In this document: positions 1-41,391 of the stretch, one piece after another | Layout of the letters: the number at the start of each line of letters is the position of its first letter | How positions within the stretch are numbered: position 1 is the first letter of the stretch | IMG/VR virus record: IMGVR_UViG_3300050121_000051 | Coordinates: 1 to 41,391 of that record | DNA: 41,391 bases | Reading direction: 5' to 3' (one strand) | Origin: a virus | Translations under genes and position numbers: made by a program | Notes under the pieces: model-generated | What the model saw: the letters and a program-made list of their open reading frames with translations, nothing else | Database searches by the model: none | What the model was told of the DNA's origin: nothing

Positions 1-1
1 G

Positions 2-1090
2 ACTGTCTACGTTCAGCCAAATCCTATTTTGAAATGTAATATAGGATCATGGTCCGGTGGCGCATACCAGGGGCAGGTTTCGGGAGATAGCATGTTTGTT
101 GCGGGAAATCCCGATGAGCCAAACGCTATTTACCACTCGGCAGTCGGTGACCCTACATACTGGCCTGACGATAGTGTAGATTATGTCGGTTCTCCCTCAG
201 AACCTATTATCGCTTTTGGAAAGTGTTTCGGGTTGCTTTATATTCTCAAACAAAATTCAGCCTATGAAAAATCTTTTTATTGGGACAGCGTGAGCCTTAC
301 ACAGTCATTCCCCACAAAAGAAGTGCATATCGGTATTGGTTGCGATATGCCAAATACCGTTCAACTTATCAATAATAATCTCACTTGGGCAAATTCAAAG
401 GGTGGAGTTTATACGGTCGCCACAACGAGCACAAATAGCGAGCGTGTTATTCTTCCGATATCCCAGAACATAAATCCCGATTTACTTAAAAATTCTCTTG
501 CTGATTTGCAGGCGGCGGTATCGGCTGATGATGGATTTTATTATTACTTATTTGTTGGCACTAAAGTATATCTTTGGGACTATAATTCAACCGCTTTCAT
601 AGACTATTCTGACATTCTAAAGGCTCAAAATAGACTGGCGTGGTATATATGGGCAACCCCCTGCATCCTCACAACTGCATTTCTTTTCGGTGGGAAAGTA
701 TGGGGTGCAAGTCTGACAGATAACTTTCTTTATGCCTTTGACCCTCTACAATCGCTCGACGAAGGAGTGTGGTTTGACGCTTATCTGACCTCAAAAGCCT
801 TTGACAACGGGTTGCCGCAGTTTAAAAAACAACCGTATTATTATGTTTTCAATATGGCGTGTGCCGGAGTAGTTGGAATTGAAATTCAACTGATAGACGA
901 AGTTGATACATGTTCGATTTTGGAAACTATAGAGGGCGGCGACAGTGAGGCTATGACGTCCATATCGCTTAGACAGGCAATGTCATGGGGCAAGACCTAT
1001 CAAGTCGCCGTGCGTCGTCTGAGTGGCGATACAGGGGCGTTTGCAATAAGTTCATACAGTATCAAGTCAAAGATAGGCAAGGAGGTATAA
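2..1090 (+). CDS. P22 gp10-like tail/neck protein, C-terminal part (cut by window edge)
   Basis: The frame is open from base 2, with no convincing start near the edge, and runs to a stop at 1090. It looks like the C-terminal half of the protein whose N-terminal half occupies 40579-41391. The text includes DPTYWPD, EPIIAF and a series of short beta-rich stretches with Trp and Tyr, as expected for the beta-propeller-like head-completion protein (P22 gp10 type) that plugs the neck and keeps packaged DNA inside. The next gene follows after 4 bases with an AAGGAGG site, so it belongs to the late structural operon. Joined to the other half directly, the frames differ by one base, so either the join lacks or gains bases or the gene is broken there. 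The family call rests on context and general pattern. Confidence 0.7.
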   Translation, partial: TVYVQPNPILKCNIGSWSGGAYQGQVSGDSMFVAGNPDEPNAIYHSAVGDPTYWPDDSVDYVGSPSEPIIAFGKCFGLLYILKQNSAYEKSFYWDSVSLTQSFPTKEVHIGIGCDMPNTVQLINNNLTWANSKGGVYTVATTSTNSERVILPISQNINPDLLKNSLADLQAAVSADDGFYYYLFVGTKVYLWDYNSTAFIDYSDILKAQNRLAWYIWATPCILTTAFLFGGKVWGASLTDNFLYAFDPLQSLDEGVWFDAYLTSKAFDNGLPQFKKQPYYYVFNMACAGVVGIEIQLIDEVDTCSILETIEGGDSEAMTSISLRQAMSWGKTYQVAVRRLSGDTGAFAISSYSIKSKIGKEV

Positions 1091-1094
1091 CATA

Positions 1095-2021
1095 ATGGCA
1101 ACTTTAGATGCTCTAATAGCCTCATACAAGGCAGCAAATCAGCCTACATACAATGCAACTCAACAGGGCTATGCCACACAACTGGCGAACCTTACCGGTT
1201 CTTTTAACACTGACATTGCTCAACAGAAGCAGGTTTTGGGCGCTATCCCGGGGACATATCAGCCCGCAAGAGAAAGCACATATCTCGCAAATCAAAAGGC
1301 CAACCTTGCCGCCCCTGCTGTAGCGGCCAATCAGGGTTATGCATCCGGTGCCGGCGCTGATTATAATTTCAGGCAGGCGAATAACTCAGACTGGCAGAAG
1401 TCAGTTGACACCACAAATCAAGCGCAAAACACGGCGATACAGAGTGCAAATAACGGCATTGCGAATACGCAGAATACTTACAATACGAATGCCGGAACGT
1501 TAAACGCTAATGAGGCTAAAGACCTTGCGGCACTGGACGCGCAGACGCAAGCGCAGGCGAATACTCAGTATAACACCGATCAGGCACTGGCGGAGCAACA
1601 GAGGCAATTCAACCAGCAACAGGCGGCGGCGCAAGCGCAGCAGAATTATAACAATAGCCAACAGGCGAAAGCAGATGCGGCGGCAGCAGCAAAAATTCCC
1701 GATTATTCTGCTTATTCAAGTGCAATAAAGGGCAAAGGTGCCGATTATGCGCTTCAATACTTAATGAGTTTACCAGATCAAAGTGTTGCCGCAGGGTACG
1801 CTTCAAGCACTCCATACAGCGGATTAGCATTTGATGCTTCGGGATTACCACACGAATTAAAAAACCTTGATCAGTATGCTAACGCACAAGCAAATGGTTA
1901 TACATTCTCAGGGAAAATGTACGAAAAACTTTCAAGCGGAAAATGGTTCGGTCATACAATTAATTCCCTCGCTGGATATAATGCAGCTATAAATAACGGA
2001 TGGGTAGCCCAAAAATCATAA
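1095..2021 (+). CDS. Gln/Asn/Ala-rich internal virion (ejection) protein
   Basis: A 308-residue protein with an AAGGAGG site before the ATG. Residues of about 30-200 are very rich in Ala, Gln, Asn and Thr with heptad-like spacing, so they are probably long helices or coiled coil. The last 100 residues are more globular, with an aromatic-rich end. There is no signal peptide or enzyme motif. Its place directly after the gp10-like gene and before the 1331-residue protein matches the ejection-protein slot of P22-like phages, whose products leave the capsid with the DNA to help it cross the envelope. The role is inferred from position and composition. Confidence 0.55.
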   Translation: MATLDALIASYKAANQPTYNATQQGYATQLANLTGSFNTDIAQQKQVLGAIPGTYQPARESTYLANQKANLAAPAVAANQGYASGAGADYNFRQANNSDWQKSVDTTNQAQNTAIQSANNGIANTQNTYNTNAGTLNANEAKDLAALDAQTQAQANTQYNTDQALAEQQRQFNQQQAAAQAQQNYNNSQQAKADAAAAAKIPDYSAYSSAIKGKGADYALQYLMSLPDQSVAAGYASSTPYSGLAFDASGLPHELKNLDQYANAQANGYTFSGKMYEKLSSGKWFGHTINSLAGYNAAINNGWVAQKS

Positions 2022-2033
2022 AGAGGTGATAAA

Positions 2034-5000
2034 ATGTCGGGATATTCTGATTATGTAAACAAAATAAGCACAGCGGGAATAGCAAAACCGACACAGTCAT
2101 CGGGATATTCTAATTATAAGTTATCTTTGCAAGGTCAATATAAGCCGGAACCGGCTAAACCTGTTGTTGCACCGGCAACCAACTCAAATCTGCCTAACTT
2201 CCCCGCGCTTAACGCCGCTTCACATCCGACTTATAAGCAAATTATGGCGGCTAATCCCACACCAGGAGCGCATATAGGCAAGATGCCGAAACTTACTGCG
2301 ACACAACAGCATGATGCAGATGTGCAAGCCGCCGGTAAAGTGCCAAACGTCTTTGAACAGTGGCGAATAGATTTGAAAGGGACACCAGCAGAAAAGAAAA
2401 AACTTGCTCTTCAAATGGAATATGCCACTACTCCTCAATCCACAACTGCGCCACAAGCCGCTATGGCTGGTGCAATAAATGATTTTGGCGTTGGTAATAT
2501 CGCTAAGGCTATAACGGGTAATGACACATATCAGAAATCACTTGAAACAGCTCAACGGTTGCATCCTCTTGCTTATGGGGCTGGCAGTATTGCGGGATAT
2601 ATAGCACCAGGCTCTCTTGTCGATAAAGGCGTTTCTACTTTGGCAAGACCTTTACTTGAAAAAGCGGGTACAACCATTGCGGGTAAAATTGCTTCACGTG
2701 CCGCTACAGCCGCAGCCTCAAACGCCGCTCTTGTCGCTGCAAGCGATAAACTGCAAGGTGCATCTAATTCTCAGACAGCTAAAGATGCAGCGATACAGGG
2801 GCTTGTAGGCGGTATTCTTGGCGGCAGTATAAGTGCTATAGGCGCACGTTCGGCCATAAAGACAGCAACAAGGGAATTAAGAGCAAAGGGGCTTATTACG
2901 CCTGCTTCTAAAATCCCGTCAAACATTGCGAAAGCCACAGAAGATAGAGCCGTTGCAAATGCTGCAAAGACTTTTGGGACAACTGGGGAACATACTTATA
3001 GTCCTACTGCACCTATGGGTGCACCTGTTCCAAAAGTTGTATTGACCGAAACGGACTTAAAAAAGCTTTACAGCAATCCTGTTTATGACGAGGCAGCAAA
3101 AGAATACAACGACGCCATTGAAAAAATCCATAATCATTTTCAGGTTAATGAGCTTACGCCAGCCGAAGAGGCGCAGATTAAACCTGTTTTGGGCATTGAT
3201 TTACCCGCAATAGTGGATAAATTAGACGCAGCCGAGGCTCTTAATAAAATGACCCCCGAAGATAGATTGCATGCGCTTGATACATACGGAGTTATGGATT
3301 ATTACTACCCTCAGGAGATTGCAAAGTATCGGGAGCTGAACGCCTCTGCACCATCCGCAGACAGCACCTTGTCCAAAGCAAGCAATATAGTGGCGCAAGG
3401 TGAAACGGCGGCTACAAACGTAGGTGACGGTCTCGGAGCAAAATCATTAACACCCCAAAGAACACAGGCTTTACTTGCAGATGAAGCAGGCAAAAAAACC
3501 TATATTGTAAACAATTTTGAGAAGTCCCCTAATGTTGGTGGAAATAACAATAAAATAGCGCAAGGTGTTATCGACCGCACAAGTAGCGAAGAAAATGCAA
3601 ATAAGTTACAAACAAATTTATTTTCGAAAGATGTTCTTAAAACCGTTCCCAAAATTGAGGACAGACAAGCGGCTACAATATATGCAGAAATGCCAAAAGA
3701 AGAAATTTCGGCGGCATTGCAGGGCAAAGATGCTCAGATTTATGACGGTGAAAACCTTTTGAAACAGTTAGAATCTGAACCGAAAACCCCCGAAACACAG
3801 CAAAAAATAGCAGATGTTCAGTCCTTACTTTCGCAGTTGAACAAGCGTATACCCGAAAACCTTAAAAACCTTGACCGTGTGCAGAATATTGACGGAGTTA
3901 TGACAACACCCCGCAAACTGCTTGTTGCTGCGCAGAATTTAAAGGGTGAAACACAGTTGACGGCGCAGAACGCAACAGATTTCACAGGCCAAATAGGCGC
4001 ATTCTCTAAGGAACGCGGGACACTTGACGGCACAGTTCCTAATTATCTAAAACACGAATATAACCAGCCCGACATAAACAATGTTGACACAAAAACGCTT
4101 GCAGCAAACCGGCAAACAGCTTTACAAAATAAAATTTCGCTTAAACTAAGCAACGGCACGGGTACAAATATAAACTCTGAACGTGTCTACAAAAATTACA
4201 TTACAGCCATGCTGCACGGAGAAAACCCTAAAACCCTTGACCTTGCAAGGCTCGTTTCAAAAACAGGTAATGAAATGGCGCACAAAAACGCAGTTGCCGG
4301 TATGTTGAACGATTTAGCAAAAAATGATATTTCAGTAGTTGGGAAAAGAGTTTTTGATGGTTATAAGGAAGTGGGGCAGGGAGCGGATGGTCTCAAAATT
4401 CAGCTTCCGAAACAACTTGCAAAAGCCTTAACGCCTGTCTTAGATGAAAATTACGGAAAAGGTTACGGTGGCAAGGTATGGACTGATGTAATGAACAAAG
4501 TCAAGTCTATTAAACTTGGATTTTCATTATTCCATTATAAAAATCTTGCTGTCGCCGCCGCGAATGATGGAGATTTCAAGCCAATAATTGATACAATAAA
4601 AAACATCCCACATATGCAGGAATATATGAGAAGTGCGGAATTTCGTGATACGCAACTCGATTTAGTAAAGCATACAGGAATGACTTCCGCAGTTGAAAGC
4701 AACATGGATACGGGCAGGGGTCTTAACCCCTCCGAAACAACAGTAGGCCGATTATTCGATCAAATCGGGAAACTTCCTGCATTTAAACAAGCGGGTCAGA
4801 TAATGGATGCCAATAACAAGGTTCTATTTGAAGATATGCAAAGCGTTTATAAAGTGCAAGGGTATGCCGTAAAGGTGTCGGCGTGGGCAGCAGACCATAA
4901 GGGCGCGACGATGGAGGAACTTGATGCCGCTAAAAACAGTATTGCAAGGCATATAAACGGCGTATTTGGCGGTTTGAACTGGAAAAGTTTAAGAGTGCCA

Positions 5001-6029
5001 AAAAAATTACTCGGCACAATGAGAATGCTCATGCTTGCGCCGGACTGGACAACTTCCAACGTCGATGTTGCAAGAACGGCGTTCAATGTGTTCAACCATT
5101 CGGCAGGGGCAGGGGAGGCAAGGAAGTTTTGGGTTCGCAACGTCATTCTTGGTTTTGCAACACTTGAAAGCGCAAACATTGCCTTTACAGGTCATGGTAC
5201 ATGGATGAATCCGAAAGGGCATGAATTAAATGTTGAAGTTTCTCCAGGAGTTTATGCCACCACACTTGACGGGTTGATGAAAGATGCGGCCACTATTATC
5301 GGAGATGTTACAAAAAGCGGTTCAGGCGGTGTTACCCAATTTGGATTAAGCAAATTAAATCCGATCGCGTCAACCGTATTTGGACTTGCAAAGCAGACGG
5401 ATTTTTACGGTCGCAGTTTGATAGACAAAAACGGAAACCCATTGAAAACAACGGCTAACGAAGCAAGTTTTGCCGCTCAGCAGTTAGTTCCGATTCCTTT
5501 CGGAGCGACAGGACTTTATAACTATGCTAAAGACCCGAACGCGAAAAAATCGGCTTTAGGCGTGGGGCTTATCGGAACAGGACTTGGCTCTTATTCAAGT
5601 GATGCAAAAGTTAACCCCTCAGAACCACAGGCGGGCAACTGGATGTACAATCTAACTCCGCAAGGCAGAACGGACGCAGCAGCCACAAATTCAATCAAAG
5701 CCTTTAAAACGCAGTCAACGGCCAACAATACCGCATTAAAAGCTGAAATTGCAAAAGGGAATAAATACGCCGGTCAACTCGCACAGAAATATGGGAAAAC
5801 CGTTAAAGAGGTTCAGTCTGAAATAGCCGCATCTAAAAAACCTCCGATAAAAGGCGTTTATTACGGTGGTCGGCAAGTGAGTATTTCAGGTGATACAAAG
5901 AAATATCCAACACTTTTATCATCGTACGCAAGTTTAAGCGCGGCGAATCAAAAGACACAGTATAACAAAATGACAATAGGCCAGCGTCAACTTTTAAACA
6001 CTCAGATTAAGGCATTGATAGGGAAGTGA
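2034..6029 (+). CDS. Giant ejection-type protein with LPD38-like region
   Basis: 1331 residues, the largest gene here, with an AGAGGTGATAAA leader before the ATG. The N-terminus has a short repeat (SGYSDY near residue 2, SGYSNY near 23). Residues of about 150-290 are Ala/Gly-rich and could form membrane-active helices. Residues of about 860-1030 carry FGGLNW, then a basic stretch, then RMLMLAPDWTTSN. This pattern matches the large polyvalent protein-associated domain LPD38 found in big phage injected proteins. The LAPDWT segment is followed by hydrophobic helices. No transglycosylase or protease active site was recognised. The neighbours (Q-rich protein before, fibres after) support an injected virion protein that acts on the host envelope or early after entry. 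Confidence 0.65.
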   Translation: MSGYSDYVNKISTAGIAKPTQSSGYSNYKLSLQGQYKPEPAKPVVAPATNSNLPNFPALNAASHPTYKQIMAANPTPGAHIGKMPKLTATQQHDADVQAAGKVPNVFEQWRIDLKGTPAEKKKLALQMEYATTPQSTTAPQAAMAGAINDFGVGNIAKAITGNDTYQKSLETAQRLHPLAYGAGSIAGYIAPGSLVDKGVSTLARPLLEKAGTTIAGKIASRAATAAASNAALVAASDKLQGASNSQTAKDAAIQGLVGGILGGSISAIGARSAIKTATRELRAKGLITPASKIPSNIAKATEDRAVANAAKTFGTTGEHTYSPTAPMGAPVPKVVLTETDLKKLYSNPVYDEAAKEYNDAIEKIHNHFQVNELTPAEEAQIKPVLGIDLPAIVDKLDAAEALNKMTPEDRLHALDTYGVMDYYYPQEIAKYRELNASAPSADSTLSKASNIVAQGETAATNVGDGLGAKSLTPQRTQALLADEAGKKTYIVNNFEKSPNVGGNNNKIAQGVIDRTSSEENANKLQTNLFSKDVLKTVPKIEDRQAATIYAEMPKEEISAALQGKDAQIYDGENLLKQLESEPKTPETQQKIADVQSLLSQLNKRIPENLKNLDRVQNIDGVMTTPRKLLVAAQNLKGETQLTAQNATDFTGQIGAFSKERGTLDGTVPNYLKHEYNQPDINNVDTKTLAANRQTALQNKISLKLSNGTGTNINSERVYKNYITAMLHGENPKTLDLARLVSKTGNEMAHKNAVAGMLNDLAKNDISVVGKRVFDGYKEVGQGADGLKIQLPKQLAKALTPVLDENYGKGYGGKVWTDVMNKVKSIKLGFSLFHYKNLAVAAANDGDFKPIIDTIKNIPHMQEYMRSAEFRDTQLDLVKHTGMTSAVESNMDTGRGLNPSETTVGRLFDQIGKLPAFKQAGQIMDANNKVLFEDMQSVYKVQGYAVKVSAWAADHKGATMEELDAAKNSIARHINGVFGGLNWKSLRVPKKLLGTMRMLMLAPDWTTSNVDVARTAFNVFNHSAGAGEARKFWVRNVILGFATLESANIAFTGHGTWMNPKGHELNVEVSPGVYATTLDGLMKDAATIIGDVTKSGSGGVTQFGLSKLNPIASTVFGLAKQTDFYGRSLIDKNGNPLKTTANEASFAAQQLVPIPFGATGLYNYAKDPNAKKSALGVGLIGTGLGSYSSDAKVNPSEPQAGNWMYNLTPQGRTDAAATNSIKAFKTQSTANNTALKAEIAKGNKYAGQLAQKYGKTVKEVQSEIAASKKPPIKGVYYGGRQVSISGDTKKYPTLLSSYASLSAANQKTQYNKMTIGQRQLLNTQIKALIGK

Positions 6030-6033
6030 TTGC

Positions 6034-7014
6034 ATGAGAACCATATACGTCCCCGAAACAAAACAAACTTTGGAATGGAATGGGCGTTCATGGCAGATAC
6101 CTCCCTCAGGAGAAAAGGGAGATACAGGCGCAACAGGCGCAACGGGAAGTGCAGGTACTAACGGAGCGACAGGTGTGCAGGGAATACAAGGCATTCAAGG
6201 AACAACAGGTGCTACAGGGAGTCAAGGCATACAGGGCGTTAAAGGTGACACAGGAGTAACGGGCAGTACAGGGGCTACAGGAGTAGCGGGTTCTAACGGT
6301 ACAAATGGCGCAGGGGTTGTTACAGGTGGTACGGCAGGACAGGTATTAGCGAAGATAGACAGTACGAATTATAACACACAATGGGTAGCTATAAATGGTG
6401 CGTTAGATGGTTGGACTCCCACAGGCGAAACATGGTCTTATGCTTCTGCGAACACCATAACCGTGCCAACAGGAGCTGCAAACAGATACCAAAAAGGCGA
6501 CAGGGCTAAATGGACGCAAACAACTGTAAAATACGGCGTTATTATTGCGGTTGCGGATACATTATTGACAATCGCGATAAATGCTGACTACGTGGTAACA
6601 AATTTGGCAATATCGGTAAATTATTATTCTCATCAATTAAGTCCTATCGGTTATCCCTGTTGGTTTAATTATACCTCTGTTTTTGGCGGTTTCAGCTTAG
6701 ACCCTACTAACATTGTGTCAAGATTTAAAATTGACGGTAATACTGTAACAGTTCTAATGCGACAAGGAGCAGCAGGAACAAGCAATGCTAATACATTGAC
6801 ATTTACTGTTCCTGTGACTGCTGCAACTATTACAAATGCCTCTTGGCGTAGTTTTGGAAACGGCACAGATAATGGTGCAGTTGTAAATACTGCTATGCTA
6901 TGTAGTCTTGCCTCTAACAGTAATATCGTGAGTTGTTACAAAGACCCTGCCAGTGCAGTTTGGACGACTTCATCAACAAAAAGTATAACTGCAATGTTGA
7001 CATATGAAATTTAA
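6034..7014 (+). CDS. Tail fibre with collagen-like shaft
   Basis: 326 residues. Residues 1-25 resemble a short attachment domain. Residues of about 27-95 are a Gly-X-Y repeat (GEKGDTGATG, GIQGIQG), a collagen-like triple-helical shaft common in Gram-positive phage fibres. Then comes the phrase GGTAGQVLAKID, typical of the link to a fibre head. The rest (about 120-326) is a beta-rich distal domain. Residues of about 125-220 are recognisably related to residues of about 245-340 of the next gene (see findings), so the two fibres share a receptor-binding or trimerisation fold. It sits 4 bases after the giant ejection gene in the late operon. Confidence 0.8.
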   Translation: MRTIYVPETKQTLEWNGRSWQIPPSGEKGDTGATGATGSAGTNGATGVQGIQGIQGTTGATGSQGIQGVKGDTGVTGSTGATGVAGSNGTNGAGVVTGGTAGQVLAKIDSTNYNTQWVAINGALDGWTPTGETWSYASANTITVPTGAANRYQKGDRAKWTQTTVKYGVIIAVADTLLTIAINADYVVTNLAISVNYYSHQLSPIGYPCWFNYTSVFGGFSLDPTNIVSRFKIDGNTVTVLMRQGAAGTSNANTLTFTVPVTAATITNASWRSFGNGTDNGAVVNTAMLCSLASNSNIVSCYKDPASAVWTTSSTKSITAMLTYEI

Positions 7015-7027
7015 GGAGAGGTAAACT

Positions 7028-8347
7028 ATGCCAGTATTAAGAAAAACAATCAATCTCACAGTCAGTGGGAACACTCTTTTAGCAACCGACAGTGTGACAA
7101 GTCTATCCACCTCAGACGCAGGGGTTCAGGGTGAGGACGAGGCTGTACTATTTCATGTTGTCGTGCCTACAGACTGGCAGGACTTGTCTGTCAGGCTAAA
7201 GGTCATGTCACAGGATGGAGGCTATGACCTGAGCGATTTGCCTGTCTCAAATGTCATTTCAATGCCTTTACGGCAGGGTTTAACAATGGCATCGGGGCGG
7301 TTGACCGTATCTCTTATCGGCAGTACCACAGTAGGCGTGAGGAAATCAGCAGATTGCAAAACTCTCACGGTAGTGGCAAGTGCGCAGGAAATCAACCCGA
7401 TAAGTCACATATACCCTTATCCTGTCCGTCACATAACAGGTTCCGGAGGCGCGCTTGTAACCCAGACTTCAAACGACACATACAACGTCAATGTCACAGG
7501 CACGGGTGGGGATATGCTACAGGCGAATTATGCGAACGGTAATGTCAGTAACGCAAATACTGTTGATGTTTCAAAAACTGCAAAAGCCGCGCAGAGTGGT
7601 TCCGCTCTTGAAACTGTTATAGCCGCTAAAATGCCCACGGCGACATATGCGGCTGGTACAGGTCATGCGAACACAAACAAGGCAGATCATGCTATTGCAG
7701 CGGATACAGCGGATGCGGCTTATGCAGGGTCAACGCTTGACACAATTTTAAAAACAGGCTGGATTCCACTTGCCAACACTTTTACTTATGCGTCTGTAAC
7801 AACCGTCACTGTACCAACTGATTTAACAGGTATATTTCATCAAGGCGTAAAGTTGAAATTTACGCAGGGCGGCGTGGTTGTATATTATCTTGTCGATTCG
7901 GCAATTTATTCAAGCCCGAATACCACTCTCACAATTAGACCGTTTGATGCTTCTACACTCGCAAATTCAGCAATTTCAAGTGTTTATTATTCAGTTGCTT
8001 TTGCTCCAGTCGGCTTTCCCATTAATCCACCTTATACAACTGTATCATTGGGAAACTCATGGGCTAATTATAGTGGCTCTTATGAGTCCCCTGGATATCT
8101 TAAAGATAGTTTGAATTGGGTAGAAATTAAAGGGATGATAGCGAATGGAACATTAAGCACGACTATATTTACATTGCCAGTTGGATATAGGCCATTAATT
8201 ACTAAGGGATTTAGCGTGTACTGCTTTAACGGCACAGCGGCACTTGCAGGGTTGATAACTATAAATTCAAGTGGAGCTGTCAGTTTATTAATTGGTGCAA
8301 ACGCAAATTTGGTCTTGGAGGGAATTAGATTTAAAGCAGAACAATAA
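7028..8347 (+). CDS. Second tail fibre / receptor-binding protein
   Basis: 439 residues with an AAGGAGAGG site before the ATG. Residues 1-130 form a beta-rich N-terminal domain like the anchoring domain of BppU-type baseplate or fibre proteins. Residues of about 150-240 form a linker rich in Ala, Asn and Thr with YANG, HANTNKADHA and SALET phrases, almost the same as a linker in the SGNH protein at 34937-37222. The C-terminal 200 residues are beta-rich and share a domain with the preceding fibre. It probably forms part of the adsorption apparatus. The presence of two fibres plus the SGNH protein suggests several receptor or surface-glycan contacts. Confidence 0.7.
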   Translation: MPVLRKTINLTVSGNTLLATDSVTSLSTSDAGVQGEDEAVLFHVVVPTDWQDLSVRLKVMSQDGGYDLSDLPVSNVISMPLRQGLTMASGRLTVSLIGSTTVGVRKSADCKTLTVVASAQEINPISHIYPYPVRHITGSGGALVTQTSNDTYNVNVTGTGGDMLQANYANGNVSNANTVDVSKTAKAAQSGSALETVIAAKMPTATYAAGTGHANTNKADHAIAADTADAAYAGSTLDTILKTGWIPLANTFTYASVTTVTVPTDLTGIFHQGVKLKFTQGGVVVYYLVDSAIYSSPNTTLTIRPFDASTLANSAISSVYYSVAFAPVGFPINPPYTTVSLGNSWANYSGSYESPGYLKDSLNWVEIKGMIANGTLSTTIFTLPVGYRPLITKGFSVYCFNGTAALAGLITINSSGAVSLLIGANANLVLEGIRFKAEQ

Positions 8348-8356
8348 GGAGGACAT

Positions 8357-9169
8357 ATGAATATTCGCGACTTATCGCATCATGACACAGGAGTAAAGTA
8401 TAGTGCATATGACGGTTTTATTGTTAAGGCCACAGAGGGGGTTAATTATGTTGACCCTGCACTTGACAGCCATATTGCAGGGATAAGAGCGGCAGGAAAA
8501 CCATTTGGGTTGTATCATTTTGTCAGTATTTCAAGTGACCCTGTTCAACAGGCAAACGATTTTAAGGCACAGCTTACAAGGTTCCCCGACGCTGCTTTCC
8601 ATCCTATGATTGATTCTGAAACAAGTTGTGCCGATATCGTTTCGAGAACTAAGTTACTATTAGACAATGTTCCCAATTCATTTTTATACGCTTACACATC
8701 CTTTATAAAAGAGTTCTTAGGCTCAAAATTTACGAAATATCCATTATGGCAGGCGGAATATAATCCGACCTGTGAAAGCATACCAGGATATAACCGCATC
8801 GGTTGGCAGTATCAAGAGAACCCCGACCTGAATAATTTTAAGGAGGACATTTTTATGAGCACTTTGCCGAAACACCTGCAAGTCGATATATGCGGTATCA
8901 AAACCATATCAATAGCAGGATGGGCGACTGACCCCAGTGGTGTGAGCCGAATAGACATATACGCTGACAAAAAGTTTATTACCACAACTTATACAGGCGT
9001 TTCAAGACCCGACGTGGCGGCGGCTCTACATAGTGACGATGCGGCTAACTCTGGGTACGCATGTGATATTACGCTGAGCGCTCTGCCTCAAGGAGTAAAA
9101 GAAATATCGGTTGCTTTGGTGCCGAAAGACGGAAGTACAGCGGAATGGAAAACTGTAAAATTTAATTAA
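8357..9169 (+). CDS. Endolysin: GH25 lysozyme with C-terminal binding domain
   Basis: 270 residues. The GH25 (Chalaropsis-type muramidase) domain covers about 1-160: RDLSHHD at 4-10 with Asp5, IVKATEG at 22-28, the Asp86-x-Glu88 pair in MIDSETS, then WQAEY and WQYQE. These residues build the catalytic barrel that cuts MurNAc-GlcNAc bonds. There is no signal peptide, so export needs a holin, and two candidates follow. The C-terminal 100 residues hold an immunoglobulin-like repeat with AGWATD, IDIYAD and SRPDV, a module seen at the end of many clostridial wall enzymes, so it probably binds the wall. An internal ribosome binding site and Met167 suggest that this domain is also made alone. Confidence 0.92.
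   Translation: MNIRDLSHHDTGVKYSAYDGFIVKATEGVNYVDPALDSHIAGIRAAGKPFGLYHFVSISSDPVQQANDFKAQLTRFPDAAFHPMIDSETSCADIVSRTKLLLDNVPNSFLYAYTSFIKEFLGSKFTKYPLWQAEYNPTCESIPGYNRIGWQYQENPDLNNFKEDIFMSTLPKHLQVDICGIKTISIAGWATDPSGVSRIDIYADKKFITTTYTGVSRPDVAAALHSDDAANSGYACDITLSALPQGVKEISVALVPKDGSTAEWKTVKFN
8840..8857 (+). promoter_or_regulatory. Internal ribosome binding site inside the endolysin gene
   Basis: AAGGAGGA at 8840-8847 is followed after 7 bases (8 after the AGGAGG core) by an in-frame ATG at 8855-8857 (codon 167 of the endolysin). It is as good as any gene-start site in this genome and lies exactly at the junction between the catalytic and binding domains. Confidence 0.75.
8855..9169 (+). CDS. Endolysin binding domain as a separate in-frame product
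   Basis: Starting at Met167 of the endolysin, this product would have 104 residues: MSTLPKHLQV and then the Ig-like module. It would contain no catalytic residue. Several Gram-positive phage endolysins (for example Lys170, LysIME-EF1, CD27L and CTP1L) are known to make such a free C-terminal domain from an internal start, and it then assembles with full-length enzyme. Here this is inferred from the internal AAGGAGGA site and the domain border. Confidence 0.65.
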   Translation: MSTLPKHLQVDICGIKTISIAGWATDPSGVSRIDIYADKKFITTTYTGVSRPDVAAALHSDDAANSGYACDITLSALPQGVKEISVALVPKDGSTAEWKTVKFN

Positions 9170-9183
9170 TGGGGGAATGACGG

Positions 9184-9582
9184 ATGGAGCAGGTACCGGT
9201 AATTGAAACACAGGCACAGGCGGTAGCTACCGCAGTAGCATCGGCCGTTAGAGAAACAGCAGCAGCCGTAGCAGCAGCCGTTAAAGAAACGGCGGTAGCG
9301 GCTGCTATGGTTAAAGAAAATGAAAGTAGTACGGCTGTAACATCCTTTGGTATACTGGATTATAAAATCGTTAATATTCAGAAGCAGCAAAATGCTTTTG
9401 AAGCTACTGTTAATGCTCGTATGGATAAGCAAGAGGATGATAGTAAAGCAAACTTTAAAGAGGTGTTTACTTTACTTAGAAAATTGGCGGAAGGACGTCC
9501 GTCTTGGCTGGTGGCATTCATATTGGCGGCGTTAATGAGTATAAGTACAGGGTTAGCAATCTTTATAATAGTTACAAAATAA
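9184..9582 (+). CDS. Holin-like / membrane-anchored lysis protein
   Basis: 132 residues. The N-terminus (about 10-45) is an Ala/Val-rich helix with two near-identical AVA-ETAA units. The middle is a charged helical segment, and residues of about 107-130 form one clear C-terminal membrane span (WLVAFILAALMS and on) ending VTK. A helical soluble part with a single C-terminal anchor recalls XhlA-type partners of phage holins. It lies between the endolysin and an LL-H type holin, so it is probably part of the lysis cassette. It could equally be an anchor for another lysis factor. Confidence 0.55.
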   Translation: MEQVPVIETQAQAVATAVASAVRETAAAVAAAVKETAVAAAMVKENESSTAVTSFGILDYKIVNIQKQQNAFEATVNARMDKQEDDSKANFKEVFTLLRKLAEGRPSWLVAFILAALMSISTGLAIFIIVTK

Positions 9583-9610
9583 ATATTAAAAACTAAAGGA
9601 GAAAAAAATC

Positions 9611-10045
9611 ATGTTAAACACAATTTTAAACGCATTGGCGACTGCATTTGTAGCCATTCTACTGGCGGTCATATCCTTTGTCGGAGCAAAGACGGTATCT
9701 TTCATCGAGCAGAAAAAAGCGGCCTTACAGGTCAAAATCGGAGCAGATACATACAATAAAAACCTTGCCTTTGCAAAGTCAGCATGGAATATTGTTGATG
9801 AGTATTTCCGCATTACTCCTACGGCTGAGAAAACGCTCGACAGTACCGCAAAAATGTTTACAGATGAAATGAAAAAGTTTGTGCCACAGATTACGGACGC
9901 GGATATTGAGCAATTAAGACAGGCAATCGCAGGGGAAGTTAATCAGGGGAAATTCGTCATAGTAACCGGTTTCACAGCACCGGCAGTCGCGCCCACAGCG
10001 CAGGCCACAGTTCTGGCCGAAACCATTACCACGCCGGCACAGTAA
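9611..10045 (+). CDS. Holin, LL-H type
   Basis: 144 residues preceded by AAAGGAG. Residues of about 5-27 are one membrane span (TAFVAILLAVISFVGA), followed by a basic helix with EQKKAAL, then a soluble helical part containing AKSAWNIVDEYF and a closing segment with ITDADIEQLRQAI. This layout (N-terminal span, long cytoplasmic helix) fits the phage LL-H holin family, which opens the membrane to release the lysozyme. It is the last gene before the strong terminator at 10072-10109. The C-terminal 30 residues are low-complexity Ala/Thr/Pro. Confidence 0.75.
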   Translation: MLNTILNALATAFVAILLAVISFVGAKTVSFIEQKKAALQVKIGADTYNKNLAFAKSAWNIVDEYFRITPTAEKTLDSTAKMFTDEMKKFVPQITDADIEQLRQAIAGEVNQGKFVIVTGFTAPAVAPTAQATVLAETITTPAQ

Positions 10046-10071
10046 TTTCTGACACAAAACACGCCATACTT

Positions 10072-10109
10072 AAAGCCCCGCTTCCGTTTGGAGGTGGGGC
10101 TTATTTTTG
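10072..10109 (+). terminator. Rho-independent terminator of the late operon
   Basis: AAGCCCC at 10073-10079 pairs with GGGGCTT at 10096-10102, with further pairs inside, followed by ATTTTT. It lies 27 bases after the holin stop and ends rightward late transcription before attP. Confidence 0.9.
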
Positions 10110-10116
10110 TTGTAAT

Positions 10117-10149
10117 GTTGTCTACAATGTTGTCTACAAGTTGTCTACA
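10117..10149. repeat. attP left arm: three direct repeats of GTTGTCTACA
   Basis: Exact copies of GTTGTCTACA lie at 10117-10126, 10129-10138 and 10140-10149. Two more lie on the other side of the tRNA-derived core. Spacing of about one helical turn and placement around the core fit arm-type sites bound by the N-terminal domain of a tyrosine integrase. Confidence 0.75.
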
Positions 10150-10218
10150 TCCTGTAAAAAAGTTATGGGGTTAAGAAAATGAGAGCAAAAAGTTAATTAA
10201 ACACGTATTAAATTAAAT

Positions 10219-10260
10219 AGCACGGACAGCCTATCTAAGCCATTCGTGCTATTTTGTTTT
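10219..10260 (+). terminator. Possible weak terminator hairpin
   Basis: AGCACG at 10219-10224 pairs with CGTGCT at 10245-10250 around a 20-base loop, followed by ATTTTGTTTT. The long loop makes it weaker than the one at 10072. It may back up the late terminator or insulate the attachment core. Confidence 0.4.
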
Positions 10261-10306
10261 GGTCCGAGTGGCGGGAGTTGAACCCACGGCCTCTTGAACC
10301 CCATTC
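10260..10306 (-). other. attP: attP core: 3' part of a tRNA-Pro(GGG) gene
   Basis: Read on the minus strand this is the end of a tRNA: anticodon loop ATGGGGT (anticodon GGG), 3' anticodon stem TCAAG, variable loop AGGCC, T arm GTGGG-TTCAACT-CCCGC, acceptor CACTCGG, discriminator A and CCA. The acceptor G72 implies C1, typical of proline tRNA. The 5' half of the tRNA is missing: bases upstream do not form a D arm, and the first anticodon-stem pair fails. This is what an attP core looks like when a phage integrates in a tRNA 3' end and restores it. It lies just beyond the integrase stop and in the same orientation, flanked by arm repeats. Confidence 0.8.
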
Positions 10307-10346
10307 AACTGACTAAGCGCACAATTAAGCCATTTGTTCAATATTT

Positions 10347-10367
10347 GTTGTCTACATGTTATCTACA
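10347..10367. repeat. attP right arm: two repeats overlapping the integrase 3' end
   Basis: GTTGTCTACA at 10347-10356 is identical to the three left-arm copies, and GTTATCTACA at 10358-10367 differs by one base. They overlap the last codons and the stop of the integrase, so the end of the gene doubles as a binding site. Confidence 0.7.
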
Positions 10368-11407
10368 GACTGCCTTAGCTGTTCAATGTCAACGTGAATA
10401 TATGTTTGCAAATCAACATTTGGGTCGTCATGCCCCATTAATTCCATTATGTTTTTTTGACTTGCATGTGAAGCGTGTAATAGGCTTGCAAAGGTGTGAC
10501 GGCACTCATGCGGGTCAAGTTTACGCACATCTTTAATCTGCTCCATTACAGGGGTAAAACAGTTCTCTCTAAAATATTTTGAAGTGTATTTTGAGCCGTC
10601 AACTTTGCATATAATCCTTTGGCCTCCCTTATCAGCCCACAACTTGACGTATGCGGTGATTTTAGAATGAATGGGTACAGTTCTATTCTTTCCTGCTTCA
10701 TTCTTTATACCGCCCGTGAGCGTCCCCTCAACGGCGTTGTAATCTTTTAATGCAAGACCTAAAAATTCTGTTATTCTAAATCCGGTATAACACATCATCA
10801 GAACACAGTCAGCGAACGGTATACCATCGGCAGCAGCTTTCTCTATTAAGTCTATCTCGCCGGATGTAAATGAGGTTTTGATTGATCGCTCAGCTCGCGG
10901 TAACTTTATATATGAACCATAATTTTGTTTGATTATGTCATTCTGCATTGCATATTCGGAAAGCATCACAACTACAGTCTTGATTTTTTCAAGGCTACTG
11001 CGGCTTCTATTTTCTGCTGCCTTATCAATAATAGTCTGATAATCTCCGGCGCGCAGTTCAGAGAATTTTTTAATATATAAAGGCAAAAGGTAATTCCAGC
11101 CTGCTTTATAATTATTAATCGTGTCGTGCGACAGCTTTTCAGAATATTTTAATGCAGACCATTTATCATAAATTTGTTTTAATGTCTCATTTATACGGGA
11201 AGAAACGGGGTCAGTCTCATTTGAATTTAAGGCTTTTACTGCCTCTTTACGAGTTTCAAAATATCCTATGACCTGTTTTTTTTGATGCTTTATGCCCTCA
11301 CTATCTGTTTCCCAGCCAACTGTTATTAGAGCCATAAACGGTTTACGTCTACGACCTGAAAGTTTTGATACTCCACCTGTACCCTTACCACGTTTTAACT
11401 TATGCAT
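10352..11407 (-). CDS. int: Tyrosine site-specific integrase
   Basis: 351 residues, usual length for the family. Residues of about 1-62 are a basic AP2-like arm-binding domain (KPFMALITVGW, VIGYFETRKEA). About 70-165 form the core-binding SAM-like helical domain. The catalytic domain follows: Arg211 in TGFRITE, a beta-hairpin Lys near 240, His300 and Arg303 in HECRH, His326 in MGH, and the nucleophile Tyr336 in QTYIHV. It cuts and rejoins attP and attB for integration, and excision with the excisionase. The attP core lies right after its stop. The start is preceded by AAAGGGTG, and the lipoprotein stop overlaps that site, so the two are in one leftward operon from the CI promoter. Confidence 0.96.
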   Translation of the reverse strand: MHKLKRGKGTGGVSKLSGRRRKPFMALITVGWETDSEGIKHQKKQVIGYFETRKEAVKALNSNETDPVSSRINETLKQIYDKWSALKYSEKLSHDTINNYKAGWNYLLPLYIKKFSELRAGDYQTIIDKAAENRSRSSLEKIKTVVVMLSEYAMQNDIIKQNYGSYIKLPRAERSIKTSFTSGEIDLIEKAAADGIPFADCVLMMCYTGFRITEFLGLALKDYNAVEGTLTGGIKNEAGKNRTVPIHSKITAYVKLWADKGGQRIICKVDGSKYTSKYFRENCFTPVMEQIKDVRKLDPHECRHTFASLLHASHASQKNIMELMGHDDPNVDLQTYIHVDIEQLRQSVDNM

Positions 11408-11411
11408 ATTG

Positions 11412-11687
11412 TCACCCTTTACTCGTATCGTCTATATCCCCATTGCCGCATACTTCGCACAATCGGCTTTTGCCTTTTGCTTTGGCTTGTGAGGGCGTAC
11501 CGCTTAATATAGTTTTTGACCGGCTTAATGTAGAGCAATCTTTATCAACGTGATACACGTGACCTGATGACACCCAATAGACAGTAGTTGTAGCCGTGAT
11601 ATGTACGGGTTGATTTGATTTTGAGCCGCAGGAAGAACCTATAAATATAAAACAACAAATCATTAAGACGGATAATGTTTTTTTCAT
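11412..11687 (-). CDS. Small lipoprotein, possible superinfection exclusion factor
   Basis: 91 residues from the ATG at 11687, chosen because AAGGAGG lies 9 bases upstream. A longer in-frame start (11708) would put a charged tail before the signal. MKKTLSVLMICCFIFIGSSC is a lipoprotein signal with the lipobox Cys near residue 20. The mature part has a module with VYWVSSGHVYH, DKDC, a spacer and SRLCEVC, a short Cys/His domain common in Firmicutes proteins and possibly metal binding. It sits between int and the repressor and should be expressed in the lysogen. In this position Streptococcus phage TP-J34 carries the exclusion lipoprotein Ltp; a shared role is only inferred. Confidence 0.7.
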   Translation of the reverse strand: MKKTLSVLMICCFIFIGSSCGSKSNQPVHITATTTVYWVSSGHVYHVDKDCSTLSRSKTILSGTPSQAKAKGKSRLCEVCGNGDIDDTSKG

Positions 11688-11691
11688 TATT

Positions 11692-11961
11692 TTATTCCTC
11701 CTTGCCAATTCCCGATAGCATTAATCCTATAAACAATAATATAGTATCTCCAACAAGATATAAAACATACCAATCTAAAAAACCGTGTTGAACTATGCGA
11801 ATAATAAGAAGAACGAAATCAGGTACAAACATTGAAGAAACGAGATAACCCCAAAATCCAATTAAATTAACCCATAAAGCAAAGGATAAAAAATATAAGG
11901 GCACTCCAATTAATATAGATGCTACAAAAATAATGATGCCTAAAACCCGTAACGCTTTCAT
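11692..11961 (-). CDS. Small membrane protein in the lysogeny operon
   Basis: 89 residues with AAGGAGG before the ATG. It has two or three hydrophobic spans (about 6-28, 31-55 and 67-84) and few charges, ending GIGKEE. No family recognised. It is co-directional with and 4 bases or so from both neighbours, so it is made in the lysogen. With the lipoprotein and the next membrane protein it may alter the host envelope. Confidence 0.7.
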   Translation of the reverse strand: MKALRVLGIIIFVASILIGVPLYFLSFALWVNLIGFWGYLVSSMFVPDFVLLIIRIVQHGFLDWYVLYLVGDTILLFIGLMLSGIGKEE

Positions 11962-11963
11962 TT

Positions 11964-12254
11964 CTACACCTCCTTAGTTGTTTTCCTGTTTTTGATTTTA
12001 AAAGTAATAAATTCAATAATACAAATTATTATGCTGGCAATTAAGTATGACGGTATTGATACAAAATTTAAAAAGTAAATGTAAACGGACATCAAACCGA
12101 GAAAAATTACAGCGGCAATAGGGTACAGGAGCACGTGAGGAATTTTGTTTTTAAAAATTTTACGCAAAAGAAACGAGAAAAGCCAAATTAATAACCACGA
12201 AATTAATAATGAACCTGCTAAACCCCCAATTAAGAATGCTGTGTAATTTGTCAT
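11964..12254 (-). CDS. Small membrane protein in the lysogeny operon
   Basis: 96 residues. Spans lie at about 5-31, 42-65 and 68-86, with a basic loop LLRKIFKNKIPH and a basic tail KIKNRKTTKEV. The site before the ATG is a weak GGAAG (minus strand). Not recognised. First gene after the repressor in the leftward operon, and probably a partner of the membrane protein that follows it. Confidence 0.65.
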   Translation of the reverse strand: MTNYTAFLIGGLAGSLLISWLLIWLFSFLLRKIFKNKIPHVLLYPIAAVIFLGLMSVYIYFLNFVSIPSYLIASIIICIIEFITFKIKNRKTTKEV

Positions 12255-12310
12255 ATTGACACTTCCTTCTATATATTACCCTTTCGGGAAATACGCAAAT
12301 AAATCAATAA

Positions 12311-12667
12311 TTATGCCAGTTCTCCCCCCGCCGCCGCGATTGTGTTTTTTAAAGCGTTATACCTTGCAAGCATTAATAGCTCTTCTCTATTTTCGTTACT
12401 ACATAATTTATAGCATCCAATCAATTCTTCTATATCAATTTCGAGAGATAACTCTTGAGGCTGATTTTTTGTGTCCTTTCCTGAAAGAACGTCCAATGAA
12501 ATACTTAATGCGTCCGCAATCAACTTTGCATTTGAGAGTGCAGGGCTTTTAGAGCCTTTTATATAGTTTGACATTAAAGATGTAGGAATGTTTGTCATCC
12601 TGCATAAATCGGCTTGCGTCAAATCTTTTTCGGCCATTATAATTCTTAATATTTCTTTAAATTCCAT
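12311..12667 (-). CDS. CI-type lysogeny repressor (XRE family)
   Basis: 118 residues. An N-terminal helix-turn-helix of the Cro/CI type covers about 5-60 (LTQADLCRMTNIPTSLMSNYI, then SPALSNAKLIADALSISLDVLSG). The C-terminus is a short helical tail (LEIDIEELIGCY, NREELLMLARYNALK) and lacks the LexA-type Ser/Lys protease domain, so induction should not be by self-cleavage. Divergent from the Cro-like gene across a 131-base operator region with two good promoters and three related repeats. It is likely to hold down the rightward early promoter. Confidence 0.9.
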   Translation of the reverse strand: MEFKEILRIIMAEKDLTQADLCRMTNIPTSLMSNYIKGSKSPALSNAKLIADALSISLDVLSGKDTKNQPQELSLEIDIEELIGCYKLCSNENREELLMLARYNALKNTIAAAGGELA

Positions 12668-12701
12668 ATCAATCTCCCTCTACATTTTATTTGATAAAAT
12701 A

Positions 12702-12730
12702 ATACTAACATAAGTTAATAAAAAATGCAA
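12702..12730 (-). promoter_or_regulatory. Leftward promoter for repressor and integrase operon
   Basis: On the minus strand, TTGCAT (12725-12730) and TAGTAT (12702-12707) are separated by 17 bases, about 35 bases before the repressor ATG. An operator-like repeat covers its -10 box, which suggests autoregulation. Confidence 0.75.
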
Positions 12731-12737
12731 TACCCTA

Positions 12738-12766
12738 TTGACATTACTAACAAATGATATTATACT
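12738..12766 (+). promoter_or_regulatory. Rightward early promoter
   Basis: TTGACA at 12738-12743 and TATACT at 12761-12766 with 17 bases between: a near-consensus vegetative promoter. An operator-like repeat fills the spacer and another starts at the -10 box. It should drive the Cro-like gene and the long early operon. Confidence 0.85.
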
Positions 12767-12798
12767 TACTAACATAAGATAGTAAAGGAGGTTTATGA

Positions 12799-13011
12799 AT
12801 GCTTTATAACGTAAAAGCCGAGATGTCGAGAAACGATAAGACGAATGCAGAAATGGCAAGATTTCTCGGCATGTCCGAAACGTCTTTTAGTTTTAAACTC
12901 AATGAAAAGCGTGAGTTTACACTAAGCGAAGCCCGCAAAATGGCAGAGATGTTTAAAGTGTCAGTTGATTATGTAGCGGGCTTTAAGCAAGACACTGCAA
13001 CCAACGCATGA
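12799..13011 (+). CDS. Cro-like regulator (XRE family)
   Basis: 70 residues, nearly all one helix-turn-helix domain: KTNAEMARFLGMSETSFSFKLN, then FTLSEARKMAEMFKVSVDYV. The start at 12799 fits AAGGAGG 7 bases upstream; an earlier ATG runs into a stop after four codons. First gene of the rightward early operon, divergent from the repressor, so it is expected to turn down the repressor promoter during lytic growth. Confidence 0.85.
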   Translation: MLYNVKAEMSRNDKTNAEMARFLGMSETSFSFKLNEKREFTLSEARKMAEMFKVSVDYVAGFKQDTATNA

Positions 13012-13115
13012 TACATAAACAAAAACCGCCCAGCTACCACTGAACGGTTAATGAAAGAGATTTATTCCTTTCATTATAACATTATACATATTAAAAGAAA
13101 AGAGGTTTATTAAAA
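13012..13115. other. Leader gap with hairpins before rha
   Basis: 104 bases without a gene. AACCG-CC-CAG pairs with CTG-AA-CGGTT (13024-13049), followed by GAAAG...CTTTC (13053-13072). There is no T-run after the hairpin on the plus strand; on the minus strand it is followed by TTTTTGTTT. It may attenuate or antiterminate between the cro-like gene and rha. Confidence 0.4.
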
Positions 13116-13763
13116 ATGCAATCTTTAGTTTTTGAAAAGCAGGACAAGCCAATGACCGACAGCCTGAAAGTGGCTGAGTATTTTGGGAAAGAACACAAGC
13201 GCGTATTGCAGGATGTCAGAGAGCTTGAATGTTCAGAGGAATTTCGAGAGCACGGTTTCGTGCCTTCCAATTATTTGAGCGAACAGAGACACAAGGTTTT
13301 TAAATTCAACATAAGTTTTGACGGTTTTATGTTCTTGGCAATGGGCTATCGTGGGAAGAAAGCGGCGGCACTCAAAGAAGCTTACATTAAAGAGTTTAAC
13401 CACATGGCCGACTTCATTCATCAACTCGATACCGCCCGCCTTGAATTCCACGACTTAGCCGATGCAATAAAAGAAGCCCATAAAGACGCTTATCACAATT
13501 ATCACTTCTCCAACGAGTTAGATTTGATAAACCGCATTGTCCTCGGAACGTCAACGCGCAAATTTAAAAAGGAACACGGAATTGAAGCAAACACCATCAG
13601 GCCAGAACTGACACCCGATCAACTTTCAGGAGTGATTAAATTACAAAGGCTTGACATTGGATTGCTTATAACTACTCCGGAATACGAAGATCGCAAGCAG
13701 ATATTGAGTAAATATTATGGGCGTATCCGGCAATTATCGCTAAAAGAGGGAATTTCCTCATGA
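13116..13763 (+). CDS. rha: Rha-family phage regulatory protein
   Basis: 215 residues with GAGG before the ATG. The N-terminal 90 residues match the Rha (pRha) domain: SLKVAEYFGKEHKRVLQDVRE, then NISFDGFMFLAMGYRGKKAAALKEAYI. The C-terminal half is a helical domain (FHDLADAIKEAHKDAYH) and ends with a basic segment. Rha proteins are common early phage regulators that influence the lysis/lysogeny choice and growth in particular hosts. It is preceded by a 100-base hairpin leader, and the excisionase-like gene overlaps its stop (ATGA). Confidence 0.88.
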   Translation: MQSLVFEKQDKPMTDSLKVAEYFGKEHKRVLQDVRELECSEEFREHGFVPSNYLSEQRHKVFKFNISFDGFMFLAMGYRGKKAAALKEAYIKEFNHMADFIHQLDTARLEFHDLADAIKEAHKDAYHNYHFSNELDLINRIVLGTSTRKFKKEHGIEANTIRPELTPDQLSGVIKLQRLDIGLLITTPEYEDRKQILSKYYGRIRQLSLKEGISS

Positions 13764-13966
13764 AAGAAACAATCGGAGTGTGTGAGGCTGCAAAACGGCT
13801 CAACATGAAACCTCTGAATTTAGAGGGGGCAATCGAAAAGGGGCTTATGCCGTTTTTGAACGCCGTTATTGTGCCATGCGAAAAATCTAACCGCTACATA
13901 ATACCGCGTGAAAGGTTTGAACGGTGGATAAGCGGTCGGGACCTATTGCCGGTCAGGATGGTATAG
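13760..13966 (+). CDS. Excisionase-like small DNA-binding protein
   Basis: 68 residues overlapping the rha stop by ATGA. TIGVCEAAKRLNMKPLNLEGAIEKG looks like the winged-helix start of an excisionase/MerR-type domain, with IIPRERFERWISGRD as its end. Such proteins bend attP DNA to favour excision or act as small regulators. Its place in the early operon, opposite to int, suits an excisionase, but binding specificity cannot be read. Confidence 0.6.
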   Translation: MKETIGVCEAAKRLNMKPLNLEGAIEKGLMPFLNAVIVPCEKSNRYIIPRERFERWISGRDLLPVRMV

Positions 13967-14001
13967 GACAAGCAGAAAAAAATTGAAAGGATGATTTTAA
14001 A

Positions 14002-14202
14002 GTGTCAAGTGAAAGATCAGACTCCGCATCAGGAGGAATAGGATTTTCTGGATTGCTATTTATAGTGTTTTTTATTTTAAAACTTTGCAAAGTTATCGCT
14101 TGGTCGTGGTGGTGGGTAACTGCTCCGCTATGGTTACCGGCCGCAATTTGTTTGTTAGTAATTTTAATACTCGGGATAATTGCGACCGCTGTGAAAGATT
14201 AA
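14002..14202 (+). CDS. Small membrane protein with W-rich span
   Basis: 66 residues from a GTG, after AAAGGATG. Ser-rich start, then two spans (about 14-30 and 42-63) with the phrase WSWWWVTAPLWLP between them. This W-rich phrase recurs in small prophage-encoded membrane proteins. Function unknown; possibly lysis timing or exclusion. Confidence 0.65.
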   Translation: MSSERSDSASGGIGFSGLLFIVFFILKLCKVIAWSWWWVTAPLWLPAAICLLVILILGIIATAVKD

Positions 14203-14228
14203 AAAGCAATTTGAAAGGACTGAGTGAA

Positions 14229-14414
14229 TTGTATGGTTGCTGCCATTTATGTAACGAGCGTGAAATTGGTTGCCATACTGCATGTAAAAAATACTTAGCT
14301 GAATGTGAGTTCAATAATTTGTTGAAATTAGAACCTTTTATTAGGGAGTGGAGCAACCCAAACCATAGTGGAAATAAATTGATGCGCCGCACAATGTCAG
14401 CGGCGAGAATATGA
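14229..14414 (+). CDS. Small Cys-rich protein
   Basis: 61 residues from a TTG at 14229, preceded by GAAAGGA with 9-base spacing. An open frame reaches back to 14085, but that part only overlaps the membrane protein gene. MYGCCHLCNEREIGCHTACKKY shows C-x2-C and GCH-x3-C, the signature of a widespread family of tiny phage proteins with a probable zinc knuckle. Role unknown. Confidence 0.65.
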   Translation: MYGCCHLCNEREIGCHTACKKYLAECEFNNLLKLEPFIREWSNPNHSGNKLMRRTMSAARI

Positions 14415-14427
14415 AAGGATGATGAAA

Positions 14428-14748
14428 ATGTTTGAAAAAATCGGAGAGTATTTAGAAAGCAAATATACTGCGCAGCCCGCAAAACCTGACGACAATGATT
14501 TTGAGGGAGAGTTTGAACCGATGGATACAGCTAAGTTGCCGCATTTAACCTCTGATAATAGCCATTACATATCAGGACGGTCGGTTCAAGTAATAATTCG
14601 TGAACTAAAAGAGCGGCTCAACGCGGTACAGGTTAATCGGTGTGCGGGTGAATCGATGGGGTATCAAGGGTCGGATGCATTAAACGGTTACATAATGCGT
14701 GAGATAGAGATTGGGGCGGCACTGAGGGAATTGGAGTGTAAGCCATGA
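14428..14748 (+). CDS. Hypothetical early protein
   Basis: 106 residues. The start at 14428 is chosen because AAAGGA lies 8 bases before it; two ATG codons just upstream overlap that site. Acidic N-terminal third, then a helical part with SGRSVQVIIRELKERLNAV. Not recognised. Followed by a 25-residue peptide gene that overlaps by ATGA. Confidence 0.55.
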   Translation: MFEKIGEYLESKYTAQPAKPDDNDFEGEFEPMDTAKLPHLTSDNSHYISGRSVQVIIRELKERLNAVQVNRCAGESMGYQGSDALNGYIMREIEIGAALRELECKP

Positions 14749-14822
14749 CCGCCGCCGTTATCTTAATTGCGATAATCTATTGCTGCGTACTCGCAGTCAT
14801 CGGTTATTTCGTATGCAAATAA
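14745..14822 (+). CDS. 25-residue membrane peptide
   Basis: Starts within the previous stop (ATGA). The sequence MTAAVILIAIIYCCVLAVIG is a single membrane span ending YFVCK. Translational coupling with the previous gene is likely. Too short to assign. Confidence 0.5.
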   Translation: MTAAVILIAIIYCCVLAVIGYFVCK

Positions 14823-14919
14823 AAAGCCGCACAAACCCTGCAAAGGTTCGTACGGCGCACAAGAAAAATACCTGTTTATATTTTAAGCCTTTATAAGGCA
14901 GAAAGCAAGGAAAATTAAA
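14823..14919. other. Intergenic hairpins
   Basis: 97 bases without a gene. GCCG...CGGC (about 14826-14856) encloses ACC/GGT, and GCCTT-TAT-AAGGC lies at 14888-14900, just before the next ribosome site. No T-run, so probably a stable spacer or processing site. Confidence 0.35.
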
Positions 14920-15633
14920 ATGTTAGAAAAAGATGTAAAAGTAGGCGATAGGGTTGTGCCTTTTAGAAAAACAGTGGCGATTGGCATAAACGGATTGTAT
15001 TCTTGGGACGACTGGAACAATAGATTTAGTGAATTTTTTGAAAAGAATGGTTATGTAACAATATCCGAAATTTCCGGAAATCTTATTTGGATAGAAGAAA
15101 CGGCAGGCTGTTTCAATATTTCGGACGTTGAACCCTACGAACCTGCCAAAGACAACAACTCCAAGCACCCTCTTATTCGTCACACAACAATTCAAGGCAA
15201 CCGCCTTATTATGACTTTGCGTGATGGCAGAATAGGCGAGGCAATGCGTGACCCCTCAGAACCTTGGGACGACCTCAAAGCTAATGTGATAGCGCTTGCT
15301 CGGGCTTTAGGGCAAGAGGTGGATGATATTGAGATTGTTATTAACCCTCAACCTAAGACACAGGACAAGCCCACAGAGGACACGTTTGAGGTGGGGGAGA
15401 CGGTGAGGGTTAGGGCAGATTTAACAGCGGGTAAAAGTTATAACAATATACTTCTGTTTTATGGTAGTATGTCAGATTTAAAGGGCAAGGAAGGTAAAAT
15501 AACAGCTGACTTAAACGACGGATGCTACGTGGTGTTTGGATTTAGTTGGGATGTTTCCATGCTCGAAAAAGTCCCCCAGCCCACAAAGCACGAGGTTATC
15601 ATTGACGGCAAAGAATGGATGCCCAAGCCATGA
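14920..15633 (+). CDS. Hypothetical protein with two SH3/KOW-like segments
   Basis: 237 residues. The N-terminus KVGDRVVPF and the later VGETVRVRADL...LKGKEGKITA look like small beta-barrel (KOW/SH3-like) starts. The middle contains IRHTTIQGNRLIMTLRDG and an acidic helix. Such barrels often bind nucleic acid or protein. The phrase DGKEWMPKP closes it. Overlaps the next gene by ATGA. No precise function. Confidence 0.55.
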   Translation: MLEKDVKVGDRVVPFRKTVAIGINGLYSWDDWNNRFSEFFEKNGYVTISEISGNLIWIEETAGCFNISDVEPYEPAKDNNSKHPLIRHTTIQGNRLIMTLRDGRIGEAMRDPSEPWDDLKANVIALARALGQEVDDIEIVINPQPKTQDKPTEDTFEVGETVRVRADLTAGKSYNNILLFYGSMSDLKGKEGKITADLNDGCYVVFGFSWDVSMLEKVPQPTKHEVIIDGKEWMPKP

Positions 15634-15890
15634 CAGATATTGATGCATACAACGACTTCCAATTGTCAAAACATGAGCAACGGTTTTTAGAACCTGAACC
15701 TGATAAATGCCTGTACGGTTTTTACATAGGCGACAGGGTGGAAATCACTAACCCGTTTATGAGCATGTGGCCGGATGTTGACCACGTAGAAAAGTTTGGA
15801 GATGTTATTGGATTTGACAGGGAATATATTGAAGTCCGGCATGGGAGCCGAATAGACAAATTTTATCATGAAGATTTGAGGAAGGTGTGA
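15630..15890 (+). CDS. Hypothetical protein with SH3-like barrel
   Basis: 86 residues from the ATG overlapping the previous stop. Residues of about 29-86 (YGFYIGDRVEITNPF, FGDVIGFDREYIEV) look like a single small beta-barrel related to those of the preceding gene. Unknown role. Confidence 0.55.
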   Translation: MTDIDAYNDFQLSKHEQRFLEPEPDKCLYGFYIGDRVEITNPFMSMWPDVDHVEKFGDVIGFDREYIEVRHGSRIDKFYHEDLRKV

Positions 15891-15891
15891 A

Positions 15892-16110
15892 ATGGCTAAG
15901 AACGGCGTTGACTATTACACAGATGGCACAGCAACCGTCACAGTGCATTTCCCAGAGGATAAGACGGTATGCCAATATTGTCCCTACTGTAGAAATGAGG
16001 ACAGCCTGAAGCGCTGGAAGTGCCTACTGACAGATGAATATGTTTTATACCCGTTTGTGAGCGTGGGGAATAAATGTCCTATTATTTTTGAGGAGGTGAA
16101 AAAAGAGTGA
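15892..16110 (+). CDS. Small zinc-binding protein
   Basis: 72 residues. Cys at CQYCPYC and RWKC give a likely zinc site; a fourth or fifth Cys lies in NKCPI. A well-known kind of small conserved phage protein without an assigned role. Its stop overlaps the GTG start of the HNH endonuclease. Confidence 0.6.
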   Translation: MAKNGVDYYTDGTATVTVHFPEDKTVCQYCPYCRNEDSLKRWKCLLTDEYVLYPFVSVGNKCPIIFEEVKKE

Positions 16111-16688
16111 TTGAAGAGTGGCGCGATGTTGTCGGATATGAGGGCTTGTATCAAGTTAGTAATTTAGGAAACGTTAAATCTCTTAAGAGAGTTGTAAAAC
16201 ATTCAAGTGGTTGCCCTAAAATAATAAACGAAAAATTTTTGAAACCATCATCCGCTAAATACGGTCATAAAAATGTTGTGTTAAGTCTTAATGGAATAAA
16301 AAAGCATCAATTGGTTCACAGATTAGTTGCAAAAGCATTTATTGAAAATCCGAATAACTATCCTTGCGTTAATCACAAGGACGAAAATGCTAAAAATAAT
16401 TGCATTGATAATTTGGAATGGTGCACAGTCCAATACAATAATACTTATGGAACATTTGTGCAAAGACGAATTCAAAACACCGATTTTTCCAAGAGAAGTT
16501 TAACCGCTAAGAAATATATTCTTTCGGTTGCTCAAATGGATTTAAGCGGAAAGGTATTAAAAGTTTGGGACAGTTTAACGGATGCGGCAATGAATACGGG
16601 GACACAGATTAGCAAAATATGTAGTTGTTGCAAAGGCCAAAGAAAAACATCGAATGGGTATATGTGGAAATACAAGGAGGCTGTTTGA
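16107..16688 (+). CDS. Free-standing HNH homing endonuclease (NUMOD4-HNH-NUMOD1)
   Basis: 193 residues from a GTG after GAGGAGGTG. Residues 4-28 (EWRDVVGYEGLYQVSNLGNVKS) form a NUMOD4 motif. About 72-108 form the HNH nuclease (VHRLVAKAF, CVNHKDENAKNN, NLEWCT). The C-terminus (VWDSLTDAAMNTG, SNGYMWKY) is a NUMOD1-like DNA-reading helix. Such genes spread by cutting phages that lack them. It sits between small early genes and the recombination ATPase, with the ATPase ribosome site inside its last codons, so it appears neatly inserted without breaking either neighbour. Confidence 0.92.
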   Translation: MIEEWRDVVGYEGLYQVSNLGNVKSLKRVVKHSSGCPKIINEKFLKPSSAKYGHKNVVLSLNGIKKHQLVHRLVAKAFIENPNNYPCVNHKDENAKNNCIDNLEWCTVQYNNTYGTFVQRRIQNTDFSKRSLTAKKYILSVAQMDLSGKVLKVWDSLTDAAMNTGTQISKICSCCKGQRKTSNGYMWKYKEAV

Positions 16689-16689
16689 T

Positions 16690-17316
16690 ATGGGAATACC
16701 TGTTCTAATAATTGGGAAAAGCGGTTCAGGCAAAAGTACGAGTTTAAGACACTTCACAGAAAATATAGGAGTTATAAATATTCTTGGCAAACCCTTTCCC
16801 TTTAAAAACAAATTGCCGTCTATCACAACCGACAATTACGACAAAGTCAAGAATGTGCTTTTAAAATCAGAGGCAAAGTCGCTTGTGATTGATGATGCCG
16901 GTTATCTTATCACAAATCATTTTATGAGGGAACACGCAAGCACCGGCAAGGGGAACGGAGTTTTCAGCCTTTACAACGACATAGGGGATAGCTTTTGGGG
17001 GCTTATCCAATTCGTCATTAAAGAGTTGCCCAACGACAAAATCGTTTATTTAATGATGCATGAGGACAAAAATGATTTTGGAGATATTAAGCCCAAAACC
17101 ATAGGCAAGATGCTTGATGAAAAGGTTTGTGTTGAGGGCATGTTTTCGGTGGCTCTCCGGTGCGTATTTGTAAACGGTGAACATAAATTTTTAACTCAAT
17201 CAGATGGCTATGATATTACCAAGTCTCCGATGGGCATGTTTGATGGGACTGAAATTGACAATGACCTAAAATTAGTCGACACGAAAATTCGTGAATATTG
17301 GATGGAGGAATATTAA
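16690..17316 (+). CDS. AAA/RecA-like phage ATPase (Sak4-like recombination factor)
   Basis: 208 residues. The start at 16690 fits AAGGAGG upstream. Walker A GKSGSGKST at residues 9-17; Walker B SLVIDDAGY near 66. A later part (LMMHEDKNDFGDIKPKTIGKMLDEK) resembles the C-terminal part of phage ATP-binding recombinases. It is followed directly by a DUF669 SSB-like gene, a pairing typical of Sak4-type single-strand annealing systems. It would promote pairing of single strands in phage replication and recombination; the Sak4 label is a family inference. Confidence 0.75.
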   Translation: MGIPVLIIGKSGSGKSTSLRHFTENIGVINILGKPFPFKNKLPSITTDNYDKVKNVLLKSEAKSLVIDDAGYLITNHFMREHASTGKGNGVFSLYNDIGDSFWGLIQFVIKELPNDKIVYLMMHEDKNDFGDIKPKTIGKMLDEKVCVEGMFSVALRCVFVNGEHKFLTQSDGYDITKSPMGMFDGTEIDNDLKLVDTKIREYWMEEY

Positions 17317-17318
17317 TT

Positions 17319-17894
17319 ATGAACGAACCACAAGGATGGAATACAGCAGAAGCTTTTACAGGCGATTTTGAAACCTTACCACTCGGCGGTCATGTCTGCA
17401 TCATCAAGGGTGCAAGGATAGAACAAACCGCAAGCGGCAGCGAGATGCTCGTAGTGGCGTTTGATATCAACGACGGTAATAAATACGACGGATATTTTAA
17501 GCGTCAGCATGAGCACAAGAAGCAGTCTGCACCAGATGCAAAATGGCCTAATGGCGGCACATACCGCCAGTTTACCAAAAACAAAGACGGCACAACAAAC
17601 AGCTTTTTTAAGGGGATGATCACCTGTATTGAAAAGTCAAACGCCAACTTCAAATTCAACTTTGATGAAAAAACCTTGACTGGAAAATTGTTTGGCGGCG
17701 TGTTTGGGCGTGAGCAGTTTGAGAGTGATGATGGTCTAAAATGGGCGACAAAATGCGTTTCAATCCGTTCGACCGAAACCATTAATAAGGGCGTTGAAAT
17801 ACCTGCGGACAAGCTGGTAAAGGGCGCTACACAGCCTCAAGGATTGCCGGAGGGATATACAGAGATTTCAGGCGACAACGATCTTCCTTTCTAA
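17319..17894 (+). CDS. DUF669 single-strand DNA-binding protein
   Basis: 191 residues. The start at 17319 fits GGAGGA; an in-frame ATG 21 bases earlier overlaps the previous gene. Residues 1-150 are DUF669-like (GWNTAEAF, LPLGGHVCIIKGA, FDINDGNKYDGYF). The last residues SGDNDLPF form an acidic Phe-ended tail like that of SSB proteins, which recruits partners. With the ATPase before it, it probably coats single-stranded DNA. A GGGCGG/CCGCCC hairpin lies after the stop (17908-17925). Confidence 0.8.
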   Translation: MNEPQGWNTAEAFTGDFETLPLGGHVCIIKGARIEQTASGSEMLVVAFDINDGNKYDGYFKRQHEHKKQSAPDAKWPNGGTYRQFTKNKDGTTNSFFKGMITCIEKSNANFKFNFDEKTLTGKLFGGVFGREQFESDDGLKWATKCVSIRSTETINKGVEIPADKLVKGATQPQGLPEGYTEISGDNDLPF

Positions 17895-17937
17895 ATCAAA
17901 CGCTATGGGCGGCTAATCCCGCCCGAAAGGAGAAAAC

Positions 17938-18303
17938 ATGAACGAGATTGAAAAGGCAATTATATTAATCAATCAACAAAAAACAGTCATGCAAAAATAT
18001 GATATATTATCAGACTCAGAACTTGAAAGGGCACAAGATTTAGCCATTCATGCCCTCCGCTCCCAACTCGCCCGTGAGCAGAATGAGCCTTTGACGCTCG
18101 AAGAAATTAAAAGTCTTGAAAATACTCCGTTGTGGATTATTGAGGACGAGGATGGGATTTGGTCAAGATTTTATAAAACATCTTCAATGGGTAAATTTCA
18201 ATATTTTGATTTTAAACACTTTGGTGAAGAATTTGAAGAGTCGTATCGGGTTGATCTGTATGGTTCTTCGTGGCTTGCCTACCGCTACAAGCCCAATAAA
18301 TAA
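17938..18303 (+). CDS. Conserved phage hypothetical protein
   Basis: 121 residues with AAAGGAG before the ATG. A helical start is followed by PLTLEEIKSLENTPLWI and an ending YGSSWLAYRYKP, phrases seen again and again in small Firmicutes phage proteins of unknown role. No catalytic motif seen. Confidence 0.65.
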   Translation: MNEIEKAIILINQQKTVMQKYDILSDSELERAQDLAIHALRSQLAREQNEPLTLEEIKSLENTPLWIIEDEDGIWSRFYKTSSMGKFQYFDFKHFGEEFEESYRVDLYGSSWLAYRYKPNK

Positions 18304-18326
18304 TACAAATGGAGATGAATGTTAAT

Positions 18327-18503
18327 ATGATTTGTGAAAAATGCTGGAGTAATGCTTATTTTAAAAGTCTTTTTTTAGGAAAAAGTCAAGCAGAAATTTA
18401 TCAAGAATTATTACTTGAAAGAAAAGATAATCCTTGTACTCCACAACAGCAAGCGGGAGATTATTGGGACGAAGAAAACCAATGCGATTCAAGAAATAAA
18501 TAA
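18327..18503 (+). CDS. Small conserved phage protein with CEKCW motif
   Basis: 58 residues from the ATG at 18327 (GGAGATG upstream). MICEKCW at the start and NPCTPQQQAGDYWDEE near the end are typical of a small conserved phage family without known function. Two N-terminal Cys and one or two C-terminal Cys could bind a metal. Confidence 0.65.
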   Translation: MICEKCWSNAYFKSLFLGKSQAEIYQELLLERKDNPCTPQQQAGDYWDEENQCDSRNK

Positions 18504-18547
18504 TACAATCCGTATATTTCAGTGGAGGAATGGGGGGATAAAAACGC

Positions 18548-19315
18548 TTGAAATCTGAGCTGATTAATGACCATTTTCAAAATTATAAAAGATACAACAT
18601 TCCAAAAGCGCAACTCGTTATTGCCGATATCCCATATAATCTTGGAATCAATGCTTATGCTTCTTCGACCGAGTGGTATATAGACGGCGACAATAAAAAT
18701 GGAGCAAGCAAAAAGGCGGGTAAAGCGTTTTTTAACACCGATTACAATTTCAACATTGCCGAATATTTTCATTTTTGCAACAGGCTATTAAAAAAAGAGC
18801 CAAAAGAATGCGGCAAGGCTCCAGCCATGATTATTTTTTGCTCATTCGACCAAGACAAAATGGTAATTGCAGAGGGTGAAAAATATGGTTTTAACCACCA
18901 CTATCCGATTTTCTTTATAAAAAATTATTCCGCCCAGGTATTAAAAGCAAATATGAAAATTGTCGGAGCAACCGAGCACGCAATGGTTCTTTACCGTGAC
19001 AAACTCCCAAAATTCAATAATGGTGGGAAAATGGTTTTTGATTGGTTTACATGGAAAAGGGATAATCAAAGCGAATACCCCAAAATACACCCGAATCAAA
19101 AGCCGGTCACATTATTAAAGCAACTTATCCGTATTTTTACAGACGAAAATGATGTTGTAATTGACCCATGCGCAGGAAGCGGAACTACTTTAAGAGCTGC
19201 ATACGAACTGGGCAGAAAAAGTTATGGCTTTGAAATCTCTCGAACATTCTGCAACGAAGCAAAAGAAAAAATGCTTAATTTTGAATTGATAGAATCACAA
19301 CAGCGGCTATTTTAG
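18548..19315 (+). CDS. DNA methyltransferase (amino-type, beta-class order)
   Basis: 255 residues from a TTG after GGGGGGAT. The catalytic motif DIPY (27-30, in the place of DPPY) comes before the AdoMet motif DPCAGSGTT (206-214), the beta-class order, so N6-adenine or N4-cytosine methylation. Other features are HPNQKP (motif X region, about 181-186) and SYGFEI. No specificity domain beyond the middle segment WYIDGDNKNG is obvious. As a stand-alone phage enzyme it may protect DNA from host restriction or mark replication sites. No restriction gene lies next to it. Confidence 0.92.
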   Translation: MKSELINDHFQNYKRYNIPKAQLVIADIPYNLGINAYASSTEWYIDGDNKNGASKKAGKAFFNTDYNFNIAEYFHFCNRLLKKEPKECGKAPAMIIFCSFDQDKMVIAEGEKYGFNHHYPIFFIKNYSAQVLKANMKIVGATEHAMVLYRDKLPKFNNGGKMVFDWFTWKRDNQSEYPKIHPNQKPVTLLKQLIRIFTDENDVVIDPCAGSGTTLRAAYELGRKSYGFEISRTFCNEAKEKMLNFELIESQQRLF

Positions 19316-19350
19316 ACAATTTATTTCAAACTGAATGGGGGTGAACAACT

Positions 19351-20106
19351 ACGGCAAGACCTAAGAAAAGCGGAGTAGATTATTTTTCACACGACACTTC
19401 AAGCGGCAAAACTATTTTTACACTTGAAAGCCAATACGGCAATGATGGTTATGCTTTTTGGTTCAAATTGCTTGAAATTATAGGCACTCAAAGCGAACAT
19501 TATTACGATTGCCGCAATCCTGCGGACTGGTTATTTCTGATAGCCAAAACTCGTGTGAGCGAAGTTACTGCGACGGAAATACTAAATACACTGTCACAAG
19601 TCGACGCGATTGATAGTGAACTATGGCGGGAAAGAGTGATATGGATACAAAAATTCGTTGACCGTTTAGGTGATGTTTACAAGAAACGGGGTGCTGAAAT
19701 ACCGGTTAAGCCGAGTTTCTGCACCGGAAACCCCGCGGCGGATGATATTCCCGTTCCAGAAAGTACACAAAGTAAAGGAACTAAAGTAAAGGAAGTAAAG
19801 GAAATAATACTGTATCTCAATAAAAAGGCGGGTACATCTTTTAGAGAAACGTCTCAAAAAACAAAAGACTTAATTCAAGCACGTTTCAATGAGGATTTTA
19901 CTTTAGAGAATTTCTTTACTGTAATTGATAACAAAGTAACCGAGTGGTTAGGTGGAGACATGCAAAAATATTTACGGCCCGAAACATTATTTTCAAACAA
20001 ATTTGAGGGTTACTTAAATCAAAAAATCATTTCAAAAAAACCTCCCGACTACTCAGACCCCGATCGCTATAAAAATGCAGAAAGTGAGGATAACCCTTTT
20101 GGATAA
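19351..20106 (+). CDS. Replication initiator-like protein (DUF4373/Lin1244 type) with apparent ACG start
   Basis: About 251 residues. The conserved start of this family, (M)ARPKKSGVDYFSHDTSS, is present at once after an ACG at 19351-19353; a TGA lies three codons upstream and no ATG, GTG or TTG occurs in frame until a TTG at 19468. A good site (GGGGGTGA) is placed 6 bases before the ACG. Then come GYAFWFKLLEIIG and winged-helix-like text; a DnaD-like C-terminal part follows (about 150-235). It is just before the DnaC-like loader, the normal order for a phage initiator and loader. Either ACG really initiates or a start-codon mutation or read error is present. Confidence 0.75.
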   Translation, partial: TARPKKSGVDYFSHDTSSGKTIFTLESQYGNDGYAFWFKLLEIIGTQSEHYYDCRNPADWLFLIAKTRVSEVTATEILNTLSQVDAIDSELWRERVIWIQKFVDRLGDVYKKRGAEIPVKPSFCTGNPAADDIPVPESTQSKGTKVKEVKEIILYLNKKAGTSFRETSQKTKDLIQARFNEDFTLENFFTVIDNKVTEWLGGDMQKYLRPETLFSNKFEGYLNQKIISKKPPDYSDPDRYKNAESEDNPFG

Positions 20107-20857
20107 TATTACGTCTGAGACAATAACGACTGATGAAAAATGCCCTGATTGCGGCAGACCCTTAGAAATCGGCATACTCAATCTTTTCGGCAAAAAGCAA
20201 GAGTATAAAATAACCTGTCAATGTGTCGTTGATAAGCGAGAGGCTGAGAAGAAAGAGCAGGAGGCCGAAGATCGCCGCCGCTACATATCAGATTTAAGGC
20301 ACGACAGCGGGTTACCCTTGAAGTGGCTAAATGTTACCCTTGAAAGTTTTGAACCCCGCAACGGCACGGAGAGGGCATACAAGGCGTGCTGCAATTACGC
20401 TGAGCAGTTTCCAAGTTTGCAGAGCAGGGGAATAGGCATGTACCTTTTTGGGACAAGCGGAGGCGGCAAATCAAGGCTGGCCGCGTCGGTAGCGAATAAA
20501 ATTGTTGACGGGGGTATTCTGGTGTGCTGGTGGAATGTGACAAGCCTGTATCTTGCAATCCAAAGGACATTCCGCAACGACTACATAGGCCCTGACATTT
20601 TAGAGGATTGCACACGGGCCGGGCTTTTAATCCTTGACGACATGGGAGCTGAAAAGCCGAGCGAGTGGACTATGGCGACTATGTACGACATCATCAACAG
20701 CCGGATTGAAAATGTGCTACCCACAATTATAACCAGTAACCTGACCTTTGAGGAACTCGAAAAGAAAGTTGACAGTAGAGTTATGAGCCGCTTGAGCGAC
20801 AAGGATATTTTCCCGAGGATTGCCAACACAGCGGCTGACTACAGGAGGCAGAAATGA
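20099..20857 (+). CDS. DnaC-like helicase loader ATPase
   Basis: 252 residues from the TTG at 20099, which has GAGGA 8 bases upstream and overlaps the previous stop by 8 bases; in-frame starts at 20075 and 20084 lack a good site. The N-terminus has a Cys cluster (CPDCG and CQC) likely to bind zinc. Walker A is GTSGGGKS (about 118-125 from this start), Walker B LLILDDMGAE, and a sensor region IITSNL. It loads the replicative helicase on the initiator-DNA complex. The next gene starts inside its stop (ATGA). Confidence 0.9.
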   Translation: MDNITSETITTDEKCPDCGRPLEIGILNLFGKKQEYKITCQCVVDKREAEKKEQEAEDRRRYISDLRHDSGLPLKWLNVTLESFEPRNGTERAYKACCNYAEQFPSLQSRGIGMYLFGTSGGGKSRLAASVANKIVDGGILVCWWNVTSLYLAIQRTFRNDYIGPDILEDCTRAGLLILDDMGAEKPSEWTMATMYDIINSRIENVLPTIITSNLTFEELEKKVDSRVMSRLSDKDIFPRIANTAADYRRQK

Positions 20858-21738
20858 AAGTCGGGCTTTGGTCTGATAGCCACAACTTCCCCAATATTGT
20901 GCTTATGAAGTTGTCGGCTTATTACAAGGCGCGCGGAGATCATATTGATTTGCTCAACCACCTGAATACATACGACCTTGTTTATTGTTCAAAAGTATTT
21001 GACTTTACTCCGGATGCAGAAGACGCCGCAATGATCAGGGCGGATAAGATCATCCGAGCCGGCACTGGATACCACAATTACACAGACAATTTGCCCCCTG
21101 AAATTGAACACTTTTACCCTGATTATGGGCTTTACCCGCAATATCATCAAGCATACGGCTATTTGACAAGAGGTTGCCCGAGAGGTTGTCCATTCTGCAT
21201 AGTCGCGCCAAAAGAGGGTAAAAAGAGCGTACATGTAGCTGACCTGAGTGAGTTTTGGCACGGGCAAAAGGAAATAAAATTACTCGATCCTAACCTTTTG
21301 GCTTGTCGAGAGCACGAAATACTTTTAAAACAGCTTGCAAATAGTGGCGCGTGGGTAGACTTCACGCAAGGTTTGGATATTCGAATGCTCACGGATGCGA
21401 ACGTTGACCTCATCGGAAAAATCAAAGTTAAAATGCTTCACTTCGCATGGGACAATCCTGAGGATAATCTAACAAAGCAATTTGAATTTTTCAAAGCTCA
21501 CACGACTTTAGACTGGCGCAAATTGAGAGTTTATGTTCTTGTCAATTTCAGCAGCACACACGATCAAGATTTATACAGGATTTACCGTTTGCGTGAATTT
21601 GGATTTGACCCTTATGTAATGATTTTTGACAAGTTACACGCAAATGAGCAAACAAAGCAACTTGCAAGATGGGTAAATAATAAATTTATTTTCAGAGAGT
21701 GCGAACGGTTTGAAGATTATAACTCAAAGAAAGGATAA
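20854..21738 (+). CDS. Radical SAM enzyme
   Basis: 294 residues. CPRGCPFC at 108-115 is the C-x3-C-x2-C cluster that binds the 4Fe-4S centre cleaving S-adenosylmethionine. Before it lies a segment (about 1-100: VGLWSDSHNFPNIVLMKLSA, ADKIIRAGTGY) that looks like a Rossmann-type half as in B12-type radical SAM proteins, though no cobalamin motif is evident. GLDIRMLTD and LHFAWDN follow. Overlaps the DnaC-like stop and is followed after 3 bases by a deoxyribosyltransferase-like gene. Substrate unknown; a nucleotide, DNA or RNA base is possible. Confidence 0.85.
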   Translation: MKVGLWSDSHNFPNIVLMKLSAYYKARGDHIDLLNHLNTYDLVYCSKVFDFTPDAEDAAMIRADKIIRAGTGYHNYTDNLPPEIEHFYPDYGLYPQYHQAYGYLTRGCPRGCPFCIVAPKEGKKSVHVADLSEFWHGQKEIKLLDPNLLACREHEILLKQLANSGAWVDFTQGLDIRMLTDANVDLIGKIKVKMLHFAWDNPEDNLTKQFEFFKAHTTLDWRKLRVYVLVNFSSTHDQDLYRIYRLREFGFDPYVMIFDKLHANEQTKQLARWVNNKFIFRECERFEDYNSKKG

Positions 21739-21741
21739 AAA

Positions 21742-22101
21742 ATGTACGATGTATTTTTAATATGCCCTGTGAGAAACGCCACAGACGAGCAAAAACAGAA
21801 GATGAAAGATTATATTTTCGAATTAGAATCAACTGGTAAGACAGTCTACTATCCCGATAGAGATACCGATCAAACCGATGATGGCATAGGATTTAGAATT
21901 TGCGCTGATAACAAAAATGCAATTAACAATTCAAAAGAAGTACATATTTTTTGGGACAAAAATAGTCAAGGGAGTCTATTTGATTTAGGCATGGCGTTTG
22001 CGCTCAGAAAGCCATTAACGCTTGTAAACATTAGCGGTATTGAAATTACGTCAAATAAATCATTTTCTAACATGGTCTTGGAATGGAACAGAAGATCATG
22101 A
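21742..22101 (+). CDS. Nucleoside 2-deoxyribosyltransferase-like protein
   Basis: 119 residues. YDVFLICPVRN opens a Rossmann-like fold as in nucleoside 2-deoxyribosyltransferases; AINNSKEVHIFWD and GSLFDLGMAFAL match the second half, where the usual catalytic Glu stands; here Asp appears in LFDLG. Family members break or swap the N-glycosidic bond of nucleotides. It follows a radical SAM gene, which suggests joint action on a nucleotide or base. It could also be a SLOG/TIR-like binding protein without catalysis. Confidence 0.6.
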   Translation: MYDVFLICPVRNATDEQKQKMKDYIFELESTGKTVYYPDRDTDQTDDGIGFRICADNKNAINNSKEVHIFWDKNSQGSLFDLGMAFALRKPLTLVNISGIEITSNKSFSNMVLEWNRRS

Positions 22102-22232
22102 CTCCTGAACAAATATCTGAATGGACGCGCCGAAGTGTTGAACAGGTTATAAATTGCAAGACTGAGAATTTGAAGCCGCAGGATGTTTTAAACCCCGTCA
22201 GCCCCTCCACAAGCCCCACCACCAGCCCTTAA
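22098..22232 (+). CDS. 44-residue hypothetical peptide
   Basis: Starts in the previous stop (ATGA). MTPEQISEWTRRSVEQVINC is a likely helix; the end is Pro/Ser/Thr rich (PSTSPTTSP). Unknown. Coding is supported only by the coupled start. Confidence 0.4.
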   Translation: MTPEQISEWTRRSVEQVINCKTENLKPQDVLNPVSPSTSPTTSP

Positions 22233-22317
22233 GGGTCAACTTATACGCCCTAACCCCCTTCAGACGAAAATAGAAAGAGCAAACATAGGTGTATCTACAC
22301 CGGAAGGAGTAAATAAC

Positions 22318-22611
22318 ATGAACTTTAAATTAAACGAGCAGGAAATCGGCATTGCGATAAATGCAGAGGATAAAGAGGCGCTAATTACTATCACCGGCTA
22401 CCCTGCATATCTCCGCAAATTTGAAAAGCTGTCAAATGAGTTTCCGGAAGATTACCGGTTGCTGAACGAGTACACCGACGAGGGCGAAGTTTACGGCAGG
22501 AGATACGCAGTAAATAAAAGATATATTCGCTTTGGAAAACCCGCCAGCGAAGCCAGAAAAGAAAACGGGCGCAAGTTGGCCGAGAATATGCGAGTTGGCA
22601 ACGGCACATAA
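22318..22611 (+). CDS. Conserved phage hypothetical protein
   Basis: 97 residues preceded by GAAGGAG. ITITGYPAYLRKFEKLSNEF, a Tyr-rich middle and YIRFGKPASE are familiar from small clostridial phage proteins with unknown role. Basic overall C-terminus. Confidence 0.6.
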   Translation: MNFKLNEQEIGIAINAEDKEALITITGYPAYLRKFEKLSNEFPEDYRLLNEYTDEGEVYGRRYAVNKRYIRFGKPASEARKENGRKLAENMRVGNGT

Positions 22612-22714
22612 GCACGAACTCACGCTAATTTCGGCTTAAACCCTGAAAGCGTGGAATTGGACGGACAAGCAGATAAGAGCGTACAGCGCTCCACAGAGGG
22701 CAGAGAGGGACAAT

Positions 22715-22846
22715 ATGAATAAAGCATATCCTTGCGAAAATGAAGATTGCGAATTTTTTGAAACGTTGTCAAAAGGTGCGCATTGTGCCGCAGAAGATTA
22801 TTGCGGAGGATATTACAACGATAAGGAGGCTGAGCAGGATGGCTGA
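22715..22846 (+). CDS. 43-residue acidic Cys protein
   Basis: Starts at 22715 after GAGAGGGA. It has four Cys (YPCENEDCEFF, AHCAAEDYC) suggesting a zinc site. Ends inside the start of the next gene. Unknown function. Confidence 0.5.
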   Translation: MNKAYPCENEDCEFFETLSKGAHCAAEDYCGGYYNDKEAEQDG

Positions 22847-23318
22847 GGAACTTAAAACAAAGAATATTAACCCCAGAAATACAAAACATGGAGCCTGTCA
22901 ATTTAATCACAGATTATATTCGATATGGACTACTATGATTCATCGATGTGAAGACCCTAAACGAGAAAAATATAAAGATTATGGGGCTCGTGGGATTTTG
23001 GTTTGTGATGAATGGCACAATCCAATGGCTTTTGAAATATGGGCAATGGCAAATAGTTATTCTCTCGACCTACAAATTGATAGAACCAATAACGAACTCG
23101 GGTATTCTCCTGATAATTGTAGATGGGTAACGCCAAAGCAAAACAGTAGAAACCGTAGAAACACAAAATTTATGACACTTAGTGGTCAGACCAAAAGTGT
23201 TGCTGAATGGTGTGAAACAATACCAATAAGCGCATTTACGATATATTGGTGGTATAAAAAGTTTGGAAGAATGTATGCTGAAACGAGAATTATGGAGGGA
23301 CTAAAAAATGCAAGATAA
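22839..23318 (+). CDS. HNH-like phage endonuclease (second homing-type gene)
   Basis: 159 residues; the start at 22839 follows AAGGAGG. The pattern HRLYSIWTTMIHRCEDP, YKDYGARGILVCDEW, IDRTNNELGY and NCRWVTPKQNSRNRR is the fold often named HNH or AP2-type endonuclease in phages; R-C, D-R and NCRW are the recurrent residues. The C-terminus has a helix-turn-helix-like segment (TKSVAEWCETIPIS). Different in architecture from the NUMOD4 enzyme at 16107. Probably a selfish or mobility nuclease. Confidence 0.7.
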   Translation: MAEELKTKNINPRNTKHGACQFNHRLYSIWTTMIHRCEDPKREKYKDYGARGILVCDEWHNPMAFEIWAMANSYSLDLQIDRTNNELGYSPDNCRWVTPKQNSRNRRNTKFMTLSGQTKSVAEWCETIPISAFTIYWWYKKFGRMYAETRIMEGLKNAR

Positions 23319-23556
23319 ACTTCTTTTTTGTCCCTTTTGCGGAATGCAAAACACTCTTGCAGTGGTAGACCAAAACGAATTAGAACAGACTGACGACCCT
23401 GTTAAAAATCCATATTTCACAGTTGTATGCAGCGTAAATGAATTAGAAACAGAAACGCCGAATTGGAAAGCAGGTTGCGGAGCTTCTGGAGGATATCGCC
23501 CAACAAAAGAAGAGGCCATTTCTGCATGGAACAGCAGAACGAAGGAGGGCACATGA
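23308..23556 (+). CDS. Lar-like restriction alleviation protein
   Basis: 82 residues with GGAGGG upstream. LLFCPFCGMQ, a central VVCSV, then GCGASGGY and TKEEAISAWNSR form the Cys-rich Lar pattern: a zinc ribbon followed by the EEAI-AWN helix. Lar of Rac prophage changes EcoKI restriction and modification. Many phage members exist without tests, so anti-restriction is only suggested. Confidence 0.7.
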   Translation: MQDKLLFCPFCGMQNTLAVVDQNELEQTDDPVKNPYFTVVCSVNELETETPNWKAGCGASGGYRPTKEEAISAWNSRTKEGT

Positions 23557-24020
23557 TACTATCAATCGACCCCGGAAATGTATACTCTGCGTATAGTATT
23601 TTGGACGAGCAGTTGAAGCCCATTAGTTTTGGGAAAATACCAAATGCAGAAATGTTTGACGTAATTTTCAATTGTCCTCGCGCCTATTTTGCCATTGAAA
23701 TGGTTGCTTGCTACGGGATGCCGGTAGGCATAGAAGTTTTTGAAACATGTGTGGCAATTGGTAAATTTATGCAATATGCCGATTATCGTGGAGGATACCA
23801 AGCAATAGACCGAATTTATCGCAAAGAAGAAAAAATCAACCTGTGCGGCTCGATGAAAGCGAAAGACGGGAACATACGGCAAGCATTAATTGATAGGTTC
23901 GGGCCGGTGGGCGTAAAGAAAAATCAAGGCTGGTTTTATGGCGTGTCTAAAGATGTTTGGAGCGCAATAGCTGTGGGCGTTACATATCACGATTTATTTT
24001 TGAACGGAGGGGAGAAATGA
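23553..24020 (+). CDS. RuvC-like Holliday junction resolvase
   Basis: 155 residues; ATG overlaps the previous stop and follows AAGGAGG. MILSIDPGNVYSAYSI carries the first catalytic Asp (SIDPG), a middle AIEMV gives the Glu, and the C-terminus SKDVWSAIAVGVTYHDL gives the last Asp of an RNase H/RuvC fold. It would cut branched DNA before packaging. Confidence 0.8.
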   Translation: MILSIDPGNVYSAYSILDEQLKPISFGKIPNAEMFDVIFNCPRAYFAIEMVACYGMPVGIEVFETCVAIGKFMQYADYRGGYQAIDRIYRKEEKINLCGSMKAKDGNIRQALIDRFGPVGVKKNQGWFYGVSKDVWSAIAVGVTYHDLFLNGGEK

Positions 24021-24301
24021 TAACACTGCCGATTAAAAAGAAGTGGTTTGATATGATTGTTTCCGGAGAAAAGCGGGAGGAATACAGAGATATTACGCCG
24101 TATTATATCAGTCGGTTTGCAAGATATTTTGAACTCCGCGTTCGTGTGAAATTTAGGAACGGGTACCGATTAGATAGCCCCACAATCGAGCGTACAGTTA
24201 TTCCGTATATCGGATATGGTCGTCCCGAATGGGGCGCAGAGCCATATAAAAAGTATATTGTGTTGGGCATTCAAAATAAGAAGGAGGTCAAAGCGAAATG
24301 A
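24017..24301 (+). CDS. ASCH-domain protein
   Basis: 94 residues coupled to the previous gene by ATGA. TLPIKKKWFDMIVSGEKREEY is the ASCH signature (G-x-K-x-x-E-Y/ R), a PUA-like RNA-binding or nucleotide-binding fold. Phage ASCH proteins are frequent and mostly uncharacterised; some relatives hydrolyse modified cytidine. Confidence 0.75.
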   Translation: MITLPIKKKWFDMIVSGEKREEYRDITPYYISRFARYFELRVRVKFRNGYRLDSPTIERTVIPYIGYGRPEWGAEPYKKYIVLGIQNKKEVKAK

Positions 24302-24669
24302 TGGAAAGATTGACAGAGGATAAACTTTATTTACGATCTATAGGATTTGGAGTATTGGCAAATTTCTCACCGTTTTGCGGTGAAGAAAGAGCAAAAGAAT
24401 CAAGCGTATTTTTAGGCAAAGTTTTTGACCACCTTGCCGCCTACGAGGACACCAATCGCACCCCTGCCGAGATCACCGAATCGTCTCGGTGGATACCGGT
24501 GTCTGAAAGGATACCGGAACCGAGCGAATGCGATGAAAACGGTGAAGTATTGGCTTATGACGGCAGGGAAGAGTGGATAACTCGGCCTGAATGGTTAAAA
24601 CATGATGAAATGACCCATTGGATGCCATTACCGCAACCGCCAAAGGAGATACACAATGGAAAGAATTGA
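24298..24669 (+). CDS. DUF551 protein
   Basis: 123 residues. The first half contains HLAAYEDTNRTPAEI, typical of Firmicutes phages. The second half SSRWIPVSERIPEP ... THWMPLPQPP is the DUF551 domain. Unknown role. The next gene carries the same domain and overlaps by 14 bases. Confidence 0.75.
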   Translation: MMERLTEDKLYLRSIGFGVLANFSPFCGEERAKESSVFLGKVFDHLAAYEDTNRTPAEITESSRWIPVSERIPEPSECDENGEVLAYDGREEWITRPEWLKHDEMTHWMPLPQPPKEIHNGKN

Positions 24670-25009
24670 AGAAATCCGCGAGAGTGTCAAGGCATTTGAG
24701 GATGCTCTTGGATGCAATGACCTACAAATATTAAAGGCGGTCGAATACAATTTTAATCGGCATTCGCTTGCCTATATAACTTATCTGTTGGAGCAGCTCA
24801 CCGCCCTCGATCAGTTGAGGTGGAGGGACGTGGAGAAAGAGTTGCCGGAGGATGGGGAGCGGGTAATTGCGACGGATGGGGATTTTGTTGGCGAAATGTA
24901 TTTATATAACAGCGAATGGGCGCGTGATGGTTGGTTTTGGGAGCTCAATAAGCACACTAAAATTATCGCATGGCTTCCACTTCCACAAGCGCCGGAGGTG
25001 AAAAAATGA
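24656..25009 (+). CDS. DUF551 protein (second copy)
   Basis: 117 residues. Helical first half (about 1-55), then DUF551-type text: LRWRDVEKELPEDGERVIAT ... IIAWLPLPQAPE. A tandem neighbour with the same domain suggests ancient duplication or accumulation. Role unknown. Confidence 0.72.
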   Translation: MERIEEIRESVKAFEDALGCNDLQILKAVEYNFNRHSLAYITYLLEQLTALDQLRWRDVEKELPEDGERVIATDGDFVGEMYLYNSEWARDGWFWELNKHTKIIAWLPLPQAPEVKK

Positions 25010-25170
25010 AAACAGTTTACGGATTAATAAAAGAGGCACAAGAAGATATTGAAAAATCGTTAAACCATGGACGCAATTGGAATGACCTTACAAACGCAAA
25101 AATTGAGCTGCAGAAAGCTATAAACTCGCTTGACACCGAGCCTAATATTTACAAGGTGGTTAGAGGATGA
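25006..25170 (+). CDS. 54-residue helical protein
   Basis: ATG overlaps the DUF551 stop and has GGAGGTG upstream. YGLIKEAQEDIEKSLN and WNDLTNAKIELQKAINSLD predict two helices, maybe a coiled-coil dimer. Unknown. Confidence 0.5.
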   Translation: MKTVYGLIKEAQEDIEKSLNHGRNWNDLTNAKIELQKAINSLDTEPNIYKVVRG

Positions 25171-26456
25171 TGGAGGATGTTACAAAAGCGCTTTACTGCA
25201 CGGTATTATCATACACAGAAAATAATAAGGTTTCTTGGGTATCGGTTCAAGACGAAATGTTTGGAATGTTTGGAATTGACTTAACGCCCGACCAATGGCG
25301 CACTAAATACCGCAGCATAACCGGAGCCAGCAATAAAGCCAGATCAGAAAAAAGACGGAATGTGAGGGATGCTAAAACGGTGAGTGAAATTAACACCAAT
25401 AAACAGCCTGAAAAAATTGAAGTTATGCAAAGTGATGCTAAAACGGTGAGCGAAATTAGCACAAGTCAAAACACGTCGGAAAAATGTGATGAAACTCACA
25501 CAAATATGGCTGAAAAAGTGGAAACGAATAGCGAGCAATTATTAGCGGTGCTTAAAAACAAACGGACACCACAGCAAGATGCTGATCTATTGCATGTTTC
25601 ACTCGAAGCTTTTAATTCCGGTATTAGTAATCTTAAATTACAGGGCTTTAACATATCGGAATCTAACCATTTGATATGGCTCGAAAAATCAGCGGTGTCC
25701 ACTAATTTGACAATTATCGAACCCTACAAAAATGAAACTCAAATCATTATCGGCGTAGTATCTGATACGCATTTATGCAATAAATTTCAACAGCTTACAT
25801 ACCTAAACGAGTTTTACGACAAATGCGAGTTTGAGGGTATTAAAACGATTTACCACAGTGGGGATATTTCAGACGGATATTATAAAAATCGGCCCGAACA
25901 TATTTACGAATTGTTTAAAATTGGCCTTGATGAACAAGCGGAGTATATAATCGAAAATTATCCCAGGAGAAAAAACATAGTTACAAAATTTATAACCGGA
26001 AACCATGATGCAACCCATGTTAAAAATGGTGGTTCTGACATTGGAAAAAGAATATCAGAAAAAAGAGAGGACATGCAATACTTAGGATATATGAAAGCTA
26101 AAGTGTGGCTAACCCCTCAATGCGACATGGACTTATTTCACCCATTAGACGGCAATTCCTATGCGTTGTCATATCAGCTTCAAAAGCATATAGACGGGCT
26201 GCAGGGCGGCAGCAAGCCCCGAATATTAATATGCGGTCACTATCACAAAAGCTTTTATATGCCATATCGAAACATTAACGCATTAGCCGCCCCGTGCTTT
26301 GAAGCACAAACAAATTTTGAACTGGGCAAACATTTAAACGCTGTTGTTGGTGGGTACATAGTAAAAATATCATGTACGAGCGACGGGTGCATAACAGAGT
26401 TTTCACCAACTATGGTGCAGTATTACGACATGATAATTAACGACTGGAGGACGTAA
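25167..26456 (+). CDS. Calcineurin-like metallophosphoesterase with DNA-binding-like N-terminus
   Basis: 429 residues. The N-terminal 60 residues are a compact helical domain. Residues 65-125 are a linker with an internal repeat (DAKTVSEI at 68-75 and 90-97). A second small helical segment (about 127-175) precedes the catalytic domain: SDTH (199-202), GDISDG (232-237), GNHDATH (278-284) and CGHYHKS near 368, which bind two metals. Phosphodiesterase or nuclease activity (SbcD-like) on DNA is likely. Such phage enzymes are common in this early position. The linker repeat is also repeated in DNA (see findings). Confidence 0.85.
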   Translation: MMEDVTKALYCTVLSYTENNKVSWVSVQDEMFGMFGIDLTPDQWRTKYRSITGASNKARSEKRRNVRDAKTVSEINTNKQPEKIEVMQSDAKTVSEISTSQNTSEKCDETHTNMAEKVETNSEQLLAVLKNKRTPQQDADLLHVSLEAFNSGISNLKLQGFNISESNHLIWLEKSAVSTNLTIIEPYKNETQIIIGVVSDTHLCNKFQQLTYLNEFYDKCEFEGIKTIYHSGDISDGYYKNRPEHIYELFKIGLDEQAEYIIENYPRRKNIVTKFITGNHDATHVKNGGSDIGKRISEKREDMQYLGYMKAKVWLTPQCDMDLFHPLDGNSYALSYQLQKHIDGLQGGSKPRILICGHYHKSFYMPYRNINALAAPCFEAQTNFELGKHLNAVVGGYIVKISCTSDGCITEFSPTMVQYYDMIINDWRT

Positions 26457-26633
26457 ATGGAAGCTAAAGATATGCCGGTGCCGATAAAATGCTGGACTTG
26501 TAGAAATTCACCCATTAAAAATTATAGCGATGGTTATTGCGAAATTGCGGAGAAATTTGTTTCACCGCACGATCATTGTAAAAAGTGGGAAGGAAGGGCA
26601 AAGATTGAACGAAAACAGAAAAACACCAATTGA
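26457..26633 (+). CDS. Small Cys-rich protein
   Basis: 58 residues beginning right after the preceding stop, with GGAGG upstream. KCWTCRN, GYCEI and HDHCKKWEG give a C-x2-C ... C ... C pattern, a small zinc-type phage protein. Overlaps the next gene start. Unknown. Confidence 0.55.
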   Translation: MEAKDMPVPIKCWTCRNSPIKNYSDGYCEIAEKFVSPHDHCKKWEGRAKIERKQKNTN

Positions 26634-26943
26634 AATGTGCGCGTTAGTCCATGCCCTTTGTGGGATGCGGTGGACGGGAATAAAGGGAAAGGTCAAGCTA
26701 TTAGACCTTGATGCTTACATAGAGGCATACAGGCTCAAGCACACGCCAGTAAAGCTACCCAAACCACTTAAACCGCATAAGCCAACAGTCGCGGAGTTAA
26801 AGGCAGAGCATAATAAAAAGATTATTGAGATGTACAATGCAGGCGCGTCATACCCTGAAATATGCCATGCGCTAAATGTCAGTCGCTCGGCGGTGCAGCA
26901 GATTATTTGGAGATACAACAGAAGTTTTTCAATAAAAGGATAA
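26605..26943 (+). CDS. Helix-turn-helix protein at end of early operon
   Basis: 112 residues from a TTG at 26605 with GGAAGGG upstream; an open frame before it only overlaps the previous gene. First a helical part (IEMCALVHALCGMRWTG), then a Pro/Lys linker, and at the end AEHNKKIIEMYNAGASYPEI followed by CHALNVSRSAVQQII, a resolvase/sigma-like helix-turn-helix. As last gene before the terminator it could be a late-gene activator, but this is inferred from position only. Confidence 0.6.
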   Translation: MNENRKTPIEMCALVHALCGMRWTGIKGKVKLLDLDAYIEAYRLKHTPVKLPKPLKPHKPTVAELKAEHNKKIIEMYNAGASYPEICHALNVSRSAVQQIIWRYNRSFSIKG

Positions 26944-26946
26944 CAG

Positions 26947-26980
26947 AAAGCCCCTCGTAATTAAACGGGGGACTTTTCTT
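26947..26980. terminator. Bidirectional terminator between convergent operons
   Basis: AAAG-CCCCTCG (26947-26957) pairs with CGGGGG-A-CTTT (26966-26976) with one mismatch; TTTTCTTT follows on the plus strand and CTTT on the minus. It separates the rightward early operon from the leftward small-gene operon. Confidence 0.8.
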
Positions 26981-27006
26981 TCGCCGGATTAAGCGCCGGT
27001 ACGCTG

Positions 27007-27165
27007 TTATTTTTCTATTTCCCAATCCCAATCAATGCAATCGAAAGCCTCTTCCTTTGCTACCTCTTCGATCTCTTCATCGGTGGCATCGTCTACAACC
27101 TCAAATTCTCCTTCTTGTGTAGCTCCGGGAAAACCGATTGATAATTTCCATTTTACCTTTCTCAT
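27007..27165 (-). CDS. 52-residue acidic protein (DUF7167-like)
   Basis: ATG at 27165 with AAGGAGG at good spacing. MRKVKWKLSIGFPGATQEGE then a run of acidic residues (DDATDEEIEEV) and a Trp-rich end (DWDWEIEK). It resembles the short phage DUF7167 family; unknown function. Last gene of the leftward operon. Confidence 0.65.
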   Translation of the reverse strand: MRKVKWKLSIGFPGATQEGEFEVVDDATDEEIEEVAKEEAFDCIDWDWEIEK

Positions 27166-27230
27166 AATTCATACCTCCTTAAATTTTGGAATGGAATAGG
27201 GCCGATGCTCGACCCTTTAGGAGCGCTGGT

Positions 27231-27461
27231 TTAATGTATTTCGATGCCGTTAAAAGTGGACTTACAATCAAAATCATCCATGCCGTGATAACCGTTAAAA
27301 TCAGGTGCGCGTCCAGATATTAACTTCTCTTCATAGCGGTAAACATCACCGTTTTTGTACTGAATTTTGTAGCCATCGTGTGCCAGTGGAGTTTTATGCG
27401 CGTCCTCTTTGGTATGTGGTAAAAAGCATTTGCTGTAAAATTCATCGAAGCTCATTTTCAA
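27231..27461 (-). CDS. Hypothetical small protein
   Basis: 76 residues after GAAAGAGGG. MSFDEFYSKCFLPHTKED ... YKIQYKNGDVYRYEEK suggests a mixed helix-strand fold. Not recognised. Part of the leftward operon, each member separated by 45-110 bases with short hairpins. Confidence 0.55.
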   Translation of the reverse strand: MKMSFDEFYSKCFLPHTKEDAHKTPLAHDGYKIQYKNGDVYRYEEKLISGRAPDFNGYHGMDDFDCKSTFNGIEIH

Positions 27462-27511
27462 ATCCCTCTTTCATCGTTTTGCCCGTCTCGCCGGTGGCTC
27501 AGCGTGTTTGA

Positions 27512-27709
27512 TTAATTAACAAGTAAAAATTCTCTGTGATAAATCTTTTCAAGCATTTTTGCGCCCACTTCGCTGACCTCTTGATGCTCATATTCTTTGC
27601 CCTTATAGTAGCGGCAGAGATAGCGCCCGAATTTCCATTCCTCCGTAAATTTTACGTACTTAGTCTTAAATCCGTTTGCTGTCCTGACAACGATTTTTGC
27701 GTATTTCAT
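27512..27709 (-). CDS. Hypothetical small basic protein
   Basis: 65 residues after GAAAGAAGG. KIVVRTANGFKTKYVKF is a beta-hairpin-like basic start; HQEVSEVGAKMLEKIYH a helix. Not recognised. Confidence 0.55.
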   Translation of the reverse strand: MKYAKIVVRTANGFKTKYVKFTEEWKFGRYLCRYYKGKEYEHQEVSEVGAKMLEKIYHREFLLVN

Positions 27710-27816
27710 CTATGTAGCCTTCTTTCGCTTGTTTTGTTTGGTATGCGTGGGCCCGAATCGGCTGTTCGGGCTATTAGCCGGTATTTGCTTGGCATCCACT
27801 ATTGCGGAGGCTTTTT
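27710..27816. other. Intergenic hairpin in leftward operon
   Basis: GCCCGAA (27751-27757) pairs with TTCGGGC (27765-27771). No T-run on either side; probably a stability or attenuation hairpin. No gene seen here. Confidence 0.45.
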
Positions 27817-27993
27817 TTATTTACCATCTTGTCTATAAAAATATCCGTTAAATGGGTTCATCTGGCCTATGTCTTGGTACTCGTTTTCATCTTTAATGTA
27901 ATAATGCCCGTTTTCTTCATATATGGGTTCAATAACGACTGTTCCTTTTGGCACCTGATAAATAACTTCGCCTTTTGTCCATTTCATTGTCAT
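27817..27993 (-). CDS. 58-residue hypothetical protein
   Basis: ATG at 27993 follows GAAGGAC. MTMKWTKGEVIYQVPKGTVV, a Tyr/Glu-rich middle and FNGYFYRQDGK. First gene after the leftward promoter at 28034-28061. Not recognised. Confidence 0.6.
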   Translation of the reverse strand: MTMKWTKGEVIYQVPKGTVVIEPIYEENGHYYIKDENEYQDIGQMNPFNGYFYRQDGK

Positions 27994-28033
27994 TATAAAG
28001 TCCTTCTTTCAATTCGTTTTTTGCTTATACCTC

Positions 28034-28061
28034 ATTATATCATTACGTTATGATGTGTCAA
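28034..28061 (-). promoter_or_regulatory. Leftward promoter with operator
   Basis: On the minus strand TTGACA (28056-28061) and TATAAT (28034-28039) are 16 bases apart, both boxes perfect. A palindrome-like box (28039-28054) fills the spacer, so a repressor there would block it. Confidence 0.8.
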
Positions 28062-28139
28062 CAGGGTTTTGAAAAGATTATTTTGTGAGTATTTACAATC
28101 ATTGCGTTATGATTTTGTGACATTCGTCATTGCGTAATT
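28039..28139. repeat. Three repeated operator-like boxes
   Basis: ATCATTACGTTATGAT (28039-28054), ATCATTGCGTTATGAT (28098-28113) and the related CATTGCGTAATT (28128-28139). The first two are near-perfect inverted repeats. They overlap the leftward promoter and the -35 box of the rightward one, and lie next to a ribbon-helix-helix gene. Confidence 0.7.
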
Positions 28140-28158
28140 AAAACGGCTGTGATATTAT
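28130..28158 (+). promoter_or_regulatory. Rightward promoter for the ribbon-helix-helix gene
   Basis: TTGCGT (28130-28135), 17 bases, TATTAT (28153-28158), followed by AGAGGTG and the ATG at 28176. The -35 box lies within the third operator copy, which suggests autorepression. Confidence 0.65.
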
Positions 28159-28175
28159 ATTGTAGAGGTGATAAA

Positions 28176-28379
28176 ATGACGCAAACAGCAAAGCATATCG
28201 AGGCTGTAAAGGCTTACAATAAAGATAAATACGCCAGGCTCTATATATTTGTATCTAAAGACCGTAAGCGCGAGATAGAGGCCATAGCAGCGGCACAAGG
28301 TGAGAGCCTTAACAAGTTTGTCGAGACAGCCATAGACGAGCGCATAGAGCGGCTGAAAGGGGATGATAAGGGGTGTTAG
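28176..28379 (+). CDS. Ribbon-helix-helix (Arc/CopG-type) regulator
   Basis: 67 residues from the ATG at 28176 with AGAGGTG upstream; earlier frame covers the promoter. KYARLYIFVSKDRKREIEAI is the strand and first helix, and AAAQGESLNKFVETAIDERI the turn and second helix of the Arc fold, binding DNA as a dimer. The divergent promoters and three repeated boxes upstream make it the likely repressor of itself and of the leftward operon. Confidence 0.82.
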   Translation: MTQTAKHIEAVKAYNKDKYARLYIFVSKDRKREIEAIAAAQGESLNKFVETAIDERIERLKGDDKGC

Positions 28380-28528
28380 CTTATTTTCTAAGCGCGGACG
28401 GACTTCGGTATGAATTAAAAGAGATAACGCCAGATATGATTGTGTCTAAAGAAGAGATTCAAAAGAGGTTATCGCAAACAAATATAATTGATATGCAAAC
28501 TTATAAAAAATCAAAGGCCGCCCAATAA
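28373..28528 (+). CDS. 51-residue hypothetical protein coupled to the RHH gene
   Basis: GTG at 28373 overlaps the RHH stop, with AAGGGG-like site just before. FLSADGLRYELKEITPDMIV then helical SKEEIQKRLSQ. Its stop lies inside the terminator loop. A small partner encoded with a ribbon-helix-helix protein raises an antitoxin-toxin idea, but no toxin motif is visible. Confidence 0.5.
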   Translation: MLAYFLSADGLRYELKEITPDMIVSKEEIQKRLSQTNIIDMQTYKKSKAAQ

Positions 28529-28542
28529 GGCGGTCTCTTTTT
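28516..28542 (+). terminator. Rho-independent terminator
   Basis: GGCCGCC (28516-28522) pairs with GGCGGTC (28529-28535), followed by TCTTTTT. The loop holds the stop codon of the preceding gene. Confidence 0.85.
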
Positions 28543-28654
28543 ATGCCCTGATGTTGCACAAAATGCGCACTGACTACATAGGCTAAAGCCGCATAGATAC
28601 AAGGTTTATAACAATATTATGTTAATAATTCTGACATGCCTGACAAAATTGATG

Positions 28655-28684
28655 TTGCGTAAATCGGAATGATGGGATTATAAT
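28655..28684 (+). promoter_or_regulatory. Possible promoter of the packaging operon
   Basis: TTGCGT (28655-28660), 18 bases, TATAAT (28679-28684). GTTGCGTAAAT resembles the third operator copy upstream of the RHH gene (ATTGCGTAATT), so shared control is possible. Confidence 0.5.
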
Positions 28685-28721
28685 GTATATAGATAATCAG
28701 TAGCAATAAGGCGGTGATGGC

Positions 28722-29174
28722 GTGAGCACATACAGGATTAATAAGGATAAGGACAATCCATACCTAATGATTAATAAGCGCTGCCTGGATGATGCTGCGT
28801 TAAGCCTCAAAGCAAAGGGCATGCTTACATATCTATTATCGTTGCCTGATGACTGGCAGATATATGAGGACGAGATCGTCAGGCACCATAAGGATGGCAA
28901 GGACAGCGTTAAGAGCGCAATCAAGGAGCTTATCGTTGCCGGTTATATCGTGAGAGAGCGCGCCAGAGATGACCTCGGCAGGCTAAGGCATTATGACTAT
29001 CAAGTATACGAGCAACCGCTCAACAATGCGGCTCTAATCCACAACGGATTATCCAACGTAGGTAAATCCGCTACTACTAATACACATAGCACTGATAATG
29101 AGATATATACTAAGGCAGACGCAAAAATCAAGGCTGTATACGATTTAGAGAGAGCCAAATATTTAAATGGATAG
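28722..29174 (+). CDS. Winged-helix protein before the terminase genes
   Basis: 150 residues from a GTG. TYRINKDKDNPYLMINKRCL ... LSLKAKGMLTYLLSLPDDW ... KDSVKSAIKELIVAGYIVRE is the winged helix-turn-helix seen in phage replication and RepA-like proteins. The C-terminal 50 residues look disordered and end in a helix. Placed between the RHH module and the small terminase, it could regulate late genes or replication. Confidence 0.7.
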   Translation: MSTYRINKDKDNPYLMINKRCLDDAALSLKAKGMLTYLLSLPDDWQIYEDEIVRHHKDGKDSVKSAIKELIVAGYIVRERARDDLGRLRHYDYQVYEQPLNNAALIHNGLSNVGKSATTNTHSTDNEIYTKADAKIKAVYDLERAKYLNG

Positions 29175-29191
29175 ATTGAGGAGACGAGAGT

Positions 29192-29626
29192 ATGCCAGCA
29201 GGTAGACCCTTTGGGACATTTAAATATGATGATTTAGACGAGCTGCAAAGCGGTATAGATGATTATTTTGTAGAGTGTGAGGATAAAGGCAAACCTTATA
29301 CAATGACCGGATTAGCATTAGCACTTAACATTACGAGGCAGACGCTTATAAATTATGGGCGTAAAGATAAATATTTTGACCCCATATCGCACGCACGCGA
29401 GCGCTGCCAAGCATACGCTGAGGCTGCTTTATACGATAACAAGGCCGCAAATGGTGCTAAATTCGTGCTTTCCAACAATTATGAGGGATGGACTGAGCGG
29501 TCACAGGTAGACATTGGCGGCAAAGATGGTCAACCCCTGTTGATTGTCAATCTAACAGATGCCCAAATATGGGATCGTATCAACGCCCTCAAACCACAAG
29601 ATGTTGTGTTAGAGTTGCCTGAGTAA
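29192..29626 (+). CDS. terS: Terminase small subunit
   Basis: 144 residues. PAGRPFGTFKYDDLDELQSG, then a helix-turn-helix (TMTGLALALNITRQTLINYG), then AEAALYDNKAANGAKFVLSN and WTERSQVDIGGKDGQ, closely matching phage DNA-packaging small subunits. It recognises the packaging site and hands DNA to the large subunit encoded 290 bases later. Confidence 0.9.
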   Translation: MPAGRPFGTFKYDDLDELQSGIDDYFVECEDKGKPYTMTGLALALNITRQTLINYGRKDKYFDPISHARERCQAYAEAALYDNKAANGAKFVLSNNYEGWTERSQVDIGGKDGQPLLIVNLTDAQIWDRINALKPQDVVLELPE

Positions 29627-29917
29627 TATGGGATAATACATACAAGACTATAACAATCGCATAGGTAAGCCATTAATTGATTGTTTACTGACCTTATCTG
29701 ATTTAGACAAAATAAGGATTTTGTATAGTACAGGCACATACACACACGTATTGATTAGGCAGAGTAGCAACACACATCAACGATACCCGATGCCGGATAG
29801 GTCAAAGAGCCAAGGAGCCAAAGGGGGCGGGGGGCATGAGAATTTAGACCCTCCCCCCGTTCTCAGTCAGCTTAATCTTATCCCCCCGTCCACAAATCAT
29901 ATTTCATGAGGTTCGCT
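29627..29917. other. Non-coding gap with crossed G/C hairpins, candidate packaging site
   Basis: 291 bases between terminase genes without a convincing gene. GGGGGG (29829-29834) can pair with CCCCCC (29853-29858), while TGAGAA (29837-29842) pairs with TTCTCA (29860-29865), a crossed arrangement. Phage packaging sites often lie in or near the small terminase gene, so this is a candidate pac region, unproven. A weak open frame at 29721-29909 has no ribosome site or recognisable sequence. Confidence 0.4.
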
Positions 29918-31384
29918 ATGGATAAAATACATGAAGTCTATTTTGATTTAGTCCGCAACAACTACACCGCATACTGTCAATACGTTCATGAGGGTCGGTG
30001 GTTGGTTTCAAAACATCTTAAATACATATGTGACCGCGTACAATCGTTTATAGGGACTGATACTAACCACGCCTATGATATTCTTTTGGTTCAAGTTCCT
30101 CCTCAACACGGGAAGTCCTTGACAATTACGGAGACACTTCCGAGTTTCTACCATGGCCGGTATCCCGAGAAGCGTATTATTATGGCGAGTTACAATGATG
30201 AAACAGCGGAGAGGTTCACACGCCGTAATAAAGAGAAGATCAAAATATATGGCAAGTCTTTATTTGGGATTGAGATAGGAGACATAGACAGGGCGACAGA
30301 ATATGAGATTGCTAACCATCAAGGGCGGCTGATTTCAAGGGGAATCATGGGGGGTATAACTTCAAACCCTGCTGACCTTATTTTAATAGATGACCCTATA
30401 AAAAACAGACAGGAAGCAGACAGTGACACTTTTAGAAACAGGCTTTGGGATGAATGGCAGAACACTTTTAAAACCCGACTCGCTGCCGGTGCAAAGATAA
30501 TTGTTATTATGACGCGGTGGCATGAAGACGATCTCGCGGGGCGAATTATAAAGTATGAAAACCACGTTGAGATCTTAAACTTGCCGTGTGAAGCAGAAGA
30601 GAACGACATTTTAGGGCGTAAAGTTGGTGAAGCGTTGTTCCCCGAAATAGGCAAGGGGAATGAATGGCTCGCGGAGTTTAAAGCAGGGTATCAGACCAAA
30701 GAGGGCAATAGGGCATGGCTGGCGTTGTTTCAGGGCCGTCCTACCGCCGACTCAGGGAATTTGATAAATAGAAACTGGTGGAAGTTCTACGTCGAGGTTC
30801 CTGAAATGATACAGGAAATAATGAGTGTTGACGCTACTTTCAAAGGCAACGACAACAACGACTTTGTTTCTATTCAGGTGTGGGGTAAGAGAAACGCCGA
30901 CATGTATTTGTTGGATAAAGATAAAAGGCACCTTGATTTTCCGCAGACTATGGCGGCGATAAGACAAATGAAGACTCGGCACCCAAATGTCTCGCTTATT
31001 CTTATTGAGGACAAGGCAAACGGTTCAGCGATAATCTCAATGCTCCAGCACGAAATCCCCGGTATAATTCCAATAAATCCCGATGGCGGCAAGGTGGCAA
31101 GGGTCAACGCGGTTTCTCACGTTATAGAATCGGGCAATACATATCTGCCGCAGGACGCGGAGTGGCTAAATGAGTTTATAGAGGAATGCTCAGCGTTCCC
31201 CAACGGAGTGCATGACGATGATGTTGACGCAATGTCGCAGGCACTGAATAGATTTATATATTTTGGAGCCGACATCCCGGAGATAGAACAACCGGACATC
31301 TATGCAGCATTCGGAACTGAAGAAAAGTCAGAGGGTCTATTCAGCGGTACGGTCACGGAAGAATATCTAACAGGAGGATGGTAA
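29918..31384 (+). CDS. terL: Terminase large subunit
   Basis: 488 residues from the ATG at 29918 (TGAGG six bases upstream; an ATG four codons earlier contains that site). The ATPase half has VPPQHGKS (Walker A, about 60-67) and LILIDDPI (Walker B, about 155-162). The nuclease half (RNase H fold) has SVDATFKG, LIEDKANG and HDDDVDAMS with the metal-binding Asp residues. It pumps DNA into the procapsid and cuts it. Full length for the family. Confidence 0.96.
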   Translation: MDKIHEVYFDLVRNNYTAYCQYVHEGRWLVSKHLKYICDRVQSFIGTDTNHAYDILLVQVPPQHGKSLTITETLPSFYHGRYPEKRIIMASYNDETAERFTRRNKEKIKIYGKSLFGIEIGDIDRATEYEIANHQGRLISRGIMGGITSNPADLILIDDPIKNRQEADSDTFRNRLWDEWQNTFKTRLAAGAKIIVIMTRWHEDDLAGRIIKYENHVEILNLPCEAEENDILGRKVGEALFPEIGKGNEWLAEFKAGYQTKEGNRAWLALFQGRPTADSGNLINRNWWKFYVEVPEMIQEIMSVDATFKGNDNNDFVSIQVWGKRNADMYLLDKDKRHLDFPQTMAAIRQMKTRHPNVSLILIEDKANGSAIISMLQHEIPGIIPINPDGGKVARVNAVSHVIESGNTYLPQDAEWLNEFIEECSAFPNGVHDDDVDAMSQALNRFIYFGADIPEIEQPDIYAAFGTEEKSEGLFSGTVTEEYLTGGW

Positions 31385-31385
31385 A

Positions 31386-31688
31386 TTGAACATACCCGAT
31401 AAAGTAAAAATAGGTTGGCGTGAATATTCGGTTAAGCAAGGTGAACATCGTGCCGGAGACAACGGCGGAGATTTATATGGTGAAATCGTTTATGACAAAA
31501 ACGAAATATATCTTTATGATAAGCAGGATGAAGAGAGCAAGAAAGTCACTTTGATTCATGAAATGCTGCACGGAATATTTTATATGTGTGGCCGTGGAAA
31601 AAATCGCAAAGATGAGGACCTTGTTACTGCGCTGTCCGAAAACCTTTACCAGATAATCAAAGACAACCCCGACATATTTAAGGAGTAG
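31386..31688 (+). CDS. Metallopeptidase-like protein (HExxH)
   Basis: 100 residues from a TTG with AGGAGG upstream. IHEMLHGIFY carries HEMLH, the zinc-binding HExxH of gluzincin-like small proteins; VKIGWREYSVKQG and EIVYDKNEIYL form the beta start. Such proteins often lie next to terminase genes in phages of Gram-positive hosts, and are related to the ImmA type. Could process structural proteins or a repressor; substrate unknown. Confidence 0.7.
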   Translation: MNIPDKVKIGWREYSVKQGEHRAGDNGGDLYGEIVYDKNEIYLYDKQDEESKKVTLIHEMLHGIFYMCGRGKNRKDEDLVTALSENLYQIIKDNPDIFKE

Positions 31689-31691
31689 TTT

Positions 31692-31880
31692 ATGAAACCA
31701 TTTAGCCCATGCGAAATATGCGATCCGTCTGTTAAACCTTTATGTGTGCAGGACTGTCAGAACGTCTGCCCTGAGGTTATACGGCTTAGACATTGCGAAA
31801 ATACCAACTGCTTATATAATTCCGGCCATTGCACAAATAGGGCATATCAAGACATGACGAAATGCAAAGGGTATAAGTAA
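31692..31880 (+). CDS. Small Cys-rich protein
   Basis: 62 residues with AAGGAG before the ATG and about ten Cys: CEICDPS, CVQDCQNVC, HCENTNC, GHC, KC. Probably binds one or two zinc ions. Unknown role. Confidence 0.55.
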   Translation: MKPFSPCEICDPSVKPLCVQDCQNVCPEVIRLRHCENTNCLYNSGHCTNRAYQDMTKCKGYK

Positions 31881-31897
31881 ATACTTAAGGAGTAAAG

Positions 31898-32005
31898 ATG
31901 AAAAAGACTATAACCGAAAAATACAGAGTGGAAATAAAATTTATCTTATCGTTTTTGGCGGCAATTATTACTGTGACAATATTATACGTTCTTGGATTTA
32001 AGTAA
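31898..32005 (+). CDS. 35-residue single-span membrane peptide
   Basis: AAGGAG precedes the ATG. A basic start MKKTITEKYRVEIK leads into one span (FILSFLAAIITVTILYVLG). Ends 5 bases before the tRNA-like element. Unknown. Confidence 0.5.
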   Translation: MKKTITEKYRVEIKFILSFLAAIITVTILYVLGFK

Positions 32006-32009
32006 ATAC

Positions 32010-32109
32010 GCATGTGGTGGTGGAATAGGTAGACACAAATTATAGGCTTTAAATTTAAGCCTAAGAAGAACTGCAAGGTGACATTGCAACAAATCCTTGC
32101 CCACATGCT
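32010..32109 (+). tRNA. tRNA-Leu-like element with abnormal anticodon and T arms
   Basis: GCATGTG (32010-32016) pairs with CACATGC (32102-32108). The D arm GTG-GAATAGGTAGA-CAC is that of a leucine tRNA. The rest departs from the rule: the anticodon arm region is a 7-bp stem TAGGCTT/AAGCCTA with loop TAAATTT lacking the invariant T at position 33, so no anticodon can be assigned. The expected T arm GCAAGG-loop-CCTTGC holds an 18-base insertion-like loop (GTGACATTGC...). No CCA is encoded. At 99-100 bases it is long. It may be decayed, or a tRNA-like part of the large RNA that follows. Confidence 0.45.
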
Positions 32110-32648
32110 TATTTTATATGACCGATGAAATTATCGCTGTGTGAGAAAGTGCTAATTGAGGTCCTCATGGGGTTTTGTGTTGTCCTGTTCTCAATAGGGG
32201 TAACCTGAAAGAAAAACACATTTATTTTTATGGACCAAGGCGGGCTCTAAGTGGCACTTTTAGCACATTATTAAAGAGGGAACAGCCTAAGTAAGCCATT
32301 TATATGGCGGACCGCATTTCCCTTTAGCGGTCGGGATGAAGACCTTAAACACATCCGAATGTCTGCCTGTCGTCTGGCGACTAACAAATTGACGACTTGA
32401 AATAAAAGGAATGTGAAACATTGCACATAAAATAAGCCGAATATGTACGACAAAGTCAGAATCTATTGTCGGTAAGTTTTACGTGGGGAGCAATTGACAT
32501 TTTAACTTTGTCTGTCGATTGCATGTTAAGCACGGTGGGGACTTAACACAAATTAAATATCGAAGTGGCCTGCTCCCGAACACGGAGCCTCCACAATCAA
32601 ACCGCTATATGCGGTAAGTGGGGTATGGCTTAGGCTGTATCCCTTTTT
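32110..32648 (+). ncRNA. Large structured non-coding RNA, ROOL/GOLLD-like candidate
   Basis: About 540 bases without a sensible gene on either strand. Many exact pairings can be read: GTGCTAA (32149) with TTAGCAC (32260); GCCAT/ATGGC (32295-32308); GACCGC/GCGGTC (32310-32332); GGATG/CATCC (32334-32356); GTCGTC/GACGAC (32369-32396); CGACA/TGTCG (32448-32471); a 10-bp hairpin GCAATTGACA/TGTCGATTGC (32490-32522); TGTTAAG/CTTAACA (32524-32548); GCTCC/GGAGC (32572-32588); ACCGC/GCGGT. The loop of the 10-bp hairpin holds ACTTTGTC, which matches GACAAAGT at 32449-32456 over 8 bases, a long-range pseudoknot. Size, tRNAs on both sides and phage setting fit ROOL; class not confirmed. Confidence 0.65.
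32620..32648 (+). terminator. Terminator-like 3' hairpin of the large RNA
   Basis: GGGGTATGGC (32620-32629), loop TTAG, GCTGTATCCC (32634-32643), then TTTTT. With G-U pairs the stem has 10 bp. It would define the 3' end of the RNA, although tRNA-Ile begins only 5 bases later, so processing rather than termination is also possible. Confidence 0.7.
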
Positions 32649-32652
32649 ATTT

Positions 32653-32728
32653 GCCGATGTAGCACAACTGGTAGTGCAATCGCATGATAAGCGATAGGTT
32701 TTAGGTTCAAGCCCTAACTTCGGTACCA
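32653..32728 (+). tRNA. tRNA-Ile (anticodon GAU)
   Basis: Full cloverleaf: acceptor GCCGATG/CTTCGGT (one U-U mismatch and a G-U end), D arm GCAC-AACTGGTA-GTGC, anticodon arm ATCGC-ATGATAA-GCGAT with GAT at 34-36, T arm TTAGG-TTCAAGC-CCTAA, discriminator A and encoded CCA. 76 bases. Phage tRNAs can supplement host supply or replace tRNAs cut by defence systems. Confidence 0.93.
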
Positions 32729-32844
32729 GTGGTTATAAACGCAATCGTCCATGACGTATAAAGGTCTAAAAAGATTGTGGGCAAGTTTGGCAGGGTTCTT
32801 GTCTTTAAGGCAAACTGTCAACCCTTTTGGGTAGAGGAGATTAT
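32729..32844 (+). other. Structured leader before the portal operon, pseudoknot candidate
   Basis: 116 bases without a gene. CAATC/GATTG (32742-32777) makes a stem-loop. AGTTTG (32784-32789) pairs with CAAACT (32811-32816), while AGGGTT (32792-32797) pairs with AACCCT (32820-32825), a crossed pairing as in an H-type pseudoknot. A short TTGTCT/AGGCAA hairpin competes within. It ends 20 bases before the next ATG (site AGAGGAG), so it may control translation or continue the RNA gene cluster. Confidence 0.45.
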
Positions 32845-33111
32845 ATGATTGAAATTCTAATTATCTTAATCGGAATAGCCTGCGGAATGATAACCTGCGT
32901 ATTCGGTATGTGGTGTTTTATACACGGCCAGCGCAACGCCTATCAACTCTACCGCAACGAACTACCCCAGCAACTAAGTAACCCCGTGAGGGCGATCGTA
33001 GAGGGTGTACAGGCCATGGACGCAAAGAAAGACCCAAAAGATTTTGCCGAACAATTAAGCAACCTTATGAATTATAACCCCGAACTTGAAAAATCCGGAG
33101 AGGATGAGTGA
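32845..33111 (+). CDS. Small membrane protein before portal
   Basis: 88 residues from the ATG at 32845 (AGAGGAG upstream). Residues 2-26 form one span (IEILIILIGIACGMITCVFGM); the rest is polar and helical (VRAIVEGVQAMDAKKDPKDF). Overlaps the portal gene GTG. Unknown. Confidence 0.6.
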   Translation: MIEILIILIGIACGMITCVFGMWCFIHGQRNAYQLYRNELPQQLSNPVRAIVEGVQAMDAKKDPKDFAEQLSNLMNYNPELEKSGEDE

Positions 33112-34937
33112 GATTGAAAATAACTGCACCTGATTCAGAAACAATATGGGGACGTTATCAAGCCGGTATGAATTATAAATTCGTACTCAATCTCTATTCC
33201 ACTGTTACGAGGAATGAACGGTTTTATGCTGGAGATCAGTGGAAAGGTTCGGATGCTCCCGATCTTCCAAAACCCACTATTAATTTTATTAAACGTGGGT
33301 GTCAGCAGAAAATATCGGTTTTACTTCAGAATGATGTGGATGTTTTATTTACCGCTCCAAACTGGCCGACTCCCACAGTGACCGATGATGCCGTAGAGCA
33401 ACAGAACGGGGTTAATGTTAAATTAGCGGATGCGTTAAAAAATAAACAACCACTACCTGAAAGCATACTGATGTCTGAAGCTGATGCTCAGAAGTTATCG
33501 GGTATGTTTGAAGTTGACTGGGAACGTCTGAATATGGACTATATGGGTCATAAAGGGCTTTTAGACGCGTGTCTGTCGGGTGATTTTATTCTGTTTAACT
33601 ATTGGGACGATAAAGCAAAAACAGGTCAGACCGCAAAAGGAATGCTAAAAGTTGAAACCGTTGACAATGTGAACTATTATCCCGGCAATCCTAATGAGGT
33701 TGATGCTCAGAAACAACCCTACATAATACTTGCCCGCCGTGAAATGGTGGATGATGTAAAGGCGGAAGCAAAAGAAAACGGAGCGAAACCCGAAGATTTA
33801 GAACAGATTTCACGTGATATGGATTACATGTTTCAGGCGGGGGACAAGGCACATTATGAACTGATGGACAATGCCGATGGTAAAGTTATAACATTGCTTT
33901 ACCTTTGGAAAAATCGTGATACCGGTACGGTATGCGCTAAAAAATGCACAAAAGATGTTGTAATTCATGATGCATGGGATGTAAAAGTAGAACGCTATCC
34001 GATTGCAATAATGAATTGGGAACTTAGAAAAAATTCATGTCACGGCAGGTCGGAAGTCGAGGGACTTATACCTAATCAGGTGTCAATCAACAAAATTATG
34101 GCTATTATCATTCTTTATATGTTATCAAATGGAGCCCCGAAAGTCATTTACAGCCGTTCCGCGGGTATAAGCAAGTGGGACAACTCCATAACCAAACCTA
34201 TTGCGGTAAACGGAGACGTAAACGCGGCGGTCAAATACATGTTGCCTGCGTCAATGGCGGCGGATGCCTACAGTTTGCCCCAGACTTTAATGAATATGAC
34301 CATGCAGATGATGGGCAGCAATGATGTGAATGTCGGACAAGTATCATACAGGAACGCATACGCTCAGTTGCTTGCTAAATTACAACAGGAAGCTCCGGCA
34401 AGGACGGTCAGAAACCGTTACTACAATTTAATCAAGGATTTTGCTTTAAACTGGCTCGACATGACACTTGCATACTTCCAGACTTCACGGTGGGTTGAGG
34501 TGGTTGATGATAAGGGAAACCATTTTGTGACAGACTTTGACCCTGCAAAAATCAGGGACAAGGTATGGAATGTTCATATTGATGTCGGAGAAGCCAAAGA
34601 GTGGACGCAGGATGTTGTACTTGAACAACTCGGGAACGCCTTGCAAAGTGGTGCAGTTGATTTCCAAACATACTTAGAACTTATGCCAAATGATTATTTC
34701 CCAAACAAAGATGAAATTATGGAGAAATTCACACAAAGGCAGCAACAGTCAGCACAAAATCAAGGGCAGAACAAAAAACCTCCCTCAGAGAGTATTAGTT
34801 TCAAAGACGCACCGCCTACAGCACAAGCACAGATGTTACAACAGGCAGGAATACAGGTTCAACCGCAAGATTTACAGCAAATTCAGCAGCCAGCACAACC
34901 GCAGCAACCACAAATACCACAGATGGGAGGTAAATAA
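33108..34937 (+). CDS. Portal protein (P22-like)
   Basis: 609 residues from a GTG overlapping the preceding stop. The start contains YQAGMNYKFVLNLYSTVTRNERFYAGDQW and PKPTINFIKRG, typical of podoviral portal proteins. Further on are CLSGDFILFNYWDD, ERYPIAIMNWE, GRSEVEGLIPNQVSINKIMA and, near the end, a Gln/Pro-rich tail (QQPAQPQQPQIP). Forms the dodecameric ring through which DNA enters and leaves. The P22 type is supported by gene order. Confidence 0.9.
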   Translation: MRLKITAPDSETIWGRYQAGMNYKFVLNLYSTVTRNERFYAGDQWKGSDAPDLPKPTINFIKRGCQQKISVLLQNDVDVLFTAPNWPTPTVTDDAVEQQNGVNVKLADALKNKQPLPESILMSEADAQKLSGMFEVDWERLNMDYMGHKGLLDACLSGDFILFNYWDDKAKTGQTAKGMLKVETVDNVNYYPGNPNEVDAQKQPYIILARREMVDDVKAEAKENGAKPEDLEQISRDMDYMFQAGDKAHYELMDNADGKVITLLYLWKNRDTGTVCAKKCTKDVVIHDAWDVKVERYPIAIMNWELRKNSCHGRSEVEGLIPNQVSINKIMAIIILYMLSNGAPKVIYSRSAGISKWDNSITKPIAVNGDVNAAVKYMLPASMAADAYSLPQTLMNMTMQMMGSNDVNVGQVSYRNAYAQLLAKLQQEAPARTVRNRYYNLIKDFALNWLDMTLAYFQTSRWVEVVDDKGNHFVTDFDPAKIRDKVWNVHIDVGEAKEWTQDVVLEQLGNALQSGAVDFQTYLELMPNDYFPNKDEIMEKFTQRQQQSAQNQGQNKKPPSESISFKDAPPTAQAQMLQQAGIQVQPQDLQQIQQPAQPQQPQIPQMGGK

Positions 34938-37222
34938 TGTATACGATAAATTACAGCGTTGATGATAACAAAAAACTTTCTGTTTTAAATGCGTCACCTG
35001 TAATTAGTGGAGAAAATGATGTTACACAAATATCCGTAACATTTCCATCTGATTATGGCACTTGGTCAAAATATGTAATTTTTAAAACAAAAACGCAGGT
35101 GAACACCACTCAGGGTTTGCTTTCTATCATTCCTGTTTTACTCGTAAACAACAGTTATATATTACCTAACACTATCATAAGTGCCGAAATACAAAGTATA
35201 CAATTTAAAGCTCAAAGTGATAGTGGGCAAGTATTCCCATCAACTATTCTCAACTTTCCTACGTTGCAACCGTCTTTGTCTTCGGATGGAACAACGGGAA
35301 TTATTGTTGCCGCAGGTGTTGGTATGTTGACATCGGATTATGCGAATGGGTCGGGACAGGCAAACACAAACAAAGTAGATCATGCAATTTATGCGGATAG
35401 CGCTACGACAGCAGGAAACGCTACGACAGCAGGGTCGGCATCATCAGCAGCAGTAGGGTCGGCACTTGAAACCTCTATTAAATCAAAGGCTGATAAGACT
35501 TACAGCGATAGTCAATTAGCTCTAAAACGAGATAAAGCGATATTGATTGAGCCAACAGATATTTCTTCATCCTTACAACAACAAATAGCAGGTACAGCCC
35601 CTGTTGCTAATTCAATTCCTGCTAATTCCTCGGTCACAATGTCAATGTTAACTCAGAGTATGATTGATAAGATTAGGACAAATCCTCTCATGCTTAATGC
35701 TTTTAGATGGGAAGGAGAATACACTTTAATATTAGATAAAGACATTAACATCTATGGTGCCTTTCCTGGAGTATCCGTGGGAATTCAAACAGTACCCGCT
35801 CAAACAGTTACTTTGGATACTCTCTATGCTCTTGTTTACATTGATACTTCGCTCAACACAGGAATTCTAATCAAAGTTGATAATTTTACTCTATTGCCAA
35901 ACTCTTTTTACAGCAATCCAAATAATCTTATTATAGCTATTCGACAATATGCTTTAAGAACCTGCTTTTACGAAGCCGCGGGAGATACATCGAAGTATGT
36001 GATTGCGGATGGGTCTATATATATTAAAGATAACAAAGTTTGCGTGTCTGATAACGCTTTCTTTATAGCTCACGGATTGACTGCAATAGGTAATAGTTGG
36101 GCGAAATTGCCGGTTAATTCAGATGGAATTACACTTGAACCATTCGATATTTTAGTAGCAAGATTTACAGATGTAACTTCAGTTCATACTGAAATAATGA
36201 CATGGAACGCAATGAGCGGTAAAGAACAGTACTATTCATCGACTTCCTGCACGGATAATATTATCCCACTTGCTTATATGGATATTACTAACACTGTAAA
36301 ATTAGTACACCACAATGACCCGACACCTCGATTAGATGCGTTAGAAACTGTATCTGCTGTAACAAATTATTGGACAGGTAAAAAAATTGTTTGGTTTGGG
36401 ACGTCCATTCCTGCTGAGCCTTGGCCTCTAAGGTTAAATAGCTCATACCCTACTGTATTAGGAAACCTATTAGGAGCAACAGTATACAATGAAGCTGTTG
36501 GTTCTTCGTGCGTTAAGTCAGGTGTTCCTGCTTTTGTGTCAGCAGATGACCCTTATGGGTGGACAGGTTGGAACTGGGAGAATGCAGGTTTTGCTTTATC
36601 GGGAACCCTTACAGAAAAAGAGGAACTCATTACAAACTGGGATAGCAAGTGGAAAGCACGATTGACAGGAACAGCAGATATTACAATGGCTGAATGGGCT
36701 TCAACCTTTAGAGATTGTAGCTATGAAAACAAATTAGTCGCCAAACATTTAGGCGCAAACAGAGCAGACCTCTATGTATTTGACCACGGTCATAACGATT
36801 TGGATGCAAACATTAGCGTTATGCCATCGAATACAAGAGATAGGATGTACTTCTTAGGCGCTATGAATTTCTTGATTGACAAGATTTTAGCTGATAATCC
36901 ACGAGCTCGAATATGCTTCATAGGTCACTATGAAAACGCACGAAAAGCAGAAATATCACAAGCACAGATAATTTTAGCCGAATATTGGGACTTTCCTCTA
37001 TTCCATCTATGGGAAAAGTTAGGATTTTCACAACAAGTTATAACAACCACGGGCTATTGGGGTACAGATGGTTTGTGGGTTGAAAGTGGTGGAACATCAC
37101 AGAATTTAACCATGACACAAATGTGGCTAAAAGATGATTTACATCCATCCTCTGATTTTGGAAATAAAGCGGTTAACCTCATTGCACAGACTATTCATGG
37201 TTTTATGAATACGGTTAGATAG
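34937..37222 (+). CDS. Tail protein with C-terminal SGNH/GDSL hydrolase
   Basis: 761 residues; the start overlaps the portal stop by one base. Residues 1-115 are a beta-rich anchor. About 125-190 is an Ala/Asn/Thr linker (YANGSGQANTNKVDHA, SALET) shared with the fibre at 7028. About 240-470 is a beta-rich middle. The C-terminal domain has the SGNH blocks: IVWFGTSI with Ser490, HGHND at 617-621 and DDLHPS with Asp733 and His736. It should remove acyl groups from a surface glycan, as in capsule-deacetylating tail proteins. Position between portal and scaffold is unusual; fibres normally follow the neck genes. Confidence 0.85.
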   Translation: MYTINYSVDDNKKLSVLNASPVISGENDVTQISVTFPSDYGTWSKYVIFKTKTQVNTTQGLLSIIPVLLVNNSYILPNTIISAEIQSIQFKAQSDSGQVFPSTILNFPTLQPSLSSDGTTGIIVAAGVGMLTSDYANGSGQANTNKVDHAIYADSATTAGNATTAGSASSAAVGSALETSIKSKADKTYSDSQLALKRDKAILIEPTDISSSLQQQIAGTAPVANSIPANSSVTMSMLTQSMIDKIRTNPLMLNAFRWEGEYTLILDKDINIYGAFPGVSVGIQTVPAQTVTLDTLYALVYIDTSLNTGILIKVDNFTLLPNSFYSNPNNLIIAIRQYALRTCFYEAAGDTSKYVIADGSIYIKDNKVCVSDNAFFIAHGLTAIGNSWAKLPVNSDGITLEPFDILVARFTDVTSVHTEIMTWNAMSGKEQYYSSTSCTDNIIPLAYMDITNTVKLVHHNDPTPRLDALETVSAVTNYWTGKKIVWFGTSIPAEPWPLRLNSSYPTVLGNLLGATVYNEAVGSSCVKSGVPAFVSADDPYGWTGWNWENAGFALSGTLTEKEELITNWDSKWKARLTGTADITMAEWASTFRDCSYENKLVAKHLGANRADLYVFDHGHNDLDANISVMPSNTRDRMYFLGAMNFLIDKILADNPRARICFIGHYENARKAEISQAQIILAEYWDFPLFHLWEKLGFSQQVITTTGYWGTDGLWVESGGTSQNLTMTQMWLKDDLHPSSDFGNKAVNLIAQTIHGFMNTVR

Positions 37223-37246
37223 TTCAAAATTTTAGGAGGTAAAAAT

Positions 37247-37474
37247 ATGCAAAGTAAATCAGTACCAAAAACATTTAAAGGTAAAAGTTTACGGTTAGGT
37301 ATGGGAGGCAAATTTGCAAAAGGTGTTTCAGGCATGACCGCAAAAGGAATGCCGAAAACCGAAGCAGCCGCAATTATGGCGAATGCAGGGCGCGCCAAAC
37401 TCGGAGCAACTAAATTTAACGCACTTGCCGCAAAAGGCAAAGCAAAAGCGGCGAAGAAGAAAGGCGGCAAGTAG
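37247..37474 (+). CDS. Small very basic protein
   Basis: 75 residues with AGGAGG. Lys, Ala and Gly rich (GGKFAKGVSGMTAKGMPK, AKGKAKAAKKKGGK); the tail resembles histone H1. Similar small basic proteins lie after portal genes in podophages and could bind DNA or the capsid interior. No enzyme motif. Confidence 0.6.
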   Translation: MQSKSVPKTFKGKSLRLGMGGKFAKGVSGMTAKGMPKTEAAAIMANAGRAKLGATKFNALAAKGKAKAAKKKGGK

Positions 37475-37638
37475 TGCAGGAAGAATATAAAGAAATTCGA
37501 TGCAAAAAGTGTAATGACCGCGTATGTGACATTGATGGAGATAAAATAAAGCTTAAATATAAAGGGCTTGTGATGATATGTAATGCAAAAGGAGCGGTTA
37601 TTTATTGCCCTAATTGTAGCGAAATAGTAAAAATTTAA
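37474..37638 (+). CDS. Com-like zinc-ribbon protein
   Basis: 54 residues from a GTG that overlaps the preceding TAG. IRCKKCNDRVCDIDGDKIKL and VIYCPNCSEIVKI give C-x2-C ... C-x2-C as in Mu Com, a zinc-ribbon translational activator of mom. No mom gene is evident next to it, so its target is unknown. Confidence 0.65.
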   Translation: MQEEYKEIRCKKCNDRVCDIDGDKIKLKYKGLVMICNAKGAVIYCPNCSEIVKI

Positions 37639-37655
37639 TATTAGAGTTCCTTAAG

Positions 37656-37700
37656 GAGCCATTAATCCGATTAATTCGGTTTTAGTGGCTCTTTTTATTT
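37656..37700 (+). terminator. Rho-independent terminator before scaffold
   Basis: GAGCCATTA (37656-37664) pairs with TAGTGGCTC (37683-37691), with CCGA/TCGG inside, followed by TTTTTATTT. Placed just before the scaffold and coat genes, it must be read through or be followed by a fresh promoter; it may set the ratio of portal to coat expression. Confidence 0.75.
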
Positions 37701-37741
37701 CGCTTGGGATAGCGTATAAAACCCAATTTGAAAGGACTTTT

Positions 37742-38596
37742 ATGGAAAACGAAAACGTGAACGTAACAGAGGAAGTCGTTCAGCCTCAAACCGACGGCGT
37801 AGAAACCCCTGTAGTCGCCGAGCAGGAAAAAGCCCCTGCGCAGTCTGCCGAGGAAAATACAAGGCAAGCCGATATAAGGCGCACCAATGAGCGCGATAAG
37901 GCTATCGCTGAAATGGCCGACATTTACGGCATACCGAATGTTAAGAGTTACAACGACGTAAGGCAAGCGAAACTATCGAAGTTATCAGGTGGAGCGCCGC
38001 CTGCGCTTACATCTTCTCCAAACGTTGACCTTACGCCCGATGAAAAAACAGCCTTGCAGACAGAGTTTAACAGTGTTTATCAGCAGTTGATTAACGACGG
38101 AACACCGGACTCCGCAGCTCAACGCCTTGCCAATATTGAAATAAAGGCAAAGGAAAACAGTCTGATAAGTGCTAAACAAACTTCGGTTGCACAAATTCAG
38201 CAAAAACAGCAGGGGCAATTTGACCAGTTGATTCGCGACAACCCCGAGTATTACAAGGACGGTAAAATCTCAATACCGGATGAAGTCCATGACGCACTTG
38301 TCAATATCATGGCGGTTAATGAGGGTATGAGCGTCACCGCAGCTCACAAGATTTATGCGTCCGACAAGGCAATTAAAGACAACAGAAAAGAAATGGACGA
38401 ATTGAAAGCCACAGTGGCCGTGCTTACCGGCAACAAGACGAATTCAGAGGCTACAACCGGAAGTGTTGTGTCGGGTTCTCCTGCGGCTGAAAAGGACTTT
38501 TACACATCAAAAGAGTGGGATGAACTTCCTCATGATGTGAAAATGAAACTATTCCACAGCGGCGCATTCGACAAAAGTGCCGCCAAATGGAAATAA
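37742..38596 (+). CDS. Scaffolding protein
   Basis: 284 residues from the ATG at 37742 (AAAGGAC upstream; an earlier in-frame ATG overlaps the terminator). Acidic, disordered N-terminus (NENVNVTEEVVQPQ), then charged helices with SLISAKQTSVAQIQQKQQGQ and RDNPEYYKDG, and a small C-terminal domain SKEWDELPHDVKMKLFHSG that should bind coat protein. Directly before coat, as usual. Confidence 0.8.
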   Translation: MENENVNVTEEVVQPQTDGVETPVVAEQEKAPAQSAEENTRQADIRRTNERDKAIAEMADIYGIPNVKSYNDVRQAKLSKLSGGAPPALTSSPNVDLTPDEKTALQTEFNSVYQQLINDGTPDSAAQRLANIEIKAKENSLISAKQTSVAQIQQKQQGQFDQLIRDNPEYYKDGKISIPDEVHDALVNIMAVNEGMSVTAAHKIYASDKAIKDNRKEMDELKATVAVLTGNKTNSEATTGSVVSGSPAAEKDFYTSKEWDELPHDVKMKLFHSGAFDKSAAKWK

Positions 38597-38613
38597 AAAA
38601 GGAGTGTTAAATC

Positions 38614-39486
38614 ATGGCATTTTCAAATTTCAAACCCGAAATATGGTCTGAAAGCGTACTTATGGCACGCGACCGCAAGATTATTGCGGTTCAGAATTCA
38701 TGGAGACAATTTGAAGGAGACATAAAAGCAAAGGGTGACCGTGTTCACATTGTTGGTCTGACCGGAGCGACCGTCAAAGACGTGCCTGTCAGCGGTATCA
38801 TTGACGACCCCGAAGTGATTACCGACGATGGGATGGAACTTGTCATTGATCAGAGAAAGTATATCAACTTCAAGGTTGACGACATCGACAAGTTACAGTC
38901 CAATGTGCAGGTTCGCGGTTCAATCACATCCAAAACCGGAAACTTCTACGCAGTCAAACAGGACTCGTTTGTTTACAATCTTGCCGTTGCTCTGGCCGGA
39001 GCGGGTGGTTTGTATGTTGACGGATATACCGTCACAACCGACAAGACTAATATTCTCGCGGTGCTGTCAAACGCTATCGCAATGGTGCAGAGTAACGACG
39101 GAGACGGCACATTCATGGAAGTGCATCCCTTCGTATTCCAACTTTTGCAGCAGGCGATCACTGCTATTCAGATGCCTAATGACAATCTCATTCAGAACGG
39201 TCTCAAAGGTATGTTGTGGGATAACAAAGTATTCATGTCTGCCAACATTCCCGTAACTACCGATGCGGCCGGTTTAACTGCTGCTACCCCGGGCGCAACT
39301 GGCGCAATCTACCACTGCCTCGTAAGAACTCAGGAGGCAATCGCATTCGCAGAGCAAAAAGCTATCGGGTTTGAATCCTATAGAATGGAAAAAGGTTTCT
39401 CGGATGGTATCAAGGGGTTTGGTTTGTACGGAGCGAAAATCGTTCGCCCGTCTGAACTTGTTGATGTCAAAATAAAAATTAAGTAA
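38614..39486 (+). CDS. Major coat protein (HK97 fold, P22-like)
   Basis: 290 residues with AAGGAGTG upstream. FSNFKPEIWSESVLMARDR starts the N-arm. KAKGDRVHIVGLTGATVKDV and FKVDDIDKLQSNV belong to the E-loop and spine; MPNDNLIQNGLKGMLWDNKVF and AFAEQKAIGFESYR to the P and A domains. Builds the icosahedral shell. No delta-domain-like extension or fused protease seen. Confidence 0.9.
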   Translation: MAFSNFKPEIWSESVLMARDRKIIAVQNSWRQFEGDIKAKGDRVHIVGLTGATVKDVPVSGIIDDPEVITDDGMELVIDQRKYINFKVDDIDKLQSNVQVRGSITSKTGNFYAVKQDSFVYNLAVALAGAGGLYVDGYTVTTDKTNILAVLSNAIAMVQSNDGDGTFMEVHPFVFQLLQQAITAIQMPNDNLIQNGLKGMLWDNKVFMSANIPVTTDAAGLTAATPGATGAIYHCLVRTQEAIAFAEQKAIGFESYRMEKGFSDGIKGFGLYGAKIVRPSELVDVKIKIK

Positions 39487-39500
39487 GGGAGGAAAATAAT

Positions 39501-39899
39501 ATGGCAGCTACAGTTTTAGTACCTACCGTTCTTGCAAAGTCAGATTTGCAGAAAGTTATTACCATGACGGCGGCTATTACCGCGTCAAACAACGACACAA
39601 TTACGCTTGGAGCGTTCCCAGACCAGCGTGTGGGCATCATCATTCAGAATGCCGACGCAAGCCATGACGCGACGGTTGTTTTCTCGGCAGGAGACGGCAT
39701 ATTGGCTCTTGAGGGAGCCGTTACCGTTTTAGTCCCCGCAACCAAAACCGTATTCGTTCCACTTGTCAATCTCGAAACCGCAAGGGTTCTCAATACTATG
39801 GGAACGAACGCCAACAAAGGGTTGATAATCGTAAACACTACGATAGCAACCGGAGGTGCAGTCACATCCGTGACTTTTGGCATAGTCGAACAGTCATAA
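39501..39899 (+). CDS. Probable capsid decoration protein
   Basis: 132 residues with GGGAGG. Beta-rich, hydrophobic and Ala/Thr/Val heavy (VLVPTVLAKSDLQKVITMTA, VGIIIQNADAS). Its slot directly after coat and regular beta pattern suit a decoration or cement protein; no motif proves it. Confidence 0.6.
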   Translation: MAATVLVPTVLAKSDLQKVITMTAAITASNNDTITLGAFPDQRVGIIIQNADASHDATVVFSAGDGILALEGAVTVLVPATKTVFVPLVNLETARVLNTMGTNANKGLIIVNTTIATGGAVTSVTFGIVEQS

Positions 39900-39907
39900 T
39901 TAGGAAT

Positions 39908-39927
39908 GGGGCGGCAACCGTCGCCCC
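39908..39927 (+). terminator. Stable hairpin, possible partial terminator
   Basis: GGGGCG (39908-39913) pairs with CGCCCC (39922-39927); no T-run follows (ACTCTTAC). It may lower transcription of the neck genes after coat or protect the coat mRNA 3' end. Confidence 0.45.
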
Positions 39928-39955
39928 ACTCTTACAATTAAATGTGAGGTAAAAT

Positions 39956-40270
39956 ATGATATTCAAAACCTACCCTGATTTTTTAGTAAAAAACGGTCAA
40001 AACTTCATTGCCCAATCTGATGAAAACGGTATTTTTGAAGTTACTCCCGACAATATAAATTACGCCTATGTGACGCTCATGTACGCGCCCGCAGGAGAAC
40101 TTAAACCCACAGATATTGCCCCAGTAGAAGAAAAACCCCTCACAACGCCACCTAAGGAGGCTAAAAAGAATGGTAACAGTAAACTCAATAGCTCTGGCAT
40201 CATTAAGCCAGCTTGGACACGTAAACCAACAGGGAATAGTCGAGGAAAACCGAGAAAGAAAGTATCTTAA
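39956..40270 (+). CDS. Hypothetical structural protein with basic tail
   Basis: 104 residues with GTGAGG upstream. MIFKTYPDFLVKNGQNFIAQ starts a small beta domain; the last 40 residues are Pro, Lys and Arg rich (RKPTGNSRGKPRKKVS). Its last 101 bases overlap the next gene in another frame, so its tail may be a by-product of that overlap. Position suits a head-joining protein. Confidence 0.55.
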   Translation: MIFKTYPDFLVKNGQNFIAQSDENGIFEVTPDNINYAYVTLMYAPAGELKPTDIAPVEEKPLTTPPKEAKKNGNSKLNSSGIIKPAWTRKPTGNSRGKPRKKVS

Positions 40271-40574
40271 TCTCGCGCCTGCGTTCTGCAACATGTTGCA
40301 GAACGAATTACTGACATGCGAAAGTTATGATTTTGCCACTAATGGCATCCCTGCCCCTTTAACTGCTCTTACTGACGAATTGACCATAACTGATATGACC
40401 GCTCAAAGTGTTTTGCCCTTGGGTTTAGCGCGTGAGTTTGCCCGAATAGATGGCGACACTCAATATAACATTTTTGCAGTGTCTTATGAAAACGCAAAAA
40501 ACATGATGTCTTTTGATGCGCCCGAAATAGTGGATGTTTACGGCAGTATTACCGATTATGACCTTCAGGGGTGA
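40170..40574 (+). CDS. Head-to-tail connector protein (P22 gp4-like position)
   Basis: 134 residues with a very good AAGGAGG upstream, in the frame that overlaps the preceding gene. Helical: NSIALASLSQLGHV, YLNLAPAFCNMLQNELLTC, LPLGLAREFARIDGDTQYN and FAVSYENAKNM. This pattern with an ending in DPEIVD-type acid text is typical of adaptor proteins that dock on the portal. Next gene is the gp10-like neck protein. Confidence 0.65.
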   Translation: MVTVNSIALASLSQLGHVNQQGIVEENRERKYLNLAPAFCNMLQNELLTCESYDFATNGIPAPLTALTDELTITDMTAQSVLPLGLAREFARIDGDTQYNIFAVSYENAKNMMSFDAPEIVDVYGSITDYDLQG

Positions 40575-40578
40575 TTAA

Positions 40579-41391
40579 ATGAAGATCCCTCAAATGCTTG
40601 CTCTCCAAGAACAAAGTAAAGTTTACAGTCCCACAAGCGGCGTAAACCTTTCAAAGCTCCCAAATGAAATAGACGACGGTCAAAATGCCCTTATGTTAAA
40701 TATGTGGTACAGGGACACCATGCTTAGAACACGTCCGGGTCTTGTTAAGGAAATAGAACAGACTTACGGGAAGATTGTGGATGTGTATCCGAAAGACGGG
40801 TCAACAGTATTACTGAAAAGGATTACTCAAAACAATATAGTCACTGTAGAAATGTATGGAATTTATATAATGACAGCATATGCCGTTCTTGCGTTTGATG
40901 GTACTGTGGTGGACAGAGTTCCATCAGGGGCTAATATGAATGGTATTGGGGGCACCATTACATATACTTATGATGGTACAATATTTGACTTTAGTAATAG
41001 CAAAATTATATCAGCAAGTTCCAATGATGATACATTGTTAGACAGCAATTTGTTAAATTGGAAAATATCAGGAACGACATTCTATATTTTAAATCAGACA
41101 AATAATGACGCTTTTTATCCTTATCATCTTTATGAAGTGTCCCCACAAATATTGATATGGCCCTTACCTGTAGGGTCTCAATATGCTATTGCTAACTATT
41201 TTATAACTTCTAAAACTCCTCATATTCCTATGATATATACAAACTGTCACGCATCCGGTGCGGGTGACAAATTAGAAGCACGAAATTACCTTACTCCTTT
41301 TGTAAATACTGAATACCGAACAGATGCCACCTCTACGGTTTACCATCTCCCCGGTGGAGAAACTAATATAGACAATGAAGAAGTCTTAATA
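40579..41391 (+). CDS. P22 gp10-like tail/neck protein, N-terminal part (cut by window edge)
   Basis: Open for 271 codons to the window end. MKIPQMLALQEQ ... GVNLSKLPNEIDDGQNALM-LNMW and RTRPGL are the familiar start of podoviral packaged-DNA stabilisation proteins of the P22 gp10 type. Then beta-rich blades follow. The continuation is at 2-1090. The total would be about 630 residues, longer than P22 gp10 (472). GGGGTGA precedes the ATG. Confidence 0.75.
   Translation, partial: MKIPQMLALQEQSKVYSPTSGVNLSKLPNEIDDGQNALMLNMWYRDTMLRTRPGLVKEIEQTYGKIVDVYPKDGSTVLLKRITQNNIVTVEMYGIYIMTAYAVLAFDGTVVDRVPSGANMNGIGGTITYTYDGTIFDFSNSKIISASSNDDTLLDSNLLNWKISGTTFYILNQTNNDAFYPYHLYEVSPQILIWPLPVGSQYAIANYFITSKTPHIPMIYTNCHASGAGDKLEARNYLTPFVNTEYRTDATSTVYHLPGGETNIDNEEVLI

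Follow-up and report, generated by a model that had tools for sequence, protein, structure and literature searches.

A candidate exchangeable structured-RNA cassette with an orphan drum RNA at the terminase/portal junction of a small group of phages

ROOL and GOLLD are large structured phage RNAs of unknown function that lie close to tRNA genes (PMC12286853). Other described systems built around RNA include the type III toxin-antitoxin systems (ToxIN, CptIN and TenpIN), defined by an RNA of tandem repeats, a Rho-independent terminator and a nuclease gene (PMC5086642), pseudo-ToxI of phage PhiTE, a phage RNA that mimics an RNA antitoxin and neutralises ToxN (PMC3475682), and the phage tRNA genes described as counter-defence (PMC10264068, PMC11555353). 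We compared with these systems a non-coding block (positions 32110-32648) of a viral record analysed over its full length of 41.4 kb, referred to below as the window. The best explanation overall, to which we give a probability of about 45%, is that the block belongs to a modular structured-RNA cassette with a drum RNA acting as decoy.

The block is located in a stretch of about 900 bases between the gene for the large terminase subunit (TerL, 29906-31384) and that for portal (33108-34937). Besides the 540 bases of the block itself, this stretch holds a 35-aa ORF, a tRNA-like element, a tRNA-Ile gene and a short leader. The sequence-only reading had described a large structured non-coding RNA region flanked by a tRNA-like element and tRNA-Ile, free of any plausible gene, co-directional with the packaging genes and ending in a terminator-like hairpin, and all of these points were borne out. 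The sole ORF of at least 60 aa that begins within the block measures 60 aa and is on the minus strand, and the block ends in an intrinsic terminator formed by a hairpin (32620-32643) and the U-run TTTTTATTT. The positions reported for the loop ACTTTGTC (32505-32512) and for GACAAAGT (32449-32456) were also correct.

The same reading had proposed that the block is ROOL or a new relative. ROOL, GOLLD or another giant cage-forming RNA would agree with its size, tRNA neighbour, phage origin, strong predicted folding and loop-loop complement. However, a comparison of 31880-32850 with every family of Rfam 15 (cmscan, E<=10) gave no hits beyond tRNA, drum and three snoRNA families matched by chance. 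Its homologues, moreover, are mosaics in which module D and the drum (both described below) may be missing, and the helix that closes the predicted fold is not conserved. ROOL and GOLLD were rejected for lack of a match to their covariance models, and a giant cage RNA of any kind is extremely improbable. Unlike ROOL and GOLLD, the block appears modular and exchangeable rather than one conserved fold. Large structured intergenic RNAs near phage tRNAs are not necessarily ROOL or GOLLD.

With regard to folding, the minimum free energy of 32108-32652 was -166.5, against -139.6 for shuffled sequences (z -4.88, none of 100 shuffles being as good), and control windows of similar length (about 545 nt) from coding sequence gave z-scores of +1.45, +0.12 and -0.06. 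A large share of this excess hangs on a single 21-bp helix, of which the 5' strand (32272-32292, plus strand) pairs with 32628-32649 at a probability of 0.99 and which closes the predicted fold. The segment with both strands (32271-32652) scored -5.55 and the one that excludes the 5' strand (32296-32645) only -2.1. The complement needed for this helix is absent in all eight other loci that carry module E (the conserved 3' domain), and the helix is thus restricted to the window. For both reasons, the structure should not be read as one giant piece, and a single giant fold closed by this helix was rejected, the homologues being mosaics of exchangeable modules. By module, z was -3.5 for the 3' domain (module E), -2.2 for the 145-nt element (module D), -2.1 for the tRNA-like element and -0.1 for the drum.

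The first cargo module is an orphan drum RNA (RF02958) at 32120-32224 on the plus strand, which covers the full model at 48.6 bits, above the gathering cut-off of 43 (E 3e-6). A second phage drum, with 48.7 bits also over the cut-off, turned up independently at the same cassette position in the related locus L126. The two align without gaps, and their differences preserve the drum stems (pairs read by hand). From the window to L126, P1 changes from GACC/GGTC to TGCC/GGCA, i.e. two double changes, and a U-A pair in P2 becomes C-G, one double change, with one mismatch in P2 of the window. By score as well as by stems, 32120-32224 is, on sequence grounds, a member of RF02958. Both phage copies are divergent (48-49 bits, versus 58-100 for most drums linked to the PBECR4 nuclease family discussed below), and the window copy is embedded in a phage cassette, with no terminator or PBECR4 gene directly 3' of it. 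No PBECR4 gene was found in the window with tblastn, and the toxin beside the RNA that is typical of type III systems is thus missing here. A survey of TerL relatives (80 viral loci) yielded no drum in the records tested, and a first drum pattern, which was too strict, gave no match over viral contigs.

The conservation of the drum stems also bears on a 7-bp helix that had been proposed between 32149-32155 and 32260-32266. The two strands do pair exactly, and homologues lend the helix no support: drum stem P2, to which 32149-32155 contributes the 3' strand, has a compensatory change in L126, and that locus lacks the partner at 32260-32266. Since the helix would use the 3' strand of P2, the preservation of the drum stems between the window and L126 removes support from it. 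The putative GGGAGCA/TGCTCCC helix and the putative kissing loop show no variation in the homologues that have both strands.

Relatives of the cassette were collected with a major head protein scan (L117 and L118) and with two DNA patterns derived from conserved parts (L120 and L122-L128); a module E pattern found eight loci. Searches with blastn gave only tRNA and short marginal terminator matches among 50,697 phage records and no match to the block among 72,556 plasmids. The ten loci besides the window have the same ends or modules with differing cargo, and share a plan of border, tRNA-like element, variable cargo and, except in L117 and L120, module E including the terminator. The cassette precedes the small terminase gene TerS in L117, TerL in L118, L122, L123 and L125, distant TerL types in L124, L126 and L128, an unclassified 578-aa gene in L120 and the portal region in the window and L127, and it is on the late-gene strand in all loci. 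All relatives are metagenomic viral contigs, most with neighbouring accession numbers, and recent exchange may therefore lie behind part of the identity described below. The terminase genes at the junction are clearly different among the otherwise related L118, L120, L122-L128 and the window, which indicates that the packaging locus itself is a mosaic. A distant TerL relative (50%) in a Clostridia bin, the only pointer to the host, suggests Clostridia.

At the 5' side, the border AAGTAAATAC (32000-32009, plus strand) is conserved before the tRNA-like element, and most related loci show it as AAGTAAAT(A/T)CG. Together with the next bases it reads GTAAATACGCATG, a near-repeat of the GTAAATCCGCGTG that follows module E in L122 and L127; L082, a relative without the cassette, has one fused copy. 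The tRNA-like element (32010-32108, plus strand) consists of an 8-bp stem (GCATGTGG/CCACATGC), D- and T-arm-like hairpins and a variable interior without anticodon, and was called as a tRNA neither by ARAGORN nor, at E<=10, by Rfam; in L118 the place of the anticodon is taken by a GAAA tetraloop. The element is complete in ten loci (the window, L117, L118, L120 and L123-L128, with the first base of L123 cut off by the contig edge) and evident in its 3' half only in L122. The second pair of the stem is C-G in six of the ten and U-A in the other four, and is thus paired throughout. The boundary motif CATGCTTATTTTA (32104-32116, plus strand; CAT(A/G)(C/T)TTA(T/C)TTTA) occurs once in the 41-kb window. 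In all loci searched this motif (the tail CAT(A/G)CTTATTTTA after hairpins) is confined to the cassette, with two copies in L124 and three in L125.

The cargo varies from locus to locus. L126 holds the drum alone, the window the drum with modules C and D, L118, L120 and L127 modules C and D with other pieces, and L122, L123 and L125 module C with other pieces and without module D; small ORFs are found in L124, L127 and L128. Module C (32365-32405, plus strand) is a 41-nt element with a GTCGTC/GACGAC stem, identical in L118, L120, L122 and L123 and near-identical in L125 and L127. Module D (32406-32551, plus strand) is a 145-nt element with a 10-bp hairpin (32490-32499/32513-32522), whose loop is complementary to the upstream segment (32449-32456/32505-32512); it shows about 94-97% identity among the window, L118, L120 and L127 and is cleanly missing in L122 and L123. 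Both modules are nearly invariant among the loci. A cargo hairpin region (CCCTTTAGCGGTCGGG..., 32321-32358, plus strand) is common to L127 and, partly, to L118.

Several other cargo pieces recur. Between the tRNA-like element and module E, L124 and L128 share a small ORF (MAEEVLSDYFYSNCLFEAIKAKIKNPNVKI...) of unknown family, 93% identical in DNA, which is possibly an anti-defence protein. An RNA piece common to L117 (1640-1810) and L125 (about 125-330 bases before module E) keeps the loop TGACAGAGGCAAT, with a stem altered on both sides (GTGCGC/GCGCAC versus ATGTGT/ACACAT). Outside the cassette proper, L118 (4436-4640) and L122 share a long conserved non-coding stretch, TAGCGTCCTGCTGCT..GCTCACAT, upstream of the cassette in the interval between TerS and the cassette.

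Another conserved part is module E (32552-32646, plus strand), found in nine loci and made up of two covarying hairpins and the intrinsic terminator, the latter present in all nine copies. Hairpin 1 is 100% paired in the nine copies with double changes at four of its five pairs; none of 500 shuffles reached its covariation score, and slid versions paired at 32-62%. Hairpin 2 is kept across several unrelated stem sequences. Compensatory changes thus support RNA structure for the drum stems, the module E 3' hairpin and the tRNA-like stem. A covariance model of module E (R1, with E-values that are rough by design) matched nine phage records, each of them once; its matches in 391 Clostridia genomes were all <=34 bits and were read as ordinary terminators, none being convincing. 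The slot after module E holds a tRNA in five of the nine loci: tRNA-Ile (GAT) in the window (32653-32728, plus strand; ARAGORN, Rfam 62.3 bits), tRNA-Thr in L123 and L124 and tRNA-Asn in L126 and L128; the other loci have a short hairpin or leader there. The slot resembles phage tRNA genes known from counter-defence, from which the 5' tRNA-like element differs in having no usable anticodon.

The position and folding of module E bring in our main rival explanation, namely that it is a transcription attenuator for the downstream tRNA, TerL or portal genes, tuned by the upstream modules. In every locus TerL, the portal region or a tRNA comes immediately after module E, and in nine of nine sequences a CUCCAC/GUGGGG helix and the terminator hairpin overlap at GTGGGG; because these bases are shared, the two helices should be mutually exclusive. 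The CUCCAC/GUGGGG helix is, however, invariant and hence without support from covariation, the cargo is too varied for one sensor, and L082 lacks the whole unit although the same portal operon follows. We consider attenuation rather unlikely; it can operate together with a decoy.

L082 is informative in more respects. Its portal and major head proteins are 90% and 98% identical to those of the window, and the whole cassette is missing, from which we conclude that the cassette is accessory. The junction in L082 (AAGTAAATCCGCGTG) is the product expected of loss between the near-repeats GTAAATACGCATG (5') and GTAAATCCGCGTG (3', as in L122 and L127). Such a loss would also fit a cassette that is mainly a recombination hotspot, its conserved ends providing homology for swaps and its high identity reflecting recent exchange instead of RNA function. 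The boundary motif, confined to the cassette and recurring in L124 and L125, and the differing cargo among close relatives agree with this, as does the contrast between 94% nucleotide identity of L118 and the window over modules C-D-E (32350-32650) and only about 64% in the portal gene. Nevertheless, the stem-preserving changes in module E, the tRNA-like element and the drum indicate selection on RNA structure. As the principal explanation a hotspot is improbable, and it is compatible with our preferred explanation rather than opposed to it.

L082 also speaks against a role in packaging, either as a signal in the DNA (cos or pac) or as an RNA of the phi29 pRNA type. The constant location beside terminase or portal genes and a conservation unusual for intergenic DNA would fit such a role, but a packaging site should be present in close relatives and the cassette is absent from L082. 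In addition, its place relative to the terminase genes is not fixed and ranges from upstream of TerS to downstream of TerL, there is no pRNA match in Rfam, and the U-run terminator and the tRNA slots point to transcripts. A packaging site was set aside as very unlikely. The cassette, with its tRNA-like 5' end, exchangeable RNA modules and covarying 3' terminator domain, seems to represent a phage RNA architecture not described before.

Another finding concerns the association of drum with PBECR4 in bacteria. Of 391 Clostridia genomes, 18 had a drum and 28 a member of the PBECR4 nuclease family; 14 had both, where 1.3 were expected (P 6e-15, genome relatedness being ignored). In 12 of the 391 the two are adjacent, with the drum first and on the same strand; the similarity to PBECR4 begins about 157-179 nt from the first base of the drum, and most (intact) loci have an intrinsic terminator separating the two. 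Among 17 PBECR4 loci without adjacent drum at the first threshold, four have a weaker drum (33.8-43.0 bits) at the same place, and in total a drum precedes 16 of 30 PBECR4 matches (pairs at L088-L092, L094, L095, L100-L103 and L105, weaker drums at L161, L162, L167 and L172). The bacterial loci thus share with type III systems a structured RNA, a terminator and a predicted RNase gene on one strand. They differ in having one drum unit per locus instead of tandem repeats (PMC5086642) and in the nuclease family, PBECR4 (PF18813), the activity of which is predicted; the window, in turn, has no nuclease gene. From their layout they look like a repeat-free type III-like toxin-antitoxin system. We found no paper on PBECR4, on drum function or on such a layout in the literature searched, which does not prove that there is none. 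The regular pairing with PBECR4 turns drum, an Rfam family for which no function was found in the papers that could be searched, into part of a testable RNA-nuclease system.

Orphan drums without PBECR4 are also found in bacteria (L104 and L106-L110), and drum may therefore have another role. L106-L109 (90-95% identical) and L110 are from a single genome (G284), in which a drum-PBECR4 pair (L092) is present as well, and L104 is from another; no other toxin genes were evident by eye behind the orphans. A prophage (L115, 7865-8565) contains a canonical drum (100.7 bits), a terminator and a broken PBECR4-like frame; these lie between the TerL and portal genes, in the opposite orientation. The phage collection gave no match to PBECR4.

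We are highly confident of the cassette, its modularity, the identity of the drum and the drum-PBECR4 linkage taken together, as far as sequence comparison can establish them. In the preferred explanation, a small group of podovirus-like phages would carry a modular structured-RNA cassette at the terminase/portal junction, with fixed ends (the tRNA-like stem at the 5' side, module E and the intrinsic terminator at the 3' side) and exchangeable cargo between. Transcription of the cassette probably accompanies that of the late genes and stops at the module E terminator, and the tRNA-like stem is probably a processing site. Drum would be an RNA antitoxin or regulator of PBECR4, and an orphan phage drum made late would neutralise the host PBECR4 nuclease in the way that pseudo-ToxI neutralises ToxN; the L126 drum, alone between the tRNA-like element and the terminator, would likewise be made late as a decoy. 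In the phage drum as in pseudo-ToxI, a phage carries the likeness of a bacterial antitoxin RNA, a putative one in the case of drum, and lacks the toxin (PMC3475682). The phage drum differs from pseudo-ToxI in being single-copy, structured and of another family, and its decoy activity is inferred. On this analogy, an RNA decoy against host PBECR4 is a tentative assignment, and the phage orphan drum offers an immediate test of counter-defence. The tRNAs and small ORFs nearby may have related roles in counter-defence. A wider reading, which we regard as somewhat doubtful, is an RNA-based anti-defence island, where an array of small structured RNAs, along with small ORFs and tRNAs, would be exchanged between flanking tRNA-like and hairpin elements. 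Drum would then be the antitoxin of an unrecognised repeat-free type III-like PBECR4 system and the phage drum its decoy, and the remaining modules, C and D among them, would act on further systems as decoys or effectors.

Two further features were observed in these phages. A short conserved leader (GGCAAGTTTGGCAG..CAAACTGTCAACCCT..GGGTAGAGGAG or GGCAAGTTTGGCAG..CAAACTGTCAACCCT..GAGGAG) lies before a small gene ahead of portal both in the window (32779-32840, plus strand) and in L082 (4666-4730); a leader of similar form precedes TerL in L118 (5516-5580), and none of the three has a match in Rfam. Elsewhere in the window, 20854-21738 encodes a radical SAM protein (phrog_9298, E 1e-102), adjoining the gene of a DnaC-like helicase loader.
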